In this document: piece after piece, positions 1 to 64,000 of the stretch
How the letters are laid out: the number at the start of each line of letters is the position of its first letter
Numbering within the stretch: the first letter of the stretch is position 1
Assembly (NCBI GenBank): GCA_012798435.1
Contig: JAAZNF010000086.1
Span: 1 to 64,000 of the forward strand
DNA length: 64,000 bases
Direction of reading: 5' to 3'
DNA from: Myxococcales bacterium
GTDB taxonomy: Bacteria; Myxococcota; B64-G9
Notes under the pieces: model-generated
Databases searched by the model: none
What the model saw: only the letters and a program-made list of their open reading frames with translations
Told to the model about the DNA's origin: nothing
Translations under genes and position numbers: made by a program

Positions 1-2
1 CT

Positions 3-138
3 CTCAACTGCGTGGCCAACGCGCGCCTGCTCGCCGAGGGCCCCTTCCGGCGGGTGTGGATCCAGCCCGCGGCCGGGGACGCCGGCGGAGCCCTGGGGGC
101 GGCCCTGCTGGTGTGGCACCAGCTCCTCGAGCGGCCGC
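3..138 (+). pseudogene. Carbamoyltransferase, inverted downstream fragment
   Basis: Read on the plus strand, positions 3-140 encode a run that includes LNCVANARLL, FRRVWIQPAAGDAGGALGAALL and VWHQLLERPR. This is the conserved segment of the C-terminal half of the core domain of NodU-type carbamoyltransferases. It faces the N-terminal half at 139-622, which is on the minus strand. Roughly 260 residues that normally separate these two parts are missing from the window and would lie to the left of position 1. The junction falls in an 8-bp palindrome (131-138). I read this as one gene with an inverted internal segment, or as a chimeric sequence join; it cannot make a normal protein as written. Confidence 0.75.
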
Positions 139-622
139 GCCCGATGCTGGCGGTGGCCCACTCGCCCACCCCGTCCACGGTGAGCACGGCGGCCTCCGCG
201 AACGGCGAGGGGAAGAAGGCCGAGGCGGCGTGCGACTGGTGGTGCGAGCAGAACAGGATGCGGCGCCGCAGCCGGCCGCCGAGGCCCCGCCGGATCTCCC
301 GGCGCAGGCGCAGCTTGTGCCGCAGCCACTGCGGCAGCGCGGCGAAGAACGAGCCCAGGCCCCGTGGGGCGAAGGCCAGGTAGGTCTCGAGCAGGCGATC
401 GAATTTTTGGAGCGGCTTGTCGTAGAAGGCCACCCAGTCGAGGTCCTCAACGCGCAGGCCGGCATGCTCCAGGCAGAAGGCCGCCGCCCGGCGCGGAAAA
501 GAGGGGTCGTGCTTTTGCCGGCTGAAGCGCTCTTCCTGGGCGGCGGCGGCGATGCGGCCCTCCAGCAGCAGGGCGGCGGCGCTGTCGTGGTAGAACGCCG
601 ATAGTCCCAGGATGGAGCTCAT
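139..622 (-). CDS. Carbamoyltransferase (NodU/CmcH family), N-terminal part only
   Basis: The minus strand from ATG 622 encodes about 160 residues matching the N-terminus of O-carbamoyltransferases of the NodU/CmcH/TobZ family. These enzymes move a carbamoyl group from carbamoyl phosphate onto a hydroxyl of an antibiotic or glycolipid. Visible hallmarks are ILGLSAFYHDSAAALL at the start, AQEERFSRQKHD, the HHQSHAASAF motif carrying metal/substrate-binding histidines, and TVDGVGEWATAS. The start lies 6 nt after the helicase stop. The family match ends at about position 139; the minus-strand frame then runs on without a stop but is no longer family-like. The continuation of the protein is found instead on the opposite strand at positions 3-138, so the gene is rearranged here. 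A full protein would be roughly 550-600 residues. Confidence 0.85.
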
Positions 623-628
623 CAGGTC

Positions 629-1996
629 CTAGCGCCGCCGGCGGCGGCGCGGCGGGCCGCGGCGGGGCTCGGGGCTCGGGCGGTTCTCTACGCTGCGCTG
701 CTCGTCGTGCACGCGCTCCGCGTTGCGCTTGAGCAAGAAGGCCACGATGGCCTCGGCCCGCGGATGCCCCAGGATGACGCGGGCCTCCTCCGTGAAGCCG
801 TCGCAGATGGCGGCCTCGGCGGAGCTGAGCAAGGACTCGATATGCGCCATGATCCTCTCCTTGACCATCTCGGCGGGTGGGGGGAAGGTGAGCCGGGTGA
901 ACGTCACCGAGAAACGCCGCTCGATCTCCGCGCGGGTGCGCAGGTCGCGGGCGGTGAGCAGGCTGACCGCCACGCCCTTGCGCCCCACCCGGCCCGTCCG
1001 CCCCACCCGGTGCAGGTACACCGCCGGATCCTCGGGCAGGCTGTAGTTGATGACGTGGGACAGATGGGAGATGTCGATGCCCCGGGCGGCGATGTCGGTG
1101 GCCACCAGGAAGCGCAGCCTCCCCTCGCGGATGCCCTGCATCACCCGCTCGCGCTCCCGCTGGGCCAGGGCCCCCGAGAGCATCTCGGCGCTGTAGCCCT
1201 CGCGGGCCATGACGGTGGCCACCAGCGAGGCGTCGGTGCGCGTGTTGACGAACACGATGGCCGAGCTGGGCCGGTGCGCCGCCAGGGCGTACAAGAGGTA
1301 GTGGGTGCGGGGCAGGTCGTCGCCGATCTCGTAGCACAGGTTGTCGATCTCCTCCACCGACAGGCCGTCGGTGGAGAGGTCCACCCGCACGATGTCCGAG
1401 GCGAAGGAGGAGATCAGGCTCTCGGTGGCGGGATCGAGCGAGGCGGACAATATCACGAGCTGGCGCAGGGCGCTGCAGGCGGAGAGCAGCCGCGTCACGT
1501 CCTCGATGAACCCCATCGACAGCATCTCGTCGGCCTCGTCCAGCACCGCCCGGGTGACGCCGCCCAGCGACAGCACGCGGCGCTCCAGCAGATCCAGCAG
1601 GCGGCCGGGCGTCCCCACCACGATGCGGGCGCCCTCGCGCAGCGCGCGGGCCTGTTCGGACAGGTTGGCGCCGCCCCAGGCCCCGGCCACTCGCAGGCCG
1701 CGGTGGCGCCCGATGGCCGTCAGATCGCGCGCCACCTGGGCGGCCAGCTCGCGCGTGGGGGCCAGCACCAGCAGATCGACGCCGCGGCCGGCCGGATCCA
1801 TGGCCTGCAGCAGCGGGATACCGAAGGCGGCGGTCTTGCCGGTGCCGGTGCGGGAGCGGACCGAGAGCGAGCGCCCATCGAGGAGCGGCCGCAGGCAGGT
1901 GCGCTGGACCGGGAGCAACTCCCGGTAGCCGAGATCGCGCAGGCCCTGCACGATGGCGGGGTCGAGATTCTCCGCCTCAAGCGGGATCGCTTCCAT
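629..1996 (-). CDS. DEAD-box ATP-dependent RNA helicase
   Basis: A 455-residue RNA helicase expected to unwind structured RNA in the cytoplasm (ribosome assembly, cold adaptation or mRNA decay). Motifs appear in order: Q-motif region LLPVQ near 28-31, Walker A TGTGKT 50-55, PTRELA 80-85, GTPGR 128-132, DEAD 153-156, motif III as SAS (usually SAT) 184-186, ATDIAARGID near 299-308, and HRVGRTGR 329-336. About 100 extra C-terminal residues end in an Arg/Pro-rich basic tail that could grip RNA. AAAGGAG sits 4 nt before the ATG. The start overlaps the end of the upstream ABC-F gene by 20 nt, so the two are probably co-transcribed and both act on ribosomes or RNA. Which DEAD-box subfamily (DeaD, RhlE and so on) is not clear. 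Confidence 0.93.
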   Translation of the reverse strand: MEAIPLEAENLDPAIVQGLRDLGYRELLPVQRTCLRPLLDGRSLSVRSRTGTGKTAAFGIPLLQAMDPAGRGVDLLVLAPTRELAAQVARDLTAIGRHRGLRVAGAWGGANLSEQARALREGARIVVGTPGRLLDLLERRVLSLGGVTRAVLDEADEMLSMGFIEDVTRLLSACSALRQLVILSASLDPATESLISSFASDIVRVDLSTDGLSVEEIDNLCYEIGDDLPRTHYLLYALAAHRPSSAIVFVNTRTDASLVATVMAREGYSAEMLSGALAQRERERVMQGIREGRLRFLVATDIAARGIDISHLSHVINYSLPEDPAVYLHRVGRTGRVGRKGVAVSLLTARDLRTRAEIERRFSVTFTRLTFPPPAEMVKERIMAHIESLLSSAEAAICDGFTEEARVILGHPRAEAIVAFLLKRNAERVHDEQRSVENRPSPEPRRGPPRRRRRR

Positions 1997-3905
1997 CGTT
2001 CTCCTTTACGATCGAGGCCAGCTGTTCCCACTCCACCAGCAGGGTCTCGTGCTCGTCCTCGGCCGCCTTCTTCTCCCGCTGAAGCTTCTCCAGGCCGGCC
2101 CAGTCGCGGGCCATGGACGGATCGGACATGCGCCGCACCAGCTCCTCGGTCTTCTGCTCTCGCTCGTGGATGGCGGCCTCCAGCTCTCGCAGGCGCCGGG
2201 CGCGCCCTTCCCGCTCGCGGTGCAGGCGCTTGCGTTGCTCGAACTCCTCCCGCCGCCGCCGGCGTGCTCGCTCCTCGGCGGGGTCCTCCTCGTCCTCGTC
2301 CTCGGCGGCGCCCAGGATGCGGCCGGCCTGGCGCAGCTCGCTGTAGGTGCCGAGCTCGCTGACCAGGGCGCGGTCCTCGATGGCCAGGATGCGCCGGGCC
2401 ACGCGATCGAGGAAGTAGCGGTCATGGCTGACCACGATCACGGTCCCGGGGAAGGCCAGCAGCGCCTCCTCCAGTACCTCGCGCGAGGGGATGTCCAGGT
2501 GGTTGGTGGGCTCGTCGAGCAGGAGCACGTTGTGGCGCTCCATGACCAGCAGCAGCAGCGACAGCCGGCTGCGCTCCCCGCCGGAGAAGGTCTCGACCCG
2601 GCGGAACACGTCGTCTCCGTGGAACAGGAAGCGCCCGGCCAGGTCGCGCAGCGCCTGCTCGGAGAGCTCGGGGCGGCGCTGGGCCAGCTCCTCCAGCACG
2701 GTGCGCCCCAGGTTGAGGTTGGAGAGCATCTGGTCGTAGTACCCGATCAGCGCGCGAAAGCCGGTCTTCACCTCGCCCTTCTCGGGGGTTTGCTTCTGCG
2801 CCAGCACCTCGAGCAGGGTGGTCTTGCCGCAGCCGTTGGGGCCGATGATGCCCACGCGCTCGCCGCGCTCGATGGTGAAGCTGGCCCGGTCCAGCAAGAG
2901 CTGGCTGCCCGGCCGGAGACAGAGCTCGCGCGCGGTGAACACCATCCGTCCGCTGGGCTCCACCTCGGGAAAGGTGAGCCGGAAGACATCCGGCTCGGCC
3001 GCCGGCGCCTCGATCCGCTCCAGGCGCTGCAGACGGTTCTCGCGGCTCTTGGCCTGGCGCGATTTCTGGTTGGCGTGGGTGCGGCGGATGAAGTCCTGAT
3101 CGCGCTCGATCTGCTCCTGTTGCTGCCGCGCCTCCTTCTCCTGCCGCGACCGGCGCTCGCTGCGCACCCGCTGGAAGTGAGCGTAGTCCCCCGGCAGAAC
3201 GAACAGGCGCTGATCCGGCTCGATGGCGGCCACCGAGGTGGCGAAGGCGTCCAGGAAGGCGCGGTCATGGGTGACCACCAGGGCGCCGCCCGGGAAGGCC
3301 TGCAGGTACTCCTCGAGGAACTCGGTGGAGCGGATGTCCAGGTGGTTGGTCGGCTCGTCCAGAAGCAGCAGATCCGCCTCGAGCAGCAGGATGCGGGCCA
3401 GCATGAGGCGGCTCTGCTCCCCGCCCGAGAGGACCGAGACCGGCTGCTCGAAGCTCCCGGCGCGAAAGCCCACGTGGTGCAGGGCCAGGGTGGCGCGCCG
3501 CTCAAGGTCGTCCCCGCCGGCGTGCTGGTACTCCTCCTGGAGCTGGCCCAGGTGCGCAAGCAGCCGCGGATCGCCGCGGGCGGCCTCCTCGGAGAGTTCC
3601 CCGATGCGCCGTCGCAGCTCCATCAGATCGGCCCGGGCCGCCATGACCGTGTTCAGCACGGTGTCCGAGCCCTGGAGCGCGATGACCTGCGGAAGATAGC
3701 CGATGCGCAGCCCACGCTCGATGGCGATCGAGCCGCGATCGGGCTGGATCTCTCCGGTGATGAGCTTGAGCAGAGAGGTCTTGCCGGCGCCGTTGCGGCC
3801 GGTGAGCCCGATGCGCTCTCCCCGACGGATCTGCAACGAGATGTCCCGGAGCACCGTCTCCCCGGAGAAGGATAGATGCACGTTGTCGAAGTTGACCAGT
3901 GCCAT
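1977..3905 (-). CDS. ABC-F family ATPase (translation factor type)
   Basis: A 642-residue protein with two soluble ABC domains and no membrane segment, the layout of ABC-F proteins (Uup, EttA, YheS) that bind the ribosomal E site. Domain 1 has Walker A GRNGAGKT 36-43, signature LSGGEQ 159-164 and DEPTNHLD 183-190. Domain 2 has Walker A GPNGCGKT 355-362, signature FSGGER 440-445 and a second DEPTNHLD near 464-471. The linker at about 245-300 is highly charged and helical, as expected for the ribosome-probing interdomain arm. The C-terminal 100 residues are an acidic then basic coiled coil as in Uup, suggesting structured-nucleic-acid or rRNA contact. The stop overlaps the helicase start. It could equally be called Uup-like or ABCF3-like; the subfamily is not settled. 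Confidence 0.93.
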   Translation of the reverse strand: MALVNFDNVHLSFSGETVLRDISLQIRRGERIGLTGRNGAGKTSLLKLITGEIQPDRGSIAIERGLRIGYLPQVIALQGSDTVLNTVMAARADLMELRRRIGELSEEAARGDPRLLAHLGQLQEEYQHAGGDDLERRATLALHHVGFRAGSFEQPVSVLSGGEQSRLMLARILLLEADLLLLDEPTNHLDIRSTEFLEEYLQAFPGGALVVTHDRAFLDAFATSVAAIEPDQRLFVLPGDYAHFQRVRSERRSRQEKEARQQQEQIERDQDFIRRTHANQKSRQAKSRENRLQRLERIEAPAAEPDVFRLTFPEVEPSGRMVFTARELCLRPGSQLLLDRASFTIERGERVGIIGPNGCGKTTLLEVLAQKQTPEKGEVKTGFRALIGYYDQMLSNLNLGRTVLEELAQRRPELSEQALRDLAGRFLFHGDDVFRRVETFSGGERSRLSLLLLVMERHNVLLLDEPTNHLDIPSREVLEEALLAFPGTVIVVSHDRYFLDRVARRILAIEDRALVSELGTYSELRQAGRILGAAEDEDEEDPAEERARRRRREEFEQRKRLHREREGRARRLRELEAAIHEREQKTEELVRRMSDPSMARDWAGLEKLQREKKAAEDEHETLLVEWEQLASIVKENDGSDPA

Positions 3906-3943
3906 GGGATGGTCGAAAGGGGCGCTCGCCAGAGCGCGAAAGG

Positions 3944-4630
3944 TCAGCGGGGCTTCTTGGCCGGCTTCTTGGGAGGGGCCGGTTTCTCCTCAGGCGCCTT
4001 GGCAGGTTCAGGCGCCTTGGCCGGCTCGGCGTCGGCGGGCTTGGCGTCCGCCGGCTCGGCGTCGGCGGGCTTGGCGTCCGCCGGCTTGGCGTCGGCGGGC
4101 TTGGCGTCCGCCGGCTTGGCGTCCGGCTCGGGAGTGGCGGGCTGGGCGGCGGCGCCTCCAGCGCCCGGTTCGGGGTTTGCGGCGGGCTCTGTCCCCGGCT
4201 GGGCGGCGGGAGCGTCCTTGGTCATGGAAGCCTCCTTGGCCTGCCAGGCGTAGCGCAGGGCCAGGAAGGCGACCACCCCCAGAATGATGGCCCCCACGAT
4301 GAAGATCACCACCCTTTTCACCCGAGAGGCGGAGTTGACCTGGGCGGCCGCCATGAAGAACTGGGTCTGTCCGGGTGCGTTGGGATCGGGCTCCGCGCGA
4401 ACGGCGGGCGGCGCGGGCGGCTGGCTGCGCAACGCCTCGCGGGCCGTCATCGGCTTGGGCGCCGCCGCCGCCACGGGCGCCGCAGGTCTCGCTGGCTGTT
4501 GCGGCTGGGTGGCCAGCCCCTCTGCGGGAGCGGGGGGCGGTGGAGCGGAGGCCGAAAGGGGGTTGCCGCATCCGGCGCAGAACTTGGCGCCGTCGGGGTT
4601 CTTGGTGCCGCAAGAAGAGCAGAAGGCCAT
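3944..4630 (-). CDS. Zinc-ribbon, single-pass membrane protein with Ala-Lys-Pro repeat tail
   Basis: A 228-residue protein of unknown role. It begins with a double CxxC zinc ribbon (FCSSCG...FCAGCG, residues 4-21), then a Pro/Ala-rich linker, one hydrophobic segment at about 107-127 (VVIFIVGAIILGVVAFLAL), and a long tail made of KPADA/EPADA pentapeptides ending in Lys/Pro. The zinc ribbon would be cytoplasmic and the tail periplasmic. GAGGAG is placed 6 nt before the ATG. The tail is encoded by a 30-bp tandem DNA repeat listed separately, so its length may vary between strains. Zinc-ribbon plus one membrane helix plus low-complexity tail is common in myxobacteria-like genomes, but I cannot assign a function. 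Confidence 0.8.
   Translation of the reverse strand: MAFCSSCGTKNPDGAKFCAGCGNPLSASAPPPPAPAEGLATQPQQPARPAAPVAAAAPKPMTAREALRSQPPAPPAVRAEPDPNAPGQTQFFMAAAQVNSASRVKRVVIFIVGAIILGVVAFLALRYAWQAKEASMTKDAPAAQPGTEPAANPEPGAGGAAAQPATPEPDAKPADAKPADAKPADAKPADAEPADAKPADAEPAKAPEPAKAPEEKPAPPKKPAKKPR
4021..4123. repeat. 30-bp tandem repeat inside the zinc-ribbon protein gene
   Basis: Positions 4021-4050 and 4051-4080 are identical, 4081-4110 differs by one base, and a partial fourth copy follows to about 4123. Each 30-bp unit holds two near-identical 15-bp halves, so the protein repeats every five residues (A/D-K/E-P-A-D) while the DNA repeats every ten because alanine codons alternate between GCC and GCG. Confidence 0.95.
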
Positions 4631-4776
4631 GGCCGACTCCTCAAAAAAATGGGTTTATCGAAAGAGCCGCATATCCGGCAGTTCAGCGCCCGATTTCATT
4701 ACAATTTTCTGGTGCGGTCAAGGATCTTGCGCGCTGCCGGGGTGGCGAGTTACCTTTCCGGCGAGGTCGCCGACCG

Positions 4777-5484
4777 ATGGCCAAGAAGAAGGACCCCAAG
4801 CGGCTGGAGCGGGAGCGGAAGATCCTGCTGACCCGGGTGAAACTGGGCGCGGCCAGCCCGGAGGATCGCGCCCGCCTGGCCGAGATCGAGCGACTGCTTT
4901 CGGCTGCGCCCTCCTCCTCGGCGACGCCGCCGCCGATGCCTGCGGCGCGCCCCTCCCCCCGCGTCCCCGCCGGCCCGCTGTCCGAGCAGGATCTCTTCGC
5001 GGACGCCTTCGATGACAGCTCCTCCGGGGGCCGCTCGGGGGCTCGTCCGGTGGAGCTGGGGTGCGGCAAGACGCTGCAAAAAAATGACCTCTCGGGCCCG
5101 CGCCAGGCGGTGGTGTTCCTGACGAGCGGGCTCACCCGCAAGGGGTTGCTGGTCGCCCCCGACACCGACGCCGAGGTGGTGCGTTTGGAGGCGGGCGAGG
5201 CATCGGAGGCGCCGCAGGAGATCCGCGCCGAGCAGATCCGCTTCGTGCGCCTGATGACGCCCGCCGGGGTCGGCGCGCCGGAGAAGACCGGGGAGCGGGT
5301 GCAGGTGCAGCTCCGCGACGGGCAGGTGCTCACCGGGACCAGCCCCGATCACGCCGCCAAGACCCGCGCTTTTACGCTGTTCCCCGACGGCGAGCGCTTC
5401 ACCGAGCGGCTGCTCGTGTACTGGCACGCCGTGCGCGACTTCCGGGCCGAGGATGGCGCGGCCGAGCCCGCCGACGAGCAGTAG
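4777..5484 (+). CDS. Hypothetical cytoplasmic protein (235 aa)
   Basis: I do not recognise this protein with certainty. The open frame extends further upstream, but ATG 4777 (MAKKKDPKRLERERK) is the sensible start because the upstream part is antisense to the zinc-ribbon gene. The N-terminus (1-45) is basic and helical, residues 48-85 are Pro/Ser/Ala-rich, and the C-terminal 120 residues are a mixed alpha/beta domain with strands such as QAVVFLTSGLTRKGLLVAP and VQVQLRDGQVLTG. The last element recalls the small beta-rich 'R(F/L)xDGxVLxGx' modules (DUF6982-like) seen in deltaproteobacteria, but that link is tentative. There is no signal peptide or membrane helix. It converges with the next gene across a 32-bp gap holding a hairpin. 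Confidence 0.65.
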   Translation: MAKKKDPKRLERERKILLTRVKLGAASPEDRARLAEIERLLSAAPSSSATPPPMPAARPSPRVPAGPLSEQDLFADAFDDSSSGGRSGARPVELGCGKTLQKNDLSGPRQAVVFLTSGLTRKGLLVAPDTDAEVVRLEAGEASEAPQEIRAEQIRFVRLMTPAGVGAPEKTGERVQVQLRDGQVLTGTSPDHAAKTRAFTLFPDGERFTERLLVYWHAVRDFRAEDGAAEPADEQ

Positions 5485-5498
5485 CACCGAGGGCGGAA

Positions 5499-5514
5499 GG
5501 CGTTTTTCAACGCC
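5499..5514. terminator. Hairpin between convergent genes
   Basis: GGCGTT and AACGCC form a perfect 6-bp stem with a TTTC loop in the 32-bp gap between two convergent stop codons. It could terminate from either side, but the T-run is only in the loop, so its strength is doubtful. Confidence 0.45.
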
Positions 5515-5516
5515 AA

Positions 5517-6338
5517 CTAACGATAGATCATGGGCAGGACGGCGCGCTTCCAGGCGGCCGGGCCGCCCTCGCAGGAGTACGCCGAGAGCGCCTTGTGCTG
5601 GGCCTCGATCTCCCCTTTGTCGCCCTTGGCCTGCCCGGCCAGGATGTCGATGACGTGCGGGTCGCAGTCGTCGTCGCGGCCGCCCCCGAAACGGTGCTCG
5701 CCGGCGGAGGCGTTCACCTTGCGGGTGAGCAGGTCCGCCTTGTCAGGGTAGCCCTCGTTGCTCTGCACCACGAGCTGGAAGCCCCATCCGGCGGCGGGGG
5801 TGCCGAGATCCTTCTTGCTCACCACGGCGATGATCTTCTTGCCGGAGACCGACACCTTCTGCGGCACCACCAGGTCGGCCTTCAGGTCCTTGGCCTTGTC
5901 GTTGATCTCGGAGCGCAGCCGGGTCTCGCCCTGGGGGGAGATGATGACGGCCTTCTCCCAGCGCCCGTCCTCGGGGAAGGCCACGTTGAAGCCGGGGATG
6001 CCCTGGTCGTGGCCCGCGCCGGCCTTGTGGTCCTGGTCCACGAACAGGACGGCCATCTGCAGCGAGAAGCCGTTGCCCTTCACCGGCCAGTCGCGGGACT
6101 TCCAGGGGTCCTCGATGGGGTTCTTGAGGTACACCTTGATCTCCACCTTGTCGCCGGCGTCCTTGACCTCGAGCTTGGTGAGGTCAAAGGAGCCTTTCTT
6201 GTACTCTGGCGCGGTGGGGTAGGTGTAGCTGCCGGGGCCGTCGTCGTCGCCGCTGGGATCGTCGAAGACGAACTCCGCCGCCGTGGCCAGCGGAGACATC
6301 ATCAGCAGCACCGTTCCAAATGCCAGGATCCGTCGCAT
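5517..6338 (-). CDS. Secreted glucodextranase C-terminal-like (DOMON/CBM9-type) protein
   Basis: A 273-residue exported protein. The start at 6338 is chosen because AGGAGGAG lies 5 nt before the ATG; it gives a clean signal peptide (MRRILAFGTVLLMMSPLATA) cleaved before AEF. The mature protein opens with FVFDDPSGDDDGPGSYTYPT, followed by FDLTKLEVKDAGDKVEIKV and LKNPIEDPW. This pattern is typical of the C-terminal module of glucodextranase and S-layer pullulanases (Pfam Glucodextran_C), a beta-sandwich that binds carbohydrate and calcium. Here the module stands alone, without a catalytic domain, so a binding or cell-surface role is more likely than hydrolysis. The Asp/Gly-rich first turn suggests metal binding. 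Confidence 0.75.
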   Translation of the reverse strand: MRRILAFGTVLLMMSPLATAAEFVFDDPSGDDDGPGSYTYPTAPEYKKGSFDLTKLEVKDAGDKVEIKVYLKNPIEDPWKSRDWPVKGNGFSLQMAVLFVDQDHKAGAGHDQGIPGFNVAFPEDGRWEKAVIISPQGETRLRSEINDKAKDLKADLVVPQKVSVSGKKIIAVVSKKDLGTPAAGWGFQLVVQSNEGYPDKADLLTRKVNASAGEHRFGGGRDDDCDPHVIDILAGQAKGDKGEIEAQHKALSAYSCEGGPAAWKRAVLPMIYR

Positions 6339-6487
6339 GATCTCCTCCTGTTCTGGCAAGCGGGGGCATTCTAGGGAGCGGCGGCGGGAGTGTCAAACGC
6401 CACATCCGCTCCTTGGGCCCGCGGGCGTTTGACCGCTCCTGGCGCCGCGAGTATTCTCCGGGCCGGGGGAATTTTCAGGAGGACGCC

Positions 6488-8230
6488 ATGCCGCGATGCA
6501 CGAGCCTGCTGGCCGCGCTGCCCATCCTCGCCGCCTGTTCCGGCGCGCAGAAGACCGACGCCCCGCCCCCGGCCCCGCCGCCGGCCTGGGCCGCGCCGCC
6601 GGTGGACGAGGGCGTGAAACTGGAGGCCGACGTGAAGGACCTCATCGCCAAACTCGAGGCCAAGGTGGCCCCGCTGGAGAAGGAGATGAACCTCGCCTAC
6701 TGGGAGGCCACCAACACCGGCAAGCAGGAGGCCTACGACAAGGCCGCCGCCGCCGAGCTCGCGCTCCGCACGATCTTCTCCGACAAGGAGAGCTTCGCCC
6801 TGCTCGAGCGGGCCAAGGCCTCGGGCAAGCTCAAGGATTCGCTGCTGCTGCGCCAGGTGACCTTGCTGCGTGACGCCTTCGCCGAGAACCAGCTCCCCGC
6901 CGAGACCCTGGCCGGGCTGGTAAAGCTCGCCTCCGAGGTCGAGAAGCTCTTCAACGACCACCGCGGCAAGATCGGCGGCAAGCCGGTCCCGGACAACGAC
7001 CTGTACGAGGTCCTGCGCAAGGAGAAGAACTCCAAGAAGCGCCAGCTCGCCTGGGAGGCCTACATGAGCAAGGGCGAGGCGGTGCGCGACAAGTTGATCG
7101 AGCTGGTCAAGCTGCGAAACGAGGCGGCGCGCTCGCTCGGCTACGCCGACTTCTACGAGATGCGCCTGAAGCTCCAGGAGCAGGAGCCGGCCGAGATCCA
7201 GCGCATCTTCGACGAGCTGGCCGAGAAGACCGATGCGCCCTTCGCCGCCATCATGGAGGAGGTCAAGAAAGAGCTCGCCAAGCGCTACCAGATGAAGCCC
7301 GCCGACCTCCAGGCCTGGCACTTCGAGGATCCCTTCTTCCAGGAGGCCCCGATGGTGCGCGGGGTGGATCTCGACCCCTTCTTCAAGGACAAGGACCCCC
7401 AGAAGGTCGTGGCCGACTTCTACACCTCCATCGGCCTGCCGCCCCAGGACATCCTGGACAAGTCCGACCTCTTCGAGAAGCCGGGCAAGAAGCCGCACGC
7501 CTACTGCATCCACATCGATCGCTCCGGTGACGTGCGCATCCTGGCCAACCTGCGCAACAACGAGAAGTGGACCGGCACGCTGTTGCACGAGATGGGGCAC
7601 GCGGTGTACGACAAGTACTTCGACTTCAGCCTGCCGTACTTCCTGCGGGCCGACGCGCACATCTTCACCACCGAGGCCATCGCCGAGCTGTTCGGGCGGC
7701 TCACCCGCAACCCGCTGTGGCTCGAGAAGGTGCTGGGCGTGCCCAAGGCGAGGCTCGCGAAGATCGAAAAGGACATCCGCTTCGGTTTGCGCCTGACCAT
7801 GCTGGTGTTCGCCCGCTGGACGCTGACCATGGTGAACTTCGAGCGCGAGCTGTACCGCGACCCGGAGCAGGATCTGAACGCCCTGTGGTGGAAGCTCAAG
7901 CAGCGTTACCAGCTCCAGGCGCCCCCGGCCGGCCGCAACGCCCCCGACTGGGCGGCCAAGATCCACTTCACCAGCTCGCCGGTGTACTACCACAACTACA
8001 TGCTGGGCGAGATGATGGCCAGCCAGCTCTCGCAGCACATCGCCAAGGAGATCCTGAAGTCCGACGACCCGCGCGCGCTCGATCTGGCCGGGGCGACCGC
8101 GGTGGGGCAGTTCCTCAAAGAGAAGATCTTCCAGGTGGGCGCCAAGTTGCGCTGGGACGATCTGCTCATCGGGGCCACCGGCGAGACCCTCAACCCCATC
8201 CACTTCGTCAACCAGTTCGTGGCGGAGTGA
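6488..8230 (+). CDS. M2 (ACE-like) zinc metallopeptidase, lipoprotein
   Basis: A 580-residue predicted lipoprotein; the lipobox LAAC has its cysteine at residue 17, followed by a Pro/Ala linker. AGGAGG sits upstream of ATG 6488, which is chosen over an earlier in-frame codon for that reason. The body is almost entirely helical and carries the zinc motif HEMGH at 367-371 with a likely third ligand Glu396 in TTEAIAEL 25 residues on, the spacing of gluzincins. The segment near 60 (EMNLAYWEATNTG) is characteristic of peptidase family M2, whose members are dipeptidyl carboxypeptidases related to angiotensin-converting enzyme. It probably trims peptides in the periplasm or at the outer membrane. 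A related M3-type assignment is possible but less likely. Confidence 0.85.
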   Translation: MPRCTSLLAALPILAACSGAQKTDAPPPAPPPAWAAPPVDEGVKLEADVKDLIAKLEAKVAPLEKEMNLAYWEATNTGKQEAYDKAAAAELALRTIFSDKESFALLERAKASGKLKDSLLLRQVTLLRDAFAENQLPAETLAGLVKLASEVEKLFNDHRGKIGGKPVPDNDLYEVLRKEKNSKKRQLAWEAYMSKGEAVRDKLIELVKLRNEAARSLGYADFYEMRLKLQEQEPAEIQRIFDELAEKTDAPFAAIMEEVKKELAKRYQMKPADLQAWHFEDPFFQEAPMVRGVDLDPFFKDKDPQKVVADFYTSIGLPPQDILDKSDLFEKPGKKPHAYCIHIDRSGDVRILANLRNNEKWTGTLLHEMGHAVYDKYFDFSLPYFLRADAHIFTTEAIAELFGRLTRNPLWLEKVLGVPKARLAKIEKDIRFGLRLTMLVFARWTLTMVNFERELYRDPEQDLNALWWKLKQRYQLQAPPAGRNAPDWAAKIHFTSSPVYYHNYMLGEMMASQLSQHIAKEILKSDDPRALDLAGATAVGQFLKEKIFQVGAKLRWDDLLIGATGETLNPIHFVNQFVAE

Positions 8231-8356
8231 TCGTCCGCCCGGCCCGTCCGTCTCCCCGGCCTCCCCCGGGCCTTCCGGGCGACGGTGCGAGCGACGTTCT
8301 GGTGCGCGAACGCTTGCCCACCCGGCCAGCGCGTTTGCGCGCCCAACCAGATCCCG

Positions 8357-8896
8357 TCACGGGGACGCGCGCCACTCTCTCAACTGCGACAGGTAGCGGC
8401 GCCGCACGTCATCCAGCTCCGGGTCGTAGCGCCCGTCCGAAAGGTCCGGGAAGCTCCACTCGAACCAGTCCCAGCCGGCGCGTTTGCGGCGCCCGCAGGG
8501 ATCGGCCCACACCCCGCCGCCGAGGTGGATCTTCTGGGTGCCGAACTTCAGGCTGGCCAGCACCAGCTTGCCCCGGTCCAGGTAGCCCGCGTCGAGGTTC
8601 ACGCGCCGCCCGCGCGGGCCGGCCAGGCGCCGCTCGATGGCGTTGCATACGAGCTTGATCTCCACGATGCCCTCGGGAGGGATCAGCCGCGCGAAGGACA
8701 CCAGGCGGCGCGAAAGGTTCGGGCCCATCTCGGCGTGGTAGTAGTCGGTGCGGTCGAACGGCCGGTCCGGCCCCACAAAGTCGATCTCGCCGAACGCCTC
8801 CGCCAGCGCGGCCAGGCTCTCGCGCAAGGCCTCCGCGTCCGCCCACAGCACCAGGGCCAAGAGCTTCACCGGGTCCACCGGGGACGCTTCAGCCAT
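8357..8896 (-). CDS. DUF4416 family protein
   Basis: A 179-residue cytoplasmic protein matching the DUF4416 pattern: DRTDYYHAEMG, LSRRLVSFARLIPPEGIVEIKL, the RRVNLDAGYLDRGKLVLAS core and a final W-x-FPD element (EWSFPDLSDGRY). The family is found mainly in deltaproteobacteria and thermophiles and has no established function; conserved Asp, Tyr, Glu and His residues hint at a binding pocket. Its start overlaps the end of the upstream acetyltransferase-like gene by 8 nt, so the two are probably translated together. Confidence 0.85.
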   Translation of the reverse strand: MAEASPVDPVKLLALVLWADAEALRESLAALAEAFGEIDFVGPDRPFDRTDYYHAEMGPNLSRRLVSFARLIPPEGIVEIKLVCNAIERRLAGPRGRRVNLDAGYLDRGKLVLASLKFGTQKIHLGGGVWADPCGRRKRAGWDWFEWSFPDLSDGRYDPELDDVRRRYLSQLREWRASP

Positions 8897-9716
8897 GGCG
8901 CTCTCCCGCGCGGCGCAGCACCGAGAGCGCGCGTGCCGCCACCTCGGGCGCGATGCCGAAATCCGCCCCGAGCCGGGACGGGAGCTGGTCCGGGTCGATC
9001 TCGCTCTTTCGCACTTTTCCCTGTGTGCGCTCCTGGAGCCGGTTGCCCTGCAGGTACAGGTGCCGACCGGCGCGCAGGGCGGTGACCACCGGGTAGCGCA
9101 TGGCCTCCCAGGAGAACGACGCGTCCCAGGCCCGCAAGAAGTCCACCTCGTCCGCCGGCTCGGCCTTGAACGTGAGGCGCACCCGCCGCGTCTTGCCGAC
9201 GTACGAGGTCAGCTCCACGCTTCGGCCGTCCCGGGTGGGCTCGAGCGCGAGGCGTCGGGCGGCGCCGGCGATTTCCAGCGGCTCCCGGCGTGGCAGCACC
9301 ACCGGCCGGTCGAGCAGGTACCCCGGATCCAGCAGGTGGTCCCGGCCGTCCACCTCGACCAGCACCGCGCAGTGCGTGTCGGGGCCGTAACGCCGGTCGG
9401 CGAGGATCGGCCAGGCGCGAAAGCCGGCCGCGCGCACCAGGTGCAGGAGCGTCGCGGTGAGTGAGAAGCAGGTGCCGCCGGTGCCGAGCCGCTGGTGATC
9501 CGCGATGACCTCGGCGGGGCCCCGGCGCGCATCGACAGGCGCGCCGCGCTCGGCGAGCTTGAGGATCTTGGTGAGGTTCTCGTAGGGGAGCCGGGCGAAG
9601 GCGCGCACAACCTGCGCCAGGCGCTGGCAAGGATCGTCCGGCGGCGAAAGTCCGCACAGGCGCTCGAAACGCAAGAGCAACGCCGGGCCTTCGGGGGGAC
9701 GAAGCGGATGTTCCAT
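8889..9716 (-). CDS. Arylamine N-acetyltransferase-like protein
   Basis: A 275-residue protein with the layout of the NAT superfamily, cysteine enzymes that move an acyl group from CoA onto an amine. The expected triad is visible: Cys83 in GGTCFSL, His115 in DTHCAVL and Asp130 in LLDPGYL; the early PYENLTKI segment (45-51) is also family-typical. The cysteine motif lacks the classic Arg-Gly-Gly-x-Cys-x-Glu form, and the C-terminal third diverges, so the acceptor may not be an arylamine. Related bacterial proteins act in amide formation during secondary metabolism. It is the first gene of a two-gene unit with the DUF4416 gene. Confidence 0.75.
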   Translation of the reverse strand: MEHPLRPPEGPALLLRFERLCGLSPPDDPCQRLAQVVRAFARLPYENLTKILKLAERGAPVDARRGPAEVIADHQRLGTGGTCFSLTATLLHLVRAAGFRAWPILADRRYGPDTHCAVLVEVDGRDHLLDPGYLLDRPVVLPRREPLEIAGAARRLALEPTRDGRSVELTSYVGKTRRVRLTFKAEPADEVDFLRAWDASFSWEAMRYPVVTALRAGRHLYLQGNRLQERTQGKVRKSEIDPDQLPSRLGADFGIAPEVAARALSVLRRAGERHG

Positions 9717-9734
9717 CGGCGCGCCTCCCGGGCC

Positions 9735-12695
9735 TCACGGCAAGGGGCAGGAGGCGTCTTCCAGACAGCGGTCGTCCAAGATGACTTTGCCGCCGCTTCC
9801 GAAGAAGTGCGCGATGAGGTTGGCGAAGTAGTTGTCCACGTCGAAGGGCCGGTTGGGATCCGGGATGAAGATGCCATGCTGGCCGCGCGGGTTCACGTAG
9901 GCGAAGCGCACCCCCGAGACGCCGGTAGGGGTCTCGACCCGCTGCCGCAGGCGCAACGCCGGTGCGGGCGCCGGGGCCGGATAGCCGTCCGTCCCCTCGT
10001 CGAGGTCGTCGGGATCGAACAGGATGTCCGCGCCCGGGAAGCGCCCGATGCCAGCCAGGCCCTCGGGCACGAAGTTCGCGATCAAGAAGTCGTTGGCGGG
10101 CACGCCGTAACGCGCGTCGACCGCAAGCGCCGGCAGCACCCCGGCGGCGCGCGCGATGGTGATCTGGGTGCTCACCGGCACCTCCTGGTCGCCCAGCGTG
10201 ATCACCTCGAGCAGGTTGGTGAGGTGGGGGCCTTCGGGCCGGATGGGGAGCGGATCGAGGAAGTAGTGCGGCGCCCAGGCCGCCGGGTCGGCCGGCTCCA
10301 CCATCATCTGGAAGAGGCCCACCATGCGCCGCAGCGCCGGGGTGCAGCGCGCCAGCCCGAACCCCTCGGTGGGCATCTCCAGCGGGTCGCCGGCGCGGTA
10401 GGTCGGCTCTTCCCGATCCCAGTAGAAGACGTCCTCGGTGAACTCGTCGAGCCGCAACAGCTCATCCCCGCGCTCGTCGCGGAAGATCACCCGGAAGCGA
10501 TCACCGGTGTCGCAGGGCACCGAGATGCGCAGGCGCGGCCCGGGCCGAACGCGTGCCGCGAAGGTCTCGCCGCGGTTGAGGTTGTGGACCTCGACCCGCG
10601 TGCCCACCGGGACCTCCACGCGCCCGAGGGGGAGCGCGCGCTCCTGGTTGGCCAGCGGCACGTGCAGGCGAAGCAGCATGCGGGTGGCCGTCTCGGGCTC
10701 TCCCACCAGGAGCGGGCCCATGGTCCGCAGCAGCACCGCGTCGCGGACGTTGCCCAGCATGGTGCGCACGCCTACGTCGGCCAGCCCCCCGCCGCCGGAG
10801 GTGGGCGCGGCTGCCACGATGGTGGGCTCGGCCGGCCCCAGGATGGCCGAGTGGATGCCCCCCATGGACTGGCCCCAGGTGTAGTAGGGCACACCGGGTC
10901 CGCCGGCGTCCACCCGGCCGTCGCCGTCGAAGTCCCCGGCCAGGTCGGGTTGGCCGTCGCCGTCCTGGTCCACGTCCCAGCGCGCCGTGCCGTCGAACGC
11001 TTGCAGCGCCCGCGCCAGCTGCAGGTAGTCCACCACGCTCTGAGTCACCGCGTCGCGGGTGTGGAAGGCGTAGGCGGTCCAGAAATCGCCGCCCGAGTCG
11101 TTGGCCCCGTCGCCGGTGAGGTCGCGGGCCCGGTCCCGCAGCATCGCCTCCATGAACGGACCGAAGCCCCAGCCGTTGCCGGCCGACACCAGGATGCCGG
11201 TGAGCTCCTCGTCCAGCGGGATGCCGTGGCCCCAGGCGTCGATGGAGACGGTAGCCAGGCCGTAGCGGGCCATGGTGCCGGCGAAGCCGATCATCTCGGC
11301 CCGCGTCGAGCTGTAGCCATGACAGTAGATCACCACCGGGAAGGGCGGATGGTGGCGCTCGCTCTCCTTGGGCACGGCCATGAGAAAGCGCAGCGCCGTT
11401 GCGCCCACCCGCGCCCGGCCGCGCGCGCGGTCGACGGAGAACGCCTCGTGGGCGCCCATGAAGTCGGGGCTCCAGAAGGAGCCCGAGGTGAAGTAGTCCA
11501 CCCACTGGTAGGTGTCGATCAGCGGCTGCGCCTGCGAGATGTCGCCACCGAGCAGGAGCGCCCCGACGGACTTGACCGCTTCCATGAGCTGCGAAACCTG
11601 CACCACGTATGGTCGCGCGGCACTCTCGTCGCTCTGGCAGCGGTCGGGGACCACCGCTGGAGGAAAGCGCTCAGCCAGCCAGGCCAGCGAGCCGGCGCCG
11701 TGCAGGCCCTCGCGGATGGCCACCAGGTCCCCGGTGATCGACTGGGTGGTGAAGCTCCAGGCGAAGGCCACCTGGGCGAGGTCCAGCTCGGCGGTGCCGT
11801 CGGCCCGCCAGCGCGAGAGGAGCCCGGGCAACGGAGCCAGCGCCCCTCCCTGTTCCAGGTGGTGAATCCAGGGGAAGGGCGAGCGCACCGGCGCGCCGTC
11901 CTCGCCGCGCAGGCGATCGGTGAGGATCACCGCGTAGGTGGTCTCCTCTTCCAGTGGGACGATGGGCCGCAACAGGAGCGTGTCCGTCTCGCGCTCGTAG
12001 AACGTGAGCAGGCCGTCTCGCACGGTCGAGCCCGGCGGAAAGACGTTGGACCGGTCGAGCACGCCGTCGTCGTCGCTGTCCTCTCCCTCGTCGAGCCGGC
12101 CGTTGGCGTTGGCGTCCTCAGTGTAGGTGTCGAAGAGCAGGTTGCCGGCGTCGGCGCGCGGATCGGAGGCGAAGGAGGTGTCGCTGCGTTTTTGCAGCAG
12201 CGGGTAGTTGCCGCGCCCCACGTCCAGCGGGACCGGCCGGCCGAAGGCCGGGCTGCGCGGGTCGATGGCGACCACGAACACCGCGTCGTCCGCGAAGTCC
12301 AGGTTGTCGCGGTGGCGGCGCAAGAGATCGGCCACATCGAGCGGGGCGCGAAAACGCACGCTGATCGGCATGAGCACCCCGAAGCCGGCCAGCGTATTGA
12401 TGCGGCTGCGTTCGCCCGCTTCCAGCCGGGTCGGCGCCAGCAGGCTCACGTTGAGCCGGCGGCCGGTGGGCGAATCGGGGTCGGCGCGGGTGGCCAGGTC
12501 GTTGGGCAGGGGGATCTCGGGGAGCGGCACCTCCTCGAGGTCGAACCACACCATGGGCCCGCTGCCGTCCGGAGTGCGCTGCAACCCCTCGGGCGCCGGC
12601 GCGCAGGCCAGCCCCAGCAGCGCCAGGGCCGCCAGCACGGTCGGGCGCGCGACGAGGGATGAAAGCGCAAGATATACCGGATTTTTCGATCGCAT
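9735..12695 (-). CDS. Large alpha/beta-hydrolase lipoprotein
   Basis: A 986-residue predicted lipoprotein (signal segment ending LLGLAC, cysteine 31). The N-terminal 380 residues resemble Ig-like/beta-rich surface modules and include a DANANGRLDEGEDSDDDG calcium-loop stretch. The central part is an alpha/beta hydrolase: strand VVIYCHGYSS, DAWGHG, and a nucleophile elbow GQSMGG with Ser610. A second aspartate-rich insert (DVDQDGDGQPD, DFDGDGRVD) sits just before the elbow. The C-terminal 330 residues are of unknown fold. The enzyme would be an esterase or lipase facing the periplasm or cell surface. It is a paralogue of the gene at 19556-21478 in layout (lipobox, beta-rich front, GQSxG elbow). 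No ribosome-binding site is visible; a 14-bp palindrome lies 5 nt upstream of the start. Confidence 0.8.
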   Translation of the reverse strand: MRSKNPVYLALSSLVARPTVLAALALLGLACAPAPEGLQRTPDGSGPMVWFDLEEVPLPEIPLPNDLATRADPDSPTGRRLNVSLLAPTRLEAGERSRINTLAGFGVLMPISVRFRAPLDVADLLRRHRDNLDFADDAVFVVAIDPRSPAFGRPVPLDVGRGNYPLLQKRSDTSFASDPRADAGNLLFDTYTEDANANGRLDEGEDSDDDGVLDRSNVFPPGSTVRDGLLTFYERETDTLLLRPIVPLEEETTYAVILTDRLRGEDGAPVRSPFPWIHHLEQGGALAPLPGLLSRWRADGTAELDLAQVAFAWSFTTQSITGDLVAIREGLHGAGSLAWLAERFPPAVVPDRCQSDESAARPYVVQVSQLMEAVKSVGALLLGGDISQAQPLIDTYQWVDYFTSGSFWSPDFMGAHEAFSVDRARGRARVGATALRFLMAVPKESERHHPPFPVVIYCHGYSSTRAEMIGFAGTMARYGLATVSIDAWGHGIPLDEELTGILVSAGNGWGFGPFMEAMLRDRARDLTGDGANDSGGDFWTAYAFHTRDAVTQSVVDYLQLARALQAFDGTARWDVDQDGDGQPDLAGDFDGDGRVDAGGPGVPYYTWGQSMGGIHSAILGPAEPTIVAAAPTSGGGGLADVGVRTMLGNVRDAVLLRTMGPLLVGEPETATRMLLRLHVPLANQERALPLGRVEVPVGTRVEVHNLNRGETFAARVRPGPRLRISVPCDTGDRFRVIFRDERGDELLRLDEFTEDVFYWDREEPTYRAGDPLEMPTEGFGLARCTPALRRMVGLFQMMVEPADPAAWAPHYFLDPLPIRPEGPHLTNLLEVITLGDQEVPVSTQITIARAAGVLPALAVDARYGVPANDFLIANFVPEGLAGIGRFPGADILFDPDDLDEGTDGYPAPAPAPALRLRQRVETPTGVSGVRFAYVNPRGQHGIFIPDPNRPFDVDNYFANLIAHFFGSGGKVILDDRCLEDASCPLP

Positions 12696-12699
12696 GCCG

Positions 12700-12713
12700 G
12701 TATGCTAGCATAC
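12700..12713. promoter_or_regulatory. 14-bp perfect palindrome between divergent starts
   Basis: GTATGCTAGCATAC is perfectly self-complementary and lies between the divergent starts at 12695 (minus) and 12730 (plus), only 34 bp apart. Its size and place suit a dimeric repressor controlling both genes; TATGCT within it could serve as a -10 on either strand, but no good -35 is seen. Confidence 0.5.
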
Positions 12714-12729
12714 TCGCCCGGAGGTGGAC

Positions 12730-13290
12730 ATGGCGAAACCAACGGCGGTGTTCTTGTTCGGCAGTCCCCGCAAGAGCGGCAATACCGCAGCGGCCTGCGC
12801 CCTGCTGGAGCGCGCGCTGGCGAAGCGCTTCCGGGTGCGGCGGCACGATCTGTACCGCATGGACTTTCGCGGCTGCGCCCACTGCGACGGCTGCAAGAAG
12901 GACGAGCGCGGCCCCGCCTGTCGGCTGCGCGACGAGTTCCGGCCCGTCCTCGACGAGATCGCCGCCGCGCGGGTGATCGTGGTCGCCAGCCCGGTGTACT
13001 GCTGGTCGGTGTCGGGCTGCATGAGCGCCGCGCTGGACCGGCTGTACTGCTGCTTCAAAGCGTCCGGCAAGTCGCTGCTGGCCAAGAAGAAGTTCCTGGG
13101 CGTGTTCACCGCCGGCGGGGACGCCTTCGACGGCATGGACCTGTGCGTGGCCATGCTGCAGCGCCTGTGTCAGTACGGCCAGGCGGAGTACTGCGGAACC
13201 CTGGCGGCGGTCGAGTGCGCGACGCCGAAGGATGTCGCCCGGCGCAAGGAGCTCGCCCGCGCCGCCCGGGGGTTCGTCCATGCGCTGTGA
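12730..13290 (+). CDS. Flavodoxin-fold NAD(P)H-dependent FMN reductase / iron-sulfur flavoprotein-like
   Basis: A 186-residue cytoplasmic flavoprotein. GSPRKSGNT at 10-18 is the phosphate-binding loop for FMN of this family, and ASPVYCWSVSG near 85-95 is the second flavin loop. A cysteine cluster CAHCDGCKKDERGPAC after the first strand-helix unit matches the Cys-rich insert of Isf-type iron-sulfur flavoproteins and related quinone/FMN reductases, so a cluster may be bound there. GGAGG is 5 nt upstream of ATG 12730; a GTG two codons earlier is less well placed. The downstream outer-membrane gene overlaps its end by 11 nt, suggesting translational coupling, though no functional link is obvious. 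Confidence 0.85.
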   Translation: MAKPTAVFLFGSPRKSGNTAAACALLERALAKRFRVRRHDLYRMDFRGCAHCDGCKKDERGPACRLRDEFRPVLDEIAAARVIVVASPVYCWSVSGCMSAALDRLYCCFKASGKSLLAKKKFLGVFTAGGDAFDGMDLCVAMLQRLCQYGQAEYCGTLAAVECATPKDVARRKELARAARGFVHAL

Positions 13291-14785
13291 GCGCGGTCTG
13301 GCCGCCGTCCTGGCCGCACTGCTTGCGCTGGGCGCGGCAGGCGTCGCGGCCGCGGACGAGGAGATCCCCGCCATCGAGCCCGATCCCTTCGGCGAGTGGC
13401 GCTTCGTGGGCTTTCACGTGCAGGGCTTTCCGCTGGACGCCAGCGGGCGGGAGGGCGGACTGCGCTGGGCGGTCGACCAGCGGCTCGAGGTGGGCTCTCG
13501 GCAGCAGATCTCCGAGCGGCTGCATTTTTCCGGCAAGCTCCAGGTCTTCGGCGGGCAGGTGGCGGGCGATAGCGACGGGCTCGGCGCGGCCTTCCGCTCC
13601 GACGAGCGGCTACAGCTTCGCGGCTGGGATTTCAAGGGCTGGGACCTGGTCGAGCTGTGGTTGCGCTGGGATCTGCCCTGGCTCCAGGTGCGGATCGGGC
13701 AGATGGGAAGCCACTTCGGGTTGGGGCTGCTCTCGAACGACGGCCGCGATGAGGACGAGCGCTTCGGGTTCGGCACCTCGCGCGATCTCTCGGATCGGCT
13801 TCTGCTCGCCACCCGCCCCTTCGCACCGCTCGGCGGCTTTCTGGCCGACGTGGCGGTGGCCGTCGGAGGCGGGCTGGTGTACCGCGACGAGAACGCCTCT
13901 CTTCGCCAGGGCGACGTCGGGGGCGAGGCCCTGGCCGTGATCCGCTGGGAGCGGGGCCCGGACAATCTGGGCCTGTACGCCGCCGGACGTTTCCAGCAGG
14001 ACGACGCCGGCACCATGCTGCGCGTCTTCGCTCTCGATCTGGCAGGGAGCTACCAGCCCGAGCCCGACGAGGCCGGACCGACCTTCGCCGGCGAGGCGGT
14101 ACTGCTGACCGGGGTGACCGACCGCGTGATCCGCGCCGAGCGCACCGGCGGCAGCGACCTCCTGGCCTTCGGTGGCGTCCTCCAGGCCGGCTACCGCTTC
14201 GCGCTGCTGGGCCTCCACCCGCGCCTCGAGGCCGGCTATGCCTCGGGAGACCAGACGCCCTACGATGAGAAGGTCACCCGCTTCTCGTTCGATCCGTCCT
14301 TCCGGGTGGGGTTGGTGCTCTTCGACTGGGTGATGCGGGAGCTCACCGCGCTGGAGGCGGAGCAGGCGGCCGATCCGGACCGCGTGGGCCAGCCGCTGCC
14401 GGGGACGGGCGAGCTGCCCAGCCAGGGCCGCCTGGCTGGCGCGGTGTACCTGTTCCCGACTGTGAGCCTCGAGCCGGTCGAGCGGCTGCAACTCTTGGCC
14501 GGCTTCCTCTCCGCTTGGAGCAGCGCGCCGTTCGGCCAGGCTTATCCCACCTTCGAGAACGGTGGCGTGCCCACGAACAGCTACGGACGCTCGAGCCCCG
14601 GCCGGCACCTGGGGCTGGAGCTCGACCTGGGCGCGCGTTACACCCAGCCCATCTGGCGCGACCTGGCCGTGGCCGCGGACCTCCAGGCCGGGTGGTTCTT
14701 CCCCGGCGCGGCTTTCGAGCGCCCGGACGGCTCGCGCCCGCCGCCGGTGGCGCGGATCCTGATGCGGTTCGCGCTCTCCTGGTGA
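13280..14785 (+). CDS. Outer-membrane beta-barrel protein (unknown family)
   Basis: A 501-residue exported protein with signal peptide MRCERGLAAVLAALLALGAAGVAAA. The mature part consists of alternating amphipathic strands and ends in a strand finishing RFALSW, with the terminal aromatic residue typical of barrels inserted by BAM. It has many short Asp/Gly turns and segments such as LWLRWDLPWLQVRIGQMGSHFG that recall the alginate-export or porin type, but I cannot name the family. Its start lies inside the end of the flavoprotein gene. Confidence 0.75.
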   Translation: MRCERGLAAVLAALLALGAAGVAAADEEIPAIEPDPFGEWRFVGFHVQGFPLDASGREGGLRWAVDQRLEVGSRQQISERLHFSGKLQVFGGQVAGDSDGLGAAFRSDERLQLRGWDFKGWDLVELWLRWDLPWLQVRIGQMGSHFGLGLLSNDGRDEDERFGFGTSRDLSDRLLLATRPFAPLGGFLADVAVAVGGGLVYRDENASLRQGDVGGEALAVIRWERGPDNLGLYAAGRFQQDDAGTMLRVFALDLAGSYQPEPDEAGPTFAGEAVLLTGVTDRVIRAERTGGSDLLAFGGVLQAGYRFALLGLHPRLEAGYASGDQTPYDEKVTRFSFDPSFRVGLVLFDWVMRELTALEAEQAADPDRVGQPLPGTGELPSQGRLAGAVYLFPTVSLEPVERLQLLAGFLSAWSSAPFGQAYPTFENGGVPTNSYGRSSPGRHLGLELDLGARYTQPIWRDLAVAADLQAGWFFPGAAFERPDGSRPPPVARILMRFALSW

Positions 14786-14889
14786 CATCGCCTTCGGGAA
14801 CGAGCGGGATCTCTCCAAAAGAAGACGCTGAAAACCTGGCGGGGAAAACTTTTTATACGCCGATAGGCGTGGTACGTTAAAGGCGTCTC

Positions 14890-16269
14890 GTGGGGGAGGA
14901 AGGGCGATTTCGCGGCGTGTTGCCCCAGAAAGCCCAGAAGATCCTCAAGACCTTCATCGAGGCCAGCGGCTCCGACGCGGGCGGCGAGGTGGTGCTGCGC
15001 TGCGGCGCCGAGACCGGCCGGGCGTTCTTCGTGGGCGGGCGCATCGCCTGGGTGGTGGTGTCCAGCGTCAAACGCACCTTTACCCAGTACCTGATCGAGG
15101 AGGCCCACCTCAAGGCGGACGAGGTCCGCGAGGTGTTCGAGGAGTGCAAGCGCACCGGCAAGAACTTCGGCGAGACCATGATCGAGTGGAAGCTGGTACC
15201 CGAGGAGACCCTGCGCGATCTCCTCCTGCGCCAGATCGCCGAAGGCCTGGCCGAGGTGTTCTCCTGGGAGACGGCCGAGGCCATGTTCGTGCCGGAGAAG
15301 CGCAGCTACCAGGGCAACCTCACCTTCACCGTGGAGGAGGTGCTCGAGAAGCTCGTCGCCCTGGACGTCGAGCACAAACTGCCCTTCGAGGGCCATTCGG
15401 CCCCAAAGATCCTGGATGCGGTGCGCGAGGTGTCCGGCGAGCTCGACGCGCTGGCCACCCGGCCCAACCTCCCCGCCCTGCAACCCGAACCCGAGCCCGC
15501 ACCGACTCCGAAAAAGCGCCGGTTCCGGTTCGTGGCCCTGCTGGTGGTCTTGCTGCTCGTCTCGACCGGGGCCAGTTTCTTCTTGTGGAACCGCCTGCTG
15601 GGCACACCGCCGCCCGAGGGTTCGCCGGCGCAGGACGCCAGCGCATCGGTGTCGGGCGAGCCGACGGACGCCGGGGCCCCGCTGGCCGCGGAGGAGCCTG
15701 CGGCACCATTGGATGGAGGGGCCGTGCCCGATGCGGCGGCGGACGAGGCCGTCGCGCCGGCCGACGCCGCCGCGCCGCCTGCGCCCGAGCGCATCGTGGC
15801 CTTCGCGCACGGCAAGGGCACCGGCTCTGTCCGCATCAAGAGCCGGCCGGCAGGGGCCGCGGTGTACCTCGACGGCGTGGCCACGGACAAGAAGACCCCC
15901 GCGCAGCTCCCCCGCGTGACTGCTGGCGTGGAGCATGCCGTTCTGGTGGAGTGGCCCGGCCTGGCCCCGGGAGTGGCCCGCTTCATGCTGGGGAAGGGCA
16001 TGAACGCGGAGCTTTTCCTCAAGCTGGAAAAGAAACCGCTCCCGCCTGCCGCCGAGATCGAGGTCTACGTCGAGTCTGAGCCGCCGGGGGCGGAGATCCT
16101 CCTGAACGGCAAGCCGACCGGCCGGACGACCCCGGCCGCGGTGGCGCTGCCCGCCCGCAAGGACAGCCGCCTTGGGCTGCGGCTCGTGGGGTACAAGGCC
16201 TGGCAGCAACGGGTGCGCCCGGTCCCCGGCGTGGACCTCGGCATCTTTGCGGAGCTCAAGAAGAAGTGA
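14890..16269 (+). CDS. DUF4388-like / PEGA-domain single-pass membrane protein
   Basis: A 459-residue protein starting at a GTG. Residues 10-150 form a cytoplasmic domain (VVLRCGAETGRAFFVGGRIAWVVVSSVKRTF, then helices to about 140) resembling the DUF4388/PATAN-type modules found beside signalling genes. A strong membrane helix follows at about 216-236 (FVALLVVLLLVSTGASFFLW), then an Ala/Asp/Glu/Pro-rich periplasmic linker, then two PEGA-type beta modules (near 310-370 and 385-445) with the tell-tale SRPAGAAVYLDG and SEPPGAEILLNG. PEGA modules are thought to contact envelope proteins or peptidoglycan, so this looks like a link between an internal sensor and the envelope. An AAGG 6 nt before the GTG supports the start weakly. 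A 5-bp hairpin (ACGCC/GGCGT, 14857-14870) lies in the leader. Confidence 0.75.
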   Translation: MGEEGRFRGVLPQKAQKILKTFIEASGSDAGGEVVLRCGAETGRAFFVGGRIAWVVVSSVKRTFTQYLIEEAHLKADEVREVFEECKRTGKNFGETMIEWKLVPEETLRDLLLRQIAEGLAEVFSWETAEAMFVPEKRSYQGNLTFTVEEVLEKLVALDVEHKLPFEGHSAPKILDAVREVSGELDALATRPNLPALQPEPEPAPTPKKRRFRFVALLVVLLLVSTGASFFLWNRLLGTPPPEGSPAQDASASVSGEPTDAGAPLAAEEPAAPLDGGAVPDAAADEAVAPADAAAPPAPERIVAFAHGKGTGSVRIKSRPAGAAVYLDGVATDKKTPAQLPRVTAGVEHAVLVEWPGLAPGVARFMLGKGMNAELFLKLEKKPLPPAAEIEVYVESEPPGAEILLNGKPTGRTTPAAVALPARKDSRLGLRLVGYKAWQQRVRPVPGVDLGIFAELKKK

Positions 16270-16456
16270 GTCGGCTTATTCACTGGCTCGACGAGCCGCC
16301 GCGCGGTTGGAAGAAGGCCCTCATCCCCGGGTAATACTCGGTCCCCACGGATCCACGGTAGATTTTTTGCGCGAAGGGGTGACGCCGACTTGTCCCCGGC
16401 GAACGATCTTCCGAACGAACGCTTCGGGGAAGAGGCGGCAGGATCCGTTCGCCTCG

Positions 16457-17023
16457 TCAGGGAGGCATGGTCTGGAGCGCGCGGAAGGCCGCCAGGACCC
16501 TCTCGGCGCGCCGCTGGACGTCCCTGGCTTGCTCCCCCTGCGAAGCGGCCGGTTTGTCGATCGTCTTCTTGCCTTGCACCACCCGCACGAGCGTTTTCTT
16601 GTCGAAGTAGTAGCGCTCCTCGCGTTCCTCCGGGCCGCCCTGGACGTGGGCGAAGATGAGCGCCCCCTGGCCGCCCTCCTCGCCGAGATCCTCGAACAGG
16701 TACTCCTCGTGGTATTGCGGCGCGGCGATCTCGGCGTCGATCTCTGCGCGGATGAGGTTGCCCGCGCTGCCGCCCGGCCAGGCGAAGAAGAAGCGCGCCC
16801 GCTTGAAGAACACCCCCACCCCCGGGGCCGGCAGGCGGCCCGGGTTCACCTCCAAGACGGTCTGGTAGAGTTCCTGGCCGCCGTTCTGGGTCGCCTTCTG
16901 GTACTGGGCGCGGATCTTCTCGATCGCGGGAGAGGCCGGCTCCTTGGCCTCGGCGGCCGGGGACCAGCAGACGCCCAGCGCGACGCAGATGGCCAGGGTG
17001 AGGGTCCAGGTTCGGCCTTCCAT
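16457..17023 (-). CDS. Secreted hypothetical protein
   Basis: A 188-residue protein with a probable signal peptide (MEGRTWTLTLAICVALGVCWSPAAEA). The frame is open further upstream, but ATG 17023 is the only start that puts a signal peptide at the N-terminus. The mature domain has repeated short strands (GVGVFFKRARFFFAWPGG, ERYYFDKKTLVRVVQGKK) and no cysteines, suggesting a small beta-sandwich or a calycin/NTF2-like fold. I do not recognise a family. A 12-bp inverted repeat lies just upstream of the start and could control translation. Confidence 0.6.
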   Translation of the reverse strand: MEGRTWTLTLAICVALGVCWSPAAEAKEPASPAIEKIRAQYQKATQNGGQELYQTVLEVNPGRLPAPGVGVFFKRARFFFAWPGGSAGNLIRAEIDAEIAAPQYHEEYLFEDLGEEGGQGALIFAHVQGGPEEREERYYFDKKTLVRVVQGKKTIDKPAASQGEQARDVQRRAERVLAAFRALQTMPP

Positions 17024-17038
17024 GGCAACCCCATATCG

Positions 17039-17078
17039 TGCGCGAACGCGCTGGCTGTGTGGGGCCCGCGTTCGCGCA
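17039..17078 (-). promoter_or_regulatory. 12-bp perfect inverted repeat in the leader of the secreted protein gene
   Basis: Positions 17039-17050 and 17067-17078 are exact reverse complements (TGCGCGAACGCG arm) separated by 16 nt. On the minus strand this forms a very stable RNA hairpin ending about 16 nt before the ATG at 17023. It may be an attenuator, an mRNA-stability element or a protein-binding operator. There is no T-tract, so it is not a standard terminator. Confidence 0.6.
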
Positions 17079-17220
17079 TCGGGGGCGGCCAGAAAGCGTC
17101 CGCGGGTTCCCAGATGATCGGTGCACGCGACGGAACGACAGCACACCGCAATATCAGGCACGGGTGGCTCCTGTCGGTTGTAAGGCGATACGGTGCGACG
17201 TGATGCCCGCGGGCGTGCCG

Positions 17221-18315
17221 TCAGCCCTGCTCCTTGTGAGACTGGGTGGCCCAGTCGCAGCCGAACTTCTGGACCAGGAAGGTGTCGAGCTCGTCGGCCC
17301 GCTCGCCCAGGCGCATCATCTCGGCGCCGATGCGCTCGCGCTGCTTGGAATCCATCAGATCGGAGAGGTGGGTGCGGTAGGCCAGGTGGATGATGTCGTC
17401 GCTCAGGGTGAACTGGTACGGCGCCACCGCGTCGCTGAGGGTGTAGCTATAGAGTTCCACCAGGTTCTTGCGCGGCAGCTTCGCCAGCGGCGCCACCGAG
17501 AAGAGGAAGTCGTTGCGGTAGACGAAGATGCGGATCAGCGCGCTGCCCCGGTAGTAGGTCCAGAACAGCCACGAGCCCGAGCGGGCCAGCACCGGATCGA
17601 TGCCCGCCTTGGCGAGCTCGCCCTCCACGAACTGCTCGACCGCGTCCAGCGGCCGCTCCTCGAAGAGCCGGTTCGCGTCGAGCTGCACGCCGCAGTTGTC
17701 GCAGTACTCGACCTTCTGGTGGAGCAGCCCGGCGCAGGAGGGGCAGCGCACGTGGAAGCCGTCGCGCACCCCGTCCTCCCCGAACATCTTGATCTCCTCC
17801 ACCAGGTACTCGACCGGCAGGGCGAAGCCGATGTTCTGGGCGTCGCGCAGCACCATGGTGTTCATGCCCACCACCTCGCCGTTGCCGTTCACCAGCGGGC
17901 CGCCCGAGTTGCCGGGGTTGATGGCGGCGTCGGTCTGGATGTAGCGCACCTCCCGGTCCACGTAGTCCAGCGAGGACACGATGCCCTTGGTGATGGTGAA
18001 CGGCAGGTCGTACGGGTAGCCCAGGGCGAACACCGGCTCCTGTTGCGAGAGCGGCCGCTCGTCGACGGCCAGCCCCGGAAGGTCCAGGGGCTTCTCCACC
18101 TTCAGCACGGCGATGTCCTTCTTGGGGTTGACGGTGAGCACCCGCCCCAGCAGCTTGTCGCCGTTGGGGAGCTGGATGGCCACCCGCCGCTCGCCCGCCA
18201 CCACATGGAAGTTGGTGAGGATGGCGTCGAGCCCGCGGTGGTAGAACCCCGACCCGGTGGCGACGCCGCAGATCACCTTCACCACCGACTGCTTGATCTT
18301 TTCGACCTGTTCCAT
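17221..18315 (-). CDS. Cytosolic trypsin-like serine protease with zinc ribbon and YbjN-like domain
   Basis: A 364-residue protein with no signal peptide or membrane helix. Residues 1-180 are a trypsin-like (S1C/DegP-type) protease with an intact triad: His37 in LTNFHVV, Asp67 in KKDIAVL and Ser137 in NPGNSGGP. Residues 191-208 are a CPSC...CDNC zinc ribbon. The rest (about 225-345) is an alpha/beta domain with LIRIFVYRNDFLFSVAPLAKLP and LVELYSYTLSDAVAPYQFTLSDD, a pattern like YbjN and type III secretion chaperone-type folds. No PDZ domain is present, unlike DegP. AGGAG lies 8 nt before the ATG. It follows the neighbouring YbjN-like gene by 19 nt in the same direction and the two probably work together. 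The protease and zinc ribbon are clear; the last domain is an inference. Confidence 0.8.
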   Translation of the reverse strand: MEQVEKIKQSVVKVICGVATGSGFYHRGLDAILTNFHVVAGERRVAIQLPNGDKLLGRVLTVNPKKDIAVLKVEKPLDLPGLAVDERPLSQQEPVFALGYPYDLPFTITKGIVSSLDYVDREVRYIQTDAAINPGNSGGPLVNGNGEVVGMNTMVLRDAQNIGFALPVEYLVEEIKMFGEDGVRDGFHVRCPSCAGLLHQKVEYCDNCGVQLDANRLFEERPLDAVEQFVEGELAKAGIDPVLARSGSWLFWTYYRGSALIRIFVYRNDFLFSVAPLAKLPRKNLVELYSYTLSDAVAPYQFTLSDDIIHLAYRTHLSDLMDSKQRERIGAEMMRLGERADELDTFLVQKFGCDWATQSHKEQG

Positions 18316-18334
18316 GGCTCTTTCTCCTGTGCGC

Positions 18335-19444
18335 TCAGGCGTACGCCGGGTCCATGATCTTCTGGAAGTTCGCCCAGGCCAGCTCGCCGGCCTCCTCCCA
18401 GCCCTTCCCTCCCATGGCGCGCAGGGTGCCGACGATCTCCGCGTGCAGCTTGGGCGGGACGAAGAAACTGTAGAGCAGGTTGTAGGCGGCGAACAGGTAG
18501 CAGAAAGCCACGCCCTGGGCGTTGCGGTGGGCGCGGTCCTCCTGGGCCCAGGACCAGCGCTGGGCCATGTTCTTCTGGCAGGCGCCGATCTCGGCGGTCT
18601 TCTTGGCGCTCACGAAGAAGGTGGTCTTGTAGAAGTCCCGGTCGAAGGCCGCGCGCTCGATGCGGCGGTACTCGTCCAGGTCGCGCCGCAGCAGGTTGGC
18701 GATCTCCTCGGCCGAGCGCTGCGCCCACACGTGGTTGACGCTGCGCTCGAGGCGGGTGCGCAGGTATCCCTGCGGAGAAACGGCGTGGTCGATACGCATG
18801 AGGGCGATGCCCTGGATCTCGAAGTCGAAGCCGTGCCAGCGCTTCTGAGTGTAATAGTCCGAGTAGCGCTGGGCCTCGGCCAGCAGCTCCTGGTAGACCT
18901 GCCAGGCGCGATCCACCTGCTGCTTGGGCAGGTAGGTCACTTGCTTCTCGCGCAGCGGCAGCGCCCCGAACTTGGTGATGTACTCGTCGTCGGAGCTGTC
19001 CCCGTTGATGCAGATCTCGTGGATGATGCCGTAGGTCTTGAACGGCTCCGCCAGCGAGAGCGGCGCCCGGTAGACGAAGGTGAGCCCGTCGTCCTGGAGG
19101 ACCAGGCGCGACAGGGTGAGCGGGTGGGTGTTGAACTCCAGCGCTTGGCGCAGCAGGGGCGCGCGCCGGTCCGGAGGGAGCTTCACGAAGGGCGCGCGGA
19201 TCTCGAGCATGGCGTCCGGGGTGATGCGGATCTCGAGGATCAGCGAGCCGTGGGGGATGACCCAGTGGTTGTGCTCCTTCTCGCAGCTCTTGGCCATCTC
19301 CTGGTTGATGTAGTTGAGCAAGACCCGGAACGACTCCTCGTACATCTTGGACTCGAAGAGCTTCACCGCGCTCTGGTAGAGCTCGATGTTCAGCTTGCTC
19401 TCGTACTCGACGATCGGCTCGATGTACCGGGGACAGAGGTCCAT
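18335..19444 (-). CDS. YbjN/chaperone-like cytosolic protein, partner of the protease
   Basis: A 369-residue soluble protein. Residues about 65-135 (LILEIRITPDAMLEIRAPFVKLP ... LQDDGLTFVYRAPLSL) show the same strand-helix-strand pattern as the C-terminal domain of the downstream protease, suggesting a YbjN or type III chaperone-like fold. The second half (170-369) is helical, rich in Tyr, Trp and Arg, and unlike anything I recognise. AAGGAG precedes the ATG with good spacing. The short gap to the protease and the shared fold suggest a complex, perhaps with this protein as regulator or substrate adaptor. Function unknown. Confidence 0.65.
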   Translation of the reverse strand: MDLCPRYIEPIVEYESKLNIELYQSAVKLFESKMYEESFRVLLNYINQEMAKSCEKEHNHWVIPHGSLILEIRITPDAMLEIRAPFVKLPPDRRAPLLRQALEFNTHPLTLSRLVLQDDGLTFVYRAPLSLAEPFKTYGIIHEICINGDSSDDEYITKFGALPLREKQVTYLPKQQVDRAWQVYQELLAEAQRYSDYYTQKRWHGFDFEIQGIALMRIDHAVSPQGYLRTRLERSVNHVWAQRSAEEIANLLRRDLDEYRRIERAAFDRDFYKTTFFVSAKKTAEIGACQKNMAQRWSWAQEDRAHRNAQGVAFCYLFAAYNLLYSFFVPPKLHAEIVGTLRAMGGKGWEEAGELAWANFQKIMDPAYA

Positions 19445-19555
19445 GACGGGCTCCTTGGTTTGGAGGGCGGGGCACAGGATACCCCAACCGGCGCGCCTAC
19501 GTCAGCAGTTTTCTTGCGCTGGCGCGCAGAGGGGGGCTGGGGGTACAATCCGCCC

Positions 19556-21478
19556 ATGAGAAATCGCGTCGCGTTCGTCCCGCGGGTCGCCGGGGCCTTG
19601 CTCATCGTCGCGGCGGTGGGGTTTGGGGCCGCTTGCGGCCCGGGCCCGGCGGACTGCCCGGAGGCTCCCGCGGCCTGGGTGCGGCCGTTGTTTCGCACCG
19701 ACCCCGGGGCCGTCACGGCCTTCCCCGCCGACTCGTTCACTGTCGCGGCGGACACCTTCACCGGCCGGCGGCTCCAGCTTCCCGCCGAGGGGACCCCGGT
19801 GGTGGCGCCGGGGTTGCCCATCCTGATGTCGGCCGAGCGCATGATCGCCGCGCTCGACATGCTCGACGGCTTCTCGCCGTTTGCGCCGATCCTGGTCCCG
19901 CTCTCCGGCCCCATCGACCCCGCCTCCCTGCCGCAGACGGCCGCGGCCTCCCTGGAGACGGAAAGCCCGGTGTTTTTGATGTCGCTTTCGCCCGATCTCC
20001 CCCAGCGCTGGCCGGTCCTGGCCCGCTACCTGCACTTTCTGGACGGCCGCGAGCCAGAGCACGTCCTGGTGGTCCAGCCCGCGCGGCCGCTACGCGACGG
20101 AACGCTGCACGCCCTGGTGATCACCGACGCCGTGCGCGGCGCCGACGGGACGCCGCTCGGCCCCACCCCCGAGAGCGCGCTCTTGTGCGGCCGCTGCGGC
20201 GCAGCGCCCGATCCCGGCCACCCCCTGTCGGAACACTACCGCCGCTTGCGGCCGCTCTTTTCGGGAGAGGGGGCGCTCGACCCCGATCGTGTGGCGCTGG
20301 TCCTGCCCGTCACCACACAGTCGATCGCCGCGCCCTTCGGCTTGCTGCGCCAGGCGGCGACCGCGCCGGTTCTCCCCGCCTCGTTCGACGACGACGGCGA
20401 CGGCGTGGCCGATCTGTATGATCTGGCCTCGCTGCCCCGCAGCAAGAGCGGTTTTCCCTTGTCGGAGGCGATCGGGGCGGTGGCCCGCGTGCACATCGCC
20501 TCGGCCTCTTTCCGCGACGCGGAGGGCCTCATCCGGCGTGACGCGCAAGGGGTCCCGCAGGCGGTGGGCACCGAGGAGCTGGTGGTCTTGCTGGTCTTTC
20601 CCGCCCAGGCGCGTCGCCAGCCGTTCCCGCTGGCCATTTTGCAGCACGGCCACGGCGCGGACAAGGAGAACACGCTCACCTTGGCGGCCCACCTGGCCGC
20701 GCGCGGCGTCGCCTCGGTGGCGCTCGATCTGCCGGAGCACGGCGAGCGGCCGCGCAGCGGCAAGGGCTTTCTCGACCTCTCCAACCTGCCCACGGTGGTG
20801 GCCAACGTCGAGCAGACCGCTGCCGATCACTTCCGCCTGGTGGCGGCGCTACGCTCCCTGACGGCGCTGGACGTCTTTCCCGGCGGGGCGGGGGACGGCG
20901 CGCCGGACCTCGACCCGACGCGCATCGCCTACGCCGGGCAATCGCTGGGCGCCCTGGTGGCGCCCATCATGGTCTCGCGCGAGGAGGTGGACCCGCTGGT
21001 GCTGAACGTCGGCGGCGGCGGTTTCGCCAACCTGCTCGACCTGTACGTGGGCGGCCTGCTCTCGCCGCGCGAACTGTTGGCGCTCGGCCTGCTCGGCCAG
21101 ACCCTGCTGGACCGGGCCGACCCGGTCCACCACCTGCTGCCGTTCCAGAGTGCCGGCGCGCCGCCCGCGGGCCGGCAGGTGCTGCTGCAGGAGGTGATCG
21201 ACGACGACACCATGCCCAACCCGGCCACCGAGACGCTGGCCCGGCTCATCGGCGTTCCGCTGCTTCGGCCCGTCCTGCGTTCGGTCGAAGGCCTGCCCAT
21301 CGCCGACCCCCCCGCGCTCCACCAGGGGCTGGTGCAATTCGGCGGGATCAACCATGGCTTCTTGTTCGACGTCGGGGCCCCCGGCAGCGCGCCCTACGCC
21401 GGCTGCGAACAGATCGCCACCTTCTTCGAGACCGCCTTCGCCGGCGGCGCGGCTCGCATCGAGGCGGCCTTCCCTTGA
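19556..21478 (+). CDS. Alpha/beta-hydrolase lipoprotein, paralogue of the 9735-12695 gene
   Basis: A 640-residue exported protein. The frame is open far upstream, but ATG 19556 is the first start outside the antisense gene and gives a signal segment ending GFGAAC with cysteine 27 (imperfect lipobox). The first 330 residues are beta-rich and include ITTQS/TTQSI elements also found in the larger paralogue. The hydrolase part has LAILQHGHGADKE, LDLPEHGERP and a nucleophile elbow YAGQSLGA with Ser463. A C-terminal GINHGFLFD could hold the catalytic histidine. Likely an envelope esterase or lipase. A short DDDGDGVADLYD stretch at about 280 is a calcium-loop-like insert, as in the paralogue. TACAAT 8 nt before the start may be a -10 with a very short leader. 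Confidence 0.8.
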   Translation: MRNRVAFVPRVAGALLIVAAVGFGAACGPGPADCPEAPAAWVRPLFRTDPGAVTAFPADSFTVAADTFTGRRLQLPAEGTPVVAPGLPILMSAERMIAALDMLDGFSPFAPILVPLSGPIDPASLPQTAAASLETESPVFLMSLSPDLPQRWPVLARYLHFLDGREPEHVLVVQPARPLRDGTLHALVITDAVRGADGTPLGPTPESALLCGRCGAAPDPGHPLSEHYRRLRPLFSGEGALDPDRVALVLPVTTQSIAAPFGLLRQAATAPVLPASFDDDGDGVADLYDLASLPRSKSGFPLSEAIGAVARVHIASASFRDAEGLIRRDAQGVPQAVGTEELVVLLVFPAQARRQPFPLAILQHGHGADKENTLTLAAHLAARGVASVALDLPEHGERPRSGKGFLDLSNLPTVVANVEQTAADHFRLVAALRSLTALDVFPGGAGDGAPDLDPTRIAYAGQSLGALVAPIMVSREEVDPLVLNVGGGGFANLLDLYVGGLLSPRELLALGLLGQTLLDRADPVHHLLPFQSAGAPPAGRQVLLQEVIDDDTMPNPATETLARLIGVPLLRPVLRSVEGLPIADPPALHQGLVQFGGINHGFLFDVGAPGSAPYAGCEQIATFFETAFAGGAARIEAAFP

Positions 21479-21511
21479 CCGGAGCCCGCGGGGACGGTAC
21501 TCCTTCGGCTC

Positions 21512-22480
21512 ATGCACGACGGTGGAGCACATGCCGTGAGCGGCGGCCCGGGGGAAGTATCCGGCTTGCCGGGGAACCGCGCCGCCGAGCGGGCCCTGGC
21601 GATCGCGCTGGGTCTCAACCTGGGCTTTCTGTTCATCGAGGTGGCGGTGGGGATCCTGGCGGATTCGCTGGCCCTGCTCTCGGACGCCGGGCACATGGTG
21701 GCCGACGTGGCGGCGCTGGCGTTCGCGCTGGCGGCGCAGCGGCTGAGCCAGGCCCGGCCGGGTGGCGGCTACACCTTCGGCCTTCGGCGCATGCCGGTGC
21801 TGGGGGCCTTCGGCAACGCGTTGATGTTGATCTTCATCGCCGGGTTCATCCTGTGGGAGGCGGCGCGGCGGTTGCAGGCCCCACCCGATGTCGCGCCCTG
21901 GCCGGTGCTGCTGGCCGGCATCGCCGGGCTGCTGGTGAACCTGGGATCGGCGCTCCTCCTGCACCGGGCCGCCAGCCGCAGCCTCAACGTCCGCGGGGCG
22001 GTGCTGCACCTGCTCGCCGACGCGCTGGGCTCGCTGGGGGCCATGGCCGTGGCCGTGATGCTGCTCCTCACCGACTGGCGTCCCATCGACGCGCTGGTGT
22101 CGGCCGGCATCGCGCTGCTCATCCTGGGCGCCACTTGGCCGCTGTTGCGCGACTCGGCGCGGGTGTTGCTCCAGGGCGCGCCGCCGGCGTTGCCGATGGC
22201 GCGCCTGCGCGCGGCGCTCGCCGCCGTTCCCGAGGTGCGCTCGATCCTGGATCTCCACGTATGGGAGATCGACCGCGGCATGACCGTGCTCAGCGCCGCG
22301 CTGGTGACCGGCGAATGCGACCTGCGGATCCTCGAGCGCGTCACCGACGGGCTGCGCCAGCGCCTGTTGCAAGAGTATGGCATCGGCCACGCCACCTTCG
22401 AGTGGCGCACCCCGGATGGTTGCCGTCAGGGTTGCGAGGATGTGACCACCGGCCGGCCTGCGGGGACGGAGTCGGCATGA
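21512..22480 (+). CDS. Cation diffusion facilitator (CzcD-type metal exporter)
   Basis: A 322-residue inner-membrane protein with six hydrophobic segments and a cytosolic C-terminal domain, the CDF fold that exchanges Zn2+, Cd2+ or Co2+ for protons. The tetrahedral transport site is visible: Asp58, His61 and Asp65 in SDAGHMVAD (helix 2) and His166 and Asp170 in HLLAD (helix 5), a His/Asp arrangement typical of zinc/cadmium carriers. The C-terminal part (VRSILDLHVWEID) is the metal-sensing domain. The last four bases overlap the start of the downstream lipoprotein (ATGA), so the two form an operon. No metal-responsive operator is evident upstream. Confidence 0.92.
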   Translation: MHDGGAHAVSGGPGEVSGLPGNRAAERALAIALGLNLGFLFIEVAVGILADSLALLSDAGHMVADVAALAFALAAQRLSQARPGGGYTFGLRRMPVLGAFGNALMLIFIAGFILWEAARRLQAPPDVAPWPVLLAGIAGLLVNLGSALLLHRAASRSLNVRGAVLHLLADALGSLGAMAVAVMLLLTDWRPIDALVSAGIALLILGATWPLLRDSARVLLQGAPPALPMARLRAALAAVPEVRSILDLHVWEIDRGMTVLSAALVTGECDLRILERVTDGLRQRLLQEYGIGHATFEWRTPDGCRQGCEDVTTGRPAGTESA

Positions 22481-23292
22481 GACGCGCCTGGGTGCTGGTC
22501 ATGCTGGGGTTGAGCGCCTGCGCGGGTTCTGCCGAGCATACCATCGGCACCCCCGACCCCGGAACGAACGAAGTCGCCGCCGGCCGACGGGCCGAGACGC
22601 GGCGCTTTCGCGCGCGGGGCAAGACCATCATGGTGTTCAGCCCCACCGGCTACGAGCCAGACCGGGCCGGCATGGTGATCTATGTCCACGGCTACTACAC
22701 CGACGTCGCCGGCGCCTGGCGCGAGCACCGGCTGGATCGGCAGTTCGCGGACAGCGCGCGCAACGCGCTGTTCATCGCCCCGGATGCGCCACGCGGCCCG
22801 GCGGAACCAGTCGCCTTCCCCGATCTGGAGGCGTTGCTCAAGTCCGTCGAGCGCGGCCTGAAGCGCCCGCTGCCGCAGGGGCCCATCGTGGTGGTCGGGC
22901 ACAGCGGCGCCTACCGCACCATCCGCGGCTGGCTGGACCACCCGCGGGTGATGCGCATCGTGCTGCTGGACGCCTGTTACGAGGATCCCGAGGGGTTCGC
23001 CCGTTGGCTGGCGGCGGACGAATCGCGCCGGCTCATCCTGGTCACGGTGCACACCCTCTCGCTCTCGGAGGCGCTGCTCTCGCGCTTTCCCTTCGCGCTG
23101 CGGCGCGAGGGCATCCCCGATCGCTACTACCCGCCGTTCTCGCAGGAGGAGCAGTCCGCTCGCTTGTTGTACATTCTGTCGCAGTTCGACCACCAGGGCC
23201 TGGTGGAAGAGGGCGCGGTGATCCCGACGCTCCTCGAGATCTGCGATCTCGCCGAGCTGCCGCGGGAGCGCTCACGCCTCCCCTGGGAGTGA
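22477..23292 (+). CDS. Small alpha/beta-hydrolase lipoprotein
   Basis: A 271-residue predicted lipoprotein (LGLSAC lipobox, cysteine 15) with an alpha/beta-hydrolase core: YVHGYYTDVAG (oxyanion strand), VVVGHSGAYRT (nucleophile serine elbow GHSG) and LLDACYED. It resembles short secreted esterase-like proteins, but a substrate cannot be guessed. It starts within the stop of the CDF exporter gene and ends 25 nt before the E2-like gene, so all three may be one transcript. Confidence 0.78.
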   Translation: MRRAWVLVMLGLSACAGSAEHTIGTPDPGTNEVAAGRRAETRRFRARGKTIMVFSPTGYEPDRAGMVIYVHGYYTDVAGAWREHRLDRQFADSARNALFIAPDAPRGPAEPVAFPDLEALLKSVERGLKRPLPQGPIVVVGHSGAYRTIRGWLDHPRVMRIVLLDACYEDPEGFARWLAADESRRLILVTVHTLSLSEALLSRFPFALRREGIPDRYYPPFSQEEQSARLLYILSQFDHQGLVEEGAVIPTLLEICDLAELPRERSRLPWE

Positions 23293-23317
23293 TCGCCGCC
23301 AACGTCAAGGAGGGAAT

Positions 23318-24166
23318 GTGGGAATCCGCAACGTTGTCGTGAAGCCGCTGGGGAAGATGCCGCCCTTTCGCAAGATCGCCATGGGCACCTGGGCCCATCC
23401 GGGGGATCCGCAGATCTACGGCACGCTGGAGATCGATCTCACCCCGGCCAACGCCTGGCTGGCGAAACTGCCGCCGGACGCTCCCAAGATCACCGTGACC
23501 CACATGATCGCCCGGGCCATCGGGATGGCGCTCGGGCGCTACCCGGAGCTCAACGGCTTCGTGCGCTTTCGCAAGATCTATCTGCGCCAGAGCGTCGATC
23601 TGGCCATCCTGGCGGCGGTGAAGCACGACTCCGGGCGAGAGGATCTGTCCTCGGTGAAGCTCGAGGGCGTGGACAAGATGAGCGTGCGCCAGATCGCCCA
23701 GGCGCTCGCCGATCGCCTGGAGCACCTGCGGCAGAAGCGCGACACCGCCTTGCAGAAGACCGCCAAGCTGCTGTCGGTGCTGCCGGGGTTCCTGGTTCGT
23801 TTCTTGCTCTGGTTCACGGCCTTCGTCTCCTACACCCTCAACATCCGCTTCCCCGGCATCCCGAGAGACTCGTTCGGCGCCTGCATTCTCACCAACGTGG
23901 GCATGTTCGGCCTCGACCTGGCCTTCGCGCCGCTAGTGCCGTACTCGCGCGCCCCCATCGTGCTCCTGGTCGGCGAGGCCAAGAAGCGGCCGGTGGTGAT
24001 CGATGACCGGGTGGAGGTGCGCGACATGGTGCGTCTCAACGCCACCGTCGATCACCGCTTCTGCGACGGGGCGCTGCTCGCCAAGATGGTCAAGGTGATC
24101 CGCGAGGCCTTCGCCGATCCCGACACTCACTTCGGGCCGGTGCATGAGCCCCCGGCGGGGGGATAG
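23318..24166 (+). CDS. Stand-alone 2-oxoacid dehydrogenase E2-type acyltransferase domain
   Basis: A 282-residue protein from a GTG start well supported by AAGGAGG 5 nt upstream. It has the catalytic domain of dihydrolipoamide acyltransferases: the signature DHRFCDG with His246 and Asp250 near the C-terminus, and the TVTHMIARAIGMAL helix. There is no lipoyl domain and no E1/E3-binding domain, and residues 150-180 form an unusually hydrophobic stretch (VLPGFLVRFLLWFTAFVSYTL) that could bind the membrane. It is therefore not a normal E2 subunit; a CoA-dependent acyltransferase acting on a small or lipid substrate is more likely. No E1 or E3 genes are nearby. Confidence 0.75.
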   Translation: MGIRNVVVKPLGKMPPFRKIAMGTWAHPGDPQIYGTLEIDLTPANAWLAKLPPDAPKITVTHMIARAIGMALGRYPELNGFVRFRKIYLRQSVDLAILAAVKHDSGREDLSSVKLEGVDKMSVRQIAQALADRLEHLRQKRDTALQKTAKLLSVLPGFLVRFLLWFTAFVSYTLNIRFPGIPRDSFGACILTNVGMFGLDLAFAPLVPYSRAPIVLLVGEAKKRPVVIDDRVEVRDMVRLNATVDHRFCDGALLAKMVKVIREAFADPDTHFGPVHEPPAGG

Positions 24167-24193
24167 GGGACGCGGCCTGGGACCTTGGGGGAG

Positions 24194-27100
24194 CTAGAGG
24201 TTGAGGAAGCTCGCCCCGGCGGGTAACGTCAGCTCGCGCACCGCCACCTGGATGTCGCGCCCGTCCCAGGTGATGTCCTGGCGCCGCAGGGCGATCGGCC
24301 GGTTGTGCGCCGGCGAGCGCACGAAGAGCCGCAGCGACATCTCCGCCTTCTCGCCCGGGGAGAGCATCAGCCCGGTGAGCCCCACGGCGGAGCCGTCGAT
24401 CGGCTGTCCGGCGGCCGCCTCGGCGGCGCCCTTCATCGTCCCCAGACGCAGATCCACTCCGGCGTCCTCCCAGGTGACCAGCACCAACGTGCCGGTCCCG
24501 CGGAAAAGCTTCAGCTCCTTCAGCCGGGTCTTCTGGCCCTCCGCCGCCCGCGCGGCCTCCGGCCCCGGCGCCGGCGCCGAAAGCAGGCGAGCCAGCCGGG
24601 CCGCCGAGAGCATGCGCGCCCACAGGCGCGGATCGTGTGTCCCCGGCCGTCCGGCGCCCGCCGCCACCTGGCGCTCGATGCGCAGCGCCTCGTCCACCCG
24701 TCCGGCGCCCGCCGCGGCCGAGGCCAGGCGCAGCCAGCCCAGGGCGTCATCGGGGTTGTCCTCGGTCAAGGTGCGGAACTGCCGGTAGGCCGGATCGTAC
24801 CAGCCGTGGGCCAGCAGGATGTCTCCCAGCAACCGGCGGGCCTGCCGGTTTAGCGGATCGAACTCCACGATCTCGGAGTAGCTGCGCACCGCCTCTTCCA
24901 CGCGCTCCTGCGAGGCCAGGACCGAGCCGAGCTCGCGCGAGAGAAACGGCGTGGCCAGGCCCGCGTCCCGAATCCGGCGTAGCTGCAGCGCCGCCTCGTC
25001 CAGGCGGCGGGTCTGCGCCAGGAGCTGGGCCAGGCGGATCAACCCGTTGGGATCCTCGCCCGAGCGGGTCAACACCTCGCGCAGGCGTTGCAGGCGTTTT
25101 TCGGGGTCGGCGAGTTTTGCGAGCTCCCCGTCCACCACCGCCCAGTTGACCTCGCCACCGAACAACGCCTTCTCCGCCACGGCCGTGATTCGGGGATCCA
25201 GCGTGCGGCGCAGGATGAGGCGGGCCAGGTGCCGCTGGGTCTCGAGGTCTCCCTTGAAGAAGGCCAGCACCTCGCGGGCGCTGCCCTCGTCTTGCACGGA
25301 CTGCTGCAAAAAGTACAGGAAGGTGGCCTCGCTGGCCCAGTCCGATAGCTCGCAGCTCTGGCGCGCGGAGATGTAGCGGCCCAGGAGCTCGGATACGTTG
25401 CGGGCGGTGCGCAGGCGCTGCTGCCAGACGACCACGCGCTCCGACAGGGGACGGCGGGCGATGTCCGAGCACGCCGCAAGCTCTCTGGCCAGGCGCGGAT
25501 CCGGCACCTGTTGCACCGCTGGTGGCGGCGGGGCCGCGGCCGGTCCCGCCCCGCCGGCGCGGGGCCCACCGGGCGGGGGAGAGGTCGCCGGTGCCGCCGC
25601 CAGGGCATCATCGGCGGGCCGGGCCATCTCGGCTTCCAGCACGCGGTCCTCCACGGGCGCGGAGCGGACTCGCTCCGCGCGGACCGGCGCGCGCCGGACA
25701 GGCGGCGGCGTCGGCGCGACGGCGACGGCGGGACTCGCGGCGGTGGCCAGCGGCGACGGTCGGACCTCGGGCCGCCGGTCGGCCATGGCCAGGCGCAGGC
25801 CGCGCAGGGGGTACCAGCGCCGGGCGATGCCCATGGCGGCGTAGGCCGCCTCGGACTCGAGGGCCAGGATGCTGGTGAACGGGGTCATGAGCCCGTAGCC
25901 GATGCCGAGCTGCATCACCTTGCCCCGGATCTCCTCGGGATCGCGGGCCGAGCCCAGCAGACGCCGGATGTACTCCGCGGCCCACAGGCGCGGCACGAAG
26001 GCCGCCACCACGCCCTGCTCCCAGATGGCGGGATACTCCCGAGCGAAGGGCTGGCCCGCCAGCCGGCCGCGCACGCGGATGCGATCGGGGAGGCGCGAGT
26101 GGGTGCGGGCCAGCAGCAGCACCTCGTCGCCGCACTTGAGCTTGCCCCCGGAGTTCTCGAACACCTCGTCCAGGCCCGCGCCGAGGTCCACGGAGAACTC
26201 GGTGATGGCCGGGGTCTTGAGCTGCGACACCAGGGCGAGCGCCTGGCCGGTGACCTGGGACGGTTCGCCGACCTCGAAGGCCGCGCCACCGCCGGCCGCG
26301 GCCAGGGCGGAGAGCAACCGGCCATTGGCGCGCGGACCGACCCCCACCGCGAAGAAACGGGCCCGTGAGGTGGCCATGGCCCGCTCCAGACCCTCTACCA
26401 GCCGCGCGCCGGACAGCTCTCCCGATGTGGGCTGGCCGTCGCCGATGTAGATCACCGCCGGCTGCTCAGCGGCGTACAGGCGGGAGAGCGCCGCGTCGAA
26501 CATGGCCGACAGATCAGTGGCCCCGCCCTCCGGGTGCTCGGCCAGGCGTTTCAGCGCCGCCGAGATGTTCTCCTCGCTGGCCGGGGCCAATCCCTCGGTC
26601 GGAAACAGCACCACCGGGCGCACGTCCAAGGCCATGAGCGCGAAGCGGTCCCCCTCGGAGAGCGAGCGCAGGATGGCCCGGGCCGCGGCCGCCTGCAGCG
26701 AGCGGGCGGCGTCGTCCCCGCCGGCCGAGGTGTCCACCACCAGCACCACCTCGCCGCGGGGTTGGGGGATCTTCGGCCATTCCACGTCGGGCACGTAGCG
26801 TAAAAGGACGTAGTCCGCCGCGTCCTCGCCGGGAGAGAAGCGGAACAGCCGCAGCGGTGCGACCTTGCGGGTGAGGCGGGCCTCCAGCACGAAGTCACTG
26901 CGCGGCAGGTAGCCGGAGCGGCGCAGGGTGACCCGGCGGCCGCCATCCTCCACCCGCGCCTCGGCCAGGGTGGCGATGTCCATGGCGCGGCCGTCGTCGC
27001 CCAGGTCCACGTTGAGCGAAAACTCCCCGATGCGGGCCGGATCGGCCGACTGCATCGGGTACAGGTAGCGCAGCTCGCCGCCGCCGTCGGGCAACACCTC

Positions 27101-28087
27101 CAGGTAGCGCAACACCACCCGGCGGCTGCCGCCGGCCGGCACCGGGAAGATGCGGGAGCGGTAGCTGCGCCCGTCGAGCCACTCCAGTAGCGCGGGCGCG
27201 TGACCCGAGGACGCGGCCTGCGTGTAGCGGGCGGCGGCTTCGCGGCGTTCGATGAACTCGCCCTCGATCAACGCGCCGTTCTGCTCGACCGCGAAACCGG
27301 TCACGCTGGCCCCTGCCGGCAGGGTGAACCAGTACCAGCCCTCCAGGGGACGCTCGGAAGGGTTGAAGAAGGTCTGATCCACCTCGGTCTCGGCCAGGCC
27401 GGCGCGGATCACCACCCGCACCGCCTGACGGGCGACCTCCAGCCGAGCCGCCGGAGTCCCCGGCGCCGCCTGTGGATCCACCCCGAAGATCTGTCCCGCG
27501 CCGGCGCCCGAGCCGACCAGGGGATGGTCCGCCAGCCCCCCGGTCCAGTCCTCCCAATACGCCACCGGCGCCACCTTGGGCTCGCCGCTGGCCGGGGCCT
27601 GGGCCTGCTCCCCGGCGTGCACGTCCACCCGGCCGCCCGGAGCGCTGACGGTGGCCAGGCCGCGGGCCACGTACACCTGGGCGCCGCCGGCCAGCGCCGA
27701 GACGGACAGCCCGGCGTCCGAGGCGAAGATGCGCGCCGCGCCAGCCTGGACCAAGAGTCCGCCGCGCTCGGTCGGAGGGGTGTCCAGCCAGGCCTCGCCC
27801 TGCTGTAGGGTCAGCGCGTCCGGCGCGACGACGATCTCGCTCTTGTCGCGCAAGAAGACCGCCGAGCCGTCCGACAGGCGCACCAGGGCCCGGGCGCCCG
27901 GGCCGGTCCGGAGCCGCGTCCCCGGGGCCAGCGCCGCGCCGGAGAGGGCGGGGCGCGCCCCGCGGCCGCTGTCTTGCCGGACCTCGCCGGCGGCCAGCTC
28001 CACTCTCGCCAGCAGCGACTGGGCCGCCTTCGGGGGAGGGGCCGCGAGGAACACCGCCAGCACCACACAACCCAGCATGGAGACCAT
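24194..28087 (-). CDS. Giant secreted FecR-VIT-vWA protein with helical repeat C-terminus
   Basis: A 1297-residue exported protein (signal MVSMLGCVVLAVFLAA). Order of parts: FecR-like beta domain at about 25-100 (GTRLRTGPGARALVRLSDGS), a VIT domain at about 215-340 (VDQTFFNPSERPLEGWYWF), a von Willebrand A domain at about 445-615, an Ala/Pro linker, and a TPR-like helical region (about 950-1180) followed by a beta domain. The metal-site motif reads DTSAG at 452-456 instead of DxSxS, so the last serine is a glycine; the later GGATDLS threonine and IGDGQP aspartate are present. VIT-vWA proteins in this group are thought to bind partners at the cell surface. AAAGGAG precedes the ATG. It is divergent from the ion-channel gene. 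Confidence 0.82.
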   Translation of the reverse strand: MVSMLGCVVLAVFLAAPPPKAAQSLLARVELAAGEVRQDSGRGARPALSGAALAPGTRLRTGPGARALVRLSDGSAVFLRDKSEIVVAPDALTLQQGEAWLDTPPTERGGLLVQAGAARIFASDAGLSVSALAGGAQVYVARGLATVSAPGGRVDVHAGEQAQAPASGEPKVAPVAYWEDWTGGLADHPLVGSGAGAGQIFGVDPQAAPGTPAARLEVARQAVRVVIRAGLAETEVDQTFFNPSERPLEGWYWFTLPAGASVTGFAVEQNGALIEGEFIERREAAARYTQAASSGHAPALLEWLDGRSYRSRIFPVPAGGSRRVVLRYLEVLPDGGGELRYLYPMQSADPARIGEFSLNVDLGDDGRAMDIATLAEARVEDGGRRVTLRRSGYLPRSDFVLEARLTRKVAPLRLFRFSPGEDAADYVLLRYVPDVEWPKIPQPRGEVVLVVDTSAGGDDAARSLQAAAARAILRSLSEGDRFALMALDVRPVVLFPTEGLAPASEENISAALKRLAEHPEGGATDLSAMFDAALSRLYAAEQPAVIYIGDGQPTSGELSGARLVEGLERAMATSRARFFAVGVGPRANGRLLSALAAAGGGAAFEVGEPSQVTGQALALVSQLKTPAITEFSVDLGAGLDEVFENSGGKLKCGDEVLLLARTHSRLPDRIRVRGRLAGQPFAREYPAIWEQGVVAAFVPRLWAAEYIRRLLGSARDPEEIRGKVMQLGIGYGLMTPFTSILALESEAAYAAMGIARRWYPLRGLRLAMADRRPEVRPSPLATAASPAVAVAPTPPPVRRAPVRAERVRSAPVEDRVLEAEMARPADDALAAAPATSPPPGGPRAGGAGPAAAPPPPAVQQVPDPRLARELAACSDIARRPLSERVVVWQQRLRTARNVSELLGRYISARQSCELSDWASEATFLYFLQQSVQDEGSAREVLAFFKGDLETQRHLARLILRRTLDPRITAVAEKALFGGEVNWAVVDGELAKLADPEKRLQRLREVLTRSGEDPNGLIRLAQLLAQTRRLDEAALQLRRIRDAGLATPFLSRELGSVLASQERVEEAVRSYSEIVEFDPLNRQARRLLGDILLAHGWYDPAYRQFRTLTEDNPDDALGWLRLASAAAGAGRVDEALRIERQVAAGAGRPGTHDPRLWARMLSAARLARLLSAPAPGPEAARAAEGQKTRLKELKLFRGTGTLVLVTWEDAGVDLRLGTMKGAAEAAAGQPIDGSAVGLTGLMLSPGEKAEMSLRLFVRSPAHNRPIALRRQDITWDGRDIQVAVRELTLPAGASFLNL

Positions 28088-28169
28088 GGCACGCTCCTTT
28101 GCGATTCCTGGAACTGCGCGAGCATACGCTACCGACGCACCGCAGGCTAGTTGGTTTTACACCCGCCGA

Positions 28170-28199
28170 TTGACAGGCTCGCGCCCCGTTGGATAGCCT
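28170..28199 (+). promoter_or_regulatory. Sigma70-type promoter of the CASTOR-like channel gene
   Basis: A perfect -35 TTGACA at 28170-28175, an 18-bp spacer, and TAGCCT as -10 at 28194-28199, placing transcription start roughly 20 nt before the ATG at 28226. Confidence 0.55.
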
Positions 28200-28225
28200 G
28201 CGGCATCCTCGAGCCAGGAGAGCCC

Positions 28226-30133
28226 ATGCCACGGATCACGCTGCGCCAGAAGCTGCGCTACCGGTTCGACAACTCCATGTCCAAGGGGACGGTGGCGTTG
28301 ATCGGCTACCTGTTCTTGATCTCGATCATCATGATCCTGGTGGTGGCCGCCGTGGTGGTCGTAACCGGCATCGCCCCCGAGGAGGAGGGCCGGCCCAAGG
28401 GGTTCGTCGAGGTGGCCTGGATGAGCCTGATGCGCACCCTGGATGCGGGCACCATGGGCGGCGACACCGGCAGTTGGTGGTTCCTCATCGCCATGTTCGC
28501 GGTCACCCTGGGCGGCATCTTCATCGTGAGCACGCTCATCGGCGTGCTCACCTCGGGCATCGAGGCCAAGATGGAGGAGCTGCGCAAGGGCCGCTCGCTG
28601 GTGGTGGAGAAGGACCACACCGTCATCCTGGGCTGGTCGCCGCAGGTGTTCACCATCATCTCCGAGCTCGTCGCCGCCAACGAGAACCAGCGCCGCGGCT
28701 GCGTCGCCATCCTGGCCGAAAAGGACAAGGTGGAGATGGAGGACGAGATCCGCGCCAAGGTGCCTGACACTCGGAACACCCGGGTGGTGTGCCGCTGCGG
28801 CAGCCCGACGGATCTCACCGACCTCGAGATCGTCAACCCGCACCAGGCCAAGTCCATCATCATCCTCTCGCCCGAGGGGGAAAACCCCGACTCGAAGGTC
28901 ATCAAGACCATCCTGGCCATCACCAACAACCCCCACCGCCGCCCCGAGCCCTACCACGTGGTGGCCGAGATCCGCTCCCTGGACAACGCCCCGCTGGCGC
29001 GCCTGGTGGGCAAGGGCGAGGCGCAGCTGGTGCTGGTCGAGGATCTGGTCTCGCGCATCATGGTGCAGACCTGCCGCCAGGCCGGGCTGTCGCTGGTGTA
29101 TACCGAGCTGCTCAACTTCGGCGGCGACGAGATCTACTTCCAGGAGGAGCCCCGGCTCGTCGGCAAGACCCTGGGCGAGGCGCTGTTCATGTACGAGGAC
29201 TCGTGCCTCATCGGCCTGCGTTTCGCCGACGGCCGCATCGCCCTCAACCCGCCGCTCGCCACCCGCATCGCCCCCGGCGACAAGATCATCGCCATCTCCG
29301 AGGACGACGACACGGTGGTGCCCTCGGGAAGGAGCGACTTCGGCATCGACGAATCCGCCATCCGCGAGCCGTCGCCCCGGCAGAAACAGCCCGAGCGGAC
29401 CTTGTTCCTCGGCTGGAACCGCCGCGGCGCGGCCATGATCCGCGAGCTCGACAGCTACGTGGCCCCCGGCTCGCAGGTGACGGTGGTGGCCGAGCGGGCC
29501 GAGGTGCGCGAGGAGCTGCTCGAGAAGTGCAAGGGCCTCAAGAACCAGAAGCTCTCCTTCCGGCAAGGGGACACCACCGACCGCAAGATCCTGGAGGGTC
29601 TGCAGCCGACGGCCTTCAACCACGTCATCACCCTGAGCGCCTTCGACACCCTGGATCCGCAGGAGGCCGACTCCCGCACGCTGGTCACCTTGCTCTACCT
29701 GCGCGAGATCGGCGAGAAGGCCCATCACCCCTTCTCCATCACCAGCGAGATGCGGGACGTGCGCAACCGGGAGCTGGCGCTGGTGACCCGGGCCGATGAC
29801 TTCATCGTGAGCGACTCCATGGTGAGCTTGATGCTGGCGCAGCTTTCCGAAAACAAGGAGCTGGAGCTCGTGTTTGCGGACCTGTTCGATCCTGAGGGAT
29901 CGGAGATCTACCTGAAGCCCGCCGCCGACTACGTCGAGCTCGGTCGGGAGGTGAACTTCTACACCGTGCTCGAGGCCGCCCGCCGGCGGAACGAAATCGC
30001 CATCGGCTACTCGGTGCGGGCCTGGGCCAACAACCCCGAGAAGGGCAACGGGGTCATCACCAACCCGGACAAGTCCGCGCGCTTTGCCCTCACCGCAGAG
30101 GACCGCGTCATCGTGCTCGCCGAGTCCGACTGA
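28226..30133 (+). CDS. CASTOR/Pollux-type ion channel with two RCK/TrkA-N modules
   Basis: A 635-residue protein with two N-terminal membrane segments (about 23-50 and 85-110) around a pore-like loop (WMSLMRTLDAGTMGGD), then two tandem NAD/Ca-binding RCK modules (HTVILGWSPQVFTIISEL from about 130; RTLFLGWNRRGAAMIREL from about 390). This is the architecture of CASTOR/Pollux channels, which in plants conduct cations across the nuclear envelope; bacterial members are uncharacterised and probably respond to ligands through the RCK ring. ATG 28226 follows AGGAGA, and a good promoter lies upstream. The strand after pore helix 1 lacks the TVGYG selectivity filter of ordinary K+ channels, as is usual for this family. 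Confidence 0.88.
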   Translation: MPRITLRQKLRYRFDNSMSKGTVALIGYLFLISIIMILVVAAVVVVTGIAPEEEGRPKGFVEVAWMSLMRTLDAGTMGGDTGSWWFLIAMFAVTLGGIFIVSTLIGVLTSGIEAKMEELRKGRSLVVEKDHTVILGWSPQVFTIISELVAANENQRRGCVAILAEKDKVEMEDEIRAKVPDTRNTRVVCRCGSPTDLTDLEIVNPHQAKSIIILSPEGENPDSKVIKTILAITNNPHRRPEPYHVVAEIRSLDNAPLARLVGKGEAQLVLVEDLVSRIMVQTCRQAGLSLVYTELLNFGGDEIYFQEEPRLVGKTLGEALFMYEDSCLIGLRFADGRIALNPPLATRIAPGDKIIAISEDDDTVVPSGRSDFGIDESAIREPSPRQKQPERTLFLGWNRRGAAMIRELDSYVAPGSQVTVVAERAEVREELLEKCKGLKNQKLSFRQGDTTDRKILEGLQPTAFNHVITLSAFDTLDPQEADSRTLVTLLYLREIGEKAHHPFSITSEMRDVRNRELALVTRADDFIVSDSMVSLMLAQLSENKELELVFADLFDPEGSEIYLKPAADYVELGREVNFYTVLEAARRRNEIAIGYSVRAWANNPEKGNGVITNPDKSARFALTAEDRVIVLAESD

Positions 30134-30163
30134 AAGATTTTCCGTTCTCGCGAAAAACGATGT

Positions 30164-30916
30164 TCAGGGGCAGGCCCGGTGGCAGACTCTGACGCCGGCG
30201 GCGCATTCGACGGCGGCCGCGCAGGAGAAGTTGCAGTGCTGCACGTTCTGGCACTCGATGAGGCAGGCGGAGTCATCCGCGCAATCCAGCTGGCAGAACT
30301 GGCACCCATCGCAGCGCAAGTCGCAGCGGGATCCGTCCTGGCAGCTCAGTTGGCACTGGTGGGCCTGGCGGCACGAGACGTCGCACTCACCGCCATGGCA
30401 CACCAGGTTGCCGTCATGATTGTTGGATACAGAGAGCGAGCAACTCGAGCCGGCCAGGCAGCTCGCGTCACAGTCATGGAGCCCATCGCAGGCCAGGGCG
30501 CAAGCGCAGCCGGCGAGGCAGGCGGGGCAGGTGGTGGGACAGTCCACCGCGCAGCACTGGCCGGGTTGGCACGTCTCGCAGGCCACGGGGCTCGCGCATG
30601 CGGAGCCGCCGTCGTCGCCGTCCCCGTCGCTCTCCATGTCGCTCTCGACACCTCCGTCGTCGCCGGTCGCTTCGTCCCCACCGTCCGGGGCGACTTCCTC
30701 ACCGCCGGAATCCTGCTGGCCGTCCTCGGAGAGATCGTGTGGAAACACACAGCGGTTCGTGACCGGGTCGCAGACGTACCCCGCAAGACAGCGCCCGGCA
30801 TCGTCGCATGCCTTCCCCCAGGGGTCGAAGGAGCAACCCAGGGCGCACACGCAGGCAAGACCTCCTCCAGGGAAAGGCGTTGCCAGGTAGAAAAGCAATG
30901 AAGCAACGCGTCTCAC
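30164..30916 (-). CDS. Cysteine-rich secreted protein with Asp/Gly-rich linker
   Basis: A 250-residue exported protein with an N-terminal signal and a possible lipobox ending LGC (residue 28). Residues 60-105 are an acidic Gly/Asp/Ser stretch (DGGDEATGDDGG type), after which nearly every fourth or fifth residue is cysteine. The C-terminal part repeats a pattern of C-x3-C ... C-x3-C with C-x-C spacings (CQLSC, CDLRC, CQLDC, CNFSC), implying a regular disulphide-laddered fold. It is related in style, not clearly in sequence, to the large cysteine-rich genes at 61.7-64 kb. Function unknown; an adhesive or structural surface role is a guess. Confidence 0.72.
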   Translation of the reverse strand: MRRVASLLFYLATPFPGGGLACVCALGCSFDPWGKACDDAGRCLAGYVCDPVTNRCVFPHDLSEDGQQDSGGEEVAPDGGDEATGDDGGVESDMESDGDGDDGGSACASPVACETCQPGQCCAVDCPTTCPACLAGCACALACDGLHDCDASCLAGSSCSLSVSNNHDGNLVCHGGECDVSCRQAHQCQLSCQDGSRCDLRCDGCQFCQLDCADDSACLIECQNVQHCNFSCAAAVECAAGVRVCHRACP

Positions 30917-31230
30917 GGATATACATTATACAGAAGAACAGCTTTTACAAAGACATGACCGCTCGAGCTGCGGACGCAGCGCGGTGGCCGGAAGGTGTCG
31001 GCTTACAACCCACTGAATCCGCTTGGAATCCGGAAAACAGGATGCATGATTCAGGGCAATCCGGCGTGAATCCGGCGTGAGTGGCACCCAGAGGTGCCCA
31101 AAGATTCTATCCGAAGGCTCCTCTTCGGTGGAGACGGTACGCCGGGGCCGCTGGCATCTCGTCCTTGCCAAATTGTGGGCCCTGGCTCTACAATTTGATC
31201 ACAACAAACATTCCAAATGGAGAAGGCGAG
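30917..31230. other. 314-bp region without a recognised gene
   Basis: Between two genes lies DNA of clearly lower GC than the surroundings. It contains the tandem words ATCCGGCGTGA (around 31060-31080) and a palindrome, GGCACC-CAGA-GGTGCC (31083-31098), both listed separately. No reading frame here looks coding, and no tRNA fold is visible. Confidence 0.6.
31083..31098. repeat. REP-like palindrome near the atypical island's left edge
   Basis: GGCACC and GGTGCC form a perfect 6-bp stem with a CAGA loop. The word GTGGCACCC that begins at 31081 recurs at 31988-31996 past the thioredoxin-like gene, so the two copies flank it. This may be a remnant of a REP-type or mobile element, but no transposase is present. 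Confidence 0.4.
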
Positions 31231-31884
31231 ATGCGGCAACCAATTGTCGATCAGGCAAGGCTGGTCAGGTTGCAGGATCAGTCCCGGTGGTGCTGGCCCA
31301 ACCGATCTGTAATGGTCCAGATCGTTCTCGGTCTTTGGGTCGGCCTGTGGGTCCCCGCGTGCGTTGTGCGGTACGGGGATTCCCGCCAAGAAGAAAGGAG
31401 GAACATCCGGGCGCTCAAAGTCGGCGCGCCGGTGGCGGACTTCGCGGCGAACGACATCAATGGTGAGATCGTCTGGCTCGGGAAATACGTGCGAATCGGG
31501 GAGGAGGAGCCCGAGCAGCCCAAGGAAGTCCTGGTCAATTTCTTCGCCACCTGGTGCCCCTCGTGTCGGCGCGAGCTGCCGCAGATCGCGGCGTATCAGC
31601 GGCGCAACCCGGGCGTGCAAGTCATGGTCGTCGCGGAGCCTTCAAAAGACCTGAAGAATGTTGTCACCGAACTTCTCGGAGATTCGAAAGGGCAGATCCC
31701 TGTCATCGAGGATCCCGACATGAAAATCGTCAAGATCTTCTTCGGCCCCGACCCGCACTTTGTCCTTCCGTGCAGTTTTCTCATCTCCGCGGACGGAAAG
31801 ATCGCCGCGCGAATCTATGGATTCTACGAGGAGGTGCCGATCGAACAACAACTCGCTGCCAGCAGGCACCGCAATCTCAAATGA
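31231..31884 (+). CDS. TlpA-like thioredoxin-fold protein
   Basis: A 217-residue protein with a membrane anchor or lipobox near its start (QIVLGLWVGLWVPAC) and the active site WCPSC in FATWCPSCRRELP, as in TlpA/ResA redox proteins that reduce disulphides outside the cytoplasm or sense oxidation. A later cis-Pro-like region around VLPCSFLI fits the thioredoxin fold. ATG 31231 is chosen because GGAGAAGGCGAG runs up to it; a second ATG at 31312 lies directly before the hydrophobic segment, but without a ribosome-binding site. Base composition is clearly less GC-rich than in neighbouring genes, hinting at recent acquisition. Confidence 0.8.
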   Translation: MRQPIVDQARLVRLQDQSRWCWPNRSVMVQIVLGLWVGLWVPACVVRYGDSRQEERRNIRALKVGAPVADFAANDINGEIVWLGKYVRIGEEEPEQPKEVLVNFFATWCPSCRRELPQIAAYQRRNPGVQVMVVAEPSKDLKNVVTELLGDSKGQIPVIEDPDMKIVKIFFGPDPHFVLPCSFLISADGKIAARIYGFYEEVPIEQQLAASRHRNLK

Positions 31885-31960
31885 GAGGGGTTGTCCCGGA
31901 CGGGACCTGTTCGAAGTACAAGGATTCCTGGGGGTTATACGGCAGGATCTCCAAAAGATG

Positions 31961-31980
31961 GGGGAGGACCGGGGAGGACC
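31961..31980. repeat. 10-bp tandem repeat
   Basis: GGGGAGGACC occurs twice in exact tandem (31961-31970 and 31971-31980) and is followed by more G/C-rich sequence containing GTGGCACCC. It lies in the gap after the thioredoxin-like gene, inside the lower-GC island. Confidence 0.7.
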
Positions 31981-32044
31981 GGGGTGGGTGGCACCCCGAA
32001 AACCGCCACGGAAAACCTGCCGCAGGCTTGCCGTAACTACTTGA

Positions 32045-32428
32045 TTATGCTTGCTTTTCTGCGCGGTGGCCGCGGGCGAACTTCTTGAGCTCGTCGGCGA
32101 GCTTGTTCACGCGGTTCTTGATCGAGGCGATGTCGGCGCGGGTGGCGATGCCAATGGCCGAGGCCGCCTTCTGGCCCATGCTGGCGCGCGCCTTGTCGAG
32201 CTTCTTGCGCAGGGGGTCGATCTTCTGGTTCACGGTGTTCTGGACCTCGGTCATCTTGGCGTTCATCTTCTGGATGCGGGGATCGTTCTTCATCTTCATC
32301 ATGGTGCTGTCCATGAGCGACATCATGCCCCGGGCCTGTCCCTCGAGCATGGTGAGGCGCTTCTGGATCTCGCCGATGGCATTGTTCAGGAATTTCGGCA
32401 TGTTCTGGGTCAATTCGCGCTTCGTCAT
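32045..32428 (-). CDS. Phasin-like coiled-coil protein
   Basis: A 127-residue helical protein rich in Lys, Met and Ala, with no membrane segment. Long amphipathic helices (LNNAIGEIQKRLTMLEGQARG, then IASIKNRVNKLADELKKF) give a coiled coil of the kind seen in phasins and polyhydroxyalkanoate-granule-associated proteins. ATG 32428 follows AAGGAG with an A-rich spacer; the open frame upstream is disregarded for that reason. A strong promoter with an internal palindrome lies directly upstream. Phasin identity is by style only; a histone-like or other coiled-coil scaffold protein is also possible. Confidence 0.6.
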   Translation of the reverse strand: MTKRELTQNMPKFLNNAIGEIQKRLTMLEGQARGMMSLMDSTMMKMKNDPRIQKMNAKMTEVQNTVNQKIDPLRKKLDKARASMGQKAASAIGIATRADIASIKNRVNKLADELKKFARGHRAEKQA

Positions 32429-32477
32429 TTTTTTTCTCCTTGCTTGAACCCCTCGATTGGGATCCTGGTTGACGCAG

Positions 32478-32506
32478 AGAATAACGCATCGCGTTATGGG
32501 TGTCAA
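32478..32506 (-). promoter_or_regulatory. Promoter with operator-like palindrome for the phasin-like gene
   Basis: On the minus strand, TTGACA (32501-32506) and TATTCT (32478-32483) are separated by exactly 17 bp, a near-consensus sigma70 promoter. The spacer and part of the -10 hold the palindrome ATAACGC-atc-GCGTTAT (32481-32497), 7-bp arms, where a repressor dimer would block RNA polymerase. Confidence 0.75.
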
Positions 32507-32614
32507 GAGTTTTTTTATGCGGTGCGTCAAAAACATTTTTCAGGATCCCCTAGCGTACAGGGCCCAAAGTGGATAATATGGGACAATAGTTGGCCGATTT
32601 CGGAGGAGGCCGGC

Positions 32615-33637
32615 ATGAAAAAAATTTCGATATCGATCCTGGTTCTCGCCCTCGGTTCGCCCATGCTGTCTCGGGCCGAGGAGATGGCCTCGCAATATAA
32701 GCCCAACGTCGAGCGCAAGGTGTGCGAGAGCACGAGGCGCGCCGCCGATTTCTTGGTGATGGCGCAGATACCGTCGAAGGACGGGGGCGTGGGGTGGAAC
32801 TGGGTGCTGGGGGATGGCTCGACCCCGGACAACGTGGCGGGGCTCATCGCACTCTCGCTCCTCGACGCCTATGCAGCCACCGGGGAGGAGAAGTACCTCG
32901 CCACCGCGCGTCGCTACGCCGATGGCCTGGTCGAGCGCGTGGCCCGCTTCTCGTCCGAGCGGTTGCCCTTCAAGGCCGACGTGGAACTCCTCGCCCGTCT
33001 GGGCGGCATGCCGCAAGGCGAACGCTACGCCAGAGCTGCCAGAGCGCTTTTCGAGGTGCTCCGTTCGCGCTCCACCGACGGTATGGCGGAGGTGCAGCGC
33101 ATCCGGCTCGGGCGCGCCAGCGAACCGGCCCTGCTCGGCTTCGACGTGGCGCTGGCCATCCGTGCCGCCCAGGCGGTCGGCGAGCGCGCCTATGCCTACC
33201 AGCTCGCCGATTCGGTGCTGGCCGAGAAGCAGGGCTGGTATCGGTCCAAGGAGAGCGCGCGTTTCTCTCAGGTGTCGGCCGGGGCCTTGAGCCTGGCGCT
33301 CGAGCGCCTCGACGGCGGTCACTACCGCAAGGCCATCGACCGGCTGCGCGCAGACCTCTTGGCTGCGCAACAGCCGAACGGCGCCTTCAGCGAGAACGAG
33401 ACCCAGCCCAGCGCCTACGCCACCCTGAGCCTACTGGCCGGCCTCACCGAGCGCGAGCGGCGCGCGGGCCTCGCGGGCCTGCGCTGGCTCAAATCCACCA
33501 TGCTGCGCGCGGGCGGCTTCGCCCATTACAACGATTACATGCCGGAGCCCTTCGTGGGGCAGGTGGTCTCCGAGGTGAACGCCGAGGTGCTCTTTGCGCT
33601 TTCCCTGGCCTGCGCCACGGGTCAGGAGGTGGATTGA
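32615..33637 (+). CDS. Secreted helical (alpha/alpha-toroid-like) protein
   Basis: A 340-residue exported protein with signal peptide MKKISISILVLALGSPMLSRA; GGAGGAGG lies 6 nt before the ATG. The mature part is all-helical, with repeated Ala/Leu/Arg-rich helix pairs and short turns such as QPNGAFSENETQPSAYATLSLLAGL. This matches the terpenoid-cyclase/pectate-lyase-like alpha/alpha toroid seen in squalene-hopene repeats and in bacterial alpha-2-macroglobulin partners. No catalytic Asp-rich motif is evident. It is followed 8 nt later by a TonB-like gene, so the pair probably acts at the envelope. Function unknown. Confidence 0.65.
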   Translation: MKKISISILVLALGSPMLSRAEEMASQYKPNVERKVCESTRRAADFLVMAQIPSKDGGVGWNWVLGDGSTPDNVAGLIALSLLDAYAATGEEKYLATARRYADGLVERVARFSSERLPFKADVELLARLGGMPQGERYARAARALFEVLRSRSTDGMAEVQRIRLGRASEPALLGFDVALAIRAAQAVGERAYAYQLADSVLAEKQGWYRSKESARFSQVSAGALSLALERLDGGHYRKAIDRLRADLLAAQQPNGAFSENETQPSAYATLSLLAGLTERERRAGLAGLRWLKSTMLRAGGFAHYNDYMPEPFVGQVVSEVNAEVLFALSLACATGQEVD

Positions 33638-33645
33638 GGTCGGGC

Positions 33646-34665
33646 ATGCGGCTCTGGCAGGCAAGCCTGCTCTCGGCGGCCGTGCACGCGGGGATCCTGA
33701 CGCTCCCTGCCCAAGAGCCGCCCGCGCGCGTCGAGCGCAAGAAGCCGCGCGAGGTGCAACTGGTAAAGCTCCCGCCGCCCGAGATCTCATCGGCAAAGAA
33801 GGCGCGCGTGGTGGAGGCACACCGGCCGGGGACGCCGGGCCGGGAGCGGCCCGAGAGCGCCTCGACCGCGAAGACCCCCGCGCCCACCCCTCACAAGAGC
33901 GGCCCGAGCGTTCAGCGCACAACCATGGCTCCCACGCCAAGCCAGCGGAAGATGCTGCCAATTCAAAGGACAGTCGCCGATGCCCGGCGCGTGGCCCGGT
34001 CCTCGGCGCGGCTCGCGGCCGCACCGCGCCATCTGCGAGAAGCGGTCCCACCGCCCGATCAGCCGAAAATCCCGCCGCCGCGGCCGCGTGAGGCGCCGCC
34101 GATCAGGAGCGGTCAACCGGACCACCCGGCGCCGCCGAAGACCACCACGCGCATGCTCTCGGCTCCGGACGGAACCACCGTGGTGGCCCGCCTGACCCGC
34201 GTCAACCGCTCCGAGGCCCCGAAGGAAGCGCCGCCCGTGCCGCATCACGAGGCGGAGCTGGATTTTGCCCTGGGCCATCCTGTCCCCTTGCGCGCGGTGG
34301 ACCCGGGCACCGTCGGGCTCAGGCAACCCGGTGAGGGCGTCTTCGGTGTGGGCGGTGACGTCGGAACGGTGGCGGTCACGGTGGGAAACGGCGGGGGAGA
34401 CGTCTCGCCCCGGCTAATGCTCATCCAGAAGCGCATCGACTCGGTGGCGGCCTTGCTGCGTTCAGCGCGCAAGGATTGTCCGGGGGCGAAGGGGTTCGTG
34501 CGGGTCGAGTTTCAGATCCAGAAGAACGGCTACCCGGCCAACAAGCGGTTGCGCGCCTCCTCCGGGGATCCCTGTCTGGAGGACAAGGCCGGGGCGGTCA
34601 TCCATCTGGCCGAGCCGTACCCGTACGTCTCCGGTTGGGTGCCGGTGACCATGGACTTCAATTGA
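33646..34665 (+). CDS. TonB-like energy-transduction protein
   Basis: A 339-residue protein with an N-terminal membrane anchor of the TonB type (MRLWQASLLSAAVHAGILTLP), a long Pro/Lys/Arg-rich periplasmic stretch (residues 30-200), and a C-terminal domain (GFVRVEFQIQKNGYPANKRLRASSGD ... AVIHLAEPYPY) resembling the TonB C-terminal fold that contacts outer-membrane receptors. There is no ExbB or ExbD gene in this window, so it would need partners from elsewhere. The stop overlaps the convergent phoU stop by 8 nt. The C-terminal similarity is the main evidence; the rest is low complexity. Confidence 0.7.
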   Translation: MRLWQASLLSAAVHAGILTLPAQEPPARVERKKPREVQLVKLPPPEISSAKKARVVEAHRPGTPGRERPESASTAKTPAPTPHKSGPSVQRTTMAPTPSQRKMLPIQRTVADARRVARSSARLAAAPRHLREAVPPPDQPKIPPPRPREAPPIRSGQPDHPAPPKTTTRMLSAPDGTTVVARLTRVNRSEAPKEAPPVPHHEAELDFALGHPVPLRAVDPGTVGLRQPGEGVFGVGGDVGTVAVTVGNGGGDVSPRLMLIQKRIDSVAALLRSARKDCPGAKGFVRVEFQIQKNGYPANKRLRASSGDPCLEDKAGAVIHLAEPYPYVSGWVPVTMDFN

Positions 34666-35341
34666 GCTTGCCGGCGTGGCGCACGTCGCGGCCGCGGAGC
34701 ATGTAGATCACCTCCTCGGCCAGGTTGGTGGCGTGATCGGCGATGCGCTCCAGGTACTTGATCACCGACTGGACGTGGATGGCCGGCTCCAGCGTGGCCG
34801 GCTCGTTCCGCATGATCTCCAGGATCTCGGAGAAGACCTGGTCGTACAGCCGGTCCACCTCGTCGTCCTGGGCGATGACCTGCTCGGCCAGGCTCTCGTT
34901 GCCGTTCACGAAGGCATCGGAGGCCTCGCGGAGCATCTTCTGCACCCGATCCGCCATGAGCGGGATGTCCTGGTAGGGTTTGAGCTGCAAAAAGGCCATG
35001 AGATCGATGACCCGCTCGCAGATGTTCACCGCCAGGTCGCCGATGCGCTCGAGATCGGTCACCATCTTGAGCGCCAGGGTGATGAAGCGCAGGTCCGAGC
35101 CCATGGGCTGGCGCCGGGCCAGCAGGGTCAGGCACATCTGGTCGCACTCCATCTCGTCGCGGTTGACGTGGTGATCCTTTTCGATGGTCTCGCGGGCGAG
35201 TTGCTCGTCCCGGCGCACCAGTGCCCGCACCGAGTCCGCGATCATCTCCTCCACCCGCCCGGTCATGAGCAGCAGCCGCTCGCGCAGCGTGGTGAGCTGG
35301 TTTTCGTACTCGCGATCCGTGTGTGTCTTGGATAGGGGCAT
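34658..35341 (-). CDS. phoU: Phosphate transport system regulator PhoU
   Basis: A 227-residue protein made of two repeats of a three-helix bundle, each with conserved EDVxR/ERIGDLAVN and ERIADHATNLAEE style helices that bind metal clusters. PhoU couples PstSCAB activity to the PhoR kinase, switching it to phosphatase when phosphate is plentiful. It is the last gene of the pst transcription unit, 9 nt after pstB. The length is normal for the family. Confidence 0.95.
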   Translation of the reverse strand: MPLSKTHTDREYENQLTTLRERLLLMTGRVEEMIADSVRALVRRDEQLARETIEKDHHVNRDEMECDQMCLTLLARRQPMGSDLRFITLALKMVTDLERIGDLAVNICERVIDLMAFLQLKPYQDIPLMADRVQKMLREASDAFVNGNESLAEQVIAQDDEVDRLYDQVFSEILEIMRNEPATLEPAIHVQSVIKYLERIADHATNLAEEVIYMLRGRDVRHAGKLN

Positions 35342-35350
35342 GCGTTCATC

Positions 35351-36172
35351 CTAGCCGAATTTTCCGGTGATGTAATCTTCGGTGCGCGGATCCTTGGGGG
35401 CGGTGAAGATCTGCTCGGTGGCGCCGTACTCGACCAGCTCGCCCATCAAGAAGAAGGCGGTGAAGTCGGCCACCCGCGCCGCCTGCTGCAGGTTGTGGGT
35501 GACGATGACGATGGTGTAGCGGCCGCGCAGCTCCTGGATCAATCCTTCGATGCGGGCGGTGGCGATGGGATCGAGGGCCGAGCAGGGTTCGTCCATGAGC
35601 AGCACCCGCGGCTCGACCGCCAGCGCCCGGGCGATGCACAGGCGCTGCTGCTGCCCGCCAGAGAGCGCCGTGCCCGGCCGGTGGAGGATGTCCTTCACCT
35701 CGTCCCACAGGGCCGCGGCGCACAGCGCACTCTGCACCCGCTCGGCGATGTCGTCGGCCGAGAGGCGGTAGTGGAGCCGGAGGCCGTAGGCCACGTTGTC
35801 GAAGATGCTCATGGGGAAGGGGGTGGGCTTCTGGAAGATCATGCCCACCTGCCGGCGCAGCTCGATGAGGTCGGTCTTGGGATCGAGCACGTTCTGACCG
35901 TCGATGATCACCTCGCCGGTGGCGCGCTGCTCGCGGTAGAGCTGGTAGATGCGGTTGTACACCCGGATGTGGGTGGACTTGCCGCAGCCGGAGGGCCCGA
36001 TGATGGCGGTGACCTTGCCGGCCTCGATGTCCAGGTTGTTGTCCTTGAGCGCGCGGGTGGCGCCGTAGTAGAAGTCCAGGTGCCGCACCTGGATGCTCGG
36101 CGGCGGTGCCGCGGGGCTCGTCTCGCAGGTTTCGGGGCGGGTGATGACGCGCACGGCGGAGGCCAGGTTCAT
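35351..36172 (-). CDS. pstB: Phosphate import ATP-binding protein PstB
   Basis: A 273-residue ABC ATPase that powers phosphate import with PstA and PstC. Walker [10 protein letters not shown] (about 57-65), the Q-loop [10 protein letters not shown], signature LSGGQQQR and Walker [13 protein letters not shown] are all present. The stretch after Walker A reads [13 protein letters not shown], where the usual PstB sequence is STLLRCLNRMNDL, an unusual local change in the helix facing the membrane subunits. The first 25 residues are variable and poorly conserved. Start overlaps the pstA stop by 4 nt (ATGA). Confidence 0.95.
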
Positions 36173-37014
36173 GTCTTCTTCTCCCGGGACAGGATACGGG
36201 CGCCGAGGGTGAGCGCCAGCACCGAGGCCACGATGAGCAGCGAGCCTCCCCAGGCGGCGCGCTGCCAGTTCTCGTAGGGGGACATGGCGTAGTTGAAGAT
36301 GGTCACGGTCAGGTTGGCGGTGGGCTCCGAGAGCTTGTCCGGCCAGTAGGGGCTGTTCAACGCGGTGAAGAGCAACGGCGCGGTCTCGCCGGTCACCCGG
36401 GCCACCGCCAGCAGCACCCCGGTGACGAGCCCGCCGCGGGCGGCCCGAAACAGCACCGAGAGCGTCACCTTCCAGCGCGGCGAGCCCACCGCCAGCGCCG
36501 CCTCGCGCAGCGCGTTGGGCACCAGCAGCAACATCTCCTCGGTGGTGCGCGAGACGATGGGGATCATGATCATGGCGAGGGCGAACACCGCGGCCCAGCC
36601 CGAGAAATGCCCGCTGGTGACCACCAAAAGCCCGTAGGCGAACAGGCCCACCAGGATGGAGGGGACGCCCATCATGGCGCTCATCACGAAGCGCACCACG
36701 TCGCCGAAGCGCTTGCCGCGGCCGTACTCGGACAGGTACACCCCACCCAGCATGCCCGCCGGCACGCCGAACAGGGCGGCCAGCCCGGTGATCATGAGCG
36801 TTCCCAGCATGGCGTTGGCCAGCCCGCCGCCCTCGACGCCCGGCGGCGCAGGCAGTTCGGTGAAGAACGCCGGGTTGAAGGCCGCGGCGCCACGGCGCAC
36901 CACCTCGAACAGGATCCAGAAGAGCACGGCGATGCCGATGCCCGAGCCGAGAGAGGAGAGCCCCTTGACGGCGAGGTCCAGCGCCTTGCGCAGGTGGGGG
37001 TTCTTCTTCTTCAC
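36169..37014 (-). CDS. pstA: Phosphate ABC transporter permease PstA
   Basis: A 281-residue inner-membrane permease with six hydrophobic helices. The [22 protein letters not shown] segment is the EAA loop that docks on PstB. It starts at GTG 37014, whose first bases overlap the pstC stop (GTGA). An earlier in-frame start would lie inside pstC and is not used. It pairs with PstC to form the channel. Confidence 0.94.
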
Positions 37015-37949
37015 AGGCCCGCTCCCATCTTGCGCTGGATGCGCCTCAGCCACAGGTGGGTGGCCACCTGGATGAGCAGCGTCATGACCAGCAGGGTGAG
37101 CCCCAGCGCGAACAGCGAGCTGCGGTACATGGGCTCGGAGGCCTCGTTGAACTCGTTGGCCAGCGTCGAGGCGATGGTGTTGCCCGGGGCGAAGAGCGAC
37201 CCCGACAGGCGGTGCTCGTTGCCGATCACGAAGGTGACCGCCATGGTCTCGCCCACCGCCCGCCCCAGTCCCAGGAAGATGGCGCCCACCAGCCCCTGGA
37301 TGCCGTAGCGCATGGTGACCCGGCGGGTGGCCTCCCAGGTGGTGGAGCCCATGCCGTGCGCCGCCTCCTTGACCACCGGCGGCACCATCTGGAACACGTC
37401 GCGCATCACCGACGAGGTGTATGGCAGCACCATGAAGGCCAGGATGATGCCGGCCGGCAGCATGCCGATGCCGATGGGCGGTCCGGCCACAAGGAAGCAC
37501 TCCTCACCAAAAAGTTCTTGCAGGAAGGGCTGGAGATGTTCGGATAGCCAGGGGGCGAACACGAACAGGCCCCACATGCCGTAGATGATGCTGGGGATGG
37601 CGGCAAGAAGCTCGATGGCCAGACCCACGGGCCGCGAGATGAAGGGCGGTGCCAGCTCGACCAGGAACAGGGCGATCACCAGGCTGAGCGGCACCGCGAA
37701 GAGCAGGGCGATGAAGGTCGAGACCAGCGTGCCGAAGATGGAGGAGAGCGCACCGAAGTCCTGCCGTACCGGGTCCCAGGCCGACGAGGACACGAACCCC
37801 AGGCCGAAGCGCGACAGCGCCTGGGCCGAGCCGGAGGCGATCTCGAAGAACAGCCCCGCCATCAAGAGCAAGGCCAGCGCGGCGCAGCCGAACGAGAGGG
37901 CACCGAAGAGCCGATCTCCCCAGCGTCCTGCGGGCCGCGCCTGGCTCAT
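37011..37949 (-). CDS. pstC: Phosphate ABC transporter permease PstC
   Basis: A 312-residue permease with about six membrane helices and the EAA-type docking loop ([25 protein letters not shown]). The ATG at 37949 follows AAGGAG; the frame is open upstream but runs into pstS. Its periplasmic loop is larger than that of many PstC proteins ([21 protein letters not shown]). It is 19 nt from pstS and overlaps pstA. Confidence 0.94.
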
Positions 37950-37968
37950 CCGTGCTCCTTGGGGAAGA

Positions 37969-39033
37969 TCAGTTGAACACCGGCGTGCCCGAGGCGCGGA
38001 CGTCGGCGCGCCACATGGTGCGCACCAGCTCGGAGACGCTCTTCGGCATGGGCACGTAGTCGAGCTTCTTCGCCGCCGCCTCGCCGTTCGCAAAGCACCA
38101 GTCGAAGAACTTGAGCACCTCGCGGGCCTTGGCGGCGTTCGCCTGCTCGCGGTGCATCAGGATGAAGGAGGCGCCGGTGATGGGCCAGCTCTTCTCGCCC
38201 GGCTGGTCGGTGAGCACCATGTAGAAGCCGGGGGCGTTCTGCCAGTCGGCGCTGGCGGAGGCCTCCTGGAACGCCTCCATGGTGGGGGAGACGAACACGC
38301 CGGCGCGGTTCTTGAGCTTTGCGGTGGCGAGCTTGTTCTGGACCGCGTAGGCGTACTCCACGTAGCCGATGCCGCCTTTCACCTTCTGGGTATAGGCGGT
38401 GACACCCTCGTTGCCCTTGCCGCCCATGCCCACCGGCCAGGACACTTCCTTGTTGCAGCCGACCTTGGCGCGCCAGTCCGCCGACACCTTGTCCAGGTAG
38501 TTGGTGAACAGCCAGGTGGTGCCGGAGCCGTCGGCACGATGCACCACCGAGATGGGCAGCGCCGGGAGCTTCTGCCCGGGGTTGAGATTGGCGATGGCGG
38601 GGTCGTTCCACTTCTTTATCTTGCCCAGGAAGATGTCGGCGAGCGTGGCCCCGTCGAGCTGGAGCTGGTTGGCGCCGATGCCGGGCAGGTTCACCACCAC
38701 CACCACCCCGCCCATGATCATGGGCCATTGCACCAGGCCGGCCTGGTCGAGCTCTTCCTTCTTGAGCGGGGCGTCCGAGGCCCCGAAGTCCACGGTTTTG
38801 GCCTTGATCTGCTGGATGCCGCCGCCGGAGCCGATGGACTGGTAGTTGAGCTGCACGCCCGTCTGCTTGTGATATTCGTCGGCCCAGCGCGCATAGATGG
38901 GGTAGGGGAAGCTGGCGCCGGCGCCGTCGATGCGGACCGGGTCGGCGGCGAGCGCGTCGCCCGCGCCGAGCCACCCGCCGGCGATCGTCAGGCACAGGAT
39001 CAGGGCCACTTTCGTCGAGAGCTTGGCGTTCAT
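37969..39033 (-). CDS. pstS: Periplasmic phosphate-binding protein PstS
   Basis: A 354-residue exported binding protein; signal peptide MNAKLSTKVALILCLTIAGG..., ATG chosen from AGGAGGATTCTC just upstream. Phosphate-binding elements are recognisable: GAGASFPYPIYARWADEY at the mature N-terminus, GSGGGIQQI, FGASDAPL, and RADGSGTTWLF. It delivers phosphate to PstCA. Directly upstream, in the gap after the porin gene, lies a Pho-box-like array. Confidence 0.95.
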   Translation of the reverse strand: MNAKLSTKVALILCLTIAGGWLGAGDALAADPVRIDGAGASFPYPIYARWADEYHKQTGVQLNYQSIGSGGGIQQIKAKTVDFGASDAPLKKEELDQAGLVQWPMIMGGVVVVVNLPGIGANQLQLDGATLADIFLGKIKKWNDPAIANLNPGQKLPALPISVVHRADGSGTTWLFTNYLDKVSADWRAKVGCNKEVSWPVGMGGKGNEGVTAYTQKVKGGIGYVEYAYAVQNKLATAKLKNRAGVFVSPTMEAFQEASASADWQNAPGFYMVLTDQPGEKSWPITGASFILMHREQANAAKAREVLKFFDWCFANGEAAAKKLDYVPMPKSVSELVRTMWRADVRASGTPVFN

Positions 39034-39110
39034 GAGAATCCTCCTGGGAGGCTTTCCGGGACCTTGGCCTGGAATCGGCGCTCGACCCGGTGTCATCGTG
39101 CCTCCGGTTT

Positions 39111-39138
39111 GTGACATTTGGGTGAAGTGGTGGTGAAC
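39111..39138 (-). promoter_or_regulatory. Pho-box-like array upstream of pstS
   Basis: On the minus strand the words TTCAC (39133-39137), TTCAC (39122-39126) and GTCAC (39111-39115) are spaced exactly 11 bp apart, the periodicity of PhoB half-sites (consensus CTGTCAT plus 4 bp). They lie about 80-105 bp before the pstS ATG. PhoB is encoded in the same block. Three half-sites and the correct phase make this a good candidate, although each departs from the E. coli consensus. Confidence 0.7.
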
Positions 39139-39147
39139 AGACCGCAA

Positions 39148-40425
39148 CTACAGGGAGAACACGAGGTGGGTGAGCACCCGGTAGTCCACCCGGTCGTCCC
39201 CGGTGCTCTTGCCCGTGAGCGCCGCCTGGTTGATGAGCGCCCCGCCCAGAAGCTGCCACTTGAAGTTGTGTTTCTCGAAGTACCAAGAGAGCCCGACCGA
39301 TACCTCCTGGGCGCTCTTCTGGTCCTTGGGGGAGGCCAGCGAGTAACGGACCACCGGCTGGAACTGTCTGGCGATGAGGTAGCCCGCCTGGAGGTAGAAC
39401 CCCGCGGCCGCGTACTCCTGGTCGAAGAACCCGGTGTCCGCGCCGGCCTCGGGCGCTTTCTGGGCGGTGGCGGCGAAGACGGCGCCGGAGAACGACAGGC
39501 CCTCGAACTTCATCATGAAGTCGATGCCGGCCCGCACGCCGGACTTGTTGTCGTCGTCGGTGTCGAAGTCGGCGAGAACGTTGGCGGCGAGGGAGAGGCG
39601 GAAGCCGCCGCCCTCCAGATCGGCCTCGCTGTAGCCGTCGATGCCACCCAGGTTGATGCCGGCGCGGGCCACCAGCGCGGGGTGGAACTTCTTGGGGACG
39701 TTGGAAAACGATCCGCTGCCGACGCTCACCGCCCCGGTTTCGGGATCGAGGGTGCCGCTGCCCGAGAACCAGGGTTTGTCGCCGGGGTACTTGTTCTGGT
39801 AGTCGCCGTTGAACACCCCCACGGCGTACTCGAATGGCGGGGACTTGGTGTAGTTGTTGTGGATGGCCAGGCCGATGTCGTAGCCCTCGCCGAAGTAGCC
39901 GTTGACGAACGAGCGCTCGACCATCTCGTTTCTGCCGGAGGACAGGATGAACTGCCGGGCGAAGGGGCGCTTCCACATGCCGGCCCGAAGGTGCAGCGTC
40001 TTGGGGACGAAGGCGTAGTCGGCGTAGGCGTCGAGGATTTTCACGAACCCCTTGCCGAAGTCCGATTCGAACATGTACTCGAGCGCCGGGGTGAAGGCCT
40101 TGCCGCCCATGGTGAGCCGCGCCACCGAGGCCGAAAAGTTCATCTCCTGCGTGCGATCCTTTTCCTGGCCCTCGTCCTTGGAGGCGAAGGCGTACTGCGC
40201 GTGCACGCGCAGCTTGAGCTTGAGCTCGAACTTGCCGTCCGCGGAACGGAGGAAGAGCCCCTGGTCGTAGCCGGCGGTGGGGAGCGATTCCGGCGCCTTC
40301 TCGCGCAGCGCCGGATCGCCGACGCCGCTCTCCGGTTTTGCCTCGTCGGCGTACGCCGGCAGAACGACCAGCGAAAGAACCCACAGCAGCGCCGAGACCC
40401 ACAGCGTCACATTTCTTCGAGTCAT
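39148..40425 (-). CDS. Phosphate-selective porin (OprO/OprP type)
   Basis: A 425-residue outer-membrane protein with signal peptide (MTRRNVTLWVSALLWVLSLVVLPAYA) and a 16-strand-like pattern of alternating hydrophobic residues. Segments such as LRAGMWKRPFARQFILSSGRNEMVERSF and a final strand ending in LVFSL fit the Porin_O_P family, which carries phosphate or polyphosphate across the outer membrane. The position between phoR and pstS supports this reading. AAGGAGGAG precedes a GTG and an ATG one codon apart; I use the ATG. Confidence 0.85.
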   Translation of the reverse strand: MTRRNVTLWVSALLWVLSLVVLPAYADEAKPESGVGDPALREKAPESLPTAGYDQGLFLRSADGKFELKLKLRVHAQYAFASKDEGQEKDRTQEMNFSASVARLTMGGKAFTPALEYMFESDFGKGFVKILDAYADYAFVPKTLHLRAGMWKRPFARQFILSSGRNEMVERSFVNGYFGEGYDIGLAIHNNYTKSPPFEYAVGVFNGDYQNKYPGDKPWFSGSGTLDPETGAVSVGSGSFSNVPKKFHPALVARAGINLGGIDGYSEADLEGGGFRLSLAANVLADFDTDDDNKSGVRAGIDFMMKFEGLSFSGAVFAATAQKAPEAGADTGFFDQEYAAAGFYLQAGYLIARQFQPVVRYSLASPKDQKSAQEVSVGLSWYFEKHNFKWQLLGGALINQAALTGKSTGDDRVDYRVLTHLVFSL

Positions 40426-40539
40426 CACGGCTCCTCCTTTTTGAAGTTGATCCTCCTCGAGCCGCGGGCAAGATGCCTCCCGCGTGTGACGTTTTCGTTG
40501 CGAAGAGCGGAATTTGCGGAAAATTCGGTCGCGGCTGGT

Positions 40540-42297
40540 TCAGCCAGCCCCCGCCCGTGGCAGGCGCACCCAGAAGCGCGAGCCACGGGGCTCGACGGGC
40601 TCCATCCCCACGCTCCCCCCCATGGCCTCGGCCAGGCGTTTCACGATGGCCAGGCCCAACCCCGTCCCCCCCAGCTCCCGAGAGCGGCCGGGGTCCACCC
40701 GGTAGAAGCGCTCGAAGATTCGCTCCCGGTGCTCGGGGGCGATGCCGGGCCCGTCGTCCTCGACCTCCAGACGGACGAAGTCGTCCTCCAGCCGCGCGCC
40801 CAGGCGGATGCGGCCGTCCTCGGGGGTGTACTTGATGGCGTTGTCGAGCAGGTTCTGCAGGATCTGCTCCAGGGCGCGCTCGTCGGCGCTCACCGAAAGG
40901 TCAGCCGGGATCTCGCAAGAGGGCGCCTGCTTCTTCGCCTGCGCCGCCGCGCGCAGGAGATCCACGATCCGCTGTCCGGTATCCAGGCAACGGATCGCCC
41001 GCCGCTCGAGGCTGAGCGTGCCGGACTCGATCCGCGACAGGTCGAGGAGGTCGGCAATCAGCCGTGAGAGTCGCTCGGCGTTGTGGCGGATGGCCTCCAC
41101 GAACGGCCGCGCCTGTGCCGTGTCCTCCAGGGCGCCGTCGAGCAGGGTCTCGGCGTTGGCCAGCACCACGCTCACCGGCGTGCGCAGCTCGTGCGAGGCG
41201 TTGGCCACGAAGTCCCGGCGCACCTTCTCCAGCCTGCGCAGCTCGGTGACGTCGCGCAGCAGCAGCATCATGCCGCCGGCGTAGCGCAGCGAACTGGCGC
41301 GGGCCAGGATGCGCCGCGGCCGGGAAGAGCCGAGGTCGAATTCGGCGCTGGCCTGTCCCTCCCGTCGCCCGCGCTCGACCAGCGCGCTGAGCGCCGGCGC
41401 ACGCGCCACCTCGAGCAGCAACCGGCCGGCCGGGTTCTGGGCCACGCCCAGCATGGCGGCGGCGGCGGTGTTGATCAGGGTGACCATCGAGTCGCGGTCG
41501 ATGTCCAGCACGCCCTCTTCCATGCTCTCCAGCAGAGACGCCAGGCGATCGCGCTCGGAGGCCAGCTCGTGCAATTTGCTTTCGATGTCTTGAGAGAGGC
41601 GATTCAGCGAGTCGGCCAGGCCGCCGAACTCGTCGTGCGACTCGACGGCGATGCTGCGCCGCTGGCCCGCGGCCAGCTCGCGCGCCCGCGCCACCAGCCG
41701 GCGCAAGGTGCGGGACAAGAGGTGTGAGGCGAAGGCGGACATGAGCAACGCCAAGAGCAGCGCCGCCAGGCCGCCGGCGACGAGGTACAGGCGCAGGCGG
41801 CTCACCACCCGATCCAGCCGGTCCAGCGGCCGGCTCACCCGCACGAAACCTTTCGTGGAGGCGCTCTCGAACGGCATGGCCAGGTAGAGCATCTCGGTCT
41901 CGCGCGTGGCGCTGTAGCGGCGGGCGATCCCGCGGCCGGCGGCCGCCGCGGCCTCGATCTCGGGACGGTGGGCGTGGTTCTCCAGCGCCGCCAGCTCTTC
42001 CCGGGCCACGGTGGAGTCCCCCAGAACCTCCCCGCTGGCGCTGACGATGGTGAAGCGCACGTCGCCCTCACCGGCCAAACGGTCGGCCAGCTTGTCGGCG
42101 TCCGCGATTGCCTCCGCTCCCGCGGCCCGTTCGACGGCGGCCCGGGCAGCGATGGCCAGCGTCGCCAGCTCTTCCTCGGCGTGCGTCTGGTACCAGTTGC
42201 GGATTTCGGTCTCGATCAGGATGCCGCCGAGGAGCAGCGCGATAAGGATGATGGCCGCCGACACCCAGAAGAGCCGGCCCCGCGCCCCGAGGTTCAC
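40540..42297 (-). CDS. phoR: Sensor histidine kinase PhoR
   Basis: A 585-residue kinase with two membrane helices (about 9-28 and 170-192) bounding a periplasmic sensor region, a HAMP linker, a PAS domain (about 260-355), the dimerisation/phosphorylation helix with FVANASHELRTPVSVV (phospho-accepting histidine), and an ATP-binding domain ending in ERFYRVDPGRSRELGGTGLGLAIVK. It senses phosphate status through PstSCAB-PhoU and phosphorylates PhoB. It overlaps phoB by 4 nt (ATGA). PhoR proteins often lack such a large periplasmic domain, so this one may also sense an external signal. Confidence 0.93.
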   Translation of the reverse strand: MNLGARGRLFWVSAAIILIALLLGGILIETEIRNWYQTHAEEELATLAIAARAAVERAAGAEAIADADKLADRLAGEGDVRFTIVSASGEVLGDSTVAREELAALENHAHRPEIEAAAAAGRGIARRYSATRETEMLYLAMPFESASTKGFVRVSRPLDRLDRVVSRLRLYLVAGGLAALLLALLMSAFASHLLSRTLRRLVARARELAAGQRRSIAVESHDEFGGLADSLNRLSQDIESKLHELASERDRLASLLESMEEGVLDIDRDSMVTLINTAAAAMLGVAQNPAGRLLLEVARAPALSALVERGRREGQASAEFDLGSSRPRRILARASSLRYAGGMMLLLRDVTELRRLEKVRRDFVANASHELRTPVSVVLANAETLLDGALEDTAQARPFVEAIRHNAERLSRLIADLLDLSRIESGTLSLERRAIRCLDTGQRIVDLLRAAAQAKKQAPSCEIPADLSVSADERALEQILQNLLDNAIKYTPEDGRIRLGARLEDDFVRLEVEDDGPGIAPEHRERIFERFYRVDPGRSRELGGTGLGLAIVKRLAEAMGGSVGMEPVEPRGSRFWVRLPRAGAG

Positions 42298-42995
42298 GCC
42301 GGCTCCTCGCTGGCGCGAAAGCGGTATCCCACCCCGCGCACCGTCTCGATGAGGGGGGCCGCCTCGCCGAGCTTCTCCCGCAGCCTCTTGATGTGGGTGT
42401 CCACCGTGCGGGTGTCGATCTCCGGGTTCATCTCCCAGACGTCGGAGAGCAGCATCTCCCGCGTCTGCACCCGGCCCCGACGAAGCAGCAGGGTGGTGAG
42501 CAGGCGAAACTCCATGGCGGTGAGCTGGATCTCCCGCTCCGAGACGAAGACCCGGTGCCCCGGCACGTCCACCCGCAGGTTGCCGGCCGAAAGCTCCTCG
42601 GCTGCGCCGCCCGCCGCCGCCTGTCGGCGGCGCAGCACCGCCTGGATGCGCAACAGAAGCTCGCGCATGCTGAAGGGTTTCACCACGTAGTCATCGGCGC
42701 CCAGCTCGAAGCCCACCACCCGGTCCATCTCCTCCCCCTTGGCGGTGAGCATGATCACGGGTACGTCCTGCGTCGCCGGTTGGGCGCGCAGGGTGCGGCA
42801 CACCTCAGTGCCCTGAATGTCCGGGAGCATGAGGTCGAGCAGCACCAGATCCGGCCGCGGCGTCTTGGCCGCCCGCTTGAGGGCCTCACGGCCGTTCTGG
42901 GCGAGGGCGGTGGCGAACCCTTCCTTGCGTAGGCGGTAGTCGAGGGTGCGCACGAGGTCGGGTTCGTCGTCCACGATCAGGATGAGCTTGGACAT
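42294..42995 (-). CDS. phoB: Response regulator PhoB
   Basis: A 233-residue OmpR/PhoB-type regulator: receiver domain with DDEPD acidic cluster (about 8-12), phospho-acceptor Asp in LLDLMLPD near 52-54, the TAK motif and Lys in VVKPFSM, then a winged-helix DNA-binding domain ending RTVDTHIKRLREKLG and GYRF. AGGAG precedes the ATG at 42995. It is the first gene of the block; the Pho-box array lies upstream of pstS, but I could not find a convincing one directly before phoB. Confidence 0.93.
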   Translation of the reverse strand: MSKLILIVDDEPDLVRTLDYRLRKEGFATALAQNGREALKRAAKTPRPDLVLLDLMLPDIQGTEVCRTLRAQPATQDVPVIMLTAKGEEMDRVVGFELGADDYVVKPFSMRELLLRIQAVLRRRQAAAGGAAEELSAGNLRVDVPGHRVFVSEREIQLTAMEFRLLTTLLLRRGRVQTREMLLSDVWEMNPEIDTRTVDTHIKRLREKLGEAAPLIETVRGVGYRFRASEEPA

Positions 42996-43108
42996 GTCGG
43001 CTCCTGGCCCCGAAAGTATACTCCGTGTACTCAAAATCCGTGAAGAAATGGTAGCCGGCGCGTGACAGGATGGCAAACTTCGGCCTAGCATTGCGGTGGG
43101 AGGCCTTC

Positions 43109-44119
43109 ATGGACAGGATGGAGAAGGCGCGCGAGATCTTGCGGCGGCATCCGGTGGTGGACACCCACAGCCATTTTCTGCTGAACGGCCACTATCTGGG
43201 CAAGGACTTCGGCAAGCGCCACCGGCCGCCCTGGCTGTGGAACCCACTGCGCAACACCACCGATCTGCCCCGCTTGCAAGACGGCGGCATCGCCTGCGCC
43301 GCGGCCACGGTGTACATCCCCATCCCGCCGTTGCGCCTGTCTGCCTACAAGGCCTGCCTGCGCATGCTCGACACCCTGGACCGTCTGGTCGAGAAACACG
43401 GGCCGGAGGTGGTCAAGGTGCAGTCCGCGCAGGAGATCCGGGCCGCGCACGCGGCGGGGCGGCTCGCCCTGCTCCCGGCGGTGGAGGGCGGTCACGTGCT
43501 GGGGAAGCGTCTCGAGCGCCTGGAGATGCTGCGCCGGCGCGGCGTGCGCCTGCTCACCCTCACCCACTTCATCGCCAACCGCATCTGCGACGCCGCCTGG
43601 GGCCCCGCCGTCCACGGAGGCCTCAGCCCGTTCGGGCGCGAGGTGATCGCGGCCTGCCAGCGCCTGGGGATCGTGGTGGACCTCACCCACGCCTCGGAGG
43701 GCGCCTTCTTCGCCGCGCTGGAGCGCCTCGAGCTGCCGCCGCTGGTCACCCACACCGGCCTGCGCCTGCCGGGGATGGGCAAGCGCCAGCTCTCGCAAGA
43801 TCAGGCGCGGACCCTTTCGCAGAAGGGCGGCGCCATCGGGGTGATCTTCTGGCCGTGGTATCTCAAGCCGCACAGCGTGTTCGGCGGGCTCGAGCTGGTG
43901 GCCGACGCCTACGCAAGGCTTGCGGAGATGGTGGGCACCGAGCACCTGGTGGTCGGCTCCGACATGGACGGCTGGACCTGGATGCCGCGGGGGTTCCGCG
44001 ACGCGGCGGATTTTCCACGGCTGGTCGCCCTGCTCCTCGAACGCGGGTTCTCCGAGGAGGATCTCGCGCGCATCCTGGGGGGCAACGCCCTGCGCATCCT
44101 CACGCGCTGGGAGCGCTGA
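43109..44119 (+). CDS. Membrane dipeptidase-like metalloenzyme (peptidase family M19)
   Basis: A 336-residue cytoplasmic TIM-barrel hydrolase of family M19, whose members cleave dipeptides or process beta-lactams and thiol conjugates. Landmarks: VVDTHSHF at the start, EGGH in the middle strand, LTH and VTHTGLRLPG, and GSDMDGW near the C-terminus. The first metal motif is HSH where renal dipeptidase has HND, i.e. the usual Asp ligand is replaced by His, so metal preference may differ. ATG 43109 follows GGGAGG; two other in-frame starts are near. No signal peptide. Confidence 0.82.
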   Translation: MDRMEKAREILRRHPVVDTHSHFLLNGHYLGKDFGKRHRPPWLWNPLRNTTDLPRLQDGGIACAAATVYIPIPPLRLSAYKACLRMLDTLDRLVEKHGPEVVKVQSAQEIRAAHAAGRLALLPAVEGGHVLGKRLERLEMLRRRGVRLLTLTHFIANRICDAAWGPAVHGGLSPFGREVIAACQRLGIVVDLTHASEGAFFAALERLELPPLVTHTGLRLPGMGKRQLSQDQARTLSQKGGAIGVIFWPWYLKPHSVFGGLELVADAYARLAEMVGTEHLVVGSDMDGWTWMPRGFRDAADFPRLVALLLERGFSEEDLARILGGNALRILTRWER

Positions 44120-44336
44120 AGACTCCTCGTGGCGCTTCTATCGGGGTCTGCCAGTGCTGGCGTAGCCAGGAAGACGTGCTGTGCCCACAGGCGTCAGGTG
44201 ATGAGGGTGCCGGGGATTTCGCGGGCGGACGCCCTTTTCCGGTTCTCTTTGCGCAGAGAGAATGCATGAATGCTCACCAGCCGCCCGCACTTGCCTGGAA
44301 AATCGCTCGTTGGGACTCGGTGAGCCAAGGTCTCCA

Positions 44337-44350
44337 GGATTCGAGAATCC
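44337..44350. terminator. Short inverted repeat after the GH57 gene
   Basis: GGATTC-GA-GAATCC forms a 6-bp stem with a two-base loop, about 22 nt downstream of the stop of the minus-strand glycosidase gene. There is no T-tract, and a two-base loop is strained, so this is a weak candidate only. Confidence 0.2.
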
Positions 44351-44371
44351 GCTCACACGCCAGCAACGAGG

Positions 44372-46834
44372 TTACTTCTTGGGCGGGGCCAGGCGCTCGC
44401 GTTGGGTGTCGGTGTTCAGGTTGAGATAGTCGGCGATGTTCAGCAGCACCTCGGCGTTGGCCCGTCCGCCGACGCCGTTCTGTAGCAGCCGGTCCAGCAG
44501 GCGCGGCAGCGCATCGGCCAGCAGGTCCTGCAGCCCCGCCTCGTCCACGTCGAGTTGGGCCGCGCGGGCGCTCTGGAGCAGCCGGATGAAGCGCTCGCCC
44601 TCCTCGGGCTGCGGATGCGCGATCAGCGACTTCAGGAGCTCCCGCAGTCGCCCGCCCATGCGCGTGCTGGCGAAGCGCTTGTCCGGCGCCGCACCCAGCG
44701 CGGTGAGCAGGGCGGCCATCTCCACCGCGGCGTCCAGCTCCTCCCCGCCGATGGCTCGCTCCACCGCCCGGTCGAAGCGTTGTCCCCCGGCGTAGGAGGC
44801 GAGCAGCCGAAGCTCGCGGGGGAGCTGCACCCCGAACACCGACAGGGTGCGGATCAGGCCCTCGTGGCGCGAGAATGCCTGCTCGTAGAGATCCGAGAGC
44901 TCGGTGAGCAGCGGTTGCAGCCGGGCCTCGATGACCCGGTCGCGCAGCTCGAGGTCCATCTCGTGCAGGCCGAAGCCGAAGGCGAAGTTGGTGCGCTCCA
45001 GGCGGCAGGCCTCGCCGAAGCCGTCCCGCTCCACCTCCGAGAGCAAACGGCCGAGGTCGGGCGGCTCTTCCTGGGGATGGTAGGGCCGCACGAAGGCCCG
45101 CAGGCGCAGCGCCCCGGCCACGATCAGCACCGTGTCGAAGGTCCCGCTGCCGCCGGTGAGCCGGCTGGTCACCGTGAGCCGGCACGAGCGCGCCTGCAGC
45201 TCGCCGCGCTGCTCGCTGCCGCTCTCGTGCACCTGGACGCGGTAGCGGTACACCGTGCGCACCGCGGGCAAGGGCGCGATGAGCCCCTCGAACATGTGGT
45301 GGGCGGCGATCTTCTCGCGCGACAGCATCTGCGGCACGACGCGCCGCTCCAGGATGTCGAGGCCGGTGCCCTCGCTGCCGATGTTGCTGCGGGCGGAGGC
45401 GAGCTCCTTGCGGAAGGCCTCGCCCATGGGCCGCTCGGTCACCCGCTCGGCGAGCTGCAGGGCGCGCAGGGCGTAGCGCAGGTTGGCGATGGTCTCGATG
45501 CCCGAGATGTCGGAGAAAAACCAGCCGCAGGAGGTGTACATCAGCATGCCGTAGCGTTGCATGTGCATCAGGCGGAAGACCTCGGCCCGCTCCGCGTCGT
45601 CCAGGGCGCGCGCGGCGTGGAGCTTGAGGAAGCGGTCCGCCGCTCCCAGCGGCCGGTTCAGCACCACCGGCAAGAAATCGTCGCGGGCGGCCCACGGCTC
45701 CTTGAGCAGCCCGCGCGCCTCGGACTCGAACAGCGCGTCCAGCTCGTCCCGCAGCCGGTCCAGCGCCCGGCGCAACGGGGCGCGCCAGGTCTGGTTCCAG
45801 CCCGCCGGCCCGCCGGTGGTGCAGCCGCAGTCTTCCTTCCAGCGGCCCACGCCGTGGGCGCAGCTCCAGGCCGTCCCCTCGCCGCCCTTCAGCTCCACCT
45901 CGTACTCGGGCGGGTGATCCGCAAGGAAGCGGCCGGGGTTGGTAAAGGAGATCCCGCGCGCCGGGGCCTCGCGGGTGGCCAGGTAGGCCAGGCACATGTC
46001 CCCGAAGGGCTCGTGGTGGCCGTAGCTTTCACCGTCGGTGCAGCAGAACACCAGCCGGTCCGGCCCCGGGGGCGCCTCTTCGGCCGCCGCCTGGAGGCGG
46101 TCGGCGAACAGCGAGGCGTTGCGCAGCAGGTGCTCGAAGGCCACCGCCCGGCTGAGCCCGGCGTGGTAGAAGAACACCCCGATGTCGCCGGCCGGGGTGC
46201 GGCACAGGTAGGGGCGGTGGGTGGGGATGTCGCCGCCGCTCACGTCCCGCCAGCGATCACCCCCCCGGTTACGTATGCGTGCCGCCTGGGATGGCGCCAG
46301 CAGCACGAACTTCATCCCCGCGCGGGCCAGATCGGAGAGCACCTCCAGGTTGGCCGCCGTCTCCGGTAGCCACATGGCCTCGGCCTCGCGGCCGAAGCGC
46401 GAGCGGAAGTCCGCGAGCCCCCACTGGATCTGGGTCCAGCGGTCCCGCGGCGTGGCCAGCGGCAGGATCATGTGGTTGTAGGCCTGGGCCATGGCGTTGC
46501 CGTGCCCGCGTTCGGCGCGGCTCTGCGCGTCCGCTTCCACGATGCGGCGCAGCGTGTCGGGGTCGTGCTCCTCCAGGTGGGAGAGCAGGGTGGGCCCGAA
46601 GTTGAAGGACAGGTGGCGGTAGTTGTTGACCAGCTCGAGCACCCGCCCGCGGGCGTCCAGCACCCGACTGCGGGAGTTGGGGCGGTAGCACTCGGCGGTG
46701 ATGCGCTCGTTCCAATCGTGGAACGGCGCGGCCGAGTCCTGGCGCTCGATCACCCCGGTCCAGGGGTTCTCGCGCGGAGGCTGGTAGAAGTGGCCGTGGA
46801 TGATGACCTGGAAGCGATGAAAGGGTCCAGACAT
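44372..46834 (-). CDS. Glycoside hydrolase family 57 protein (DUF3536 type)
   Basis: An 820-residue protein. The N-terminal 300 residues carry GH57 features: HGHFYQPPRENPW (first conserved motif), MWLPETAANLEVL (around the catalytic glutamate of this family), and CTDGESYGHHEPFGD (the later aspartate-bearing motif). The second half has the helical DUF3536 domain that follows the GH57 barrel in many bacterial alpha-glucan enzymes. It would act on glycogen or maltodextrin in the cytoplasm; there is no signal peptide. ATG 46834 is used because the preceding codons are antisense to the divergent promoter region. Confidence 0.87.
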   Translation of the reverse strand: MSGPFHRFQVIIHGHFYQPPRENPWTGVIERQDSAAPFHDWNERITAECYRPNSRSRVLDARGRVLELVNNYRHLSFNFGPTLLSHLEEHDPDTLRRIVEADAQSRAERGHGNAMAQAYNHMILPLATPRDRWTQIQWGLADFRSRFGREAEAMWLPETAANLEVLSDLARAGMKFVLLAPSQAARIRNRGGDRWRDVSGGDIPTHRPYLCRTPAGDIGVFFYHAGLSRAVAFEHLLRNASLFADRLQAAAEEAPPGPDRLVFCCTDGESYGHHEPFGDMCLAYLATREAPARGISFTNPGRFLADHPPEYEVELKGGEGTAWSCAHGVGRWKEDCGCTTGGPAGWNQTWRAPLRRALDRLRDELDALFESEARGLLKEPWAARDDFLPVVLNRPLGAADRFLKLHAARALDDAERAEVFRLMHMQRYGMLMYTSCGWFFSDISGIETIANLRYALRALQLAERVTERPMGEAFRKELASARSNIGSEGTGLDILERRVVPQMLSREKIAAHHMFEGLIAPLPAVRTVYRYRVQVHESGSEQRGELQARSCRLTVTSRLTGGSGTFDTVLIVAGALRLRAFVRPYHPQEEPPDLGRLLSEVERDGFGEACRLERTNFAFGFGLHEMDLELRDRVIEARLQPLLTELSDLYEQAFSRHEGLIRTLSVFGVQLPRELRLLASYAGGQRFDRAVERAIGGEELDAAVEMAALLTALGAAPDKRFASTRMGGRLRELLKSLIAHPQPEEGERFIRLLQSARAAQLDVDEAGLQDLLADALPRLLDRLLQNGVGGRANAEVLLNIADYLNLNTDTQRERLAPPKK

Positions 46835-47028
46835 GCGGCGCACTGTACCCGATGCGCCGGGCCGGGTAAAGGCCGAATTTTGCGATTTTTTGCCTTTGTG
46901 GCCATTTTCGCGGGAGGCTTGCTCCATTCGGACTCGGGGACCTCGCGTCTTGGAGGCGAGCGGATTCTATGGATCTTCATGGAATTGTTGCTTGCCCTCG
47001 GTGGCGCGGCCTGGCATTCTCGCGAGCC

Positions 47029-50319
<3,291 letters not shown>

Positions 50320-50438
50320 ATCAATTCACGGCATCCGCATCTCTTCGCTCGCGCGGGCGGGCGCCATCTGGCGCTTGTGCCGTCCGGGATCGCATGGTAT
50401 ATGCTGCGCTCTGCGCGAGATCCCGCGCGGGGACTTGC

Positions 50439-51308
50439 ATGGACGAAGATCGAAAAGAACTGCTCGCCATCGCGCGGCTCGCCCGCGCGGCGCTGGCCTT
50501 CCAGGCCGAGGCCGGCATCACCACCTTCGCCCGCGCGAAGGGCGTACCGGCCGCGCCTTCCGCGCCCGGGGCGAAGGCCGCCGCGGTTCGTGCGGCCCCG
50601 CGCCCGCCGCCGCCCGCCCCGGAGGGAGACTCCGTGCGTGTGGCCCCGGCGGCCGCTGCCGTCCAGACCACCTTGTTCGGCCCGCCGCCCACCGAACGTT
50701 CCGCTCCATCGAGCCCGCCGGCCCCGACGCGGGAGGATCTGTCCCCGGCCGAGGCGCAGGCCCGGCTCGAGGCGCTCCGCGCCGAGATCGGCGACTGTAA
50801 GCGCTGCCGGCTGCACGAGCGGCGGCGCAACCTGGTGTTCGGCGAGGGGGCCGCCCGGGCCCGGCTGCTCTTCGCCGGCGAGGGCCCCGGAGAGGAAGAG
50901 GACAAGACCGGCCGGCCGTTCGTGGGTCGGGCCGGGCAGCTCCTCGACAAGATGATCGCCGCCATGGGGCTGCGCCGCGAAGAGGTCTACATCTGCAACG
51001 TGGTCAAGTGCCGGCCGCCCGGCAACCGCACCCCCGAGAACGACGAGATGCGCACCTGCGGGCAATTCCTGGCGCGGCAGATCCGCATCATCGCCCCGCG
51101 CCACATCGTGTGCCTGGGCGCCACCGCGGCGAAGTACCTGCTCTCCACCGATCAACCCATGGGGCGGCTGCGGGGGCGCTTCTTCACCACCCCCGACGGC
51201 GATCGGGTGATGCCCACCTACCACCCGGCCTACCTGCTCAGAAACCCCTCGGCCAAGAAGCAGGTGTGGGAAGACCTGCAGAAGGTCATGGCCGAGATGA
51301 GGGAGTAA
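50439..51308 (+). CDS. Uracil-DNA glycosylase, family 4
   Basis: A 289-residue DNA-repair enzyme that removes uracil from DNA and carries a 4Fe-4S cluster. The catalytic domain (about 110-289) shows DCKRCRLHERR (cluster cysteines), GEGPGEEEDKTGRPFVGRAGQLLD (uracil-binding motif A region), YICNVVKCRPPGNRTPENDE, and the later TYHPAYLLR. Residues 25-95 are an Ala/Pro/Arg-rich insert not found in typical family-4 enzymes and probably disordered. It is followed 2 nt later by the NfeD gene in the same direction. Confidence 0.9.
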   Translation: MDEDRKELLAIARLARAALAFQAEAGITTFARAKGVPAAPSAPGAKAAAVRAAPRPPPPAPEGDSVRVAPAAAAVQTTLFGPPPTERSAPSSPPAPTREDLSPAEAQARLEALRAEIGDCKRCRLHERRRNLVFGEGAARARLLFAGEGPGEEEDKTGRPFVGRAGQLLDKMIAAMGLRREEVYICNVVKCRPPGNRTPENDEMRTCGQFLARQIRIIAPRHIVCLGATAAKYLLSTDQPMGRLRGRFFTTPDGDRVMPTYHPAYLLRNPSAKKQVWEDLQKVMAEMRE

Positions 51309-51310
51309 CC

Positions 51311-52705
51311 ATGCTCTGGCTGCGAAGACGGCGGTGCTGGATTCAAGGGACGTTCGCGGTTCTGGCCGCTTCCTGGCTGGTGCTGTTCGGCCTGGCGGCC
51401 GTGTCCGGCGAGGGCGGTGGCGGCGTGGACGTGGTCACCATCGACGGCACCATCAACTCGGGCTCGGCGGGCTACCTGCTCTCGGCCATCGAGCAGGCCG
51501 AGGCCGACGGCGCCGAGTGCCTGGTGGTGGAGCTGGACACCCCTGGCGGGGCGCTGAAAGACACCGAGGACATGGTGAAGCGCATGCTGTCGGCCAAGGT
51601 GCCGGTGGTGGTGTTCGTGTGGCCCAAGGCGGCCCAGGCGGCCTCGGCCGGCACCTTCATTACCATGGCCGCCCACGTGGCCGTCATGGCCCCCGGCACC
51701 CGCATCGGGGCCGCCCACCCAGTGTCGTTGCCGCTGTTCCCCGGCCAGGGCGACGAGGATCAGAACAAGAAGCCGGCCGAAGGCGAGCAGAAGGACATCA
51801 TGATGGAGAAGGTGGAGAACGACACCGTCTCCCTCATCCTGGGCATCGCCAAGGAGCGTGGCCGCAACGAGAAGTGGGCCGAGGACGCGGTGAGAAAGTC
51901 CTTCTCCATCACCGCCGACGTGGCGCTGGCCGAGAAGGTCATCGACCTCATCGCCGAGGATCTGCCCGACCTCCTCGAGAAGATCGACGGGCGCGAGGTT
52001 CGGCTCGCCAAGGACCGCACGGTCACGCTCAAGACCCGCGGCGCGCGCGTCCGCCGCATCGAGATGAGCCTCAAGCAAAAGCTGCTCAACTTCCTGGCCG
52101 ACCCCAACATCCTGATGGTGCTCTTCTCCCTGGGCGGCCTGGGGATCCTGATGGAGTTCTACCACCCCGGGACCATCTTCCCCGGGGCGGTGGGAGCCGT
52201 CTGTCTGCTGCTCGCCTTCACCTCCATGCAGGTGATCCCCATCCGGGCGGGCGGCTTGTTGCTGATGCTGGTCGGCATCGGCCTCTTCGTCGCGGAGGTG
52301 TACGTGAGCGCCTATGGACTCTTGGGAATCGCGGGGGCGGTGCTGTTCGCGTTGGGCGGGGTGCTGCTGGTCGATCCCGCCTCGCAGAAGAACCCCTACT
52401 ACATCGAGCCGGGGTTCTCGGTCGATCTCTCGGTCATTCTCCCGCTCACCATCGCGGTGGCGGCCATCTTCCTCTACATCGGTTACTTCGTCATCCGTGC
52501 CCAGCGGCGCCGTATCGTCACCGGCGAGGAGGGCATGCTCGGGCTCACCGGCGAGGCCCGCTCGGAGGTGAATTCGCGCGAGGGCCGGGTCTTCGTGCGC
52601 GGCGAGATCTGGATGGCGCGCGCGGCGGAACCGATCCCGGCCGGGAGCAAGGTCCGGGTGGTCAAGATCGAGGGGCTGCTCCTTCACGTGATAAAGGCGG
52701 ACTGA
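51311..52705 (+). CDS. NfeD-type membrane serine protease (ClpP-class)
   Basis: A 464-residue protein: signal anchor, ClpP/S49-like domain (about 35-230) with the catalytic serine in QAASAGTF, several membrane helices (about 255-400), and a C-terminal small beta (OB-like) domain. This is the long form of NfeD, which cleaves the C-terminus of stomatin-like proteins. The gene for such a protein follows, so the classic NfeD/slipin pair is present. Three residues form the Ser-Lys dyad; the lysine is not certain from sequence alone. Confidence 0.9.
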   Translation: MLWLRRRRCWIQGTFAVLAASWLVLFGLAAVSGEGGGGVDVVTIDGTINSGSAGYLLSAIEQAEADGAECLVVELDTPGGALKDTEDMVKRMLSAKVPVVVFVWPKAAQAASAGTFITMAAHVAVMAPGTRIGAAHPVSLPLFPGQGDEDQNKKPAEGEQKDIMMEKVENDTVSLILGIAKERGRNEKWAEDAVRKSFSITADVALAEKVIDLIAEDLPDLLEKIDGREVRLAKDRTVTLKTRGARVRRIEMSLKQKLLNFLADPNILMVLFSLGGLGILMEFYHPGTIFPGAVGAVCLLLAFTSMQVIPIRAGGLLLMLVGIGLFVAEVYVSAYGLLGIAGAVLFALGGVLLVDPASQKNPYYIEPGFSVDLSVILPLTIAVAAIFLYIGYFVIRAQRRRIVTGEEGMLGLTGEARSEVNSREGRVFVRGEIWMARAAEPIPAGSKVRVVKIEGLLLHVIKAD

Positions 52706-52860
52706 ACGGCCCCCGCGGATTTCTATTGTATGTGCCTGATAAACGTGCTTCGTGTGCGAATAGTTCTGTTGGCGCGACCGACCGCGGGGCCAAGTGAGCC
52801 AGCGCGTGCGGGTGGCGGCCGCGGGCCGCGCAAGACGCAAATCAATCCAAGGAGGTGACC

Positions 52861-53610
52861 ATGTACGGCTGGCTGATCCCGGTGGGAATCTTCGTCCTGT
52901 TCATCCTGATGGGCCTGCGCACCCTGTACGAGTACCAGCGCGGGGTGGTGTTCCGCCTGGGCAAGTACGTGGGCATGCGCAACCCGGGCCTGCAGTTCAT
53001 CATCCCCTTCATCGATCAGATGGTGAAGGTGGACCTGCGCACCATGGCCCGCGACGTGCCGCCCCAGGACCTCATCACCAAGGACAACGTCACGGTGCAG
53101 GTGAACGCGGTGGTGTTCATGCGCGTGGTGAGCGCCGAGAAGGCGGTGCTGGAGGTCGACAACTACATGTACAACACCAGCCAGCTGGCCCAGACCACCC
53201 TGCGCTCGGTGCTGGGTCAGGTGGTGCTCGACGACCTGCTCACCAAGCGCGAGGAGCTCAACGACAAGTTGCAGATGATCCTGGACGCCGACACCGACCC
53301 CTGGGGCGTGAAGGTCTCCAAGGTCGAGATCAAGCACGTCGATCTGCCGCAGGAGATGCAGCGGGCCATGGCCAAGCAGGCCGAGGCCGAGCGCGAGCGC
53401 CGCGCCAAGGTGATCCACGCCGACGGCGAGTACCAGGCCTCGCAGAAGCTGGCCGAGGCGGCCCAGATCATCCAGAAGGAGCCGGCCGCCATCCAGCTCC
53501 GCTACCTGCAGACGCTCACCGAGATCTCCACCGAGAACAGCTCGACCATCGTGTTCCCGGTGCCGGTGGACTTCCTGCGTTCGCTCATCTCCACCAAGAA
53601 AGACGCCTGA
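52861..53610 (+). CDS. Slipin (SPFH/stomatin-like) protein
   Basis: A 249-residue SPFH protein with an N-terminal membrane hairpin ([18 protein letters not shown]) and the PHB domain ([47 protein letters not shown]), ending in a coiled coil and QLRYLQTL. It follows the NfeD gene and is its likely substrate. AAGGAGG is 5 nt before ATG 52861. Such pairs help keep membrane microdomains in order. Confidence 0.93.
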
Positions 53611-53765
53611 GGCGAGGCTGCGGCGAGGGCCTTCTTCGCCTCGCCGGTCGCCGAGCCGCCGCCCAACCCGCCGTCGCCCGTCCACCCGTGACGGATTGGC
53701 GAGCTGGACGTTTCCGAGCGTGGGTTGACCATGGTCCCCGGGCGCAAACGGCCGCAGCGGATGGG

Positions 53766-54905
53766 CTAGAGGAAGTCTCCAGCGTAGAGTCGCTCCACGA
53801 ACTCGCGCCAGGGAACGATCTCGATCCCTTCCAGCCGGCGGGGCTGGCGTTCCTGGCAGACGACCAGCCGATGTCGGACCGATTGCTCCTCATGGAGTGC
53901 TTTCAGGCCCCGCAGGTCGCCCTCGTGGACTCGCGCTCCGGCCTTGACCTCGATGGCCGCTTTCATCTCGCCGAGAATGAAATCGACCTCGAACCCGGAG
54001 GCAGTGCGCCAGAAAGAGACTGGCAGATCCGGATGCCGGTACCGGCAAAAGTTCATGATCTCCAGGAGCAGGTAGTGCTCGAAGCTCTTTCCAAAGTCGG
54101 CGCTTCCCGGAACCGGTCGGCGCCCGGCCAGGTAGTTGGCCACGCCCACATCGAACAAGTAGAACTTCTCGGTCTGGATCAGTCGCCGCCGCCGCGCCCG
54201 GGTCCACGGGCGCAGACGAAACCCGAGCAGGGTGTCTTCGAGGACCTCGAAGTAGCCTTTCACCGCCTTTAGCGAATTCCCTGTCTCTCGAGCCACGTTC
54301 GTGTAGTTGATGAGTTCGGCGTTGGTCAGTGCGGCGACTCGGAGAAATTCGGAAAAGGCGGGCAGGTTCCGGGTGGCTCCCTCCGCGGCGATCTCTTCCT
54401 TCAGGTAATCGGCGACGTAAGCGCGAAGATCCTCTTCGGGCCTTTCGGACAAGAAGTGCGGAGGGAGCAGGCCGGCCGAAAGCGCGCGCTCCAGATCGAA
54501 ACTTTCGACCTCCATGCAAGAGAGCGGTCCCAGCTCGCGGCGCCAGGCCCGACCCGCCAGCAGGTTGGCGTGGCCGCGGCGGAGCTTGCGGGTGCTCGAC
54601 CCGGTGAGCAGGAAGGAAGCCTTCTGGTTTTCGATCAGCCAGTGCACTTCGTCGAGCAACGCCGGGACTTTCTGAATCTCATCGATGATCACGCGCTGAC
54701 CGCGAAAGCGCTCACGCAGCAGGGAAGGGCGGGCGGCATACTCCGCAAAGACGTCTGTTTGAAGAAGGTCGATGATCCAATCTCCTGGCCGAGAAAAAGT
54801 GTTTCGAATGAAGAAGGTCTTGCCCGTCTTTCTCGGCCCCCAAAGAAATGCAGAACGGTTCTTTGGCAATTCGAGATTCAGCAATCTTCTGATAATCTTC
54901 ACCAC
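53766..54905 (-). CDS. AAA+ ATPase with DUF4143 domain
   Basis: A 379-residue protein starting at GTG GTG. Walker A GPRKTGKT (about 24-31), Walker B VIIDEIQKV, and a sensor LLTGSSTRKL form an AAA_14-type ATPase; the C-terminal DUF4143 part contains FEVDFILGEMKAAIEVKAG, resembling a PD-(D/E)xK nuclease core. Such genes occur sporadically and spread between genomes; roles in regulation, defence or toxin-like behaviour have been suggested, none proven. GC content is lower than in its neighbours and an AT-rich stretch lies upstream, consistent with transfer. A 14-bp palindrome sits just before the start. Confidence 0.88.
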   Translation of the reverse strand: MVKIIRRLLNLELPKNRSAFLWGPRKTGKTFFIRNTFSRPGDWIIDLLQTDVFAEYAARPSLLRERFRGQRVIIDEIQKVPALLDEVHWLIENQKASFLLTGSSTRKLRRGHANLLAGRAWRRELGPLSCMEVESFDLERALSAGLLPPHFLSERPEEDLRAYVADYLKEEIAAEGATRNLPAFSEFLRVAALTNAELINYTNVARETGNSLKAVKGYFEVLEDTLLGFRLRPWTRARRRRLIQTEKFYLFDVGVANYLAGRRPVPGSADFGKSFEHYLLLEIMNFCRYRHPDLPVSFWRTASGFEVDFILGEMKAAIEVKAGARVHEGDLRGLKALHEEQSVRHRLVVCQERQPRRLEGIEIVPWREFVERLYAGDFL

Positions 54906-54913
54906 GGGTTCTT

Positions 54914-54927
54914 TTTATCATGATAAA
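54914..54927. promoter_or_regulatory. 14-bp palindrome before the AAA+/DUF4143 gene
   Basis: TTTATCATGATAAA is perfectly self-complementary and lies 9 nt before the GTG start, inside an AT-rich leader. It could be a repressor site that would also mask the ribosome-binding area. Confidence 0.45.
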
Positions 54928-55040
54928 TATAAAACTCGAAGTATTTTTGATAACGCATGGATGCCTGATTGTGGACTTCTCATTCGCCCAACGCGACATT
55001 CGATAGATTGAAAATAATATCGTGTTTGCGGGTCGTTCGC

Positions 55041-56102
55041 TCAGGCGGGATCGGGGTAGAGCCGCGACCGGCCGTCCCGGCCGCGCAGCATGGCGCCCCG
55101 CCGGGTGCGGCGCACCAGCGCGTCCGGCTCGAGCGGCACCTTTCCCCCTGCGCCGGGGAGATCGGCGACGAACTGTGGCAGGCACAGCCCCGAGGCGCTG
55201 GCGCGCAACTCGCGGACGATGCGGCGCGCGCGCCCGAGCGGAACCTGGAAGTGCGTCGTCCCGCGGGCGCGATCGAGCGAGAAGAGGTAATAGGGCTTGA
55301 CGCCGCACGAGACCAGCGCCTCGCCCAGCGCGCGCAGCGCGCCCGCCGAGTCGTTCACCCCGCGCAGCAACACCGCCTGGTTGAGCAGCGGGATGCCGCC
55401 CTCGAGCAGGCGCCGCAGGGCCGCGCGCACCTCGGGGAAGAGCTCGCACTCGTGGTTGAAGTGCGTGACCAGCCACAACGGCCGGTGGCGGCCGAGCAGC
55501 CGCACCAGCGCCGGGGTGATCCGCGCGGGAGTGGCGAGCGGCATGCGGGTGTGGACACGGACGATCTCGATCCCCGGCCGGGCGCGCGCGGCGCAAAGAA
55601 ACTGCGCGAGGCGCGCGTCCGAGAGCGACAGCGGCTCGCCCCCGCTCAATATCACCTCGCGCACGCCGGGCAGGCGGCGCACGGCCCGGGCCAGAGCGGC
55701 TGGCGTGGCCACGTCGGGGGACGCGCCCCAGCGGCGCTTGCGGTTGCAGTGGCGGCAGTGGATGGGGCAGTCGGCGGCCACCAGCGCAAGCAATCGGTCG
55801 GCAAAGCGCCGGACGAGCCCCGGCCCCACCCGGAAGCGCTCCTCGTCCAGCGGATCGGGCGGCCCCGCGTCGTCGAGCTCGGCGCGGTCGGGCAAGAACT
55901 GCCGGCACAGCGGGTGAGCCGGGTCCTCTAGCGGCAGCCGGCGCGAAAGGTAGGTGGTCAAGCGGAAGGGATAGGCCCGGGCCGCGGCCGCATCCCATAC
56001 TTGCGTCCGCCCGCGCCGGTTCTCGTGGTCCGACGGCCGGGCGCTTCCGGGGCGTGCCTTCTTTCGTGGCCGGGGCCTGTGGGTTGGATCGGGTACGCTC
56101 AT
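55041..56102 (-). CDS. KamA-family radical SAM enzyme (lysine 2,3-aminomutase-like)
   Basis: A 353-residue enzyme with the radical-SAM cluster motif CPIHCRHCNRKR (about 110-121), GGEPL (about 155-159), and PYYLFSLDRARGT. Lysine 2,3-aminomutases and EpmB-type proteins, which convert alpha- to beta-lysine (for EF-P modification or osmolytes), share this layout. It is shorter than classic KamA and lacks its long tail, closer to EpmB length. The N-terminal 35 residues are basic and low complexity. No EF-P genes are near. Confidence 0.85.
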   Translation of the reverse strand: MSVPDPTHRPRPRKKARPGSARPSDHENRRGRTQVWDAAAARAYPFRLTTYLSRRLPLEDPAHPLCRQFLPDRAELDDAGPPDPLDEERFRVGPGLVRRFADRLLALVAADCPIHCRHCNRKRRWGASPDVATPAALARAVRRLPGVREVILSGGEPLSLSDARLAQFLCAARARPGIEIVRVHTRMPLATPARITPALVRLLGRHRPLWLVTHFNHECELFPEVRAALRRLLEGGIPLLNQAVLLRGVNDSAGALRALGEALVSCGVKPYYLFSLDRARGTTHFQVPLGRARRIVRELRASASGLCLPQFVADLPGAGGKVPLEPDALVRRTRRGAMLRGRDGRSRLYPDPA

Positions 56103-56138
56103 GAAAGCCGGGGTTGGCGGCGGCGCGGGTCGCGTGGC

Positions 56139-57158
56139 TCAGAAGCGGTACACCGCCCCCAGGCCGATCTCGCCGCCGAGCTGCAAGAAGTCCTGGTTGC
56201 CCGCGGCGAAGAACTGGGAGAACACCATGGCGCCCTGGATGACGAAGCCGAAGCGCTGCCAGGGGTTGAGCTCCAGGCCGGCCACCAGGTTGACGTTGAA
56301 CGCGCCGGCCAGCTCCTCGAGCTGCAAGAGCGATACCCCGACGCCCAGGCCCAGGAAGGGAGTGAGCCAGGGACGCACGAAGCGGACCTTGGCCCCGACG
56401 GTGACCGGCAGGAACCAGGCCTCGAAGGCCTTGCCCTCCTCCGTCTGCGAGCCTTCGGTGCGGCCGTTGAAGCCCAGGCGCGTTCCGACCTGGAGGAACA
56501 GAAGCAGCCAATCGCGGAGGAACACGTTCAGCTCGGCCTGGAGCATGAAGTTGAAGCTCTCCAGGTCCCCCGCGCCCTCCGAGTAGTCGCTGGCGCTGAC
56601 CCCGGCCAGCACCAGGGCGGCCATGATCGGCGAGAAGGTGGCCCGCGAGGAGAGCCCCAGCGTGGCGCGGATCTCGGCCGCCACGTCCAGCACCGCCTGG
56701 ATCTGGTCCTCGCCCTTGTCGAGGCCGGCGCTACGGCTGGCGCGCCCGATGGTGGCGGCGCGCTCCACGTCCACCGCCGCGGCGCTCACCACCACCCGGT
56801 CGCCCACCCGGCCCACGCTGCCCCACACCAGGACGCCGCCGGTCAAGGCGCGGGCGTGATCGGCCACGCAGCGCGGATCCTCCGGCGGGCAGCCCAGCAG
56901 GGCCTGCATCTCCTCGAGGTTCAGGATGCGGGCCAGGTCCGACTTGCCGACGAGCTCGATCTGCCCGCCCTCGGCCAGACCTGACAAGAACACCCCGGTG
57001 AGCGTGGAGGCCGTGCCCTCGGGCACACCCTGCGGCTGAAGGTCCAGCACCGCCACCTTGCGACCCTGCAGGGGGGATGGCGCGGGGGCGGCCTCCTCGG
57101 CCTCGGACGGGTTGGCGCAGCACAGCACGGCGACGCCCAGCAGAATCGCTGTTTTCAT
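56139..57158 (-). CDS. Secreted protein: FlgO/TolB-N-like domain joined to outer-membrane beta-barrel
   Basis: A 339-residue exported protein (signal MKTAILLGVAVLCCANPSEA). Residues 33-150 (GRKVAVLDLQPQGV ... SDLARILNLEEMQALLGC ... ARALTGGVLVWGSVGRVGDRVVV) follow the pattern of CsgG/FlgO/TolB-N type nucleotide-fold-like periplasmic domains. The second half has repeated amphipathic strands and ends LGAVYRF with a terminal aromatic, indicating a beta-barrel. The barrel is smaller than a porin. Function unknown; the combination recalls lipoprotein-assisted envelope assembly. Confidence 0.7.
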   Translation of the reverse strand: MKTAILLGVAVLCCANPSEAEEAAPAPSPLQGRKVAVLDLQPQGVPEGTASTLTGVFLSGLAEGGQIELVGKSDLARILNLEEMQALLGCPPEDPRCVADHARALTGGVLVWGSVGRVGDRVVVSAAAVDVERAATIGRASRSAGLDKGEDQIQAVLDVAAEIRATLGLSSRATFSPIMAALVLAGVSASDYSEGAGDLESFNFMLQAELNVFLRDWLLLFLQVGTRLGFNGRTEGSQTEEGKAFEAWFLPVTVGAKVRFVRPWLTPFLGLGVGVSLLQLEELAGAFNVNLVAGLELNPWQRFGFVIQGAMVFSQFFAAGNQDFLQLGGEIGLGAVYRF

Positions 57159-57382
57159 GGGGGCAATCTAGATCGGCCGGGATTGCGTTGCAAGCGGATG
57201 TTGCACGAGAGCGTGCGGCCATGGTTGGCCGTGCGAACCGGCGCCCAGATCGCAGTTGTGTCTGGCTGCGCTTGCTCTTTCGGCATCGCAGCCAGACGCG
57301 ATGCGGAAGGGGGAAGAGATGAGCACGCCCGCCTGCTCGGCGCGGTCCTGGTTCTTCGCTGGAGGGTCGGCCAGGAGGCGGC

Positions 57383-58972
57383 TCAGTCTTCCCGGCGCAG
57401 GCGGAAGGGGTCCAGGCCCTGGCCGGCCTCGGCGAAGCGGCCGGAGGCCAGCGCCGCCTCGAAGGCGTCCACGCACTCCGGATCGAACTGCGTCCCCCGG
57501 TTGCCCAGGATCTCGGAGATGGCGCGCTCCGGCCGGCCTCCTTTGCGGTAGGGTCGATCGGAGGTGATGGCGTCGTAGGTGTCGGTCACCGCCAGCAGGC
57601 GGGCCTCCAGCGGGATGTCGGCGCCCGCCAGGCCGTCGGGGTAGCCGCGCCCGTCGAAGGTCTCGTGGTGGTGGCGCACCGCGGACACGATGCGGTCCAT
57701 GCTCACCAGCCGCTCGATGTTGGCGATGTTGCGGATGATGTCGGCGCCCTTGGCGGGATGGGTGCGGATGACGGCGGCCTCCTCCGCGGTCAGCTTGTCG
57801 GGCTTGTTGAGGATGGCCTCGGGGATGCCGATCTTCCCCACGTCGTGGAGCAGGCCGGCCAGCTCCACCGCCTGGCGCTGCTCGCGGTCCAGGCCCATCT
57901 CCCGGCACAGCACCAGGGCGTAGGCGGTCACCCGCTGGCTGTGGCCTTTGGTGTACAGGTCCTTGGCCTCGATGGTGGCCACCAGGGTGTGGATCACGCC
58001 CACGAACAGCCCCTGCAGGTCGGCCACCAGGCGGGCGCGCTCGATGGCCACGCCCACCTGCTTGCCGATGGCCGCCAGCAGGCGCAGGTCGGCCTCGCCG
58101 AACGAGTCCAGCACCGCGGTGTGATCCACGTAGATGACCCCGGTGTTCCGGCCGCCGGCGCGCACCGGCACGCACATGACCGACTTGATCCCCTGCAGGC
58201 TGATGCTCTCTCCCGAACGGAAGCGCTCGTCGCTGCCGGCGTCGGTGCTGAGCAGGCTCACCCCCTGGCGCAGCGTCTCCTCCACGATGGTGCGCGACAC
58301 CGCGAACTCGCCGCGGATGTTGGCGCCGCGCCGCACCCGCACCGAGCGCGGCTGGGGAGTCCCGTCCCCGTCCGCCATCAGCACCGCGGCGCGCGAGGCC
58401 CCGGTGACGTGCAGGATGGTCTCGGTGGCCAGAGTGAAGATGGTGTCCAGGTCCCGCTCGGCGTGGATCAGGTTGGAGAGCTGGTACACCGCCTCGAGCT
58501 GCTCCTGCAGCCTGAGCACCGCGCGCTCGTTGGGCGAGGCGGCCGGAGCGCGCGGCAGCAGGCCCGAGTCGCGATCGTCGATGCGCACCCGCAGGGTGCG
58601 GCTCTCCGGGCGGGGAAGTTCGGCCACCATGCGTAGCTGCGCCCCGGGGGCGGTGACGTCCGGGCTGTCCCACTCCTCGCTCGCGGCCACCAGCTCGAGC
58701 TCCAGGGCGCCCAGGCGAATGCGGTCGCCCGGCGCCAGCGGCTGGCGCTGCACCCGGTGGCCGTTGACGAAGGTGCCGTTCGAGCTCTGGAGGTCCAGAA
58801 CCTCCCAGTGCCGCTCGCGGTACTGTAGCCGGCAGTGCACCCGGCTGACGTTGGGGTCGTCCACCTGCAAATCGGCGCTCGGGCTGCGCCCGATGGAAAA
58901 GGTGTGCTCCGGGTCCAGCGGGTAGCGGCGGCCCCGCAACGCCCCGGCGATGACGGAGAGGACGACGTTCAT
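57383..58972 (-). CDS. FHA-GAF-HD-GYP cyclic di-GMP phosphodiesterase
   Basis: A 529-residue soluble signalling protein. FHA domain (about 20-90) with GRSPSADLQVDDPNVSRVHC and SSNGTFVNG to bind phosphothreonine; GAF domain (about 165-320) that senses a small molecule; HD-GYP domain (about 330-510) with HDVGKIGIP and HHETFDGRGYPDG, the catalytic residues for splitting c-di-GMP. It starts at ATG 58972 rather than 12 codons earlier; the longer frame runs over a poor leader. The FHA input suggests control by a Ser/Thr kinase, for example the one at 47-50 kb, but this is inference. Confidence 0.92.
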   Translation of the reverse strand: MNVVLSVIAGALRGRRYPLDPEHTFSIGRSPSADLQVDDPNVSRVHCRLQYRERHWEVLDLQSSNGTFVNGHRVQRQPLAPGDRIRLGALELELVAASEEWDSPDVTAPGAQLRMVAELPRPESRTLRVRIDDRDSGLLPRAPAASPNERAVLRLQEQLEAVYQLSNLIHAERDLDTIFTLATETILHVTGASRAAVLMADGDGTPQPRSVRVRRGANIRGEFAVSRTIVEETLRQGVSLLSTDAGSDERFRSGESISLQGIKSVMCVPVRAGGRNTGVIYVDHTAVLDSFGEADLRLLAAIGKQVGVAIERARLVADLQGLFVGVIHTLVATIEAKDLYTKGHSQRVTAYALVLCREMGLDREQRQAVELAGLLHDVGKIGIPEAILNKPDKLTAEEAAVIRTHPAKGADIIRNIANIERLVSMDRIVSAVRHHHETFDGRGYPDGLAGADIPLEARLLAVTDTYDAITSDRPYRKGGRPERAISEILGNRGTQFDPECVDAFEAALASGRFAEAGQGLDPFRLRRED

Positions 58973-59076
58973 CCGGGGAATTTTGCCAGAGCGCCCGGCG
59001 CAAGACAACTTTTCGGACGCTTGCCAACGCGGCGGGACGCGGTCTATGGTAGGCGAGGATCTGCGCGGGAGCCCCC

Positions 59077-59331
59077 ATGATCAAGAAGATCATCGTTCTT
59101 GCCGTCCTGGCGGCGGCCGGCTACGTCGGCTACCTGGTGTGGAACAACCTCAACCCCAAGGAGCGCAAGGCGGTCCAGGGGGCGGTGAGCGGGGTGGTGG
59201 AGAAGACCAAGGAGGTGGCCCAGGACGCCGCCTCGGTCCTCACCGACAAGACCCGCGCGCTCATCAAGGACAACGCCGCGACGGACAAACCGACGCCCGA
59301 GAGGGCTCCGCCCCCGTCCGCCACGCCCTAG
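59077..59331 (+). CDS. Small single-pass membrane protein (84 aa)
   Basis: A short protein with one N-terminal hydrophobic helix (IIVLAVLAAAGYVGYLVW) followed by a charged, helical tail rich in Lys, Ala and Glu with a Pro-rich end. It lies between the HD-GYP gene (divergent) and the next minus-strand gene (convergent). No family recognised. Codon use is normal for the genome, so it is probably real. Confidence 0.6.
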   Translation: MIKKIIVLAVLAAAGYVGYLVWNNLNPKERKAVQGAVSGVVEKTKEVAQDAASVLTDKTRALIKDNAATDKPTPERAPPPSATP

Positions 59332-59342
59332 CCCGTCTCGTC

Positions 59343-59948
59343 TCACTTGGAAAACAAGAGGACCGTCCGGCACAGCGCATCACCGTCCGAGACGCACTGC
59401 TGGATGTCCAGCTCGACGCGCGTATAGCCCATGATCTCGAAGATGCGGCGCATGGTCTCGCTGGTGGTCCGGCACAGCCAGCGGTGGTGACCGGCCCAGT
59501 CGCGGGTGGTGGACTCGGCGTGCCCCTCGCCCACCAGGATGACCTCGCGCTCTCCCGTGGAGTGCAGCGAGCGCCAGGCCTTCTGGATGTGCCGGGAGTA
59601 GGAGAGCGGGTTCGCCATGATGCGGAACAGGAAGCGGTAGATGCCCCGCAGCGTCGCGTCTACCATGTAGGAGGTCCCCTCGCGGATGAGCCCCGGCATG
59701 GCCGCCTTGCCGTGGATGGCCTCCATCCGGTCGAGCATGGAGTGGACCACCACCACCGGATACCACTCGTTGGCGAGGAAGCCGAACACCTCCCGGCCCG
59801 TGTCCAGATCCAGGTAATCCTTGCCGGGGATGCCGGAGAGGAGGTCGATGGTGGACTCGCGCCCGAACTTCTTGGCGTGCCAGATCAGAAACTCGCGCAC
59901 CATGGCGCCCTTGATGGTGGGTTCGTGTCGGGGCGCTGAGGCTTCCAT
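59343..59948 (-). CDS. Hypothetical protein of the myxobacterial single-domain type
   Basis: A 201-residue soluble protein, mostly helical, ending with a DIQQCVSDGDALCRTVLLF element that recalls the Cys-x5-Gly-Asp-x2-Cys ends of V4R/heme-NO-like domains. Overall layout and length resemble the paralogous TIGR02265/DUF2378-type proteins abundant in myxobacteria. This assignment is tentative. A single ATG 59948 gives the normal length. No membrane or export signal. Confidence 0.5.
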   Translation of the reverse strand: MEASAPRHEPTIKGAMVREFLIWHAKKFGRESTIDLLSGIPGKDYLDLDTGREVFGFLANEWYPVVVVHSMLDRMEAIHGKAAMPGLIREGTSYMVDATLRGIYRFLFRIMANPLSYSRHIQKAWRSLHSTGEREVILVGEGHAESTTRDWAGHHRWLCRTTSETMRRIFEIMGYTRVELDIQQCVSDGDALCRTVLLFSK

Positions 59949-60057
59949 GCGGGTGTCCTCGTATCCTGACGGAGTCGCCCATGAACCCTACCGCCAGCGC
60001 CGAACCTAAGTCAAAGCGCGTTTGACAGACGCGCGCCGTTCGAACGACACTCGACGC

Positions 60058-61593
60058 ATGCGCTCGTTCCCGCTACCGCTCGCGCTGTGGGCCGGTGTGA
60101 TGGCCGCGGGCTGCGCCTTTTCCGGGGGCGGCGCGGACGGGTCGATCCCTGATGACGGCGCCCTGGACGCTGCTCTCGAGCCGGCGCCGGACGCGGACGG
60201 CGCGGACGCGGGGCTTCCCGACGGCGCTGACGGCGACGGCGGTTCGCCCGCGCGGGAACTCCGGGCCGCGGTAATGCTCGGTGCGGGCGGGTTCTTCGGG
60301 GTATCCGGCGCTGACGCGCGCGGCGTGCTCGGCTCGGGGGCGGACGCGTTCGCCGTGTCGGCCCACTATGCCGACATCGCCTCGGGAGGGCCCGAGAACC
60401 CCGCCGGCCGGATCTACCTCTTCCCGCGCACGGGCATCCCCGCCGCCGCCGGGGAGGCCGCGCTCGTGCTGGAGCCGCCCGACGCCACGCCGGGCGGGGG
60501 GTTCGGCTGGGCGCTCGCAAGCTCGTGCGATCTGAACGGCGACGGCGCGTCCGAGCTGGCCGCCGGCAACCACCTGTACTCCACCGCCCAGGCGCCCAAC
60601 TCGGGGCGGGTGGTGGTGTTCTGGGGCGAGGCGGGTGCGCCGCTCTCGGTCGCGCGCGCGACGTTGCACACGCTGCCGGCGGACGTGGTGCGCCGCTCGG
60701 ACTCGTTCGGCCAGACCGTGCTGTGCGCCGATCTCGACGGCGACGGCCTTTCCGACCTCGTCGCCGGGGGCCAGAACGCCGGGCTCTCGGACACGGGCGT
60801 GGCGGGCGTGTTCTTCGGAAAGAGCGCGGGGCTCTTGGCGACCGCCGAGCGCACCCTGGAGCCGCCCGTGTTGGCCAACCGCCAGTACTACGGCGCCGGC
60901 CTGCTGTGGCAAGACCTCACCGGCGATGGAAGGGAGGATCTGGCGGTGGCCGGCTGGGGCCTGATCAAGGGCGCGGATGTCAGCGGGCCGCACACGGGCG
61001 GGGTGTGCGTCTACCCGAACGGCGCGGACCTGGGCGCGGGGCCGGCCGGGTGCCTGTTCCCGCCGGGGGACGCCGAGATCCGCTTCGGCCTCCCGCTGGC
61101 CGTCGCCGACACCGGGCGCGCGCGGCTGCTCCTGGTCGGGGCGCCGGACTTCGGGACGGATTCGCGCGGCGCGGTGTTCGTGTATGCCACCGGGCCGGAC
61201 TTCTGGTCGAACCAACCTACGCAGGTGATCGCCTCGCCCCAGGCCGCCGACACCGGTTTCCCCTCGGCCCTGCTCTACGTCCCGGACTTCTTCGGGCGGG
61301 AGCGGGGCGCGCTGCTGGTCGGGGCGAAGTACGGGGATCCGCCGGCCGGCGAGGCCTGGGCCGGCTTCGTGGCCGCCTACCCGCTCCACCCGGACGGCGC
61401 GTCGTTTTCCGACGTCCCCCGCTGGCTCTCCCATCCGACCCCTCGCGCGGGAGACGGGTTCGGCGCGGCGCTGGTTCCGCTCGGGGACATCAACGGGGAT
61501 GGGCTGTCGGACTTCTGGGCCGGCATCCCGGAGCACCTGGAGGGCGACGTCAGCACGGGCTTTCAGACCGGCGGGGTCGTATTTTTCTACTGA
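60058..61593 (+). CDS. FG-GAP/integrin-alpha-like repeat lipoprotein
   Basis: A 511-residue lipoprotein (VMAAGC, cysteine 19) with an acidic Asp/Gly/Ala linker (about 20-65), then FG-GAP repeats: DLNGDGASELAAG, DLDGDGLSDLVAG, DLTGDGREDLAVA, DINGDGLSDFWAG. These form a seven-bladed propeller with calcium loops in DxDxDG positions. Such proteins attach to surfaces or partners outside the cell. ATG 60058 is chosen to place the lipobox correctly. Confidence 0.85.
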   Translation: MRSFPLPLALWAGVMAAGCAFSGGGADGSIPDDGALDAALEPAPDADGADAGLPDGADGDGGSPARELRAAVMLGAGGFFGVSGADARGVLGSGADAFAVSAHYADIASGGPENPAGRIYLFPRTGIPAAAGEAALVLEPPDATPGGGFGWALASSCDLNGDGASELAAGNHLYSTAQAPNSGRVVVFWGEAGAPLSVARATLHTLPADVVRRSDSFGQTVLCADLDGDGLSDLVAGGQNAGLSDTGVAGVFFGKSAGLLATAERTLEPPVLANRQYYGAGLLWQDLTGDGREDLAVAGWGLIKGADVSGPHTGGVCVYPNGADLGAGPAGCLFPPGDAEIRFGLPLAVADTGRARLLLVGAPDFGTDSRGAVFVYATGPDFWSNQPTQVIASPQAADTGFPSALLYVPDFFGRERGALLVGAKYGDPPAGEAWAGFVAAYPLHPDGASFSDVPRWLSHPTPRAGDGFGAALVPLGDINGDGLSDFWAGIPEHLEGDVSTGFQTGGVVFFY

Positions 61594-61615
61594 CAGGTTG
61601 TTTTCCCAGTCCCTC

Positions 61616-61645
61616 TTGACGCAGACTGGACGAGGCTCCTAGTAT
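61616..61645 (+). promoter_or_regulatory. Sigma70-type promoter before the cysteine-rich lipoprotein
   Basis: TTGACG (61616-61621), an 18-bp spacer, and TAGTAT (61640-61645), about 75 nt before the ATG at 61720, indicate that this gene has its own transcript separate from the FG-GAP gene. Confidence 0.6.
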
Positions 61646-61719
61646 CGGGTAGATTTCTGTCCGAGATGAGAGATGACATGCGTTTTTTTGTGCAAACCCG
61701 CACGCAAGGAGACGACACG

Positions 61720-63243
61720 ATGATCCGCCGAGGTATCTGGGGATTCTTTGTTGCGCTGCTCGGTTTGTGGGCCCTGGGCTGCTCGAGCAACCAGACGATC
61801 GGAGACGGCGGCGACGGGGACGATGGCACACCCAACACCGACGGTCCTCGGCTCTGCGCCAACAAGGATCAATGCTTGCAAGGCGAGGATTGCATCGACG
61901 GCGTGTGCAAGCAGGTCGGGACCTGCTCGTGCAACTACGACTGCGACAAGGCCCGCAACGAGGTGTGCAACCGCGGCAACGGCAAGTGCGAGATCGGCTC
62001 GCCGCCCACCCAGTGCTCGAGCGACTGCGACTGCTACACCAACGAGACTTGCAGCGGCACGACCTGCGTGCCGAGCGGCGGCGATCAGCAGACCTGCCAG
62101 CAGGACTCCGACTGCCCCGATCCAGCGCACCAGACGTGCCGCGACAACCGCTGCGTGCCCAAGTCGTGCAGCACCCGCGAGGACTGCGCCGGCGCCACCT
62201 GCCTGGTGTGCAAGAACAACGAGTGCACCGCTCCCCCGCCAGTGTGCCAGGGTATCAACGACTGCTGCGTGGGATTCCACTGCAACTTCGGGACGTGTCT
62301 GCCGGACCAGACCGGCTGCCGCTCCGACTCCGACTGCCTACGCTGCGGTTTCGCCACCGCCAACCAGTGCAGCGACCAGAGCGCCTGCCAGAACGATAAC
62401 GACTGCCAGGACACCGCCTACCCGCGTTGCAACACCGACACCGGCGCCTGCCAGCCCGAGTGCATCTCGGACATCGACTGCAAGCTCCCGGGCCAGAAGT
62501 GCGTGGACACCCACTGCGTCACCCCGGGCTGCACCCCGGCGAGCTGCGCCCAGGGCCAGTGGTGCGACGCCGGCGACGGCCAGTGCAAGGCCGGCTGCGA
62601 CGAGAACGCCGACTGCACCCCGCCGGACACCTGCAACTACTCCACCCACCAGTGCGGCTCCACCGACTGCTGCGGCGGGGCCTGCAGCCCCGAGCAGTAC
62701 TGCGACACCGCCACCTGCACCTGCGCCGACTCCTGCGTGACCAGCGTCGGCTGCATGCTGGTGCCGTGCTCGACCGGCACCTGTGACGACACGCTCAAGA
62801 AGTGCCTGGTGTGCCCCGATACCTACGTGTGCCACACCGACACCGGGCGCTGCTGGTGCACGGCCCAGACCACCTGCCCTAACGGCATGACCTGCAACAC
62901 CGGGACCGGCCAGTGCGAGGGGGGCACCACCTGCAACCCGCCCTGCCAGGCCGGCTACAACTGCGTGAACGGCCAGTGCATCCCCGGTGGCACCGGGCAG
63001 GACGGCGACCCCTGCATGAGCGACGCCGACTGCTCGGCGGGGCTGCTCTGCAACAACTCCATCTTCTGCATCATCTGCATGATGTTCTCTGCGGACTTCA
63101 ACCCCGACTTCGCCTGCCGGTACGAGTGCTCGGCCCTCGGCGGCGGCACCTGCCCCGTCCCCGACCGCAAGTGCACGCTGGCCCGCTTCTTCGGCTCCAC
63201 CGGCACCCTGGACGCCCGGAGCATGTGCCAGGCGCCATACTGA
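61720..63243 (+). CDS. Very cysteine-rich lipoprotein (about 80 cysteines)
   Basis: A 507-residue lipoprotein (ALGC, cysteine about 21). About 80 residues are cysteine (16%), in repeated words of the type DxDC, C-x4-7-C-x-C and 'TCxxxxCVP', with short Asp/Gln-rich intervals. These are the signs of EGF-like or Dickkopf-type disulphide knots as often annotated in myxobacteria. An N-terminal GDGGDGDDG linker follows the lipid site. AAGGAG precedes ATG 61720. Likely a rigid surface stalk or a binding protein; the function is unknown. Confidence 0.82.
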   Translation: MIRRGIWGFFVALLGLWALGCSSNQTIGDGGDGDDGTPNTDGPRLCANKDQCLQGEDCIDGVCKQVGTCSCNYDCDKARNEVCNRGNGKCEIGSPPTQCSSDCDCYTNETCSGTTCVPSGGDQQTCQQDSDCPDPAHQTCRDNRCVPKSCSTREDCAGATCLVCKNNECTAPPPVCQGINDCCVGFHCNFGTCLPDQTGCRSDSDCLRCGFATANQCSDQSACQNDNDCQDTAYPRCNTDTGACQPECISDIDCKLPGQKCVDTHCVTPGCTPASCAQGQWCDAGDGQCKAGCDENADCTPPDTCNYSTHQCGSTDCCGGACSPEQYCDTATCTCADSCVTSVGCMLVPCSTGTCDDTLKKCLVCPDTYVCHTDTGRCWCTAQTTCPNGMTCNTGTGQCEGGTTCNPPCQAGYNCVNGQCIPGGTGQDGDPCMSDADCSAGLLCNNSIFCIICMMFSADFNPDFACRYECSALGGGTCPVPDRKCTLARFFGSTGTLDARSMCQAPY

Positions 63244-63296
63244 GCGCGCCGGGCGAGGCGGGCGTCGGGTGGTGGCTCGATTCTGGAGGATCTCGC

Positions 63297-64000
63297 ATGC
63301 CTTTGTGGACCTGGCTTTGTGCGTGGAAGTCTCCGGGCGGTCGGCCGTCGCGCCACGGGAAGGTTGGCGAGGGTTGCGCGGGCGGGGCGATGGGCTGGTG
63401 GCTTCGGATCGCCCTGGGCCTGATCCTGGCCGCGCCGGTGGGGTTCACGGCATCCTGCGCCGGGAGTTCCGGTGGTGACGCCGGGGTGGACGCCGGCGAC
63501 GGCGACGGCGGGGGCGACCCCGGGCCCAAGCCCTGCGCTTCCCACGCCGCCTGCCCCAGCGGCATGATCTGCCTGGCGGGGTTCTGCGAAGCCGGAACGC
63601 CCTGTTCCAAGCCCTCCGACTGCCCGGCGGGCACCACCTGCAACATCATGCGCGACGTGTGCGAGCCCGAGCCGTGCGCGAGCGACGACGACTGCAAAAA
63701 CAAGCCCCTCACTCCGCATTGCCTGGTGTCGAGCCAGCTGTGCGTGGCCTGCACCGACAGTTCCCACTGCGGCGTGGACATGACCTGCGACATGACCAGC
63801 TACACCTGCAAGCCCATCGGCCCGGCCTGCACAACCGACGCCGACTGCACCGAGCCCACCAAGCGGCACTGCCACGACGGCAAGTGCTACGGCTGCTGGG
63901 ATGATAGCCACTGTTCCGGTGGCGCCTGCCACCCCATCAACAAGATCTGCGTAGAGTGCGTGCAGGACATCCATTGCGAAAGCCCCACGCCCAAGTGCAA
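63297..64000 (+). CDS. Cysteine-rich lipoprotein, partial (continues past the window)
   Basis: A second cysteine-rich secreted protein, with the window ending inside it. ATG 63297 has GGAGGA 6 nt upstream, but the signal segment (MGWWLRIALGLILAAPVGFTASC) begins at an in-frame ATG at 63390, so the true start could be either. After the lipidated cysteine comes a GDAGVDAGDGDGGGD linker like that of its neighbour, then a repeating pattern (DCPAGTTC, DDDCKNK, DADCTEP, SSHCGVD). The frame stays open to position 64000. This gene and its upstream neighbour are tandem paralogues. Confidence 0.75.
   Translation, partial: MPLWTWLCAWKSPGGRPSRHGKVGEGCAGGAMGWWLRIALGLILAAPVGFTASCAGSSGGDAGVDAGDGDGGGDPGPKPCASHAACPSGMICLAGFCEAGTPCSKPSDCPAGTTCNIMRDVCEPEPCASDDDCKNKPLTPHCLVSSQLCVACTDSSHCGVDMTCDMTSYTCKPIGPACTTDADCTEPTKRHCHDGKCYGCWDDSHCSGGACHPINKICVECVQDIHCESPTPKC

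Follow-up and report, generated by a model that had tools for sequence, protein, structure and literature searches.

Invertible DNA switches, in which a serine or tyrosine recombinase turns a segment around, are a close biological counterpart of a gene that appears folded back on itself. A clean inversion creates two new breakpoints, and a mixture of the two states leaves contigs broken at both sites. Technical counterparts come from short-read sequencing and assembly. The assemblers MEGAHIT and metaSPAdes leave overlaps of the maximal k-mer length at contig ends, and a MEGAHIT k-mer list topping at 141 is in use (PMC10914622). Inverted repeats or palindromes that anneal while a library is being prepared are documented to produce chimeric reads (PMC10908179), and local assembly errors are a recognized problem in metagenome assemblies (PMC7111523). 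A strictly worded literature search found no paper on foldback artefacts of whole-genome amplification.

Here we analyze a carbamoyltransferase gene of the NodU type whose two parts face each other at the very beginning of a contig. The best explanation of window positions 1-141, to which we assign a probability of about 0.93, is that a de Bruijn contig assembled from short reads ends here in its k-mer overlap (k = 141), and that this overlap was reached through a false foldback join. The genome itself would carry one ordinary, probably intact gene of this type.

Two Probable Parts of One Gene at a Contig End

The draft genome comprises 129 contigs with a total of 5.05 Mb, and the window, that is, the whole 64-kb stretch of DNA analyzed, is contig C11 from its first base. 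An open reading frame on the minus strand, with its ATG at 622, matches positions 2-167 of the Carbam_trans_N profile PF02543 (E = 9e-37) and aligns with residues 1 to approximately 163-166 of an intact 576-aa relative, L012, at 67% identity. Judging by the profile match, the alignment with L012, and the conservation of Gly163, positions 134-622 hold residues 1-163 and are the authentic 5' end of the gene. Read from base 3 of the plus strand, the contig matches profile positions 312-346 of the same family (E = 6e-11) and residues 308-353 of L012 (74% identity). Both elements of the sequence-only reading, an N-terminal part on the minus strand and a later segment of the same kind of protein on the plus strand, are thus confirmed; the first runs from 622 to about 134 and the second covers 3-141. 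Upstream of the N-terminal piece and on the same strand lies a DEAD-box RNA helicase gene (629-1996, minus strand; Pfam DEAD, E = 1e-38; Helicase_C, E = 1e-28), which is unaffected. Farther along the window (3944-4630, minus strand) is a frame for a small protein that begins like a zinc ribbon, probably contains a membrane segment, and has a tail of repeated AKPAD.

The palindrome GCGGCCGC, previously pointed out as the meeting place of the two pieces, is indeed present at 131-138. It is contained in a longer inverted match of 11 nt, GGCGCGGCCGC (131-141), and since both sides fit all of these positions, the join is not placeable within this 11-nt stretch. The palindrome alone is not rare, as the 64-kb window has 27 copies of GCGGCCGC and 468 eight-bp palindromes; two parts of one gene facing each other across it, however, are not a matter of chance. 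The longest inverted repeat found between the available gene pieces is an exact match of 11 nt, and GGCGCGGCCGC ties for this length between the N-terminal and C-terminal pieces, which would put the join about where annealing of one strand to the other is best. Codon-shuffled versions of the pieces have on average 0.7 inverted matches of at least 11 nt. Of 90 relatives, 89 conserve Gly163, and residue 164 is most often Arg with CGC as its commonest codon, so that the native sequence of the N-terminal piece plausibly extends across all 11 nt. A search for long inverted repeats around the gene in window positions 1-3000 found only short GC-rich matches.

The Second Contig and the Missing Middle

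Window positions 1-141 (plus strand, residues 308-353) are identical, with no mismatch, to the reverse complement of the last 141 bases of contig C123 (19816-19956 of 19956), and this extreme end, on the other strand, is their only second occurrence. When both contigs are read in the same direction, they agree over exactly 141 bases and diverge from base 142: C123 goes on through an ordinary co-linear C-terminus to a stop codon, and C11 turns back into the N-terminus. Starting with the shared bases, C123 keeps the reading frame from residue 308 up to its stop codon, with 59% identity to L012 across residues 308-571, and contains a Carbam_trans_C match (PF16861, E = 3.5e-72); beyond the stop lie a small protein of membrane type and the first part of a DUF5989-like protein. 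The C-terminal site is therefore present on C123 in the normal, un-inverted junction.

The two ends of the PF02543 domain thus lie on C11 and C123 and PF16861 lies on C123, and both domains would be joined in one continuous gene by a middle (residues 164-307, about 430 bp) which a search with the protein of a relative found in no contig of this genome. The matches returned by that search were a distant paralogue on C28, the two known C-terminal pieces, and one match at chance level. A contig holding only the middle would be well under 1 kb, and since the shortest contig among those sampled has 2156 bp, a length filter would presumably have removed it.

Exact shared ends of this length are not confined to the carbamoyltransferase gene. 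Both ends of 61 of the 129 contigs (C1-C60 and C123) were compared; with C17 and C39 left out as N, this gave 118 usable ends, among which six pairs share exactly 141 nt, C11/C123 and five others. We infer that a de Bruijn assembler working on short reads, with a maximal k of 141, left the 141-nt overlap at the contig ends. Branching pairs of this kind also occur at apparent true repeats, as at the ends of C31 and C56, so the overlap alone is no proof of an artefact. The segment shared by these two ends (L200 and L225) reads like the C-terminus of EF-Tu, so that two near-identical tuf genes are probably present. The end of C37 and the start of C52 (L206 and L158) likewise have 141 nt in common, with high similarity beyond them, in coding sequence resembling a LuxR-type helix-turn-helix protein, which suggests a repeated regulator family. 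The other end of C123 (L010 start) shares 141 nt with the end of C21 (L190) in serial orientation; this suggests that C21 precedes C123, and the likely order on the plus strand is C21, C123, a gap of about 430 bp, and C11.

The C31/C56 pair gives some color to a real inverted duplication, in which the 141-nt overlap would be a true repeat, with a second copy of residues 308-353 lying beside a broken N-terminal fragment. We consider this the least likely of the readings, with very little probability. Against it, the pieces on C11 and C123 complement each other as the N-terminal and C-terminal parts of one gene of the NodU type. The only other N-terminal match besides the C11 piece is the C28 paralogue (70140-71196; L011), a second, distant carbamoyltransferase with 44% identity over the N-terminal part and an open frame of 658 codons.

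Inversion versus a Probable False Join

The join has the geometry of one breakpoint of an inversion, and the 11-nt match could act as a short inverted repeat. It is accordingly conceivable that the middle of the gene (residues 164 to approximately 353) is truly inverted in part of the population at the 11-nt inverted matches, perhaps as a reversible switch at the GCGGCCGC sites that would reversibly disrupt the enzyme. We regard this as very improbable. The C-terminal breakpoint is un-inverted on C123, and the second inverted breakpoint is on no contig. If both states were mixed, C11 should be broken at the N-terminal breakpoint as well; instead, C11 runs on through it. With the C-terminal site normal, the N-terminal site seen only in the folded form, and the rest of the C-terminus past that site occurring once, on C123, the picture is not that of a clean inversion or of a clean mixture, whereas a single false join fits, provided that the true path from the N-terminus to the middle was lost.

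A recombinase gene would be expected next to a switch, and the two families searched, PF00239 (serine) and PF00589 (tyrosine), have no domain on C11 or C123; their matches are on C90 for the former and on C71, C16, and C94 for the latter. Nor are the sites conserved: GCGGCCGC was found at the first of them (site a) in one of 90 relatives and at the second (site b) in none of the 90. Among the 91 relatives whose gene was inspected, none has it inverted and the order is co-linear in all; the gene is intact in one frame in 88, cut by a contig end in two, and frameshifted in one. One locus, L026, was considered as a broken locus and rejected, being co-linear with a frameshift or small gap. The chromosomal inversion, possibly a switch, which the sequence-only reading had offered as one of its two explanations, is thus not supported, given the normal junction on C123 and the lack of a second breakpoint, of a long inverted repeat, of a nearby member of either recombinase family, and of an inverted relative. 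Its other explanation, that amplification or assembly produced a foldback join, is supported by the 141-nt overlap, the co-linear end of C123, the single breakpoint, and the 11-nt microhomology at the join.

The false join may have arisen as follows. The true order would be the C-terminal part on C123, the gap, and the N-terminal part on C11, all coding on the minus strand. When the library was prepared or the reads were assembled, the N-terminal piece ending in GGCGCGGCCGC would have become connected with the C-terminal piece approximately 560 bp downstream on its opposite strand, where these 11 nt recur as their reverse complement. By one possible route, a single strand would anneal at the inverted match and be copied, yielding a chimeric read. 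By another, the assembler could have made a low-k misjoin after a coverage dropout in the middle of the gene; local-extension steps of assemblers use very short k-mers. On either route the join would be absent from the chromosome, and the contig would then stop, after exactly 141 nt, at the branch with C123. Since the k-mer common to both contigs connects oppositely oriented ends of one gene, one of its two paths has to be false. C11 passes through the join without branching; thus the false path is assumed to have replaced the true N-to-middle path in the final graph, for which the true path must have been pruned or have lost coverage locally.

The case has a practical side. When a gene turns back on itself no more than k bases from the end of a draft contig, other contig ends should be compared before an inversion is called, and gene calls at this end of C11 would yield a truncated, chimeric protein.

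Comparison with Known Systems

With invertible DNA switches the locus has in common a segment reversed beside a short inverted match. In contrast to them, the carbamoyltransferase join comes with no second breakpoint, no PF00239 or PF00589 domain on C11 or C123, no conserved sites, and no inverted relatives. There is no evidence for a genetic switch at this gene, and the apparent foldback is almost certainly an assembly error.

The locus also resembles the chimeric reads of the PDSM model (PMC10908179), in which a strand runs into a nearby reverse complement at a short inverted match. That model concerns human libraries, whereas here the partners are about 560 bp apart and the join is known from assembled contigs. 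As for the maximal-k overlaps of the de Bruijn assemblers MEGAHIT and metaSPAdes (PMC10914622), the C11/C123 pair departs from an ordinary overlap, as its k-mer connects to opposite ends of a single gene on opposite strands; it resembles such overlaps in its exact length of 141 nt, its place at two contig ends, and its recurrence elsewhere in the same genome.
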